From Methanotrichaceae archaeon (GTDB taxonomy: Archaea; Halobacteriota; Methanosarcinia; Methanotrichales; Methanotrichaceae): a stretch of DNA of 36,804 nucleotides. Of this stretch, positions 1 to 36,804 are shown in pieces. A program made the position numbers and the translations under genes. Every line of letters starts with the position of its first letter. Position 1 is the first letter of the stretch. A model generated the notes under the pieces. That model was not told the origin of the DNA and made no database searches. It saw nothing but the letters and a program-made list of their open reading frames with translations. The stretch spans positions 1-36,804 of the forward strand of contig JAFGMR010000044.1 in assembly GCA_016927425.1 (NCBI GenBank), given 5' to 3'.

Positions 1-72
1 GTCATCTCTGAAGTTCCCAAGAAGGTAAGAGACCTGGACAGAACGCTGGGATTGAACATATTCCCTAGCTAA
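1..72 (+). CDS. 3' end of an unidentified gene (partial)
   Basis: The first frame is open from the window edge to a TAA at 70-72 and would encode a 23-residue C-terminus ending in DRTLGLNIFPS. The other two plus-strand frames hit stops within 30 nt. The gene would converge with the peptidase on the minus strand, whose stop is at 163. The fragment is too short to assign a family; it could also be a chance open frame. Confidence 0.4.
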   Translation, partial: VISEVPKKVRDLDRTLGLNIFPS

Positions 73-162
73 TGGGAGTTAAGGCTCAAAGATAGATATA
101 GTTTGAGGAGATGGGGTAAGGGGAGATGGAGTTGCGATCCCCGCTCAGCCGCTCTCATCCAT

Positions 163-2187
163 CTACGATTCACCGGAAGAAGGCCTCGAAGCGAGCGCGC
201 CTGCGAGGCCAGGCACCAGCTCTCTGCCGGCAGGTATGATGATCGTGGATTCATCGAAGGCATCACCTACCGGCTCGAATCTGCCGCCAAGGGATCGGGC
301 AAGGAAGGCCTCCGTTACTGCATAGAGCGAGAGCCGGTTCTCAGGCCTTGCAAAGCCATGGCCCTCATCCGAGTAGAGGAGATAGACGACGGGGATGCCC
401 CTCTCCTGCATGGCAGAGACTATCTGCTCGGACTCGTTCCTATTTACGCGAGGATCGTTTGCCCCTTGAGCGATCAGCAAAGGCCTTGTTATGTTTCCAA
501 CGTGCGTGATTGGGGATCTCTCCATCAGGAAGGCGCGGCCTTCCTCGGTGCTGTTGTCGCCGACGCGATCGATGAAGATCGAGAGTTCAGGCCCCCAGTA
601 GGGCGGAATCGACTCCATGAACGTGACCAGGTTGGATGGGCCGACCAGGTCCACGCCGCAGGCAAAGAGGTCAGGCGTCATTGTAAGGCCTGCAAGGGTG
701 GCGTAGCCGCCGTAGCTTCCGCCCATGATGGCAACCCTCTCGGGATCGGCAATTTCTTCTGCGATTGCCCAGTTGACGGCATCGACGAGGTCATCCTGCA
801 TCTTGCCCCCCCATTCCCTGTTCCCGGCGTTGGTGAAATTCTTCCCAAAGCCGGTCGACTCCCTGAAGTTCACCGTGAGGACGGCATAGCCCCTATCCGC
901 AAGCCATTGATGAAGGGGATCATATCCCCAGGAGTCCCTCCCCCAGGGGCCTCCGTGTACGAGGAGGACCATCGGCAGGGGCCGATCAGGCCGATCGCCA
1001 GCGTGCTCGCGGGGAAGGGTGTAGTAGCTGACCATGGGAAGGCCGTCCCTTGCGTTGATCACAACAGAGTGCATCTTTGCGAGGGGAACTTCTTCCAGGC
1101 TCATTCTATTGGAGAAGAGGTACGAGGCCTTGGAAGCGCTCCTGTTGTATAAATAGTACCTGACAGGGCCGTCGTCCATGACGTAGGCTGCGATCCAGAG
1201 GGAGTCGTCGAGGGTTCGGCTCACAACCTCGACCTCGCCATCTGCTACGGTCTTGAGGTAATCCAGGTCGGCTGAGATCCTCGGATCTAGAACGTCCCAT
1301 CTGCACCTCTCGTACTCGAAGGATGCGGCCTGGACAGTCATCTCCGAAGGATGTATCATAAGGCCGCTGCAATCGGCGAGCTCATCCTCGGAGAGGAGAT
1401 TTGCCACGCCTGTCTTTGTATCCACGGCAAATAAAGCTGCTTTATCGCGGCCGCGGCTGTCGATCATGTAGAGGGTATCGCCAGCTCGATCGTATCCGAT
1501 AAGGCCTGTCGTCATCGCGTCCTCAGGGCCGATCTCGATTGCGACAGTCCAGCTTCCTTCATCCTCCGGCAGCAAGTACTCAAGCCCGCCTTCAGGCGTC
1601 GCCCGGACAGCCATCCTTATCTGAAGCTGTCTATCCGTCATAAATCCGGCGAACTCGTCGTTCTCCTGGATAAGCGTCAGGCTTCCGTCTCTCAGGTCCA
1701 CACGGTAGATGCGATGATACGCGGGATCCTTGTCGTTCAGGGCTACTAAAAGCTCGCTTGGATAGTCGGGGCTTACGGTCAGGATTTGAGCCTGGACACC
1801 CTCGATGGGAGTCAGGTCGTCTATGGCGCCTGAGCTTAAGTTGACGCTATAGAGGCGCCAGTTCTCGTCGCCGTCCCGATCCTGGAGATAATACAGATGA
1901 ACCCCATCGTATGACCAGCCATATGTCCGAATTCCGCGATATGTATCGTTTGTAATCGGGCGCGCAGAATCGATATCGTCTAGCGGTGAAATCCATATGT
2001 TCAAAACTCCGTCAAGCGGCGCAAGATAACCTATGTACTCCCCATCCTGGCTCAGCCTGACAGCCGATCTGTCAGGATTGTCGAAGAGCACCTCGCGCGG
2101 GATTAGGTCGTCGTCAGCGCCACTGGCCGGAATGAGAAGGGCCAGGGCGAAAAGTAGGGAGAACTTGCCGATATGCATAGCGAACAC
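163..2187 (-). CDS. Secreted S9 family prolyl-oligopeptidase-type serine peptidase
   Basis: Two-domain S9 peptidase (acylaminoacyl-peptidase/dipeptidyl-peptidase type) expected to cut short peptides. Residues 1-23 form a signal peptide (hydrophobic run SLLFALALLIPASG), so it probably acts outside the membrane. Residues about 30-390 are beta-propeller-like, with repeated WSYDG/DRDGD-type strands. Residues about 400-640 are an alpha/beta hydrolase with the oxyanion segment HGGPWG, nucleophile Ser491 in GGSYGGYA, Asp578 in GANDPRVN and His610 in DEGHGF, so the triad is complete. The length of 674 aa is normal for the family. The first codon at 2187 is GTG; an in-frame ATG at 2178 lies about 30 nt from a TATA-like stretch at 2204-2214 and could be a leaderless start. 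An insertion sequence lies only 43 bp upstream, so native upstream control has been displaced. Confidence 0.93.
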   Translation of the reverse strand: MFAMHIGKFSLLFALALLIPASGADDDLIPREVLFDNPDRSAVRLSQDGEYIGYLAPLDGVLNIWISPLDDIDSARPITNDTYRGIRTYGWSYDGVHLYYLQDRDGDENWRLYSVNLSSGAIDDLTPIEGVQAQILTVSPDYPSELLVALNDKDPAYHRIYRVDLRDGSLTLIQENDEFAGFMTDRQLQIRMAVRATPEGGLEYLLPEDEGSWTVAIEIGPEDAMTTGLIGYDRAGDTLYMIDSRGRDKAALFAVDTKTGVANLLSEDELADCSGLMIHPSEMTVQAASFEYERCRWDVLDPRISADLDYLKTVADGEVEVVSRTLDDSLWIAAYVMDDGPVRYYLYNRSASKASYLFSNRMSLEEVPLAKMHSVVINARDGLPMVSYYTLPREHAGDRPDRPLPMVLLVHGGPWGRDSWGYDPLHQWLADRGYAVLTVNFRESTGFGKNFTNAGNREWGGKMQDDLVDAVNWAIAEEIADPERVAIMGGSYGGYATLAGLTMTPDLFACGVDLVGPSNLVTFMESIPPYWGPELSIFIDRVGDNSTEEGRAFLMERSPITHVGNITRPLLIAQGANDPRVNRNESEQIVSAMQERGIPVVYLLYSDEGHGFARPENRLSLYAVTEAFLARSLGGRFEPVGDAFDESTIIIPAGRELVPGLAGALASRPSSGES

Positions 2188-2199
2188 TTGCGAGATCCG

Positions 2200-2218
2200 A
2201 ATGTATTAAAATGTTGCG
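2200..2218 (-). promoter_or_regulatory. Putative TATA promoter of the S9 peptidase, next to the IS end
   Basis: On the minus strand an AT-rich ATTTTAATACAT box lies 20-30 nt before the GTG/ATG start candidates. The insertion sequence ends at 2231, so the TATA box survives but everything upstream of about -20 relative to the box is IS sequence. Call based on spacing and composition only. Confidence 0.45.
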
Positions 2219-2224
2219 AGAGCT

Positions 2225-2230
2225 TTGAGA
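2225..2230. repeat. Left target-site duplication of the IS (TTGAGA)
   Basis: The hexamer TTGAGA directly abuts the left inverted repeat and is repeated exactly at 3882-3887 next to the right inverted repeat. Removing one copy plus the element restores a continuous intergenic region. Confidence 0.88.
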
Positions 2231-3881
2231 CCTGACCGCCCATAGTTTTAGGCACGAACCCCCAGCGCTCCGAGGATTTCGCGTTGACGCTTTGTCAGCT
2301 CGGTCATGACTTTCTGCCCGTCTGGTAGAATCATAAGCCGAATCTTTTCGAGCTCCAAAAGGACGGCCTCGACAGAGCACTTCGACAGCAGTTCGCTATC
2401 CTTCATCATACGCATCAACTTCATCCGCATGATCAGCGAGATGAAACACGCAAATAGATATCCGCGTAGAATGCTATCGGTTCTGACGTTTACTGGCATC
2501 ACATCTACATCGTTCTTCAAGACGTCAAATGCCTTCTCGACGAGATCTCTGCTCCGATAAAGCGAGAGGCAGTCATCCCATGTCTGATTGCCACGGTATA
2601 ATAAAATGAACTTTCCCATCTTGTTAACTCTTTGAGATACGGCATTTTGTCTGATGCTGATCTCGAACTTATTGCCATTAAGGCTCCACTCAAAATACCT
2701 TGCATCCCTCTTTGCGACCTCCCTAAATACAACCACTGTATCAAACTGAGGCTTAATGACCACTGATTTAAGCTGTTCTGATAGATCGTAAAGACGTTTA
2801 TAGAATGCTGTTCTTTCTTGCTGCTCTCGTTTCTGATCGTAATAAGCGTATCCCTGAAGGCCAATCTCCCCCACCTCGATTGTAATGGGCTTAACGAAGA
2901 GCGGCTCATTTTGATAGAGCTTCAGATTATTGGGGTCGTCTATGCTGCTATGAATGGCCGAAATTGCCTCTTTGACGCTCTTTAAAGTGCTTGTAGGTGG
3001 GATTATGAAAGAGAGATCGTTTTCTACAAGCTCATATATATTGTCAGTCGAAAATAATCCACGATCCATGATAAGGGTATAATCACGAACACCCATAGAG
3101 TTGATCTTCTTGGCAGTGTTCATCAAAGTGGAAACATCCACAATGCTACCTGGATAGATATCGTACATCACCGGTATTCCCAGCTGCTTGTCAACGATAA
3201 GTGCAAGATTTAGCTGGGGAAGATCGAGGCCATCTCTATTGTATCCATATTCAAGGAGGTTGATCGTCTCAGAGTATGATGAGATCGATGTGATATCATA
3301 AAAGAGGGTGCTCGATGTTGAAACCTGATGTATCAGACGATTTGAGAAGCCAAGATGGATGGCGCTATTTCCGATCGAGCTCAAGAGGTTCGATAGCGAC
3401 TGGGATGAAAGTGAGAGGTTCGGATGTTCTTCATTCAGATGCGTACCTTCGAACCAGCTCTGGATGTGGTAGAGGGCGCGCGGTCGGATCGCATAATTCA
3501 TTGCAAGGGTCAAAAGAGGCCATATATGATGCTCTGGGAGGACTTCTGAGAGAATTGTATCGAGCTTGAGGTCAGCAATGATCTTATTGAACGGGAGAAA
3601 TTCGCCATACGAAAGCACCGTCTTGGGAGGCTGACCTTGAGACCTAACCTTTACAGGAACGCCATTCACGTTCTTGCCGAGGTATTTGGTCTTCTGGCGG
3701 ACCTTGCCTGTCTCCGGATCTTTATAAGGCGTAACCTCGTAAAGGTACTCGATCCCGCTGATCGTCTTGGTTCTGACAAACGGCTTCATTATGCCTAAAT
3801 ATAGGCATCACTTCTATTTATGCTTTGCGCCTAAAGTTACTGAAATTGATAACCTTATGCCTAAATGATTGGGAAGTCAGG
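2231..3881 (-). mobile_element. Complete insertion sequence, IS1634-like (IS4 superfamily), 1651 bp
   Basis: The transposase gene is bounded by imperfect 24-bp inverted repeats. The left end (2231-2254) and the reverse complement of the right end (3858-3881) share CCTGAC, CCCA and TTTAGGCA in register, 18 of 24 positions. The element is flanked by a perfect 6-bp direct repeat TTGAGA (2225-2230 and 3882-3887), read as the target-site duplication. Size, IR and duplication length fit the IS1634 group. It sits between the S9 peptidase and the RND exporter. The intact duplication and uninterrupted ORF suggest a recent, possibly still active insertion. Confidence 0.93.
2248..3789 (-). CDS. IS1634-family (DDE, IS4 superfamily) transposase
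   Basis: Cut-and-paste transposase of 513 aa. The DDE residues are visible: Asp165 (FYDITS), Asp242 (LIMDRGLFS) and Glu418 within the IS4-superfamily Y-(2)-R-(3)-E-(6)-K signature (Y411, R414, E418, K425). The insertion domain between the second Asp and Glu is long, as usual for IS1634 members. The ATG at 3789 lies 92 nt inside the right end of the element and the stop lies 17 nt inside its left end, so the gene fills the element. Its AT-richer composition compared with neighbouring genes is consistent with a mobile origin. No frameshift or internal stop is seen. Confidence 0.95.
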   Translation of the reverse strand: MKPFVRTKTISGIEYLYEVTPYKDPETGKVRQKTKYLGKNVNGVPVKVRSQGQPPKTVLSYGEFLPFNKIIADLKLDTILSEVLPEHHIWPLLTLAMNYAIRPRALYHIQSWFEGTHLNEEHPNLSLSSQSLSNLLSSIGNSAIHLGFSNRLIHQVSTSSTLFYDITSISSYSETINLLEYGYNRDGLDLPQLNLALIVDKQLGIPVMYDIYPGSIVDVSTLMNTAKKINSMGVRDYTLIMDRGLFSTDNIYELVENDLSFIIPPTSTLKSVKEAISAIHSSIDDPNNLKLYQNEPLFVKPITIEVGEIGLQGYAYYDQKREQQERTAFYKRLYDLSEQLKSVVIKPQFDTVVVFREVAKRDARYFEWSLNGNKFEISIRQNAVSQRVNKMGKFILLYRGNQTWDDCLSLYRSRDLVEKAFDVLKNDVDVMPVNVRTDSILRGYLFACFISLIMRMKLMRMMKDSELLSKCSVEAVLLELEKIRLMILPDGQKVMTELTKRQREILGALGVRA

Positions 3882-3887
3882 TTGAGA
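3882..3887. repeat. Right target-site duplication of the IS (TTGAGA)
   Basis: Exact copy of the hexamer at 2225-2230, immediately outside the right inverted repeat of the element. Confidence 0.88.
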
Positions 3888-4197
3888 TGCTTTTTGGATT
3901 TAGTTGCCAATCCAGATCCGAAGCATTTTTCGCCGATCGAGACAGCTTCCGATGGAGTGATTATGAAATAGGTTGGAGTTTCTATAACCCGTCTACAGCT
4001 CGCAGCCTCATGAAAGATCATCATGAGGAGTTCTCTGGGACGATCAGTATTCGATGATTCCGTATTCCAAAACGGACCCAAATTCCAACCCATAACGGAT
4101 TCACGACCCGGCGCCCATCCCGAGTATTTTCTATAAAAACTTCGGGTAAAAACTGTTAATCCATCCAGATCCAAGGTCATATATCCGCCTCCCCGTA
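3888..4197. other. Intergenic region between the IS and the RND exporter
   Basis: No convincing gene. A hairpin with 8-bp arms CCTCATGA/TCATGAGG and a 7-nt loop lies at 4006-4028. A wider imperfect inverted repeat pairs GGTTGGA-TTT (3971-3982) with AAATTCCAACC (4080-4090). Before the IS arrived this was the stretch between the exporter's 3' end and the peptidase promoter. Open frames here run through the IS end or into the exporter gene and are not supported. Confidence 0.5.
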
Positions 4198-6492
4198 CTA
4201 CCCCGCTGCGTCCGCCTTCCTCTTCTTCCTCCAGTTCTCGAGCCATATCAGGAGCACCGGAAATATAGTGAAGGTGGCGAAGAGCGCGAATACGACCGAG
4301 AGCACCGTTATCGTACCGAAGCTGCTCGTCATGGGGAAGGGGGACGCGATGAGGGCGGAGAATCCAAAGACCGTTGTAAGGCCTGACGCGACTATCGCAG
4401 CTCCAATGCTCCCCATCGCTATGAAGAGCGCCTCCATGACGTCCTCGACCTTCTCCTTCTCCTCGTAGAAACGCTCCATGGTCAAGATGGCGTACTCCGA
4501 CCCCACCCCCAGGATCAACGCTCCCAGGGTGGCGGTCATGGGGTTGTACTTCATCCCGGAGAGGTACATCACCCCGCCCATCCAGCCGATGACCATGAAC
4601 ATGGGAAGGATCGGAAGTACCGCCTTGACGAGGTCCCTGTAGATCAACAACAATATGAAGAATATCAGGACCAGGCCGAGCAGTGTCATCTGAATCCTGC
4701 CGGTGGTAAGCGCCTTGATGACCGTGTTCATGACCGTCATCTCTCCGGTCTGGATCACGGATATTCCGGGCGGCGGCTCAAACCATATCAAGTCCTTGCC
4801 GACCTCGTTTTGGAGCCGTTCGATCCCCACCTGGCCGAGGCTGTCGAAGGCCTGACCGATGTCCAGGATGATCTGGGCGGTGTCGTGGCCGTTGATGTAC
4901 TGGAACTTGACCTCTTCAGGTATGCGGTCCAGGATTGCATCGACCTCGGACTTGTCCTTGGGGATGGATCCGCCGTTGTAGCCCTTGACAATTGTTGCAA
5001 GGCTCGCAGCCCCGTAGACCTTGGACCTCGACTCGACGACGTAATCGCCGAAATCGTCCATCCATTTAAGGGTCTCCGGATCGGTCACGTCCCCCTGGAC
5101 GATGATGTTGAGCTGGTCCTCGCCGCCGAATACGTTGTGAAGGTGGCGGAACTGGATGAGCGGCGGAAGGTCCTGAGGTATGAACTCGTTCATGTCCGTC
5201 TCGATCGGAACCTGGGTGTCGGCATAAAGGCCAACGCAGGAGAGGACGATCGCGGCCGCCAGCACTGCCTGCCTTCTTTGAAGGACGAATGCCGCAGACT
5301 TCACGAGCAGGGGGCTTATCGGGGACCTCCTGTTCTTCCGCTCATCATTGGCTTTGCGTCCATTTCTGCCGTTTCGCCCCTTCTCAAGCTGGTAGAGGAC
5401 GGTAACCCCGACGAAGAGAGAGGAGATGTAGCACATGATGATGCCTATCAGGCAGAGGAGGCCGAAGTCCCTGATCATGGGAACCGACGACGAGAAGAGG
5501 GAGAAGAAGCCAGCCCCTGTTATGATCAGGGCGATCAAGACTGCGGGCGCGGTATGGGCAATTGTCTCTACCGCCGCCGCGGCGATGGATCCGCCGCGCT
5601 GAAACTCCTCCTCGATCCGGTTCTGAAACTGGATTGCGTAATCGATCCCAAGTCCGATCAGTATGGGGAAGGCCGACATGGATACCATCGTCAGAGGAAC
5701 CTTTAGAAATCCCATCATCCCGAAGGTCCAGATTATCCCGAGAAAGACGATTGGAAGCGGCAGAAGCGGCAGGTGAACATGCCTGAAGACGAGGAAGAGG
5801 GCGACGATCATCAACAGTCCGGAGATCATTAGAAGCATTCCCATGGAGGTGTTCATCTCCTCCTCGATATCGTCCATGAGGGCGATCTCGCCGGTCACTG
5901 TGGTGTCTGCTCCTGCGGGAAATTCCGCCATCTCAACAGCCGAGTAAGCCTCGGGGAGGACGGCCTTCTCGCTCTCCATGGAGATGTAAGTTGGAAGGGC
6001 AATCGAGATCAATGAATGTCCCCGGTCCGGGAGGATTGCGTGAAGCATGGCGGGGTTCGTCTTCTCAAGCTCCTCTAGGATCTCGTCTATCCTCGCCTGA
6101 GATCCGGGAACTTTCCGAACGCCGGTCTCCTGAGCCTCGACTTCCATCACCATCTCTGCTATGCTGGTCGTTCCGAGGACGTTTTCCACGTTCTCCATCT
6201 GGCGGGTCAACCGTTCCATCGCCTTCAGGGACTGGGGGCTTGTTACCGCATCGCCTTCAACGAGGACCACGATCGATTCGGTCCCGAACCTGTCGTTAAA
6301 GAGGTGATCGAACTCCACGAAGAGCCTGGAGTTCTCGTCGACGAAGGTCTCAGTCTCCGTCTCCATCGTAATGCTCTGGGCGAAATGGATCGACAAAATC
6401 GTAAGAAGCGCCGCTATCATCAGGATGGCGATCGGATTTGCCTCGATCCAGGTGCCCAGCATCTCTCCCCGGCTCGTCACCTTCATATTCAC
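4198..6492 (-). CDS. MMPL/RND superfamily membrane transporter (HAE3-like)
   Basis: 764-aa proton-driven exporter of the RND superfamily, MMPL type, as found in many archaea for hydrophobic substrates (substrate unknown). The protein is a tandem duplication. The first half has a TM near residues 19-39, an extracytoplasmic domain (about 40-210) and a TM bundle (about 215-370) with the GLGIDYAIQFQNR motif. The second half has a TM near 400-425, a second outer domain (about 430-605) and a bundle from about 610 to 755 with the matching GVGSEYAILTMERF motif. A charged spacer (KGRNGRNGRKANDERKNRR) separates the halves. The annotated start at 6492 is GTG; an ATG at 6486 is equally possible since GAAGGTGA just upstream looks like a ribosome site. 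It ends in a basic cytoplasmic tail. It stands alone on the minus strand. Confidence 0.9.
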   Translation of the reverse strand: MNMKVTSRGEMLGTWIEANPIAILMIAALLTILSIHFAQSITMETETETFVDENSRLFVEFDHLFNDRFGTESIVVLVEGDAVTSPQSLKAMERLTRQMENVENVLGTTSIAEMVMEVEAQETGVRKVPGSQARIDEILEELEKTNPAMLHAILPDRGHSLISIALPTYISMESEKAVLPEAYSAVEMAEFPAGADTTVTGEIALMDDIEEEMNTSMGMLLMISGLLMIVALFLVFRHVHLPLLPLPIVFLGIIWTFGMMGFLKVPLTMVSMSAFPILIGLGIDYAIQFQNRIEEEFQRGGSIAAAAVETIAHTAPAVLIALIITGAGFFSLFSSSVPMIRDFGLLCLIGIIMCYISSLFVGVTVLYQLEKGRNGRNGRKANDERKNRRSPISPLLVKSAAFVLQRRQAVLAAAIVLSCVGLYADTQVPIETDMNEFIPQDLPPLIQFRHLHNVFGGEDQLNIIVQGDVTDPETLKWMDDFGDYVVESRSKVYGAASLATIVKGYNGGSIPKDKSEVDAILDRIPEEVKFQYINGHDTAQIILDIGQAFDSLGQVGIERLQNEVGKDLIWFEPPPGISVIQTGEMTVMNTVIKALTTGRIQMTLLGLVLIFFILLLIYRDLVKAVLPILPMFMVIGWMGGVMYLSGMKYNPMTATLGALILGVGSEYAILTMERFYEEKEKVEDVMEALFIAMGSIGAAIVASGLTTVFGFSALIASPFPMTSSFGTITVLSVVFALFATFTIFPVLLIWLENWRKKRKADAAG

Positions 6493-6551
6493 CTTCTAAA
6501 TTTCATTCCGATATTTCGGAATATTTCGAAACTTCGATGTTTTCAGGGTAT

Positions 6552-6570
6552 ACGAGATATACTTAAAGTT
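6552..6570 (+). promoter_or_regulatory. Putative TATA promoter for the small ORF/LGFP gene
   Basis: AT-rich GATATACTTAAAG lies about 27 nt before the ATG at 6590, the usual spacing for a leaderless archaeal transcript. The call rests on sequence and spacing only. Confidence 0.35.
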
Positions 6571-6589
6571 TGTGGCAGACCACCTCTCG

Positions 6590-6754
6590 ATGAGACCAGA
6601 AGATACGCCACCTGAAGAGACCTCGATGAGGTGCATGACGGACGCCAGCATCCAGGTGTCCAAAATGGCGAAGGGATACATCGTATCTAATTTCAAGGAT
6701 CTCTTGGACTCGGATAGGATCGATGCGGATGGTTTAAGGCCTGGATGGATATAA
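6590..6754 (+). CDS. Small hypothetical protein (54 aa)
   Basis: Open frame from ATG 6590 to TAA 6754; an in-frame GTG at 6572 is a second possible start. The peptide is hydrophilic, has no signal peptide, and contains SIQVSKMAKGYIVSNFKDLL, a plausible amphipathic helix. A TATA-like box sits at leaderless distance upstream, and the secreted LGFP-repeat gene begins 42 nt downstream on the same strand. I do not recognise the family. It could be a chance ORF in the gap between exporter and LGFP genes. Confidence 0.35.
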   Translation: MRPEDTPPEETSMRCMTDASIQVSKMAKGYIVSNFKDLLDSDRIDADGLRPGWI

Positions 6755-6796
6755 CTTAGATTATGGAGAATTAGGTCGAAATGGAGGTCGTCTTAG

Positions 6797-8332
6797 ATGA
6801 AGAGATCGATAGGCTGTTACCTGATATCGGCGATGCTCGTCGCATCGCTCTTGATTGCAGGGGGGTTGTCCGAGGAGGCCTGCGAATACGTTCTAACAGG
6901 CATGGAAGGGCCTGAGATCGAGAGCGCAAATGAGATCGTTGAGATCGTCTTCCATGGGACGAATGCAGTTTCCTATACCATCCCCTCTGGCGAGTACGCC
7001 GGTTGGAACATCGTAATCGAGTGGAGCGATCCATACCCTGAGAGGGTGCGGTGTGGAGAGACGTTCTCGATCGGGGTCTCTGCGAGGGTAGAGAGCGCAG
7101 GGGCTGGATTCATCGGCGCCGGGATCAACTCGTATATCCATTCAGGAGGGGCTGTATGGCATATAGAGCATAATGCGGCAGCGGGAGCTGGTCGAAGCGG
7201 CAGCACAGGCGAGCTGTACTCGCAGGAGGACGTGGCCAGATACAAGCCAGATACCGATGCAGATCCTCAGTTCATCATCGACCTCTACCTCGGGGATGGA
7301 GGGGCTACAAAGGTGCTCCTCGCAAGGTACGTCTATACGAGAGGGGGCACACCTTCTGGATATCAGGTGAGAGGACAGATAAAGACGGTATACGACTCCC
7401 TCGGAGGAGAGGCCTTCCTTGGAGCGCCAACAACAGAGGAGCTGGATGCTGCGCCCTCAACTTCCGGCACTCAAGGAAAATACCAGAACTTCCAGAATGG
7501 CCAGATCATCTGGCATGGGAGCGGCCCTCGCGCCGGGCAGGCTTACGCCCTCTGGGGGGATATCCTCGGCAGATACAACACCCTTGGGGGGACCGGGGGA
7601 CGTCTCGGATTTCCGCTATCTAGCGAGGCCGATGTCACTCCGTCCCCCTATGGAACTGAGGGCAGGTTCAACCTATTCGAGGGCGGCGTCATCATCTGGC
7701 ACTCAAACGGCCCGCATGCATATAGCGAGTTCGTCGTAGAAGGGGCCATTGCATACCTCTATCAGAGCATGGGGGGCACTGCCTCATATCTGGGAATGCC
7801 GATCAGCGATGAATACGATATCGAGGGGGGCAGACGCAGCGATTTCGAGGGGGGCTACATCATATGGACCCGCGATGAGGGTGCAAAGGCATATCCCTGG
7901 GATCGCGAGCCAGCGGGCTCCCTTGAAGGGGCTCTACAGATCGAGACGATCAGGGTTCCCGCCGATCAGCCTGAGCCGGTCTACACCAGTGCCATCCTGG
8001 AGGTGGGACGCTACTACATAATCCAGGCATCTGGAGAGTACTCCTGCTGGAGCGATCAAACGGACGGAGTTGATGCTTATTACTGCTATGCACCGTGGCG
8101 GGTTGGAAGCGTTCCTGAGGCCTGGAAGCAACTGCTGATCGATGACGTGCCGATGTACGATATCGCTTCGGAGAACTTCGATCCTATCGAGTACAATCCC
8201 GATCACGTCTACAAGACAACCCTCATCGGCAAGGGAGATCGGCTCAAGCTCCAGATCTCCGATGCAACATGGTCACACGAGGACAATAGCGGCGCGCTCG
8301 ATGTCAAGATCTACGAGGGGATATCGAGATAG
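6797..8332 (+). CDS. Secreted LGFP-repeat protein with C-terminal lectin-like domain
   Basis: 511-aa exported protein. The signal peptide covers about residues 1-26 (hydrophobic LISAMLVASLLIAGGL). An N-terminal beta-rich region (about 45-185) is followed by three LGFP-type repeats (about 187-360), each with a GG..(F/Y)LG(A/F/M)P core (AFLGAP, GRLGFP, SYLGMP), an acidic turn and a 'F.NG.IIW'-like strand (NGQIIWH, GGVIIWH, GGYIIW). LGFP repeats are known from cell-envelope proteins of actinobacteria, where they are thought to anchor proteins to the wall. The last 120 residues, ending DNSGALDVKIYEG, resemble PA-IL/LecA-like galactose-binding folds (inference). The ATG at 6797 has GGAGGT at 6783-6788, ideal spacing. 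A T-rich terminator follows. Likely surface attachment; the exact ligand is unknown. Confidence 0.87.
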   Translation: MKRSIGCYLISAMLVASLLIAGGLSEEACEYVLTGMEGPEIESANEIVEIVFHGTNAVSYTIPSGEYAGWNIVIEWSDPYPERVRCGETFSIGVSARVESAGAGFIGAGINSYIHSGGAVWHIEHNAAAGAGRSGSTGELYSQEDVARYKPDTDADPQFIIDLYLGDGGATKVLLARYVYTRGGTPSGYQVRGQIKTVYDSLGGEAFLGAPTTEELDAAPSTSGTQGKYQNFQNGQIIWHGSGPRAGQAYALWGDILGRYNTLGGTGGRLGFPLSSEADVTPSPYGTEGRFNLFEGGVIIWHSNGPHAYSEFVVEGAIAYLYQSMGGTASYLGMPISDEYDIEGGRRSDFEGGYIIWTRDEGAKAYPWDREPAGSLEGALQIETIRVPADQPEPVYTSAILEVGRYYIIQASGEYSCWSDQTDGVDAYYCYAPWRVGSVPEAWKQLLIDDVPMYDIASENFDPIEYNPDHVYKTTLIGKGDRLKLQISDATWSHEDNSGALDVKIYEGISR

Positions 8333-8339
8333 CTGCATC

Positions 8340-8358
8340 CAATTTTTATATTTTAAAT
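8340..8358 (+). terminator. T-rich transcription terminator after the LGFP gene
   Basis: Within 10 nt of the stop codon the plus strand has AATTTTTATATTTTAAAT with no strong hairpin, the usual form of an archaeal intrinsic terminator. Confidence 0.5.
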
Positions 8359-8392
8359 AATTGGCACTCTAGGGTGTGGATATCTCTTAACC

Positions 8393-8412
8393 AATTTATT
8401 ATATAAACATTC
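8393..8412 (+). promoter_or_regulatory. Putative TATA promoter of the hydantoinase/HDAC operon
   Basis: TTTATTATATAAACATTC is the strongest AT-rich box between the LGFP gene and the next plus-strand start at 8477. It would give a leader of roughly 40-50 nt, matching the presence of a GGGGAG ribosome site just before the ATG. Confidence 0.45.
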
Positions 8413-8476
8413 ATATGTATATTCAAATCCTATCGATCCCACCAAAAGGCCGATATACCTATGCGTTCGGGGAGTC

Positions 8477-10168
8477 ATGACAGAAGGCGATACTAAGATG
8501 CTGATCGGAATCGATGTCGGCGGCACGACCACCGACGCAGTTCTCATTGATGGCGACCGCGTAGCGAAGGCCGCCCTGGTTCCAACCGACGATGCGGACC
8601 TTCCCGGCTGTCTCTTGAAGGCGCTCGACGAGCTGGTCGATGGTATCGACGGAAGCCTCGTCGAGCGAGTAGTCCTCAGCACAACCATCATAACCAATCT
8701 CATTGCCGAGGGCAAGACCGACCCCGTGGGTTTGATCCTCGTGCCCGGACCTGGCACGAACCCCAAGGACTTGCGCCTCCCCAAGGCCGAGATAATCGAT
8801 GGGGCGATAGATTTCCGGGGCCGTGAGATCAAGAAGCTGGATGAGGAGGGGGCCCACCGGGCCGTCAGGTCGCTGGCTTCGCAAGGCTTTACGAAGGTGG
8901 CAGTTATATCCAAGTTCGGCCAGAGAAACCACGCCCACGAGCTTTCCATCCAGGAGATTGCATCCAATGAAGCGCCCGGGCTCTCCGTCGGCCTCGGCCA
9001 CGAGGTCTCAGGCAAGCTCAACTTCCCCCGCCGGGCGGCAACGACACTCCTCACTATGGCTACGAGGGACAGGTACAGGGAGTTCGCCTTGGGAATGGCC
9101 CGGGCGCTGAGAGATCGCGGGATACTCGCTCCCGCTTACATTCTGAAGGCTGACGGGGGCACGCTTCCCCTGGATCGATCGATCGAGATGCCTGTCGAAA
9201 CCATATTCTCCGGCCCTGCCGCTAGCATCATGGGTGTTATGGCCCTGGGCCTGAAGGACCAGACGTCGGTAGTCGTCGATATAGGAGGAACGACGACCGA
9301 CCTTGCCCTCATCCTGAGCGGCCGCCCACTCCTCTCCTCGAAAGGCGCTCGAGTGGACTCGATGCTCACCCACGTTCGGGCCTTTGCAGTCAAGTCAGTT
9401 GCAATTGGCGGCGACAGCGCCGTGCGGGTGATCGATGGCAGGATATCGCTTGGCCCTGATAGAGGTGGCAGGGCATTTTGCCTTGGAGGTCCCTCCCCCA
9501 CGCCGACCGACGCTTTGCGGGCACTTGGACTCTGCGACATCGGCGATGCCTCCCGGGCCGATGAGGCGCTCTTTGGAATCGGAGAAGCCCTCGGATGTTC
9601 GAAAGATGTGGCCGCTCGGCGCGTAGTCGATGCAGTCGTCGATAAAATTGCCACCGAGGTGAACCAGATGTTCGTCGAGTGGGAGGAGGAGCCAGCCTAC
9701 AGGATCTGGGAGATTATGCAGAGGGAGAAGGTCAGGCCGGATAACGTAGTCGGCGTTGGAGGGGCATCTCTCGCCCTGATACCGCTTGTCGCAGATCGGC
9801 TCGGCGCAAAAGGAGTCGTTCCGCCTTATGCAGCAGTTGCAAACGCGATAGGCGCAGCAGTCGCAAGGCCGACTCTTTCCATCAACCTGAGGGTAGATAC
9901 AGAGCAGGGCGTATATACCGTTGCCGAGGACGGAACGTCTGGCAAGGTAACGGACAGGAAGATGAACCTCGACCAAGCAGAGGAGATGGCCCGCCGGCTG
10001 ATGCAGGAGAGGGCACGGAACCTCGGCGTCGAGGAGTACGTCTCTGAAGCTGAGGTGACTCACGCCGAGCTCTTCAATATGGTGAGGGGATGGTCGACGG
10101 TGGGTCGACTCCTGGATGTGAGGATGGAGATCCCAGCAGGCCTCATCAGCTCCTGGGGGGGTGCCTGA
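8477..10168 (+). CDS. Hydantoinase/oxoprolinase (HyuA) family ATPase-fold protein
   Basis: 563-aa member of the HyuA/oxoprolinase A family, which uses ATP to open cyclic amides such as 5-oxoproline or N-methylhydantoin or to activate related carbonyl compounds; the actual substrate here is unknown. Two sugar-kinase/actin-like phosphate motifs are visible: LIGIDVGGTTTDAVLIDG near the N-terminus and VVVDIGGTTTDLALILSG near residue 270. The central SGPAASIMGVMALG and a late GVGGASLALIPL segment also match the family. The protein is shorter than bacterial HyuA (about 650-700 aa), as is common for archaeal forms. ATG 8477 is preceded by GGGGAG; an ATG at 8498 is a second possible start. No HyuB partner is present. 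The gene instead overlaps the following HDAC-family gene by 8 nt, suggesting coupled translation and a shared amide-hydrolysis role (inference). Confidence 0.88.
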   Translation: MTEGDTKMLIGIDVGGTTTDAVLIDGDRVAKAALVPTDDADLPGCLLKALDELVDGIDGSLVERVVLSTTIITNLIAEGKTDPVGLILVPGPGTNPKDLRLPKAEIIDGAIDFRGREIKKLDEEGAHRAVRSLASQGFTKVAVISKFGQRNHAHELSIQEIASNEAPGLSVGLGHEVSGKLNFPRRAATTLLTMATRDRYREFALGMARALRDRGILAPAYILKADGGTLPLDRSIEMPVETIFSGPAASIMGVMALGLKDQTSVVVDIGGTTTDLALILSGRPLLSSKGARVDSMLTHVRAFAVKSVAIGGDSAVRVIDGRISLGPDRGGRAFCLGGPSPTPTDALRALGLCDIGDASRADEALFGIGEALGCSKDVAARRVVDAVVDKIATEVNQMFVEWEEEPAYRIWEIMQREKVRPDNVVGVGGASLALIPLVADRLGAKGVVPPYAAVANAIGAAVARPTLSINLRVDTEQGVYTVAEDGTSGKVTDRKMNLDQAEEMARRLMQERARNLGVEEYVSEAEVTHAELFNMVRGWSTVGRLLDVRMEIPAGLISSWGGA

Positions 10169-11552
10169 GTTGGCCTCGAGGATATCCCAAGCCGATAGGT
10201 CCAATGCTAGGAAGACCGGCCTGATATTCTTCCCCGCATTCGACTGGGCAATCTCCCCAAACCATCCTGAGAGGGAGGAGAGGCTCCTTTACACGAGGGA
10301 CCAGATCTTCGAGGAGGGGTTGATGGACCTTCCCGAGATCGAGGAGCACAAGCCGCGCCTTGCAAGCGAAAAGGATGTCGCACGGGTCCACTTCTGCGTT
10401 CCTAACGTCAAGAGCCAGGTGACCGAGGCCCATCTGATCGCTGCTGGAAGCACGCTCGTCCTCTCCGACGCCCTGATGGCAGGCAAGATCAGAAACGGCT
10501 TTGCCCTCGTCCGGCCTCCAGGCCACCACTCCATGCGGGTGGTCCACGGGAACAGGGGCTTTTGCAACATCAACAACATGGCGATCATGGTCGAGTACCT
10601 CCGCCGCAAACACGGCCTAAGAAGGATCGCGATAGTCGATACCGACGTCCATCACGGGGATGGAACTCAGGACATATTCTGGCACGACCCCGACGTCCTC
10701 TTCATATCCTTCCACCAGGACGGCAGAACCCTCTATCCGGGCTCGGGATTCGTCGAGGAGATGGGAGGGCCAAATGCGCTTGGTCGGACGCTGAACGTGC
10801 CCCTCCCGCCGGGAACGACAGACGAGGGGATCCACTACGTCCTAGAGAACCTCGTCATGCCCGTTCTAGACGAGTTCGGGGCGGATCTCGTGCTGAACTC
10901 AGCAGGGCAGGACAACCACTACACAGATCCACTGGCCAACATGCGTTTCTCCGCGCAAGGCTACGCCCGACTAAACGAGATTTTGAAGCCCGCAATCGCT
11001 GTTCTTGAGGGAGGATATGCGATAGAGAGCGCTCTGCCCTATGTGAACATGGGAATCATCCAGGCGATGGCAGGGCTCGACTACTCACATGTGATCGAGC
11101 CCGACTATGTGAAAGGTCGCTTCCAGCAGACGAGGGAGATGAACCTGGCCATAGAGGCCACGGTCGGCAGATTGCAGGATATCTGGGAGAGCCGTGAGAA
11201 CCTGGTTGCAATCGCCCGTGAGGAGTACGGGCAGTTCTACAGGACGAGGAAGCGGATCTTCTACGATACCGACATGATCAACGAGAGCCAGATGGAGACG
11301 GTGAGGCTCTGCGATGAGTGCCCCGGCTACAATACAGTTGCAACTGAAGCCGCCCGCGGCTATGGGAAGCTAGAGAGCGCCTACTGCATCTCGATTCCCA
11401 TACATGCATGCAAGAGCTGCAAGGAAGACGCCCATGAGGAGTTCGAGGAGCATCGGTTAGAGCTCAAGTACGACTACGTGAACCTCCAGGACAAGCCGGC
11501 CGACGTCTACAAGAGCTATAACACGAGGACGAGGACGGAGAAGAGGTATTAG
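10161..11552 (+). CDS. Histone deacetylase-family amidohydrolase with C-terminal Cys cluster
   Basis: 463-aa arginase/deacetylase-fold enzyme (class II HDAC, AcuC, acetylpolyamine amidohydrolase family) that removes acyl groups from amines using zinc. Visible active-site parts are the His pair 122-123 in PPGHHS, zinc ligands Asp162 and His164 in DTDVHHGDGT, Asp251 in SAGQDNHYTDPL, and Tyr286 in EGGYA. Residues about 384-420 carry CDEC, a lone Cys409 and CKSC, a zinc-ribbon-like cluster beyond the catalytic domain. The start GTG at 10161 lies inside the upstream gene (overlap GTGCCTGA), so translation is probably coupled to the HyuA-like protein. The final 25 codons belong to a segment duplicated about 840 bp downstream. 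Substrate (acetyl-lysine, polyamine or another amide) cannot be told from sequence. Confidence 0.9.
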   Translation: MPELASRISQADRSNARKTGLIFFPAFDWAISPNHPEREERLLYTRDQIFEEGLMDLPEIEEHKPRLASEKDVARVHFCVPNVKSQVTEAHLIAAGSTLVLSDALMAGKIRNGFALVRPPGHHSMRVVHGNRGFCNINNMAIMVEYLRRKHGLRRIAIVDTDVHHGDGTQDIFWHDPDVLFISFHQDGRTLYPGSGFVEEMGGPNALGRTLNVPLPPGTTDEGIHYVLENLVMPVLDEFGADLVLNSAGQDNHYTDPLANMRFSAQGYARLNEILKPAIAVLEGGYAIESALPYVNMGIIQAMAGLDYSHVIEPDYVKGRFQQTREMNLAIEATVGRLQDIWESRENLVAIAREEYGQFYRTRKRIFYDTDMINESQMETVRLCDECPGYNTVATEAARGYGKLESAYCISIPIHACKSCKEDAHEEFEEHRLELKYDYVNLQDKPADVYKSYNTRTRTEKRY

Positions 11553-11612
11553 CGCTGACCCCGTCCGCCCATCGCCAGAGGACCTCCTCCGGGCGGCAGG
11601 GGAGATCAGCCC
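11466..11612 (+). repeat. Upstream copy of a diverged ~130-bp direct repeat
   Basis: This copy covers the 3' end of the HDAC-family gene and the next about 60 nt. The second copy is at about 12308-12433. Shared blocks include GGACAAGCCGGCCGA, AGGACGGAGAAGAG and GACCTCCTCC-GGCGGCAG-GAGATCAGC. In HDAC frame the copies read NLQDKPADVYKSYNTRTRTEK and NLRDKPADSYRSNHSRTRTEK. In the +1 frame they read GRRR...EDLLRAAGEIS and GRRR...DDLLQAAGEIS, with an 18-nt indel. Confidence 0.82.
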
Positions 11613-11842
11613 CGGCCCCGAGATAGCAGCCGCCGCTCGCCCCGGGGCCGGGTCCCGTAATAGGGGGACCGCCCGGCCTTCGGGGCCCCTCGAAGAAGCG
11701 GCGGGCAAGATCTCCCACGAAAGCCTGGAGAGGGCCCACCCCCTGGGGGCTGGAAAGTTGCAATGGGGGCCACTCCCTCAAGATGGCCCGGGCCTCTGTT
11801 CCATGAGGATGGCCACGAAGATTCGAGATGGCGTAGGCCCCA
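11560..11842 (+). pseudogene. Decayed remnant of a gene related to the 12.2-13.0 kb unknown gene
   Basis: In the frame of the downstream unknown gene this stretch reads SPEDLLRAAGEIS and, about 35 codons later, PLEEAAGKISHESLERA. Both resemble DDLLQAAGEISTSTLAQA of that gene. The frame stays open to a TAG near 11843 but has no start codon, no Cys motifs and no similarity beyond this N-terminal module. It looks like a truncated, decaying copy left by the duplication. The rest of the 370-nt gap (to 11925) holds only the ribosome site of the HicB-like gene. Confidence 0.45.
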
Positions 11843-11925
11843 TTAGTCCATGAGAAGAAAGGCTTTTATCGAGTCGTTTCAATCATGTACATGGCTGATA
11901 AAAGAGAGAAGAGAATGGTGGATGC

Positions 11926-12144
11926 ATGAAGAGCTATCGCTTCTCCGTTGTAATCGAGAAGGACGAAGATGGGTACTCTGCCTTCTGTCCGGAACTTCAG
12001 GGTTGCTACACCGATGGAGATACTTGCGGAGAAGCCCTGGAAAAGATCGAGGACGCGATATCACTGCACATAAAAGACAGGCTTGAGTCTGGTGAAGAGA
12101 TTCCAGAGACGGAATTCGTCACCCCCCTTGAAGTAGCTGTATGA
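11926..12144 (+). CDS. HicB-like small protein (orphan)
   Basis: 72-aa protein with the partial RNase-H-like fold of HicB antitoxins: the strand-turn pattern YRFSVVIEKDEDGYSAFCPELQGCYTDGD, then an amphipathic helix (CGEALEKIEDAISLHIKDRLESG) and a short C-terminal strand region. In HicAB pairs HicB neutralises the HicA mRNA interferase. Here I find no HicA-like ORF on either side, and the protein lacks the C-terminal DNA-binding helix of longer HicB proteins. The ATG at 11926 is preceded by GGTGG at close spacing. The gene lies between the two copies of the direct repeat, so it may have come in with the duplication or insertion event. Confidence 0.8.
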   Translation: MKSYRFSVVIEKDEDGYSAFCPELQGCYTDGDTCGEALEKIEDAISLHIKDRLESGEEIPETEFVTPLEVAV

Positions 12145-12199
12145 CGGATAAGCTTTCGAGAGCCACCGATCAGCCCCCCAACACATCACCCCCTGGAGC

Positions 12200-12985
12200 T
12201 TGATTATGACGGTTCGCACGATCACATATCGCAACGGAAGCCAGGAGATGCTGGACCCCTGGCCTGAGGGCTGCAGGATCCTTTGCCCCGCAGCAGGAAA
12301 GACAATCCCCTCGACTCCACCAACCTCCGGGACAAGCCGGCCGATAGCTACAGGAGCAATCACTCCAGAACAAGGACGGAGAAGAGCTGTTCCGCCGCCC
12401 GATGACCTCCTCCAGGCGGCAGGTGAGATCAGCACCTCCACCCTTGCGCAGGCAAAGGATGCGATCGTCGAGAGAACCGCCGAGTTCCTGGAGATCGCAA
12501 AAGGCCTTGAGTTATCCAGGATGGACAAAGGCCGTGCCCTTGATCTCGCAAGGGCGCTCTCGCTTACGCAGATCGGATACCTGCCTGTCAGGCCTGAGAC
12601 ATGCCCGTTTTGCATCCAGTACGGACGCGGCGGGCACTGCATCGGCTGCGGATACGCCCGCACGCACGGGCGGTGCGACGAGGATAACTCGGCCTTCTCC
12701 CTCTTCATCGAGGCCTTTCATGAGCTTGGAAGCGCCATCTTCCTCGATCGATTCACGACCGCGCCCGCGAATTTTCTCGATAGGCTACAGCGGTCCCTGG
12801 ATGGATCGGTCGATCTTGCGCAAAGGATGATCGAGGATCTGCCGGAAGCCTCCGTCAATGGGATGATGGAGCTGAAGAGGTATTACATCCATGACATGAT
12901 AGACATCCTTCCCCTGGATCTCCTCTCACCAGAGGTCTTCGAGAAGGCGGTCGTTGTTCAAGAGGCTCTCGACAGTTACTGGTAG
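12200..12985 (+). CDS. Hypothetical protein with Cys-rich (zinc-binding-like) motif
   Basis: Open frame of up to 261 aa; the first codon at 12200 is TTG, with ATG at 12206 and 12249 as alternatives. Residues up to about 70 are low-complexity, rich in Pro and Arg, and overlap the duplicated repeat, so the true protein may start later. From about residue 70 (DDLLQAAGEIS) it is mostly helical. Residues about 135-155 carry CPFC, CIGCGYARTHGRC, a four-to-five Cys cluster likely to bind metal. The rest is helical with acidic patches and no TM segment. I do not recognise a family. It lies downstream of the HDAC-family gene and probably once followed it directly. Confidence 0.65.
   Translation: MIMTVRTITYRNGSQEMLDPWPEGCRILCPAAGKTIPSTPPTSGTSRPIATGAITPEQGRRRAVPPPDDLLQAAGEISTSTLAQAKDAIVERTAEFLEIAKGLELSRMDKGRALDLARALSLTQIGYLPVRPETCPFCIQYGRGGHCIGCGYARTHGRCDEDNSAFSLFIEAFHELGSAIFLDRFTTAPANFLDRLQRSLDGSVDLAQRMIEDLPEASVNGMMELKRYYIHDMIDILPLDLLSPEVFEKAVVVQEALDSYW
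12308..12433 (+). repeat. Downstream copy of the diverged ~130-bp direct repeat
   Basis: Counterpart of 11466-11612. It lies inside the 5' third of the 261-aa unknown gene, where it is read in a different frame from the HDAC C-terminus. The copy still spells an HDAC-like tail (NLRDKPADSYRSNHSRTRTEK) in the alternative frame, so it was once an HDAC 3' end. Confidence 0.82.
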
Positions 12986-13032
12986 TTCCTCGGGCAATGC
13001 GCATGAGGTGCCTGGGGGGTGAGACGGCCGGC

Positions 13033-14121
13033 TCACTCCACGTACTGGGAGAGAAGCTCGTTGTAGAGCCTCTTTACGTTCTCTTCCGTCCTCGGCATCT
13101 CAGGAAAGCCGTTGAAGCCCCGGGACCTCTCCACGTCCTCTGCAAGGTCCAGGTTGTACTGGCTTCTTGACATGAACCATTTCTTCTGGCGGTAGTATCG
13201 GGACAGGTACTCCTGCTCGGTCTGGCCGGGGGTGGGGATGAAGAGGCCGCTGCGTTTTCCAAGCTCAGCAACCTCCATCATCGTCGTATAGCCGGACCGG
13301 CTTATGATGAAGCGCGCCCTGTTCAAGAGCTCCACCTTCTCCTCGGTCGGCACGTAGGACTTGACAACAGTGCTCTCGTCAAGCCATCTCTCTTCCTCCT
13401 TGCCGGGGCTTCCGAGGAGGACGACCTTCTCGCCCGGAAGCTCGGTTACGCGGGAGAGGAGGATCTCCTCTAGCTTCGACCTCTGGGGCTCGGGTCCGGA
13501 GATCATGACCAGGAAGTCGAGGTCTTCATCGACCGATACCTTTCGAGTGCTGCATATGATGCCTGAGTAGTATGTTCGGACGTTTGTCACCTTGAACGAG
13601 GAGCTGGCAAGCTTGCCGCTCAAGGCCATGGGCCCTGGCGGATTGTCGGGGACGATCACTGCTGCGTACTTCTTATGGAAGAGCCCATTTACGTACAGCG
13701 TGAAGAGCTCCGCCGGCCAGAGGTAAGGGGGGACGCTGAACCTGAGCTGATGAGTTATGAAGATGGAGGGAATCTCCTTCGAGTAGACGCCAAGTCGGTT
13801 GTCGCTTATTATCAGGTCGTATCTATCCCGAGAGAGGATCTTCTCCAGGTTTCGCCTCTCATCGGCCATGTACTTCATGAGCACAGGGATATAGGCCGTG
13901 AACTTCGGAAGGAAGAAGCGCGTTGAGCTGTAAGGGGCTGGATAGTCCTTGAAGAGGAGGGAAGAGCACTCCGGAAACTCCTGTCCGAGCAATGCTAGCG
14001 CTTTTCCGCTCGAGGCAATGGTGACCTCATGGCCTCGGTCCAGCAGCTCCCTGATCATCGGAATGTCCCGGGTTGCGTGGCCGAGGCCCCAGTTGAGCGG
14101 ACTTACCAGTACATGCGCCAT
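13033..14121 (-). CDS. GT28-like glycosyltransferase (GT-B fold, MurG-related)
   Basis: 362-aa protein with the two Rossmann halves of GT-B enzymes. The N-terminal acceptor half starts HVLVSPLNWGLGHATRDIPMIREL, with the Gly-rich GLGHATR loop typical of MurG/GT28-like proteins. The C-terminal donor half includes FLVMISGPEPQRSK, KVVLLGSPG and the nucleotide-sugar segment IISRSGYTTMMEVAELGKRSGLFIPTPGQTEQEYLS, which matches the GG/SGYxTxxE..P..GQxEQ pattern. No signal peptide or TM; probably a peripheral membrane enzyme making a glycolipid or modifying surface glycans. The ATG at 14121 lies about 27 nt from a TATA box, so the mRNA is probably leaderless. It converges with the unknown plus-strand gene ending at 12985. 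Confidence 0.87.
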   Translation of the reverse strand: MAHVLVSPLNWGLGHATRDIPMIRELLDRGHEVTIASSGKALALLGQEFPECSSLLFKDYPAPYSSTRFFLPKFTAYIPVLMKYMADERRNLEKILSRDRYDLIISDNRLGVYSKEIPSIFITHQLRFSVPPYLWPAELFTLYVNGLFHKKYAAVIVPDNPPGPMALSGKLASSSFKVTNVRTYYSGIICSTRKVSVDEDLDFLVMISGPEPQRSKLEEILLSRVTELPGEKVVLLGSPGKEEERWLDESTVVKSYVPTEEKVELLNRARFIISRSGYTTMMEVAELGKRSGLFIPTPGQTEQEYLSRYYRQKKWFMSRSQYNLDLAEDVERSRGFNGFPEMPRTEENVKRLYNELLSQYVE

Positions 14122-14143
14122 GTGGGGGAGGTCTCACCGCCCA

Positions 14144-14152
14144 GATAAATAG
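14144..14152 (-). promoter_or_regulatory. TATA box of the glycosyltransferase gene
   Basis: Minus-strand CTATTTATC is centred 27 nt before the ATG at 14121, which fits transcription starting at or next to the start codon. Confidence 0.55.
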
Positions 14153-14197
14153 CTTCTCGACGGATCGTTCGGGCTGACTCCCCGTCGGAGCAGCATA

Positions 14198-14650
14198 TCA
14201 TCGAGGGGGCTTTGATCCAAATGTCTCCTCAAGCCACTGCCTGATATCATCCCTCACCAGGCGAAAGGCCTCCATCGCCTCTTCCTCGCTCCCCTGAGCC
14301 AATGCAGGATCGGGAAAGCTCCTGTGAATGACGAATCTTGCCCCGGGAAACATTGGGCAGGCCTCCGCTGCCCTGTCGCATACCGTTACAACGATGTCGA
14401 AGTCCCAACGCCGGAGGTCATCGAGGCCCTTGGACCTCTGGTGGGATATGTCGACATCGACCTCGGCAAGGGCTGCAACGGCATGAGGGTCCACAAATGT
14501 TGGCTCAACGCCTGCGCTGTAGGCCTTGAAGCGGTCACCGAAAAGGGCGTTCATCAGCCCTTCCGCCATCTGCGATCTGGCCGAGTTATGCGTGCAGAGG
14601 AAGAGGATCGCCTTCCTTCGGTCCTCGTCCCCTATTCGACCGTCGTCCAT
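14198..14650 (-). CDS. arsC: Arsenate reductase ArsC (low-molecular-weight PTP fold)
   Basis: 150-aa thioredoxin-coupled type arsenate reductase, which reduces arsenate to arsenite for efflux. The catalytic P-loop CTHNSARS (residues 19-26) fits CX5R, and the pair of resolving cysteines in VCDRAAEACP (CX6C) is present, which separates it from plain tyrosine phosphatases. The general acid Asp lies in SFPDPA. I prefer ATG 14650 with GGGAT upstream; an upstream in-frame TTG at 14680 overlaps the preceding stop but adds ten residues outside the fold. It is the last gene of a likely operon with the astacin-like protease and YbaY-like protein. No arsenite transporter or ArsR is visible. Confidence 0.9.
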   Translation of the reverse strand: MDDGRIGDEDRRKAILFLCTHNSARSQMAEGLMNALFGDRFKAYSAGVEPTFVDPHAVAALAEVDVDISHQRSKGLDDLRRWDFDIVVTVCDRAAEACPMFPGARFVIHRSFPDPALAQGSEEEAMEAFRLVRDDIRQWLEETFGSKPPR

Positions 14651-14676
14651 GGAGATCCCTTTACGATTGCAACGAT

Positions 14677-15048
14677 TCAACGCCTCGGCCCGACCCTGCT
14701 GACCTGGAGATCGAGGTGGACGGGCGAGTCCGACGGCGTTATGAGATAGGATATGACCGTTATATAGTCGCCAATGGAGATCTCTCCGTCTCCATCGACG
14801 TCGATATGAACGAACATGGTGTATCTTCTGCCCTTCAGAGGAGAGAACTTCATGGAGAAGCCGATCTTATGCCCATGGACGCCGCCGATCTCAAGATCTC
14901 TGACCACGTTTTCAGCCATGACGATCGAGGGCGCATCTATGCGACTTACATCCTGGATCCTCAAATAGATGGTTGCCCGGAGAGCCTGCATCTCACGATC
15001 GAGGTGGATCACCCCCTCGACGACCTGTGAACTGCCTTCTCCGGACAT
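14677..15048 (-). CDS. YbaY/YscW-like small beta-domain protein
   Basis: 123-aa protein resembling the YbaY/type III secretion pilotin (YscW) domain. It has the characteristic run of strands: VVEGVIHLDREMQAL, ATIYLRIQDVSRIDAPSIV, the hydrophobic GHKIGFSMKFSPL, and RYTMFVHIDVDGDGEISIGDY. In bacteria this domain is usually a lipoprotein; here there is no signal peptide or lipobox, so the copy is probably cytoplasmic. ATG 15048 has GGGAG five nt upstream. It lies 20 nt after the metalloprotease stop and just before arsC, so the three are likely co-transcribed. Its role is unknown; it may assist folding or bind the neighbouring protease (inference). Confidence 0.65.
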   Translation of the reverse strand: MSGEGSSQVVEGVIHLDREMQALRATIYLRIQDVSRIDAPSIVMAENVVRDLEIGGVHGHKIGFSMKFSPLKGRRYTMFVHIDVDGDGEISIGDYITVISYLITPSDSPVHLDLQVSRVGPRR

Positions 15049-15068
15049 CTAATCTCCCTAGAGCATAC

Positions 15069-16208
15069 CTATTTTCTGCGGAAGCTCATTCCATATTCCT
15101 TGCCGCTCCATAGGCTCACGCCCGAGAGGTAGTTGATATTCCATGTATGGAGGTAGAGGGATCTCCAGCTCACGCTGCCCTGGCCACCCTGCTTCTGTAA
15201 TGTGATATTGGAGAGAACGTGCTTTGGTCCAGAGCTGGAGGTGCATGTGCCAACGTATACCTCGTTTCGTTCAAGCTCGGTGAACTTGAGCTGGAATTTA
15301 GGATTGGATGGCTCTCCCGTATATGTGATCTCAAGGGCAGCCCTTCGGCCATCGTACTCGCCCGCATAGGCTCCCAGGAAGTCAAAGACGCTTACGAAGT
15401 TCGTCCTCTTGTACATGGCCTTGACGGCGTCTATATCCCCCTCGCTCAGGTTGTTCCTCTGGCCGATGGTTACCCCTTGCTGCAGAGGCACGATTGTGGG
15501 CCTGCCGTTCTTCGAGAACGCGTGGGTTGGATAATGCATGACCGATCCGTAGTCGTAGTTGCCCACGTCATCGCCGTCGGCTATGTTCTGGTCGAAGTTG
15601 TGTACGCGATTGGAGATTATGTTCTCGTACCTCACTTCGACGAACCTATTTCTATCCTCCCTGCTATGCTCGTGCCAGAGGCCCACGGTGTGGCCGATCT
15701 CGTGAATGCCGTTTCCCGTGCTGCAACCATCGCCCAAGCTCAGGTCTTGTCGATTGCCCTGCATGCCGACATAGGACCAGCAACCGTCGGCCGAGATGAA
15801 GTTGACATAATTCGGATACTGACCAGCGTTCTGATCGGTTCTCTCGACGAACCTTATTAGAGTATTATGGTGCCAGTGAGAGATGGCATCGATGACACGC
15901 CTCTTGTTCGGAAAGCCGGAGGCAATCGTATATGGCACTATGCCGTTTGGCCAGCGAAATCTCTGTCCGGTGATGATGACCCCGCGCAATGCGGTTTCCT
16001 CGGCATCTCCCATGCGTGCGACCTCGCTTTTGCCTTCCTCCATCTGCTCAGCTGTGCCGAGGACGATATCTCCTTCGAACATCGCACGACCGTCAACGAC
16101 GCAATACTCGACCGGCCTCAGCGTGAATGTGACGCCGCCGATGAAGCCCTTTCTCACATCCTCTGTCTGTAGACCCTCTCCCTCTGTTGCTGATACATCC
16201 TTGCTCAT
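15069..16208 (-). CDS. Astacin-family (M12A) zinc metalloprotease
   Basis: 379-aa metzincin. The zinc site HEIGHTVGLWHEHSRED (His169, Glu170, His173, His179) matches the astacin consensus HExxHxxGxxHE, and SVMHY (222-226) gives the Met-turn and the fifth-ligand Tyr226. The segment GCWSYVGMQGNRQDLSLGDGC before it is also astacin-typical. Residues 1-75 form a pro-region with Cys36 (EYCVV) that may block the zinc (inference). Residues about 270-379 are a C-terminal beta-rich domain of unknown role. No signal peptide is seen, which is unusual for this secreted family; export may be non-classical or the enzyme may act inside the cell. ATG 16208 has AGGTGG at good spacing. First gene of an operon with YbaY-like and arsC. 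Astacins are rarely noted in archaea, so transfer from bacteria is likely. Confidence 0.92.
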   Translation of the reverse strand: MSKDVSATEGEGLQTEDVRKGFIGGVTFTLRPVEYCVVDGRAMFEGDIVLGTAEQMEEGKSEVARMGDAEETALRGVIITGQRFRWPNGIVPYTIASGFPNKRRVIDAISHWHHNTLIRFVERTDQNAGQYPNYVNFISADGCWSYVGMQGNRQDLSLGDGCSTGNGIHEIGHTVGLWHEHSREDRNRFVEVRYENIISNRVHNFDQNIADGDDVGNYDYGSVMHYPTHAFSKNGRPTIVPLQQGVTIGQRNNLSEGDIDAVKAMYKRTNFVSVFDFLGAYAGEYDGRRAALEITYTGEPSNPKFQLKFTELERNEVYVGTCTSSSGPKHVLSNITLQKQGGQGSVSWRSLYLHTWNINYLSGVSLWSGKEYGMSFRRK

Positions 16209-16272
16209 CAGACCACCTACAATTGATCACATATTACCATGATTTATGACATATGACACTTTCGGTATGAGT

Positions 16273-16295
16273 GAATAAATATAACAGTTTATATT
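16273..16295. promoter_or_regulatory. AT-rich divergent promoter region with inverted repeat
   Basis: Minus-strand GTTATATTTATTC is the best TATA candidate for the astacin operon. It overlaps an inverted repeat AATATAA-cagt-TTATATT (16278-16295), a possible operator. The rest of the 230-bp gap is AT-rich; a weak box AGGATTAATGG at 16408-16418 sits 28 nt before the plus-strand gene at 16441. Confidence 0.4.
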
Positions 16296-16440
16296 AATAA
16301 TTTAAACACGATAACCATCGATATCCGATCAAGCGCCTGCTCAAAATACCACCACAAGGCATTATCACGAGGCAATTAGGCGCTCAATCGGCCGATGATC
16401 GAGGAAAAGGATTAATGGAGATCGAGGCCTCGCTTGAAGC

Positions 16441-16689
16441 ATGATGACGCAGATCGAGCAGGCGCTCGGCCGGCTGGATAAGATGGCGCCGGATCGAAGG
16501 GATGCGCTCTTTGAAGTGCTATCGAGGTACGTTAGAGGCGAGATCGGGCTTGACCTTGCCTACTACGAGCTCCTGGATCTGGAACTGGTCCCCATGCCTT
16601 CAAGATGCGGCCTCAAGGCGAAGCTGCCTGCCGGAGACGAGGAGAAGTTCAGGGAGAGGATCAAAGAGAGGCTGGCCAATCAGTCCTGA
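16441..16689 (+). CDS. Small hypothetical protein (82 aa)
   Basis: ATG 16441 (a second ATG follows at once) to TGA 16689. The protein is soluble and helical: a first helix pair (IEQALGRLDKMAPDRRDALFEVLSRYVRG) followed by IGLDLAYYELLDLELVPMPSRCGL, a short turn and a charged C-terminal helix (GDEEKFRERIKERLANQ). No domain recognised. A TATA-like AGGATTAATGG lies 28 nt upstream, consistent with a leaderless transcript. It is convergent with the bifunctional nuclease gene. Length and amphipathic pattern make a real gene more likely than not. Confidence 0.6.
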   Translation: MMTQIEQALGRLDKMAPDRRDALFEVLSRYVRGEIGLDLAYYELLDLELVPMPSRCGLKAKLPAGDEEKFRERIKERLANQS

Positions 16690-16799
16690 AATGGAGAGAT
16701 CGGGGCCGGCGAGCTGCTATTTGGTGCGAGGAAGTGGCTCGGCAACCCCTTCGGAAATGACGGAGAATATGAGAGCGAATATCGAAGGCATCCAGCCTT

Positions 16800-17276
16800 T
16801 CAGCGGATGAACTCCTCTATGCCCTTGAGCCCCTCGACCTCGCTCCTCTGGATCTCTGACGCCTCCACAACGGTTGGCTTCACCCTTATGGGCGCCTTTG
16901 CCCGCAAGGCAAGTGCAAGACAGTCGCTCGGCCTCGCGTCGATCTCGCTCTCGCCTTTGGTGCTCGCAAGGGAGAGGCGGGCATAGTAGATCCCGGCATC
17001 GAGATCATCGATCAACACCCCCTTGATGCTTGCGCCGAGGCTCTCCAGCACGGAGATGAAGAGGTCGTGGGTCATGGGCCTCGGCGAGACGTCGCCCATC
17101 AGGGCCTGGTGGATCGATATGGCCTCGGATAGGCCGACGAAGATGGGGAGGATTCTTCCTTCCTCGTCCTCAAGGATGACGACTGGAGCTGCCGATCCGC
17201 TGAGGGCTTCGGCGACGTAGACCCCCTTGACCTTGACCAATATCGCTAAGTTTTCAGACATATCCTCGACCATCAT
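16800..17276 (-). CDS. Bifunctional nuclease family protein (DUF151/BFN)
   Basis: 158-aa protein of the BFN (DUF151) family, small soluble proteins with reported DNase and RNase activity in plants and conserved in many bacteria and archaea. Signature parts are VVILEDEEGRILPIFVGLSEAISIHQAL, the THDLFISVLESLGASIKGVLIDDL strand-helix-strand, and EIDARPSDCLALALRAKAPI near the C-terminus. ATG 17276 follows GAGAGG at good spacing, 10 nt after the ileS stop, so it is almost certainly read in the same mRNA as ileS. The link to tRNA charging is not obvious. Confidence 0.9.
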   Translation of the reverse strand: MMVEDMSENLAILVKVKGVYVAEALSGSAAPVVILEDEEGRILPIFVGLSEAISIHQALMGDVSPRPMTHDLFISVLESLGASIKGVLIDDLDAGIYYARLSLASTKGESEIDARPSDCLALALRAKAPIRVKPTVVEASEIQRSEVEGLKGIEEFIR

Positions 17277-17286
17277 CGCTGCCTCT

Positions 17287-20200
17287 CTACGAGCGGCCTA
17301 TTCCCACATGGAGGACTAGATCCTCGATCTGCCATTCCTTGACCATGTGCCCTTTGACCTCCATTTCAAGTCCGAGCTGGAGCTCTGTTGCCCGCACCTC
17401 GCCCGCTATGAACTCCCTCTGGCCTTGTATCAGATCGAGCACGTCGGCCCTGTCGACGCTCACGCTGACGGCGATTGTATCCTCCACCCGGAGGTCCATC
17501 TCCTTTCTCATATCCTGGATGCGTCTGATGACCTCCCTGGAGTAGCCCTCGGCCATCAGATCCGGCGTCATGGAGACATCCACATATGCCGTGCCCTTTG
17601 AGAAGTCCGCGCCGTAGAAGTTCTCCGGAAGCTTCTCCTTGAACTCCACCATCTCGGCCGTTATGGGAAACGTCCGGCCTTCAAGCGAGACCTCGAAGAT
17701 GCCGTCTTGCAATGCAGCCCTCACCCGATTGGGATCGGCTGATTTGAGCTCTGCAATCACGCGGCCGGCATCCCCCTTGAAGACGGGCCCGATCTTTCGA
17801 TGGAGAGGCTCGAGCTCCAGATCCATCCGGGGCCTCTCTCCGATCGTCACCTTGCGGGCGTTGGTCTGCCCCTTAAGCACACCCTCCAGATCATTGATCT
17901 CAAGCGGCTCCGACGACGTTGCGATGATCTCTGCAACCGGCCAGCGCAGCTTCCTTCCGGCCTTCTGCCGGGCGTTGGATACGGCTTCGGAGATCTCCCT
18001 TACGAACTTCATTCGCTCCTCCAGGTCGTGATCGATCCACTCCTCCTCGGGAAGTGGCCAGTCGCACATATGGACCGACTCGGCTGCGGCTGGATCGAGC
18101 CCGCGCACGAGGTTCTGGTAGATCGACTCGGCGAGGAAGGGCGTCAAGGGGGCCATCAGCCGGCAGAGCTTGGATATGACCTGGTAGAGGGTGGCGTAGG
18201 CAGCGAGCTTATCGGGATCGTCCGTCTCGATCCATGTGCGAGGGCGCACGAGCTGTATGTACCAGCGGGAGAGGTCCTCCAGGACGAACTCCGATATGGC
18301 GCGCGCCACGCGATGGAGGAGGTAGCCATCGAGGCCGCTTTTCACCTCGCCTGCAAGCGTGTTCACCCGAGAGAGGATCCAACGGTCTTCAGGGCGAAGA
18401 TGGTCCCTGTACTGGGAGAGGTCTGCCTTCTCCGCGGTGAAGCCGTCGAGTATCATGTAGGGCAGGGGGAACCGATAAGCGTTCCAGAGGATGTTGAGCA
18501 TGCGATTTGTGTTGGCGGCAGCGTCCCAGCTGAAGTGCAGGTCTTCCCAAGGGGAGTTCGAGGAGAGTACATAGAACCGAAGGGTATCTGCGCCGTGCTT
18601 TCCTACAACCTCCTCTGGACCGACAACGTTTCCGATGCTCTTCGACATCTTCTTTCCCTGCTCATCGAGGGTGAACCCGTGCATCAGGACTGACCTATAT
18701 GGTGCCTTGCCAAAGGAGACCATGCTTGCTCCTAGCTGGGAGTAGAACCAGCCCCTCGTCTGGTCGTGCCCCTCGGTTATGAAGTCCGCCGGCCACCACT
18801 CATCAAAGGCGGATTTGTCCCTCGGGAAGTTCAGCGTAGCCCATGATGCAACGGCGCTGTCGAACCAGACATCGAATACATCGGGGACGCGTAGCATTTG
18901 GCCGCCGCAAGGGCATGTTATGGTGACATCGTCGACAGCCGGCCTGTGAAGGTCGGAGATCGCAGATCCGCTCCTCTTCTCGAGCTCCTCTTGTGTTCCT
19001 ATGACTTCGAGGGAGCCGCACTTGTGGCAGATCCAGATGGGAAGTGGGATTCCCCAGTACCTCTGTCGAGAGATGCACCAGTCCCTCGCGCCCGAGACCC
19101 AGTCCCGAAATCGGGACGATCCTGCCCAGTCCGGGTACCACTTGATCTTGGCGATCTCTTCAAGCATATCGGATCTAAGATCCCCGATCTTCAGGAACCA
19201 CTGGCTGGTAGCTATGAATATGATAGGGGTCTTGCATCTCCAGCAATGGCCGTAGCGGTGCACGATATTTCCCTTGGCAAGGAGATGGCCTCTCTCCTCG
19301 AGGTCGTCCATGACCTCCCCGTTCGCCTCCTTGACGTACTTGCCGGCGTACTTCTCGCCCGCCTCCTCGGTATACCTCCCGTCCTCGCCCACTGGACAGA
19401 ACGTGGGCATGCCCCGAGCCTGGCCTAGCTCGAAGTCCTCGATGCCGTGCCCTGGGGCTATGTGAACTAAGCCGGTGTTCTCCGCGGTCACGAAGTCTGC
19501 CAGGTGGACCTTGTGTTCGATTCCCCTCTGTGCGGGGACTATATCGTCGAGGGGATGCTTATAGGCCATATCCAGAAGCTCCTCGCCCTTGCAGGTGGAG
19601 AGCAAGTCGAAGTCCTTATATCGCCCAGCTTTGAGGACGGCATCAACGAGGTCTGAAGCCATGATCAGCTCGTCGGTCTTTCCCCCCCTCCAAGCCCTTA
19701 CCCTGGAGTACTGGAAGTCGGGATGGACGGCAACGCCAATATTGGCCGGGATGGTCCAAGGGGTTGTCGTCCATATCACGAAATTCGCATCCTCTTCGAC
19801 CAGAGGGAACTTGACGTAGATCGAGGGATCGGTCTCGTCCCAGTACTCCACCTCTGAGTCGGCGATGGCAGTCTGGCAACGGGGGCACCAGTTCACAACT
19901 CGCATGCCCCGCTCCAGGAGGGCCCTCTCATTCGCCCTCTTCAAAGCCCACCAGGCAGCCTCGATGTACTCGCTCTTTAGCGTCATGTAGGGATCGTCCC
20001 AGTCCATCCAGGCTCCGAGCGACTTGAACTGGCCTGTCATCTCATCCTTCTGTCGGAGGGCAAACTCCTTGCATCGTTCGATGAACTCGCCTACGCCGTA
20101 CTCCTCGATCTGTCTCTTGTTGGTGAATCCCAGGAACTCCTCGACCTTAACCTCGATGGGGAGGCCATGCATGTCCCAGCCAGGGCGATCCCTTACATGG

Positions 20201-20430
20201 TAGCCTGACATCGAACGATAGCGAAGAACGCAGTCCTTGATCACCTTGTTCCAGGCAGTTCCAAGATGGATCTTGCCGGTTGTGTAGGGCGGACCGTCCA
20301 CGAAGAAGAACCTCCGGCCAACTTGCCTTATCCTCCTAACCTTGGAGTAGATCTCTGATTCCTCCCAGAATCGCCTGACCCGCTCCTCAACCGCTCCCGC
20401 ATCGTACTGGCCAGCCACCTCGGTGATCAC
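17287..20430 (-). CDS. ileS: Isoleucyl-tRNA synthetase
   Basis: Class Ia synthetase that charges tRNA-Ile. The HIGH-type motif HLGTAWN (in PPYTTGKIHLGTAWNKVIKD), the CP1 editing domain with TTTPWTIPANIGVAVHP, the zinc-binding CRHCWRCKTP-like segment (HCWRCKTP) and WICHKCGSLEV, the KMSKS loop (KKMSKSIGN) and a long anticodon-binding C-terminus are all present. I place the start at GTG 20430 rather than the open-frame limit at 20601. GGAGGA lies 7 nt upstream, the family's usual N-terminus VITEVAGQYDAGAVEERVRRFW begins here, and the resulting 1047 aa is the normal archaeal length. A TATA-like CTAAATATGG lies near 20475-20484. It is divergent from rfcS and co-transcribed with the BFN gene. Confidence 0.96.
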   Translation of the reverse strand: MITEVAGQYDAGAVEERVRRFWEESEIYSKVRRIRQVGRRFFFVDGPPYTTGKIHLGTAWNKVIKDCVLRYRSMSGYHVRDRPGWDMHGLPIEVKVEEFLGFTNKRQIEEYGVGEFIERCKEFALRQKDEMTGQFKSLGAWMDWDDPYMTLKSEYIEAAWWALKRANERALLERGMRVVNWCPRCQTAIADSEVEYWDETDPSIYVKFPLVEEDANFVIWTTTPWTIPANIGVAVHPDFQYSRVRAWRGGKTDELIMASDLVDAVLKAGRYKDFDLLSTCKGEELLDMAYKHPLDDIVPAQRGIEHKVHLADFVTAENTGLVHIAPGHGIEDFELGQARGMPTFCPVGEDGRYTEEAGEKYAGKYVKEANGEVMDDLEERGHLLAKGNIVHRYGHCWRCKTPIIFIATSQWFLKIGDLRSDMLEEIAKIKWYPDWAGSSRFRDWVSGARDWCISRQRYWGIPLPIWICHKCGSLEVIGTQEELEKRSGSAISDLHRPAVDDVTITCPCGGQMLRVPDVFDVWFDSAVASWATLNFPRDKSAFDEWWPADFITEGHDQTRGWFYSQLGASMVSFGKAPYRSVLMHGFTLDEQGKKMSKSIGNVVGPEEVVGKHGADTLRFYVLSSNSPWEDLHFSWDAAANTNRMLNILWNAYRFPLPYMILDGFTAEKADLSQYRDHLRPEDRWILSRVNTLAGEVKSGLDGYLLHRVARAISEFVLEDLSRWYIQLVRPRTWIETDDPDKLAAYATLYQVISKLCRLMAPLTPFLAESIYQNLVRGLDPAAAESVHMCDWPLPEEEWIDHDLEERMKFVREISEAVSNARQKAGRKLRWPVAEIIATSSEPLEINDLEGVLKGQTNARKVTIGERPRMDLELEPLHRKIGPVFKGDAGRVIAELKSADPNRVRAALQDGIFEVSLEGRTFPITAEMVEFKEKLPENFYGADFSKGTAYVDVSMTPDLMAEGYSREVIRRIQDMRKEMDLRVEDTIAVSVSVDRADVLDLIQGQREFIAGEVRATELQLGLEMEVKGHMVKEWQIEDLVLHVGIGRS

Positions 20431-20438
20431 ACTAACGT

Positions 20439-20444
20439 CCTCCA
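20439..20444 (-). promoter_or_regulatory. Ribosome binding site that fixes the ileS start
   Basis: Minus-strand GGAGGA lies 7-8 nt before GTG 20430. The in-frame codons further upstream have no such site and encode residues without family similarity. Confidence 0.6.
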
Positions 20445-20630
20445 GAGCAAAACAGGCTCGATCTCTTCCGAGGCCATATTTAGCCTTTGTGACAGCATTA
20501 GCGGCCGTAGCTCGCGAATATTGCCACACGGCAAATTTCATATATCCAAGGCCTAACCAGGGAATCGAGGATCCGGTAAGGAGCACGAAATTGGATCCCA
20601 AGGCATCTGCATAATCGGGTGGGTATCCTT

Positions 20631-21587
20631 ATGAAAGAGGAGATCTGGATTGAGAAGTATCGTCCTGACAGCCTGGACCAGATCGTGGGCCAGGAGGAGA
20701 TAGTCAAGAGGCTCAGGTCCTATGTGGCCTCGGGCAATCTGCCCCATCTGCTCTTCTCAGGACCGCCTGGGGTGGGCAAGACCGCCGCAGCCATCAGCAC
20801 GGTGAAGGATATCTATGGGGAAGGCTGGAGGAACAACTTCATCGAGCTCAACGCCTCCGATGAACGGGGGATAGACGTCGTAAGGCACAAGGTCAAGGAC
20901 TTCGCAAGGATGGCCCCCTTAGGGGGAGCGGAGTTCAAGGTGATATTCCTGGACGAGGCCGATGCCCTCACTTCGGACGCCCAATCCGCTCTTCGCCGTA
21001 CCATGGAGAGATACAGTGCCACATGCCGTTTCATCCTCTCATGCAACTACTCCTCCAAGATCATAGAGCCCATACAGTCCAGATGTGCCGTCTATCGCTT
21101 CCGATCGCTCTCCGAGGAGGCGGTCGAGAGGAGGATTGCGTATATAGCGGAGAGAGAAGGCCTGAAGGTCACGGCGGATGGAATGGCGGCGATCAGGTAT
21201 GTGGCCCGGGGGGATATGCGAAAAGCGATCAACGCCCTCCAAGCCGCGGCCCTGCAGGGAGATGAGGTCGATAGTGAGACGATCTATACGATAACGGCCA
21301 TGGCCAAGCCGGAGGAGATCAAGGGTCTGATAACCTCCGCCCTGAAGGGGGACTTCACCGGAGCTAGATCGCTCCTCGACGAGCTCCTCTTGGTAAACGG
21401 CCTGTCCGGCCAGGACGTGATAGTCCAGATCCACAGGGAGATGATCGACTTGGACCTGCCCAACCAGCTGAAGGTGAATCTCGTGGATCGAATAGGAGAG
21501 ATCGACTTCAGGCTGACCGAGGGCGCCAATGAGAGGATACAGCTGGAGGCTCTCCTGGCCTACTTCGTGCTGGCGGGTTCGTCCTGA
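20631..21587 (+). CDS. rfcS: Replication factor C small subunit (clamp loader)
   Basis: AAA+ ATPase that loads the PCNA sliding clamp. From ATG 20631 ([21 protein letters not shown], the classic RFC box) the protein has 318 aa, normal for archaeal RfcS. Walker A is GPPGVGKT (44-51), Walker [11 protein letters not shown], the sensor 1 region [18 protein letters not shown] includes the SRC arginine-finger motif, and the C-terminal collar domain follows. The open frame continues upstream to GTG 20619, but the ATG matches the family start. The last 30 nt of the gene are duplicated 67 bp downstream within the end of the convergent kinase gene. Confidence 0.96.
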
Positions 21588-21588
21588 G
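21559..21588 (+). repeat. 30-bp direct repeat, copy 1 (3' end of rfcS)
   Basis: This copy encodes the last residues YFVLAGSS and stop of RfcS. The second copy at 21626-21655 matches at 27 of 30 positions (three changes in the middle, GCTGGCGGG versus GCCAGCCGG). The period is 67 bp. Confidence 0.85.
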
Positions 21589-21625
21589 ACCATCATTCTG
21601 CCTTCCGCGAGGGGGCCGGGAAACT

Positions 21626-21655
21626 CCTACTTCGTGCCAGCCGGTTCGTCCTGAG
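21626..21655 (+). repeat. 30-bp direct repeat, copy 2 (antisense to the end of the kinase gene)
   Basis: Copy of the rfcS 3' end. Read on the minus strand it supplies the last codons of the hybrid sensor kinase (ending QDEPAGTK) and its TAG stop. Confidence 0.85.
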
Positions 21656-24600
21656 GGTGGCATGACGCCTCCTCCAGAAGGGCCGACCTCACCCTTGAGA
21701 TCTCCATATCGATGAGGATGAGCCTCTCTTCCGCCCCATCCAGATCTCCGGATCTGCCCATCATCTCCACCTGTCTGCAGATCTCAGATAGCCTCAAAGC
21801 CCCGATGTTTGCGCTGCTCGATTTCATATCATGGGCGGCCCGAAATAGGGCTGTTGCATCCCCTTGGTGCAGCGCCGAACGCATCGACTCCAATCGTCCG
21901 GGGAGATTGGACATGAAGAGTTCGCCGAGCTCGCAGACGATATCGGGCTCCCCCTCCTCCTGTAGCTCTCGAAGGCCCTCTAGGATCCTCTGATCAAGGG
22001 CAGGCGTTTGGGGGCGGCTTGCCCGTCGTTGTGCAGCCCTTTCCAGGGCCGAGCGGAGATCTTGGAGCTCGACTGGCTTGGATACATAGTCGTCCATGCC
22101 TGACTGCAAGCAGCGCTCCTTGTCAGCGGCAAGGGCATGCGCGGTCATGGCTATGATCTGCGGACGCTCCTCCTTTGGCCATCTGCTGAGAATTCGCTCC
22201 GTCGTCTCCAGGCCGTCCATCTCCGGCATCTGGACGTCCATCAGTATCAAGTCGTACCTCTGTCTATCGAGAGCTTGGAGAACCTCGATCCCGCTTGCGG
22301 CCACATCGGCCCTGTAGCCCATCCGCGCAAGCATCTTCAAGGCAACCTTCTGATTGATCGCGTTGTCCTCGGCAAGCAGGATCCGCAGGGGATGGCGCCG
22401 GGCGACCTTCTCGTCCAACTTGATCCGTGGTGAAGGCCCTTGAATGGACTCATGAGGTGCGGAAGGCTGGAGAATCGATCTCGCGCGAATGGAGAAGTAG
22501 AATGTGCTCCCCTTGCCCGGACTGCTCTCCATCCAGATCCGGCCCCCCATCATCTCCACAAGCCTCTTGCTTATGGCAAGGCCAAGGCCAGTTCCCCCGT
22601 ACTTCCTTGTTGTCGTGGAGTCCACCTGGCTGAATGACTGGAATAGGCAGCTCTGGCGGTCGGGACGTATGCCGATTCCCGTATCCTCGACCGATACGAG
22701 TATTCGATGGAGGTCTCCCTTGCCAAGCATATCCTCAGCCTGGATCCCGGTCAGGGCAACGATCGCCCTGTTCCAGGCGATCACCTTGCCCTCGCGGTCG
22801 ATGACGAGCGTGGGATCGGGCAAGAACTCGATGATATCTGCAAGCCGGCGTTCGGACTCCTTGAGCGCAACCTCAATCCTCTTCCTCTCTGTGATGTCGC
22901 GAGCAAATCCGCAGAGCCCTATTATCGTGCCGGAGTTGTCCCTAATGGGTACCTTCACCACGTGGAGGGTGGTTGGGACGCCCTTGATCGGCTTTGTATA
23001 CTCCTCGTCCACGATCTCGCCCTCCAGTACCCGGGAGTCGAGCTTTGAGAGGTATCGAGCAGCATCGCTTCCGAAGAGATCCGAGTCCGACTTTCCGACC
23101 ATCTCATCCATTGGGATCCCAAACAGCCTGGAGACTGCGGGATTGACCTGGACGTATCGAAGCTGGCGGTCCTTTATGAAGATGCAGTCCTGGGCGGTCT
23201 CGAAGATCGTGCGAAAGCGCTCCTCGCTGTTCCTGAGGCCCTCCTCGGAGCGCTTGTTCATGATGGCTGAGCCAAGGCTTCCAGCAGATACCCACAGAAT
23301 CGATACCTCTCCCTTATCCCATTCCCGCTCCAACCTTCCCTCGGAGAAGCCCACAAATCCCCAGAAGCGTCCATCGATCACTATGGGAACTGCGAGGATC
23401 GAGAGGATGCCCTCTTTATTCAGGACCTCTTGCTCCTCAGGCGGAAAGTCCCTGGCGAGCCCCTTTACGGCAATCCCTCGCACCAAGTGGGACCTCCAAC
23501 GGGCAAAGCTTCCATCGAGAGGGAGGACGGATAGCGAGTCCTCATGCCCGGATCCGTCCCGGGACCACATGAACCTCCTCTCAGCGAAGAGCTCCCCGGA
23601 ATTGGGATCTTCCTGGTTCTCGAAGACGTAAGCCTTCTCGGCGTCGGCCGCAAGTCCAAGCATCTCCAGGGACTGATTCACAGCGGACTCGAAGTCGGAG
23701 ATCGTGAGGAGGACGTTTGCTGCAACGGCGACTCCGGTCAGGAGGGAGTCGCGCTTGAGGAGCTGCTTTTCGGCAGTCACAGAGTCGGTGATGTCCCTCA
23801 TCGACTCGATCGATCCTAGCACCTGGCCCTTGTCATCCATTTGCAACGAGGCCTTGGCCCAGAGATGAGATCCACGGCCCTGGTTTAAGGCGGGCACGAA
23901 GACCCGGGCGAATAGCGTATCTCCCTTCCGTTCGATCTTTCGATAGAGGTAGCGCTCCATGGAGATGGGGACCGCCTCAGACTCCGCCATGCCCACGAAG
24001 TCAATCAGCATTGGCCTGGGCTTGCCGTAGAATGGAATTGCATAAGCATAATCTCCCTTTCCGATCATCTCTTCCTTGCCAACGCCCGTCATCTCCTCCA
24101 TCGCCCGGTTCCAGGCGATCACCCGATCGTCCTTATCGATGGCGAAGGTCGCATCCGGGAGGAAGTCGATGATGTGCTCCAACCTCTGACGAGCGGAGCA
24201 GAGCTCCTCCTCTGCTTCCTTGCGCTCGGTGATATCGTAGATTATCCCCTGATAGTGTGTGATCCTTCCCTCGTCATCGCGCCGGACGAGGGAGCGGTCC
24301 TCCACCCAACGTGGCTCTCCAAGCTTTGTGAGGATTCGATAGATCTGGGTGAACTCGTCAATACCTGGAAGGGAGAATGAGACAACCACCTTCTCTACCC
24401 TCTCCCTATCATCGGGATGTATAATGCTCGAGAAGGTGAGGCCGTCATGAAAGTCCCCCGGCCGATAGCCGAACTGCTCTATGCTCTCAGAGACCAGCTC
24501 AACCGGCCATCCATCCTCGGCACGGCGAAGGAAGACGACTATCGGTCCCCGATTGATGATCTCCTCGAGCTCTCTTCGCCTCGAGAGCTCCCTTTGAAGG

Positions 24601-25970
24601 GCGATCTCCGTGTTTGTATGCCCCACGATCTCCTTTCGGAGATCCTTGTTGACGCGGTCGAGCTCCAGAGTGCGCTCCTTTACCCGCACCTCCAACATGT
24701 CCCGAGCCTGGCGAATGGAGTCTTCCAGCCTCTTCCTCTGGACCAGCCTCCACATGCCGTCCATCATCAGAGTGAGCTGTCGAAGATCGGTATCGTCGTA
24801 TGGCTCCACCTTATCGGCAACTCCCGCGAGGGCCGCTATCCTCTCTTCATCGAAGATGGGAACGCTCATCAACCGATTCAGCGCGGTGTCCTGAAGGACG
24901 GGCGACGCGGCAAGAGAGGGATCTTGGACCACGTTTTCCACAACCGGCCTTCTCTGGAAGAGCACCTCCCCCCAGATCCCCGCATCGGCAAGGGGGATCT
25001 CCACATCCTGGTCCAAGAGCGATTGATGGGTACTTTCGAAGTGCCAGGAGTGCATATGGAGCGTTGACCCGTCCGGTCCGATGGATGCGAGATAGCCGAA
25101 TTTGCTGTTGGTGAGCTTCACCGCAGCCCGCAGCGCAAAGGCGATGATCTCCTCCAAGTCAGATCCGGTCATCTGATTGAGCTTGAGGAGGGCCTCGAGC
25201 CTGGCCTCGTCCAAGAGCAAGGCATCTTCTCCCCTATTGCGCTCCGTCACATCCCTGAGGGTGGCCATCACCGATCGAATCTCGCCTTGGGCATCCCTGA
25301 CGGGGCTTAGGATGTACTCGAAGGTTCTCGCCCCCCTTGGTAAGGCATAGCTGAACATCCCATCGCAGCCCTTGCCGCTTTGAATGACCGCCTCGATCTG
25401 GTCCTCCATCTCGGGAACGACGTCGGAGGATGGCAGCACTTCCACCAATCCCTTGCCGATAATCGCTTCGCGTTCGACATCGAGGACGCTCGAGAGGGAT
25501 CGGCTAACGTAGACAAAACGCAGATTCCTGTCGAATATTGCGATGAGGTCTGGCGAGGCAGAGAGTATCTGTTCCAGCATCCCGGATGCCTCAACCTGCA
25601 GGATCGATGGATCGAGCCCCCTTAGGTCAGCGTCGAGCTCAGCGGTCGACCCCAGCATGTACTCGATCTGCCCTTCGGGTCCGGGAATGAGGGAAATCGT
25701 TGTGCGATATGCTTTCGATCCTCGCCTCCAGATGATCGGGGCTTCAGGCATATCCAAGCTGCCGAGATGGCGGGTCTCAACAGAGGCGTTTGGTCCTTGG
25801 AATACCTCCTCCAACTTCCGACCTTTGGCTTCCTCAAGGGAGCAGCCCGTCAGTGTCTGGAAGGCGGGGTTGAGATAGATCACCCGTCCCATCAGGTCTG
25901 AAATATGAACTGCCTCCGAGAGTCTGTCCAGAATTGGAATATACAACTGAACCAGGTCCATAGCCATCAT
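21627..25970 (-). CDS. Large PAS/GAF hybrid sensor with truncated kinase core, REC and HPt
   Basis: About 1447 aa, no TM segments, so a cytoplasmic sensor. Domains in order: two PAS (about 8-235), GAF (258-400), coiled coil (405-460), two PAS (460-720), GAF (745-900), PAS (910-1030), an incomplete PAS that breaks off after GKGD, then only the second half of a HATPase (DTGIGI, GGTGLGLAISKRL), receiver (ILLAEDN...LMDVQMPEMDG...SKPVEL) and HPt (AAHDMKSSSANIGA). The HisKA phospho-acceptor helix and the ATPase N-box are missing, an in-frame loss of roughly 230 residues with its junction near 22705-22715. Autophosphorylation is therefore unlikely, but REC-to-HPt transfer is possible. I start at ATG 25970, which overlaps the cyclase stop by 4 nt (ATGA); 25967 and 25961 are alternatives. 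The frame further upstream lies within the cyclase gene and is not coding. Confidence 0.9.
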   Translation of the reverse strand: MMAMDLVQLYIPILDRLSEAVHISDLMGRVIYLNPAFQTLTGCSLEEAKGRKLEEVFQGPNASVETRHLGSLDMPEAPIIWRRGSKAYRTTISLIPGPEGQIEYMLGSTAELDADLRGLDPSILQVEASGMLEQILSASPDLIAIFDRNLRFVYVSRSLSSVLDVEREAIIGKGLVEVLPSSDVVPEMEDQIEAVIQSGKGCDGMFSYALPRGARTFEYILSPVRDAQGEIRSVMATLRDVTERNRGEDALLLDEARLEALLKLNQMTGSDLEEIIAFALRAAVKLTNSKFGYLASIGPDGSTLHMHSWHFESTHQSLLDQDVEIPLADAGIWGEVLFQRRPVVENVVQDPSLAASPVLQDTALNRLMSVPIFDEERIAALAGVADKVEPYDDTDLRQLTLMMDGMWRLVQRKRLEDSIRQARDMLEVRVKERTLELDRVNKDLRKEIVGHTNTEIALQRELSRRRELEEIINRGPIVVFLRRAEDGWPVELVSESIEQFGYRPGDFHDGLTFSSIIHPDDRERVEKVVVSFSLPGIDEFTQIYRILTKLGEPRWVEDRSLVRRDDEGRITHYQGIIYDITERKEAEEELCSARQRLEHIIDFLPDATFAIDKDDRVIAWNRAMEEMTGVGKEEMIGKGDYAYAIPFYGKPRPMLIDFVGMAESEAVPISMERYLYRKIERKGDTLFARVFVPALNQGRGSHLWAKASLQMDDKGQVLGSIESMRDITDSVTAEKQLLKRDSLLTGVAVAANVLLTISDFESAVNQSLEMLGLAADAEKAYVFENQEDPNSGELFAERRFMWSRDGSGHEDSLSVLPLDGSFARWRSHLVRGIAVKGLARDFPPEEQEVLNKEGILSILAVPIVIDGRFWGFVGFSEGRLEREWDKGEVSILWVSAGSLGSAIMNKRSEEGLRNSEERFRTIFETAQDCIFIKDRQLRYVQVNPAVSRLFGIPMDEMVGKSDSDLFGSDAARYLSKLDSRVLEGEIVDEEYTKPIKGVPTTLHVVKVPIRDNSGTIIGLCGFARDITERKRIEVALKESERRLADIIEFLPDPTLVIDREGKVIAWNRAIVALTGIQAEDMLGKGDLHRILVSVEDTGIGIRPDRQSCLFQSFSQVDSTTTRKYGGTGLGLAISKRLVEMMGGRIWMESSPGKGSTFYFSIRARSILQPSAPHESIQGPSPRIKLDEKVARRHPLRILLAEDNAINQKVALKMLARMGYRADVAASGIEVLQALDRQRYDLILMDVQMPEMDGLETTERILSRWPKEERPQIIAMTAHALAADKERCLQSGMDDYVSKPVELQDLRSALERAAQRRASRPQTPALDQRILEGLRELQEEGEPDIVCELGELFMSNLPGRLESMRSALHQGDATALFRAAHDMKSSSANIGALRLSEICRQVEMMGRSGDLDGAEERLILIDMEISRVRSALLEEASCHPQDEPAGTK

Positions 25971-26629
25971 CTCCCGGAGAGAAGCACAGCTCGAACTGGG
26001 GAGGCTTCTCCGCCCTTGATCTTCAAGGGCAAACAGATGAGGGTGTAGATGCCTTCGGGAACGCCGCCGAGATCCATCCCCTCCATTATGAGGATCGCCT
26101 CTTCCATGAGACGGCGATGAACGACATCCTCGCCGAGGGCGTCGACCGAGAGGGAATCGATCCCGACGAGCCCAAGTCCGAGCTTCACGCAGATCGAGGC
26201 CGCATCCGCCGTCAGATGAGACCAATTTTCGCCAGAGGTGCGAAAGAGGAGCGCCCAGCCCTCCATCGATCCAAGTACTGCGAGGTGATGCGAAGCCACG
26301 AGGCCTCCATCTACCTCGATCACCCTTGCCGGCAGTATGAATCTGTCCGGAGGATAGCGATCTATGCTCTGGCCCAATTTAAGATGGGCCGGGCAGTCTA
26401 TATGCGTTCCTGAGTGCGCGCTCATCGTCAACCGGGATAGTTCCCAATGGTCGTCATCGATCGGCTCGCGCGAGAATGGCGGATCTCCGGGATATGCGAT
26501 CTCCTCCCCTAACGTAACGCTTACATCGTATATCCTACTCCTTGCGACATCTCTATCGATCAAGAGATCATAGCTCCTTTTGCCATCCCACCCCTCTGCG
26601 ACTTTCCTTATGGCATCTCTATCGATCAT
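25967..26629 (-). CDS. Cyclase-family metal-dependent hydrolase (kynurenine formamidase-like)
   Basis: 220-aa member of the cyclase family (PF04199 type), which includes kynurenine formamidase and isatin hydrolase. The metal and catalytic motif HSGTHIDCPAH (His72, His76, Asp78, His82) is intact, preceded by YDVSVTLGEEIAYPGDPPF and followed by ARVIEVDGG and GVDSLSVDALGED-like (GIDSLSVDALGED) segments typical of the family. The real substrate is unknown; methanogens often carry such genes without tryptophan degradation. ATG 26629 lies 16 nt after the upstream gene's stop, and its own stop overlaps the start of the sensor gene by 4 nt, so it sits in the middle of a three-gene operon. Confidence 0.9.
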   Translation of the reverse strand: MIDRDAIRKVAEGWDGKRSYDLLIDRDVARSRIYDVSVTLGEEIAYPGDPPFSREPIDDDHWELSRLTMSAHSGTHIDCPAHLKLGQSIDRYPPDRFILPARVIEVDGGLVASHHLAVLGSMEGWALLFRTSGENWSHLTADAASICVKLGLGLVGIDSLSVDALGEDVVHRRLMEEAILIMEGMDLGGVPEGIYTLICLPLKIKGGEASPVRAVLLSGR

Positions 26630-26645
26630 GATAACGCTGCTTGAA

Positions 26646-27296
26646 TCATCCGCTCATCGAGGCCCCTCCGCCCCCGCCGAACATGCCCATTCCCGGAGGT
26701 ATGACGCCTGCTGCGGGAGGGACGAGATGGGCGAGGTCATGGACATCGGTGTACTTGGAATCTCCCGTCTCGGCTGCGACAACCTGATCCGACGTCGTCT
26801 GCCCTTCCACCGCGCTTGAGGCAGGTTCGCTGCCAGCCGAAGCGCCCACCGCTGCAGGAAGGTAGCTTCCCCGGTCGGGATTGATCAGCAATCCATCGAA
26901 TGTCCCGCTGGAGTAGCCGCCATACGAGTCTGCCCAAGAGAAGCGGCCCTCCATCCGGCCTGGGTCTATCGGCCGGCCGCTGAGGGTCAGGCCTTGGGGA
27001 TCTCCCTCCATCATGTAGAGCAGCGTCAGATTGATCCAATCGGGGGATAGATCGCCCATGACGACGGCATTCCACTTCTTGGCCCCTTCCGACTTGGCCG
27101 ATCCAAAGAGCTTATCCTCCAAAACATTGATCACCATGACTATCCTATCGGACTCGTTCAGCGTAAAGAGCCAGATTCCCTGGAGATCCTCTCCGCCTAG
27201 CTCGACCTCGCTCTCGAGGCCGGCTTCTTCCCCCCCTGCAACCAACGCAGGGAAGGCCATCGCCAATACCAAGATTGACGCTAGATATCTGCTCAA
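26646..27296 (-). CDS. Secreted protein with Gly-rich C-terminus, unknown function
   Basis: 216 aa from a TTG start at 27296. GGAGG lies 7 nt before this TTG and the peptide then begins with a clean signal sequence (SRYLASILVLAMAFPALVAGGEE), whereas the open frame upstream to 27491 encodes a basic stretch with no such features. The mature part has a lipocalin-like beta pattern (GIWLFTLNESDRIVMVINVLEDKLFGSAKS, then RMEGRFSWADSYGGYSSGTFDGLLI), a Ser/Ala linker, and a Pro/Gly-rich end (VIPPGMGMFGGGGG). I do not recognise the family. It is the first gene of the operon with the cyclase and the sensor, so it may supply an envelope component to the same response. Confidence 0.7.
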   Translation of the reverse strand: MSRYLASILVLAMAFPALVAGGEEAGLESEVELGGEDLQGIWLFTLNESDRIVMVINVLEDKLFGSAKSEGAKKWNAVVMGDLSPDWINLTLLYMMEGDPQGLTLSGRPIDPGRMEGRFSWADSYGGYSSGTFDGLLINPDRGSYLPAAVGASAGSEPASSAVEGQTTSDQVVAAETGDSKYTDVHDLAHLVPPAAGVIPPGMGMFGGGGGASMSG

Positions 27297-27361
27297 TTCA
27301 GAGCCTCCGATCTCGGGTCCATGCTGACGAGACCGAGCAATCCACCGTGATCTGTTGGACT

Positions 27362-27382
27362 GGTGAGGTATTAATCTCTTGT
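27362..27382 (-). promoter_or_regulatory. Putative TATA promoter of the secreted protein/cyclase/sensor operon
   Basis: Minus-strand AGATTAATACCTC lies about 75 nt before the TTG start at 27296, giving a leader of roughly 45-50 nt, which agrees with the use of a GGAGG ribosome site. Confidence 0.4.
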
Positions 27383-27569
27383 GAGAGCCGATCGGGGGTA
27401 GCGATACAGGCACGGGCAGGCTCTCGAAGAATCGACCGGAAAGCAATAATATGCGCTTTTTAGCGTCCTCACCCATTCTCTGCAGCCCCAATTAGCACCT
27501 CTGCCCTGGCCGGCCGTCCCGCATCGCCTCTCCCAGGTCAAGCCCAGCGATATCCAGGGGCGTTGGACT

Positions 27570-30500
27570 TCACATTGCGGCTTTTCGATCCATGAACCTC
27601 TCCAGAGCTGCCTTCAAGTCCTCGATCTTTACCGGTTTGCTGATGTAGTCATCCATCCCTGCATCCATGCACCTCTCCCGATCGCCCTTGAGTGCATAGG
27701 CGGTCATGGCCACGATCCAAGGCTTGCGGATACCATCCTTTCGAATCCGTCGAGCGGCCTCCAACCCGTCCATCTTGGGCATCTGGACGTCCATGAAGAT
27801 GAGGTCGTAATCCCTCTTCTCCAATGCATCCAGAACCTCTTTGCCATTCGCTGCTATATCAGCTGCAAGCCCCAGGCGGCGAAGCATTGCCATGGCCACC
27901 CGTTGATTGACCGGATTGTCCTCGGCCATCAGCACCGACAGGTCGAAGAGCCCTCCAATACTTATGCTCCTGCGTTCCATCTCACGATCTGGGGATATGG
28001 TGGGGCTTAGAAGCCTGAAGAGCAATCGATAGAGTTGTTCTGGCTTAACCGGCTTCGGAAGACTTCCCGAAGCCCTTGTACGCAGCGAATCCCCGCTTCG
28101 CGACGGCGGCTGGATCAGCACAACTGGCAGATCCGCAGGCAGGCACCGGCCGTTTTCCGCCTGGTCGATCAGGGCCAGCTCTGCCCCCGTCTCGCCGCGC
28201 GAAAGGATCGCCACACCCCAAGAGCTCAGGTATCGCTCGAGCATCCTCCTCGTCGGTCCCTCCACCATCAGACAAACCCGCCGCCCGACGAGCCCTCTCC
28301 TCTCTTGAATAGGGGGATTTGCTGCTGGTTTCGTGACGACGGTGAAATGGAATGCGCTTCCTTCTCCCTCCCGGGATTCGGCCCAGATCCGGCCGCCCAT
28401 CAGCTCCACCAGGCGCTTGCTTATGGCAAGCCCTAGACCGGTCCCGCCGAAACGGCGGTTCACTGAGGGATCGAGCTGGTCGAATGGAAGGAAGATCCTG
28501 TCCATCTTCCCTTGAGGAATGCCTACCCCCGTATCCTTGATGGCGAAATGGATCTCCAATGCCCCTCCTTTGGGAGAGGATTCATCGAGGATTTGCGCCC
28601 CGGCTGAGACCTCCACTACACCCTTTTCAGTGAACTTGACGGCATTTCCGAGCAGGTTTAGCAGGACCTGACGGAGCCTCGCCTCATCCGCCATGATCAT
28701 TGCAGGAAGGGATTCCTCCGGGAGGCAGGTCAGCTCCAATCCCTTCTCCGCAGCCTTTGGGGCCAGGAGGTCGAAGGCTTCCTCGATGCATCTTAGGGGA
28801 CTTGTGGGGCAGCACTCGAGATCCATCCGACCGCTCTCTATCTTTGAGAGGTCCAGGATATCGTTGATCAGATGGAGCAGGGTGTCCCCGCTACTTCGAA
28901 CGATATCCAAGTACTCCTTCTGCTCTTCGCTTAGCGGCATCCCGCAAAGGAGGCTTGCCATGCCGATGATGGCGTTAAGTGGAGTGCGGATCTCGTGGCT
29001 CATGTTGGCGAGGAAGTTGGACTTGGCCTGGTTTGCCTCCTCCGCGACCCTCTTGGCCACTCGAAGCTCCATCTCCGCGCGCTTGAGCTCGCTGATATCG
29101 CGGGCAGAGGTGATGACAACGTTCACCTTGCCCTCTTTGTCGAACTCCGGCATCAACAGCCAATCGATCCAGCCGCCGCTCGGATGCCGAAATTCCACGC
29201 GGTTCACCTTCCCGGTCTTGAAGACCACATCTATGGCATCCTCCCAGAACAGGCAGAGGTCTTCTGGAAATCCAAGCTCTCGGTGGGTTCTTCCTATGAA
29301 CTCATGAGGCGCAATTCCCGTATCCAATTCCACATTGGGGTTTGCGTAAAGATGGCGGTGGAACCTATCGAAGCGCATGATCGTATCGAGTGAATGCTCG
29401 GCCAGCGCTCGGAATTTTCCCTCGCTCTCCTGCAACCTCTCCTCCGCTCGCTTGCGCTCCGTAATATTCATTGATACATTGACAACGCCCTGAAGCTGCC
29501 CATTGCCGTCTTTGATAAGGGAGCTTCTGGATAACCAGACCTTGCCGTCAGGAGTTGGGAACTCTCCCTCCTGTGAGACCCCGGTATCAAGGGACTCCCT
29601 CACAGTGCATCCCGGACAAGGCGCCTTTAGACCCTGAAGGACATCGAAACAGTGCTCGCCTTTGATCTCCTCCAGGGATCTCCCGAGAAACCTCAGCACT
29701 GCCTCGTTGACCCAGATGATGCGCATAGAGGGATCAAGATACTCCACTGCGACATGCCTGAGACCGCTTAGGATCGCCGCCTTCTCCCGCTCTGAGCTCA
29801 CAAGCGCCTCCTCCGCGCTCCTGCGCGCTGTGATGTCGCGTATGGACTCGATTGCCCCGATAATGGAGCCACTGCTATCGTATAGAGGAGAAGCAACAGC
29901 TAAGAGGTAAGCGCCCTTGCCCCCATAAAGCCTGGGGACGAAGACCTCTCCGATCAGCTTATTCCCATCTACCCGAACATTAGTGTATTTATTCTTGATC
30001 TCCTCTATGGCCTGGAATACCAGATCGATGATGGCAGGTCGGGGCCTGCCATAGAATGGCACTGCATAGGCATAATCGCCCTTGCCGACCATCTCCTCTT
30101 TCGATACACCTGCCATCTTTTCGATCGCCCGGTTCCATGCGATGACAACGCCATCCCTGTCGACGACGAACGTTGCATCCGGCAGAAAGTCGATTATGTC
30201 CGCAAGCCTCCGCTCCGAATCTCGCAGCCTCTCGTCCGATAGATGCCGATCGGTCTGATCTCTCACGACCACCAGATGGGCCTGCCTTCCCTCGTATGCG
30301 ATCTCTGCCAAGTTCAGCTCGGCGTAGACCGGCTGGCCATCTCTCCTCTGGAGCATTGTCTCGTAAAAGGATTCGACCTCCCCCCCTGCAAGGCGGCGGC
30401 GGTAGCGGTCCATCACCTGCGAAACGGCATGGGGGTGGATGAACTCGGTTATAGGATGGCCGATGATCTCCTTTGATCTCCCGCCCCACATCTGGGAGAT

Positions 30501-31556
30501 GACGGGATTTGCGTACATCACAACGCCGTCCTCGATAATGCATATCCCGTCGTTTGCCTTCTCCACGAGCAGGCGATACTTATCCTCGCTCTCTCGAAGC
30601 CTCTCCTCGACCTGGCGTCTCTGGCTGATATCGGTGACCGCAGTAATCGACCCGATGATGCGGCCGTTTTCCAATCGCGGGGTTCCGCTTATCAGGGCAT
30701 GCAATGTGGATCCATCGGATCTCTGAAGCCTGACCTCGTAGGTCGAGGCCTTGCCGGATAGGCGCTCCTTCCTCGCCTGGCTCAGCAGAGGGAGGTCATC
30801 GGAGTGGACGAACTCCTCCATGGAGCGTCCCAGAATCTGCTCCAAAGGCCGGCCCAGCATTCCGGCAAGGGCTGGATTTGCGTACTCGATTGCCCAACCC
30901 TCTCCGGTCACGAGCACTCCCTGTCCCAGGGCATTCATGATCTGGCGGTTGTAATCCCTCTCCTGGCGGATCTCCTCCTCCGCCCGCCTCCTCTCAGAGA
31001 CCTCATCGACCAGAGACTGAATGGCGCCCTTGAGCTCTGCCGTCCGCACTCTTGCGACCACCTCAAGCCCCCTTTGGCGGTCAGCGAAGGGGGTTCGATA
31101 TGCATCACCGCCTTGCGCAATCAGTGGAAAGCGCTTAAGAATTTCCATCTGATTTCCAATATCCATCCCATTCCATGGGCAAAGACAGGCCATCACAACT
31201 GGGAGGCGATCCAGAAGGTCCTCGATGCCCTCCTCGCGCAGGCTTTCGCCCCCTCCATCGATCTCAACGAGCACCATCAGGGCAGTGTGACCCTCCGCCA
31301 GGGCCGTCTTTGCCTCCTCTTCCAGCAAGGAGAGCGTGGCCGGGAGGGATCCTGGTGTCTTCAATCGTTTTATTGGAGGGGATCCGGTCTCGTTTAAGGG
31401 GCCGCATCCCAGATGGAGGACCTTCCATCCCCCGGCAATGCTCTGCCTCAAGAGAGCGGAGAATCCAGCCGCTCGCTCCTCAGGTGATCGATAGAGCAGG
31501 CAGAGACGATCCCCTATCCTCAACTCATCCCAAGATAGAGGCTGGCAAGGACGCAT
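27570..31556 (-). CDS. MEDS-PAS hybrid histidine kinase with pseudo-receiver and receiver
   Basis: 1328-aa cytoplasmic sensor kinase. Residues about 10-170 match the MEDS (methanogen/methylotroph DcmR) sensory domain (IGDRLCLLYRSPEERAAGFSALLRQSI). Next come a coiled linker and five PAS domains to about 870; the fourth holds APCPGC, a CxxC pair that could bind metal or sense redox. HisKA has the phospho-acceptor in NMSHEIRTPLNAI; HATPase has the N-box NLLGNAVKFTEKG, DTGVGI and GGTGLGLAISKRL. A degenerate receiver (GRRVCLMVEGPTRRMLERYL...LPKPVKP, without the acceptor Asp) precedes an intact one (VLMAEDN...FMDVQMPKMDG...ISKPVKI). There is no HPt and no output domain. The ATG at 31556 is 26 nt from a TATA box, so the mRNA is probably leaderless. 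The gene lies next to the kinase-dead sensor that carries an HPt. Confidence 0.94.
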   Translation of the reverse strand: MRPCQPLSWDELRIGDRLCLLYRSPEERAAGFSALLRQSIAGGWKVLHLGCGPLNETGSPPIKRLKTPGSLPATLSLLEEEAKTALAEGHTALMVLVEIDGGGESLREEGIEDLLDRLPVVMACLCPWNGMDIGNQMEILKRFPLIAQGGDAYRTPFADRQRGLEVVARVRTAELKGAIQSLVDEVSERRRAEEEIRQERDYNRQIMNALGQGVLVTGEGWAIEYANPALAGMLGRPLEQILGRSMEEFVHSDDLPLLSQARKERLSGKASTYEVRLQRSDGSTLHALISGTPRLENGRIIGSITAVTDISQRRQVEERLRESEDKYRLLVEKANDGICIIEDGVVMYANPVISQMWGGRSKEIIGHPITEFIHPHAVSQVMDRYRRRLAGGEVESFYETMLQRRDGQPVYAELNLAEIAYEGRQAHLVVVRDQTDRHLSDERLRDSERRLADIIDFLPDATFVVDRDGVVIAWNRAIEKMAGVSKEEMVGKGDYAYAVPFYGRPRPAIIDLVFQAIEEIKNKYTNVRVDGNKLIGEVFVPRLYGGKGAYLLAVASPLYDSSGSIIGAIESIRDITARRSAEEALVSSEREKAAILSGLRHVAVEYLDPSMRIIWVNEAVLRFLGRSLEEIKGEHCFDVLQGLKAPCPGCTVRESLDTGVSQEGEFPTPDGKVWLSRSSLIKDGNGQLQGVVNVSMNITERKRAEERLQESEGKFRALAEHSLDTIMRFDRFHRHLYANPNVELDTGIAPHEFIGRTHRELGFPEDLCLFWEDAIDVVFKTGKVNRVEFRHPSGGWIDWLLMPEFDKEGKVNVVITSARDISELKRAEMELRVAKRVAEEANQAKSNFLANMSHEIRTPLNAIIGMASLLCGMPLSEEQKEYLDIVRSSGDTLLHLINDILDLSKIESGRMDLECCPTSPLRCIEEAFDLLAPKAAEKGLELTCLPEESLPAMIMADEARLRQVLLNLLGNAVKFTEKGVVEVSAGAQILDESSPKGGALEIHFAIKDTGVGIPQGKMDRIFLPFDQLDPSVNRRFGGTGLGLAISKRLVELMGGRIWAESREGEGSAFHFTVVTKPAANPPIQERRGLVGRRVCLMVEGPTRRMLERYLSSWGVAILSRGETGAELALIDQAENGRCLPADLPVVLIQPPSRSGDSLRTRASGSLPKPVKPEQLYRLLFRLLSPTISPDREMERRSISIGGLFDLSVLMAEDNPVNQRVAMAMLRRLGLAADIAANGKEVLDALEKRDYDLIFMDVQMPKMDGLEAARRIRKDGIRKPWIVAMTAYALKGDRERCMDAGMDDYISKPVKIEDLKAALERFMDRKAAM

Positions 31557-31567
31557 AGCTGCTATGC
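31553..31567 (-). promoter_or_regulatory. Perfect palindrome over the kinase start codon (possible operator)
   Basis: GCATAGC-T-GCTATGC, 7-bp arms with one central base, includes the ATG of the kinase and the predicted transcription start. A minus-strand TATA box (AGATTAATAAT, 31577-31588) lies immediately upstream. A repressor bound here would block initiation; in RNA the hairpin would contain the start codon. Confidence 0.45.
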
Positions 31568-31740
31568 AGACGGCACATTATTAATCTTTTTCATTTCAGA
31601 GTGCGATACCTCGCAGCTTGCAGCAGCTTGGAGGAGAGGCACATCTCCATTGTACGGGTTGACACGGTCATGATCCCGGCGGGCTCATGCACAAAAGATG
31701 AAGGACGTCATCGGGGCTTTTCTCATGCGAGGATTATGGC

Positions 31741-34700
31741 CTATGTCGACTGCCCCTCGACGATCTTGATCTCGTCCTCAGTCAGGTCGTACAGCTCGTA
31801 GACCAGGACGTCTATCTGCTTGTCCGTGGCCTCTATCCGGCGCTGGAGGGCGGTCTGCTCCTGGGGCGTCTTGGACTCCGATAGCTGCTTATGAAGGTCG
31901 AGCATCCTCTCCACCAGGGAGACCATGTGGTCATGGCGGGCCACGTCCTGGGGGTCGGAGAAGTCGATGGTGCGGATGGGACTCTTCATTATAAAAATTG
32001 CTGAGAAATTATAGCTATTACCCTGAAGGTCTGTGCATACATTGTGGATAAATAATTTCATCAAAGAAGAGTTTAACAGTCCTAATAGATAATAATCAGT
32101 GATTGGAATTAAATAAAGTTTATTATTCCCGTATAGATAAGAACCATCAAAGGTAAATCTTGCACTTCCTGCAATCTCCGGCCATAATATCTTCGGCTTC
32201 TCGAACTCCGCATAGTAGTCTATCGTATCCTGAACCTCATACCACTGATACGCCCCCGGCTTCCTACCCCCCCATTTCCCCCCGGTCCAGTCCTTTGGTC
32301 TAGGCATTAGCTGTTGCTTATACTGGGCCAGATGTCTTTCGATGGCCGGATAATCCTTGATATTCACGCCGCGCCTGGTGAAGACCAGGTACTTCTCCGT
32401 CGTGGGCGGCTGATACCTCTTGATATCCCTCCCCGCCAGGAAGGGCTTGATCAGCTCCGCGCTCTTTGGATCGTCTGCTATCAGCCTCTCCCTGGTCTGG
32501 CCATCGATTACGAAGGCCTGGTTGAGGCCCGTCTTGATGCCGTAATATATCTTCCCACCTACGTACTCCCCAAGGGTGATGCCTCGGCTCTTCACCTTCT
32601 CCAGAAGGGCCACTATATCCTCCCCCTCAAGTGACCAACCTGAATCATCAAGGGAGGCAACTCTCACCTTATGGGAATGCTCCTCAACGTAGCTTATTAG
32701 GTCTGAAAAGTCCAGAGTATTCACCTGGGTAGCCAGGAAGCTCTCAGCAGACGGCCTTTTCTGGATGTGAATGATGCAGGGATAGGTGGTGGCCTTGGTG
32801 AAGACATGCAGGTCTCCAAAGTCCACTATCTCCTCTATGCGTTGGTCTTTGAGCCATCTTCTGAGAGGCTGACCATAGTTGGCTCTCATCCACTTGTTGG
32901 AGACGATGTAGGAGAACTGGCCACCATTTCGCAGCAAGGTGACTCCCTTCTCGATGAAGTAGGCGTAGAGATCGGCTACCCCACGATAGACCTGGTAACG
33001 CCCCTGCAGATACGTCTTCAGGGACCCAAGGCTCTCCTGCCTCACATATGGCGGATTCCCGATCACCACATCGAACCCGCCCCGCCCCATGATCTGAGAG
33101 AACTCCCGCCCCCAGTCGAAGGGGTTGATGCGAAGTATCTCCTCCGGGGCCAGCTCTCCTGAATCGAGGATGTCCGGCCCCACAAGCGAGTTCCCGCACT
33201 TGATATTCTCCCCCAGGTCAGGCAGCGCCCTCTCCTGGAAGAGCTTCATCTGCCTATCAAGTGTCTGCTCGTTCTCCCCCTCCAGGACCTTGAGGAGAAG
33301 GGAGAGCAACGTCACCTCCACAGCCTGGCTGTCGATATCCACCCCGTAGATGTTGTTTAGGAGGATGCGCTTCCTCTCCGCCGAGGTGAGGAGCCACTCT
33401 CCGCTCTGGGAGGGATAGATGGGCAAGACGGCCTGGCCCTTCTTCCCCTTCTTGGCCCTCCCCTTCCCGCTGGCCTGGGGCTGCTCTGTTGTGGGGATCA
33501 GCCTCACTACCTCCGGGGATGCGGCCTCGTGGCCGTTTGCGAGAAGGGGTACCAGCTTCTCTACGTACCAGTCCCTATGCCAGTTCATCAGGTATTGGTA
33601 GGCCTCGATCAGGAAGGAGCCCGAGCCGCAGGCAGGATCCAGGATGCGAAGCTCCGCCGCCTGGGCAGGGGTCATCCCCTCCAGCAGCCGGCCAACGGTG
33701 TTCTCGACGATGTACTTCACGATGTAGGAGGGCGTGTAGAACACGCCGCCGGCCTTCTTCACCTCAGGCTTGTGCTCGACGACGGCCCTATGCCCTGGGG
33801 TGAGCCGGATCACCTGGCCCAGGAACTGCTCGTAGACCTGGCCCAGGATCTCTGCGGGAAGGACAGAGAACTCGTAGGGGCTGTCTGGGTAGTAGAGACG
33901 CCTGATGATCTCCTTCAGAGCCTTGTCGTCGAGGGTCAAGCCCAAGGAGAGCCTGTCAGGGGGGCCTCGGCCAGCCTCGGGCTGAAAATGAAATATGCCG
34001 GAGTTGTACTTCTCGTCCGCCCTGTGGAATAGCTCTCTTAACCGGGGATAGACGCGTTCTCCGTCGAGCAAGGCCTGGAGCTGGCCGTACCTCTCGATCC
34101 CCCGGTCCTCGCAGATCCGCAGGAAGACTATCCGGTCGATGGTTGCCTGGACTGCGTAGTTCAGCTCCTCCTGGCTGAGGTCGGGATTTCGCAAGGCCAG
34201 GTTCCTCGCAAGAAGGTCCCTCCATGAGGCCATCTCCTCCAGGAAGGCTGCGTCCACCTCGGCAGTTCCCCTCTTCGCCTTATTCTCCTCTGCGAACTTG
34301 TCGAAGGATCCTTTGAGGATGGCCTCCTGGGAGAAGATGCTGGCGATCTCGTCCCAGCGGTCGATGTACTCGTCGTAGGTGATATAGAGGACCCTCGCTT
34401 TGCTTGCCTTATCCGTCTTGACCGGCCTATCCCGGCAGTCGTAGACCGAGAACTCCTCGAAGTCGGTTAGGATGCTCAATGGGAGCTTGGCTGACCAGGC
34501 ATAACGGCGCACCTGGAAGGCTGGGTGGATGTCTGCTTTGATGTCCATCGAGGGCTTCTTTGTCTCCACGAAGAACTTCCTCATGGGGCCGATGCGGAAG
34601 GTGTAGTCTGGGGCCTTCTTCTGTCCTTCCACCTCAAGGGAGTCCTCGTGGATCACCTCCTTGTAGGCTTCAGCGTAGCCCTGCTCGTTGAAGACATCCC

Positions 34701-34833
34701 ACCCCATGGCCTTGAAGAATGGGTTGATGAACTCCTGTCTGAGCCTTGCCTCGTTGTAGCTGGCTGACTTGTAGGCATCCTCATAGCTCTTAAACCGCTC
34801 CACGAGGTCTACTATCTCCTTAGGCGCCGCCAG
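31741..34833 (-). CDS. Type IIG (Eco57I-like) restriction-modification enzyme
   Basis: Single-chain enzyme of about 1030 aa that both cuts and methylates DNA. Counting from GTG 34803, the nuclease has PD (65-66) and ETK (80-82), a PD-(D/E)xK site. A helical linker follows. The methylase core has motif I LDPACGSGSF (388-397), the acidic GVDIDSQAVE and motif IV NPPY (583-586) for N6-adenine methylation. A C-terminal specificity domain (about 740-1000) resembles TaqI/Eco57I target-recognition regions. The nearest ATG/GTG start is GTG 34803, but AGGAGG (34841-34846) stands 7 nt before an in-frame CTG at 34833, and the ten extra residues (LAAPKEIVDL) continue the helix, so a CTG start is proposed. 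Next to VapBC and CRISPR, it forms part of a defence cluster. Confidence 0.9.
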   Translation of the reverse strand: MAAPKEIVDLVERFKSYEDAYKSASYNEARLRQEFINPFFKAMGWDVFNEQGYAEAYKEVIHEDSLEVEGQKKAPDYTFRIGPMRKFFVETKKPSMDIKADIHPAFQVRRYAWSAKLPLSILTDFEEFSVYDCRDRPVKTDKASKARVLYITYDEYIDRWDEIASIFSQEAILKGSFDKFAEENKAKRGTAEVDAAFLEEMASWRDLLARNLALRNPDLSQEELNYAVQATIDRIVFLRICEDRGIERYGQLQALLDGERVYPRLRELFHRADEKYNSGIFHFQPEAGRGPPDRLSLGLTLDDKALKEIIRRLYYPDSPYEFSVLPAEILGQVYEQFLGQVIRLTPGHRAVVEHKPEVKKAGGVFYTPSYIVKYIVENTVGRLLEGMTPAQAAELRILDPACGSGSFLIEAYQYLMNWHRDWYVEKLVPLLANGHEAASPEVVRLIPTTEQPQASGKGRAKKGKKGQAVLPIYPSQSGEWLLTSAERKRILLNNIYGVDIDSQAVEVTLLSLLLKVLEGENEQTLDRQMKLFQERALPDLGENIKCGNSLVGPDILDSGELAPEEILRINPFDWGREFSQIMGRGGFDVVIGNPPYVRQESLGSLKTYLQGRYQVYRGVADLYAYFIEKGVTLLRNGGQFSYIVSNKWMRANYGQPLRRWLKDQRIEEIVDFGDLHVFTKATTYPCIIHIQKRPSAESFLATQVNTLDFSDLISYVEEHSHKVRVASLDDSGWSLEGEDIVALLEKVKSRGITLGEYVGGKIYYGIKTGLNQAFVIDGQTRERLIADDPKSAELIKPFLAGRDIKRYQPPTTEKYLVFTRRGVNIKDYPAIERHLAQYKQQLMPRPKDWTGGKWGGRKPGAYQWYEVQDTIDYYAEFEKPKILWPEIAGSARFTFDGSYLYGNNKLYLIPITDYYLLGLLNSSLMKLFIHNVCTDLQGNSYNFSAIFIMKSPIRTIDFSDPQDVARHDHMVSLVERMLDLHKQLSESKTPQEQTALQRRIEATDKQIDVLVYELYDLTEDEIKIVEGQST

Positions 34834-34867
34834 ACGAAATCCTCCTGCGAGATAGGGTGGAGGTCAT

Positions 34868-34880
34868 CGGATATTAAGGC
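34868..34880 (-). promoter_or_regulatory. TATA box of the restriction-modification gene
   Basis: Minus-strand GCCTTAATATCCG is placed to start transcription near 34849, just upstream of the AGGAGG at 34841-34846. This short leader favours a start close to 34833 rather than 34803. Confidence 0.45.
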
Positions 34881-34924
34881 TCGCGGAGGGGCCGCATAAT
34901 CCGCTGTGGGCAATTCAATCAATT

Positions 34925-35104
34925 GCTGCAATCACCGATGGGACAAACATGGATGGCCTTTGGGGCTGCATTCAGGAAATCCTGTGGCCTAATTGCTTCA
35001 ATGGGTCCACGACACGGTGGTCATGGTAAGCGACGGGTCGTCTGTTGTGGTCGCCGATAGCACCGCGAGCCTCAATGAGGCCCTTGCCATGCCTGCCAGG
35101 AGCT
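34925..35104 (-). CRISPR. Fossil CRISPR fragment separated from the main array
   Basis: At 34995-35030 lies a 36-nt sequence matching the main-array repeat at 32 of 36 positions (ends GTCATGGTAAG; the stem arms CCA-GAC/GTC-TGG are unchanged, changes fall at position 2, in the G run and in the loop). Exactly 38 nt to its right, GCCTCAATGAGGCC (35069-35082) matches the repeat's 5' 14 nt at 11 positions. Exactly 38 nt to its left ends a segment with CAAT and CATGG in nearly the right places (34925-34956, about 4 nt short). Array spacers are 35-38 nt, so the spacing supports three old repeat units. Only the middle one is certain. The rest of this gap, up to the vapC stop at 35190, shows no gene. 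Confidence 0.75.
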
Positions 35105-35189
35105 GCCCCGAGGACCGTCGAAGCGATTGACGGGCGCTTCTATCTTTGGATAGCGGCGGCCACGTATTCCCCATAAGATGCTTTGCTAT

Positions 35190-35615
35190 TCATCCGGTAA
35201 GGATTGGCCAGATCAACCGAACGTTCTTCTCAGCCTTCGCTCTTTCGTACATCTTCTGATCGAGGGTCAGAAGCGGCACTTGTTCCCCCTCCGATGCCGC
35301 GAGAAATAGGGAATCATAGAACGTAGTCTTGCATTCCAGAGCAATGTCATATGCCAGGCTGGCAAGATCTGCTGAGGATATTAGGGTGCAAGATCTGATA
35401 AAATCCAGGCATGCGCATAGCGACTGCCTGGAAGCGTCCCTGTCTTCTCCAAACATGACAACCCTCTTCCAGGCAACATTTCCAACTTCAGCCACGGCTA
35501 GATCCAGAGTTATTGGGCTGCAGCCGGCAACGATCTCCATAGCCTGCTCAGATCCATCCTCTTCGAAGTAGAGAGCGACAATGACGCCAGTATCGAGGAC
35601 GGCTCTATCTCGCAT
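35190..35615 (-). CDS. vapC: VapC-like PIN-domain toxin (RNase)
   Basis: 141-aa PIN-domain ribonuclease, the toxin of a type II toxin-antitoxin pair. The acidic metal-binding residues are visible: Asp8 (LDTGVIV), Glu in VAEVGNVAW, Asp in FYDSLFLAAS and Asp in LLTLDQKMYERA. Targets of VapC toxins are usually tRNA or rRNA; the target here is unknown. The start overlaps the 3' end of the vapB-like gene by 11 nt, so translation is coupled and antitoxin is made first. The pair lies between the fossil repeat and the main CRISPR array, on the same strand as the array. Confidence 0.92.
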   Translation of the reverse strand: MRDRAVLDTGVIVALYFEEDGSEQAMEIVAGCSPITLDLAVAEVGNVAWKRVVMFGEDRDASRQSLCACLDFIRSCTLISSADLASLAYDIALECKTTFYDSLFLAASEGEQVPLLTLDQKMYERAKAEKNVRLIWPILTG

Positions 35616-35835
35616 CTCTGTCCTCTCTGATCAGGTCCGAGGCGCTTACGCCTATATTTCTGGTTTGCTTCCGGAGCTCTCTACCATCTGCCAACAGCTT
35701 CTGCCTTCTCTTCTCTTTCACCAACTCTTCAATGGAATGTCTAATGTCAGATTGCCAGTTGACATCTTTCATCTCATCCATCATCTGTCGGATCGCTGTA
35801 GGGATGCGGATCGTATACACACTGCTTGTAGACAT
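35605..35835 (-). CDS. vapB: VapB-like antitoxin (ribbon-helix-helix)
   Basis: 76-aa basic/acidic protein. The N-terminal strand SSVYTIRIPTAIRQMMDEMKD followed by helices fits a ribbon-helix-helix DNA-binding domain; the C-terminal charged tail (KEKRRQKLLADGRELRKQT...) would wrap the PIN toxin. It precedes vapC with an 11-nt overlap. ATG 35835 is 25 nt from a strong TATA box, a leaderless arrangement, and a perfect 12-bp palindrome sits just upstream, the expected operator for autorepression by a VapBC complex. Confidence 0.87.
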   Translation of the reverse strand: MSTSSVYTIRIPTAIRQMMDEMKDVNWQSDIRHSIEELVKEKRRQKLLADGRELRKQTRNIGVSASDLIREDRDAR

Positions 35836-35836
35836 A

Positions 35837-35866
35837 TTAGCATGCTAAACGTGAAGATATATACAT
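35837..35866 (-). promoter_or_regulatory. vapBC promoter with palindromic operator
   Basis: Minus-strand ATGTATATATCTTC (TATA, centre about 35860) is followed by the perfect palindrome TTAGCATGCTAA at 35837-35848, which covers the predicted transcription start one base before the vapB ATG. Position and symmetry suit a ribbon-helix-helix repressor. Confidence 0.65.
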
Positions 35867-35934
35867 TTTCTCATTGTCTGCAATTCGTAAACATAAATGT
35901 CACTCGATGCGGGAACAGCATTGTCAACAAGCAA

Positions 35935-36804
35935 GTTTGAATGGATCCACGACCCGGAGGTCATGGTAAGGCCCCAGTAACGCAACGGGGCTAATCTCGC
36001 TGGGCAAGGTTTCAATGGGGCCACGACCCGGAGGTCATGGTAAGTCGCATCTCTGAGTGCCAGTTACCCTGAATATACGGCGTTTCAATGGGGCCACGAC
36101 CCGGAGGTCATGGTAAGCCACCGGAGTGGGGCAATGCGGGTGGAGGTATTTCCGGTTTCAATGGGGCCACGACTCGGAGGTCATGGTAAGACTACTCGAC
36201 AGATATGAAATCAAGGTGGAATATATACGTTTCAATGGGGCCACGACTCGGAGGTCATGGTAAGCCCCGCCACCACCAACAGCGAGCTCCCTGGAAAAGC
36301 GTTTCAATGGGGCCACGACTCGGAGGTCATGGTAAGACCGGCACCTGAAGGTAAGCCCGCGCCTAGGGTGTTTAGTTTCAATGGGGCCACGACTCGGAGG
36401 TCATGGTAAGAGAATATGGACGATGAAAAGAAAATGAGTCCTGGTGTTTCAATGGGGCCACGACTCGGAGGTCATGGTAAGGGGAATGGTTCCGCACGAG
36501 ATCAGAGAATGTGGATTCGGTTTCAATGGGGCCACGACTCGGAGGTCATGGTAAGCGACCATTGACCATTGGGGAGATGAGAAGCACATTAGTTTCAATG
36601 GGGCCACGACTCGGAGGTCATGGTAAGGAAGCTCGCAGGACAGAGATTTCTGCGAGAAGTGCGTTTCAATGGGGCCACGACTCGGAGGTCATGGTAAGGG
36701 CGCTGATGGTAAGATAGTCGGCTGCCGCAAGTTCGTTTCAATGGGGCCACGACTCGGAGGTCATGGTAAGGGCAGCCCTTTTGCGGCCCCGCTGTATAAC
36801 GAAA
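35935..36804 (-). CRISPR. CRISPR array, 12 repeats of 36 nt, continuing off the right edge
   Basis: Repeats start at 35935, 36009, 36082, 36155, 36229, 36301, 36375, 36446, 36520, 36592, 36663 and 36735. On the plus strand each begins GTTTCAATGGGGCC and ends GGTCATGGTAAG. Spacers are 38, 37, 37, 38, 36, 38, 35, 38, 36, 35 and 36 nt, with a twelfth cut at 34 nt by the window end. The reverse complement ends in ATTGAAAC, the usual crRNA 5' handle, so the array reads on the minus strand. The repeat at 35935 has three 5'-half changes (terminal degeneration) and the first three have GACCC where the rest have GACTC, so the old end is on the left and the leader lies beyond 36804. The repeat folds as CCAcGAC/GTCaTGG with a 6-nt loop. 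No cas gene is in the window. Confidence 0.98.

Follow-up and report, generated by a model that had tools for sequence, protein, structure and literature searches.

Genes and CRISPR array in the window

The analysed window, a stretch of 36,804 nucleotides from contig JAFGMR010000044.1 of a Methanotrichaceae archaeon (genome G000), carries near its right end a CRISPR array, a vapBC toxin-antitoxin (TA) module behind the array and a further CRISPR repeat beyond the module (Table 1). To the left of these features lies the gene of a type IIG restriction enzyme-methyltransferase. A 71-bp piece of its 5' flank (34822-34892) recurs at 90% identity beside another gene on contig C67 (5043-5113), the related flank aligning only up to 34892. 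Near the defence genes, 21627-26225 and 27570-31556 each encode a very large hybrid histidine kinase with PAS and receiver domains, and a DDE transposase gene is located at 2248-3789.

Table 1. Features at the right end of the window, with positions in the whole stretch.
Feature	Positions	Strand	Remarks
Type IIG restriction enzyme-methyltransferase, 1020 aa, defence gene	31741..34803	-	PF07669, PF12950; PADLOC REase_MTase_IIG E=2.1e-214
Stretch left of relic repeat, next to 5' flank of restriction gene	34893..34994		
Relic CRISPR repeat beyond vapBC (CTTACCATGACCACCGTGTCGTGGACCCATTGAAGC)	34995..35030	-	Hairpin intact
Stretch between vapC and relic repeat	35031..35189		159 nt; 35069-35104 marginally repeat-like
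vapC toxin, PIN domain, 141 aa	35190..35615	-	PF01850 E=9.7e-9
vapB antitoxin, 76 aa	35605..35835	-	NF050799 E=1.2e-20, 73.9 bits, cut-off 60
Intergenic stretch with vapBC promoter	35836..35934	-	TATA-like block and palindrome
Trailer-most array repeat, partly degenerate (CTTACCATGACCTCCGGGTCGTGGATCCATTCAAAC)	35935..35970	-	
CRISPR array, 12 repeats of 36 nt, 11 spacers of 35-38 nt	35935..36770	- (crRNA strand)	Oldest end at left
Start of CRISPR leader, cut by contig end	36771..36804	-	Aligns with sequence after last repeat on C65 and C55

Contigs C76, C65 and C55 have a common sequence after the last repeat, on its right side, and the repeat, when reverse-complemented, ends in ATTGAAAC, the usual crRNA 5' handle. 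These two features place the leader at the right and the reading direction of the array on the minus strand. The degenerate 35935 repeat is therefore the oldest, with vapBC downstream of the trailer and the 34995 repeat beyond it, in agreement with the original prediction that the module occupies the old end of the array. At least four CRISPR arrays or mini-arrays are present in the genome. Contig C55 (locus L010, 330-593) has, after a leader, a mini-array made up of a single spacer between two repeats; the second of these is degenerate and has a loop resembling that of the 34995 repeat.

The vapBC module and its promoter

A complete type II pair, vapBC, occupies 35190-35835 on the minus strand behind the oldest repeat. 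vapB lies directly upstream of vapC, the two reading frames overlapping by 11 bp, and VapC has the conserved acidic residues D8, E43, D101 and D119 (alignment A4). The upstream region contains a TATA-like block, GTATATATC, at 35856-35864, within a 16-nt block (35854-35869) located 20-35 bp upstream of vapB. This 16-nt block is identical upstream of vapBC copies without a nearby repeat, and the module therefore arrived with its own promoter. A perfect palindrome, TTAGCATGCTAA, at 35837-35848 just upstream of vapB, is plausible as a putative VapB operator. Around the promoter, the imperfect inverted pair TTGCTTGTTGACA (35822-35834) and TGTCTACAAGCAG (35922-35934) constitutes either candidate VapB operator half-sites or a chance seed match. 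An Rfam search gave no match.

Judged by its sequence, VapBC here is an ordinary type II protein pair with its own promoter. It resembles other type II VapBC systems in that both components are proteins, the gene order is vapB-vapC, a dedicated promoter is present and the profile matches are at family level. Unlike the usual type II VapBC, the pair lies behind a CRISPR trailer and has a relic repeat on its far side. Linkage to repeats is no requirement, because a CRISPR repeat is missing from the neighbourhood of most relatives of this VapBC; a VapBC family bound to CRISPR was rejected, since a full-length copy beside a repeat was found only in G000, G010 and G048 among the loci scanned. The original prediction had named vapBC at this place in related strains without an array remnant as a finding against it, to which these relatives, lying elsewhere, correspond only in part.

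The repeat beyond vapBC

The sequence of 34995-35030, GCTTCAATGGGTCCACGACACGGTGGTCATGGTAAG, is identical to the main array repeat at 32 of 36 positions on the same strand. Scored with a profile of the repeats from the genome's three arrays of the same type, itself left out, it reached 45.3 bits, against 12.8 bits for the best non-array match in the 36.8-kb window; as a control, 200 kb of family DNA peaked at 11.8 bits with a family-wide repeat profile. The four substitutions, at positions 13, 17, 25 and 35 in crRNA orientation, all fall outside the hairpin stem, and the predicted hairpin energy is -9.3 kcal/mol versus -9.5 kcal/mol for the array repeat. The element shares with array repeats its 36-nt length, strand, high identity and hairpin, bearing out the earlier claim of an array repeat in the same orientation. 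The start-to-start distance to the first array repeat (35935) is 940 bp, close to the approximately 900 bp first given.

Other parts of that claim fared differently. Repeat-like segments exactly 38 nt to each side of the 34995 repeat had been proposed; with a window of ±3 nt allowed around the spacer-length offset (neighbours at -74/+74), the left candidate (34921) gave P=0.30, the right candidate (35069) P=0.033 and both jointly P=0.048, and such further repeats are marginal. Nor is the gap filled by vapBC and its promoter alone, as had been stated: the 159 nt at 35031-35189 gave no match outside themselves in the sequence search, and homology to vapBC copies elsewhere in the family is limited to approximately 35212-35870. 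The stretch 34893-34994 also gave no match outside itself at useful E-values. What stands of the proposed fossil array is an authentic repeat beyond vapBC, apparently a single one and not a tract.

The flanks of the 34995 repeat were checked for leader-like sequence and none was found, so the repeat does not look like a separate leader-borne array. Apart from the repeat pair, no target-site duplication was detected around vapBC. The 14-nt inverted repeat flanking 34995 (34873-34886/35063-35076) was rejected as a real element and is probably due to chance, because its left arm belongs to the restriction gene's 5' flanking sequence, which recurs on C67.

It is improbable that 34995 represents an independently scattered solo repeat, and not the old tail of the array, with vapBC merely lying between the two. 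Such scattering would fit the leaderless solo repeats common in relatives and the marginal flanking pattern around 34995, but not the genome-wide repeat search, in which this is the only G000 repeat outside an array or mini-array, nor the strand and repeat type that it shares with the neighbouring array 940 bp away. A dispersed repeat was the other finding named beforehand as contrary, and it is realised in the relatives but not cleanly in this genome.

Search for a possible guide RNA and cas genes

In CreTA, the first 11 nt of the guide pair with the toxin promoter, and partial seeds of nt 1-5 and 7-11 are used (PMC8501985). A comparable arrangement here, in which the spacer-like sequence after the 35935 repeat would yield a crRNA-like guide repressing vapBC through partial seed complementarity, is very improbable. 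The first 12 nt after that repeat agree with the complement of the vapB start (35822-35833) at 10 of 12 positions (shuffle P=0.007, uncorrected), the repeat hairpins are intact and CreTA itself works with such partial seeds (PMC8501985). The match is, however, one of 14 tests and not significant after correction, it does not recur at the homologous loci of G010 and G048, its mismatches at nt 1 and 9 fall in the critical CreA seed, and the inverted pair would also be accounted for by a VapB operator half-site. Seed complementarity was at chance in 13 of the 14 TA-adjacent spacers, and CreA-type seeds in this set were rejected, the single uncorrected match not being conserved. Both vapB and vapC encode protein partners of type II, whereas CreTA has an RNA toxin without an antitoxin protein.

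Searches confined to Cas1, Cas6 (PF10040) and RAMP proteins (PF03787) gave no match in the G000 draft, which is 99.24% complete, and this may also count against a guide. The arrays of this genome may be orphan, or contigs with cas genes may be absent from the assembly, since C76, C65 and C55 end at the leader or close to it. With seeds at chance in 13 of 14 spacers, spacers not conserved between homologous loci and these proteins not found, the comparison with CreTA drawn in the original prediction was not sustained.

TA modules beside repeats in Methanotrichaceae

Solo repeats and short arrays of the same repeat superfamily are widespread in relatives, and adjacent TA modules were found by reading the flanks of repeats and scanning the encoded proteins. 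Seven kinds of TA are present at most 500 bp away from an array end or a solo repeat, usually immediately downstream: VapBC (G000, G010, G048); MNT-HEPN/HepT, in which MNT has a HEPN or HepT partner in G003, G008, G011 and G027, the partner in G010 and G048 being decayed or cut off; HicBA (G018, G032); PemK/MazF (G027, G032); UPF0175-PIN (G032, with UPF0175 alone in G031); a YafQ-like toxin (G025); and DUF4258-MqsA (G027). Repeats lie on both sides of the TA module in G000, G010, G018, G027 (contig C35) and G032. In G003 and G011, the TA separates two arrays, with the trailer of the first on one side and the leader of the second on the other; a location inside a single array was rejected, each block having its own leader. 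Many solo repeats have no adjoining TA, and some trailers carry unrelated genes.

At locus L150 of G032 (contig C81, 1768-3665, minus strand), HicBA, a repeat, MazEF, UPF0175-PIN and a second repeat follow in series on one strand. Behind the trailer of the C65 array in G000 stands a co-oriented gene for a ribbon-helix-helix protein; it may be one half of a TA and was left out of the counts.

Repeat and module also behave as a unit. In one MNT family, G008, G010 and two G048 copies can be aligned over repeat, intergenic promoter and gene. G010 and G048 share the order repeat-spacer-repeat-vapB with unrelated spacers; the first repeat of G010 is of the G000 type, unlike the array that G010 itself carries 8.6 kb away. 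Since repeat and module are shared and the spacers differ, repeat and module were inherited or moved together, with the spacer free to change, which favours a boundary role for the repeats over a guide function.

Enrichment and strand bias

A genome-wide search of ten genomes yielded approximately 127 MNT and 71 PIN genes. Six MNT genes, each co-oriented with its repeat, lie at most 400 bp downstream of it, against 0.09 expected for 44 repeat clusters (Poisson P ~9e-10), and 3 of the 71 PIN genes lie at most 700 bp downstream, also against 0.09 expected; the expected counts assume uniform gene placement and ignore islands, the variable islands shared by arrays and TA modules inflate chance proximity, and P values here and below are optimistic, the genomes having been chosen partly for such loci. 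All 14 loci with a TA at most 500 bp from a repeat are co-oriented with the crRNA strand of that repeat, assignments that rest on inspected ORFs, some loci having been inspected on the repeat strand only. Other flanking ORFs of at least 100 aa are divided between the same (31) and the opposite (36) strand, differing from the TA loci with Fisher P=1.5e-4. Strand-blind, Pfam-wide searches for MNT and PIN gave 9 of 9 co-oriented genes within 400 bp. PADLOC counts were uninformative as a test of TA enrichment.

These figures bear on passive hitch-hiking, in which TA modules and arrays pile up in the same variable islands, a module that settles behind an array is harmless, antisense ones are removed since head-on transcription would disturb array or module, and the TA gives the array nothing. 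This alternative is a serious one, although its chance falls somewhat short of even. The vicinity of the array as a defence island with a type IIG enzyme next door, the predominance of G000 VapBC copies that are not array-linked and the unrelated genes at some trailers all agree with passive accumulation, which would account less readily for a TA-repeat proximity far above the uniform expectation, for the lack of strand preference among other flanking genes and for the MNT family that keeps its repeat in three genomes.

Proposed role of TA modules at array ends

The vapBC module, placed between the oldest repeat of the array and a relic repeat of the same family, is one case of a recurrent, strand-biased linkage. 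The suggestion in the original prediction that the module is kept at the array end because it is useful is indirectly supported by the repeated finding, across the family, of TA modules co-oriented with neighbouring repeats. Its likeliest function would be that of an ordinary addiction pair which, by its position, makes loss of the array end costly, with passive accumulation as the main rival. More broadly, trailer ends may collect addiction modules that persist as repeat-plus-TA units and possibly stabilise the locus; this broader reading is about as probable as its negation, selection for array stability being its hypothetical step.

Mechanistically, array ends would be tolerated landing sites for TA modules, and the repeats flanking a module would serve as short homologies through which repeat-plus-TA units could be exchanged or left behind as the array decays. 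VapC would act as an RNase neutralised by VapB, and VapB would repress its own operon. Deletion of the module, for example by recombination between the flanking repeats, would free the toxin, and TA-bearing array ends are proposed to persist for this reason. The same-strand rule suggests that leader-driven transcription into the module may be harmless or useful.

TA-CRISPR linkage is known in general. In Sulfolobales, vapBC pairs are interspersed in CRISPR-Cas gene cassettes, and a role in CRISPR maintenance in the population has been proposed (PMC4390879). The present case is similar in the physical linkage of TA pairs to CRISPR-Cas; however, the Sulfolobales pairs lie among cas genes, whereas the Methanotrichaceae modules belong to many families and lie directly downstream of arrays or solo repeats, co-oriented and with no need of nearby cas genes. 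CreTA likewise has ectopic, partly degenerate repeats beside a toxin gene (PMC8501985, PMC9458426). In CreTA, the toxin CreT is an RNA and the CreA RNA guide seeds on the creT promoter, while G000 has a protein toxin and antitoxin and no reliable seed match.

Chromosomal integrons store many unrelated TA families in a repeat-separated array in one orientation, as is seen for the repeat-linked TAs of many unrelated families in Methanotrichaceae. Here, by contrast, the recurring element is a CRISPR repeat and not attC, no integrase is implied and the modules per locus are few. That trailer ends are integron-like stores of TA cassettes, with many-family units of repeat and TA operon moved by repeat-mediated recombination and kept by addicting the cell to the array, as a protein counterpart of CreTA, is an unlikely extension.

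Among the papers available for searching, none was found to describe TA modules at array trailers. The question addressed is why old array ends persist despite deletion-prone repeats. Should protein addiction modules gather at array ends, these ends would be protected as TA cassettes are thought to protect integrons, and CRISPR maintenance would be tied to ordinary type II TA systems, beyond the RNA-based CreTA. The pattern offers a simple survey test, namely the frequency and strand of TA modules at trailers versus leaders.

Further observations at repeats and leaders

Near-identical genes for a small secreted protein lie beside solo repeats in G029 and G031 (locus L132, 195-440, and locus L141, 2626-2940), and non-TA genes too can thus travel with repeats. 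In the array leaders of loci L096 and L097, a block TTTCGGCCTTTA..GCTATCGAAAAA is conserved between the genera of G003 and G011 and resembles the leader of G000.
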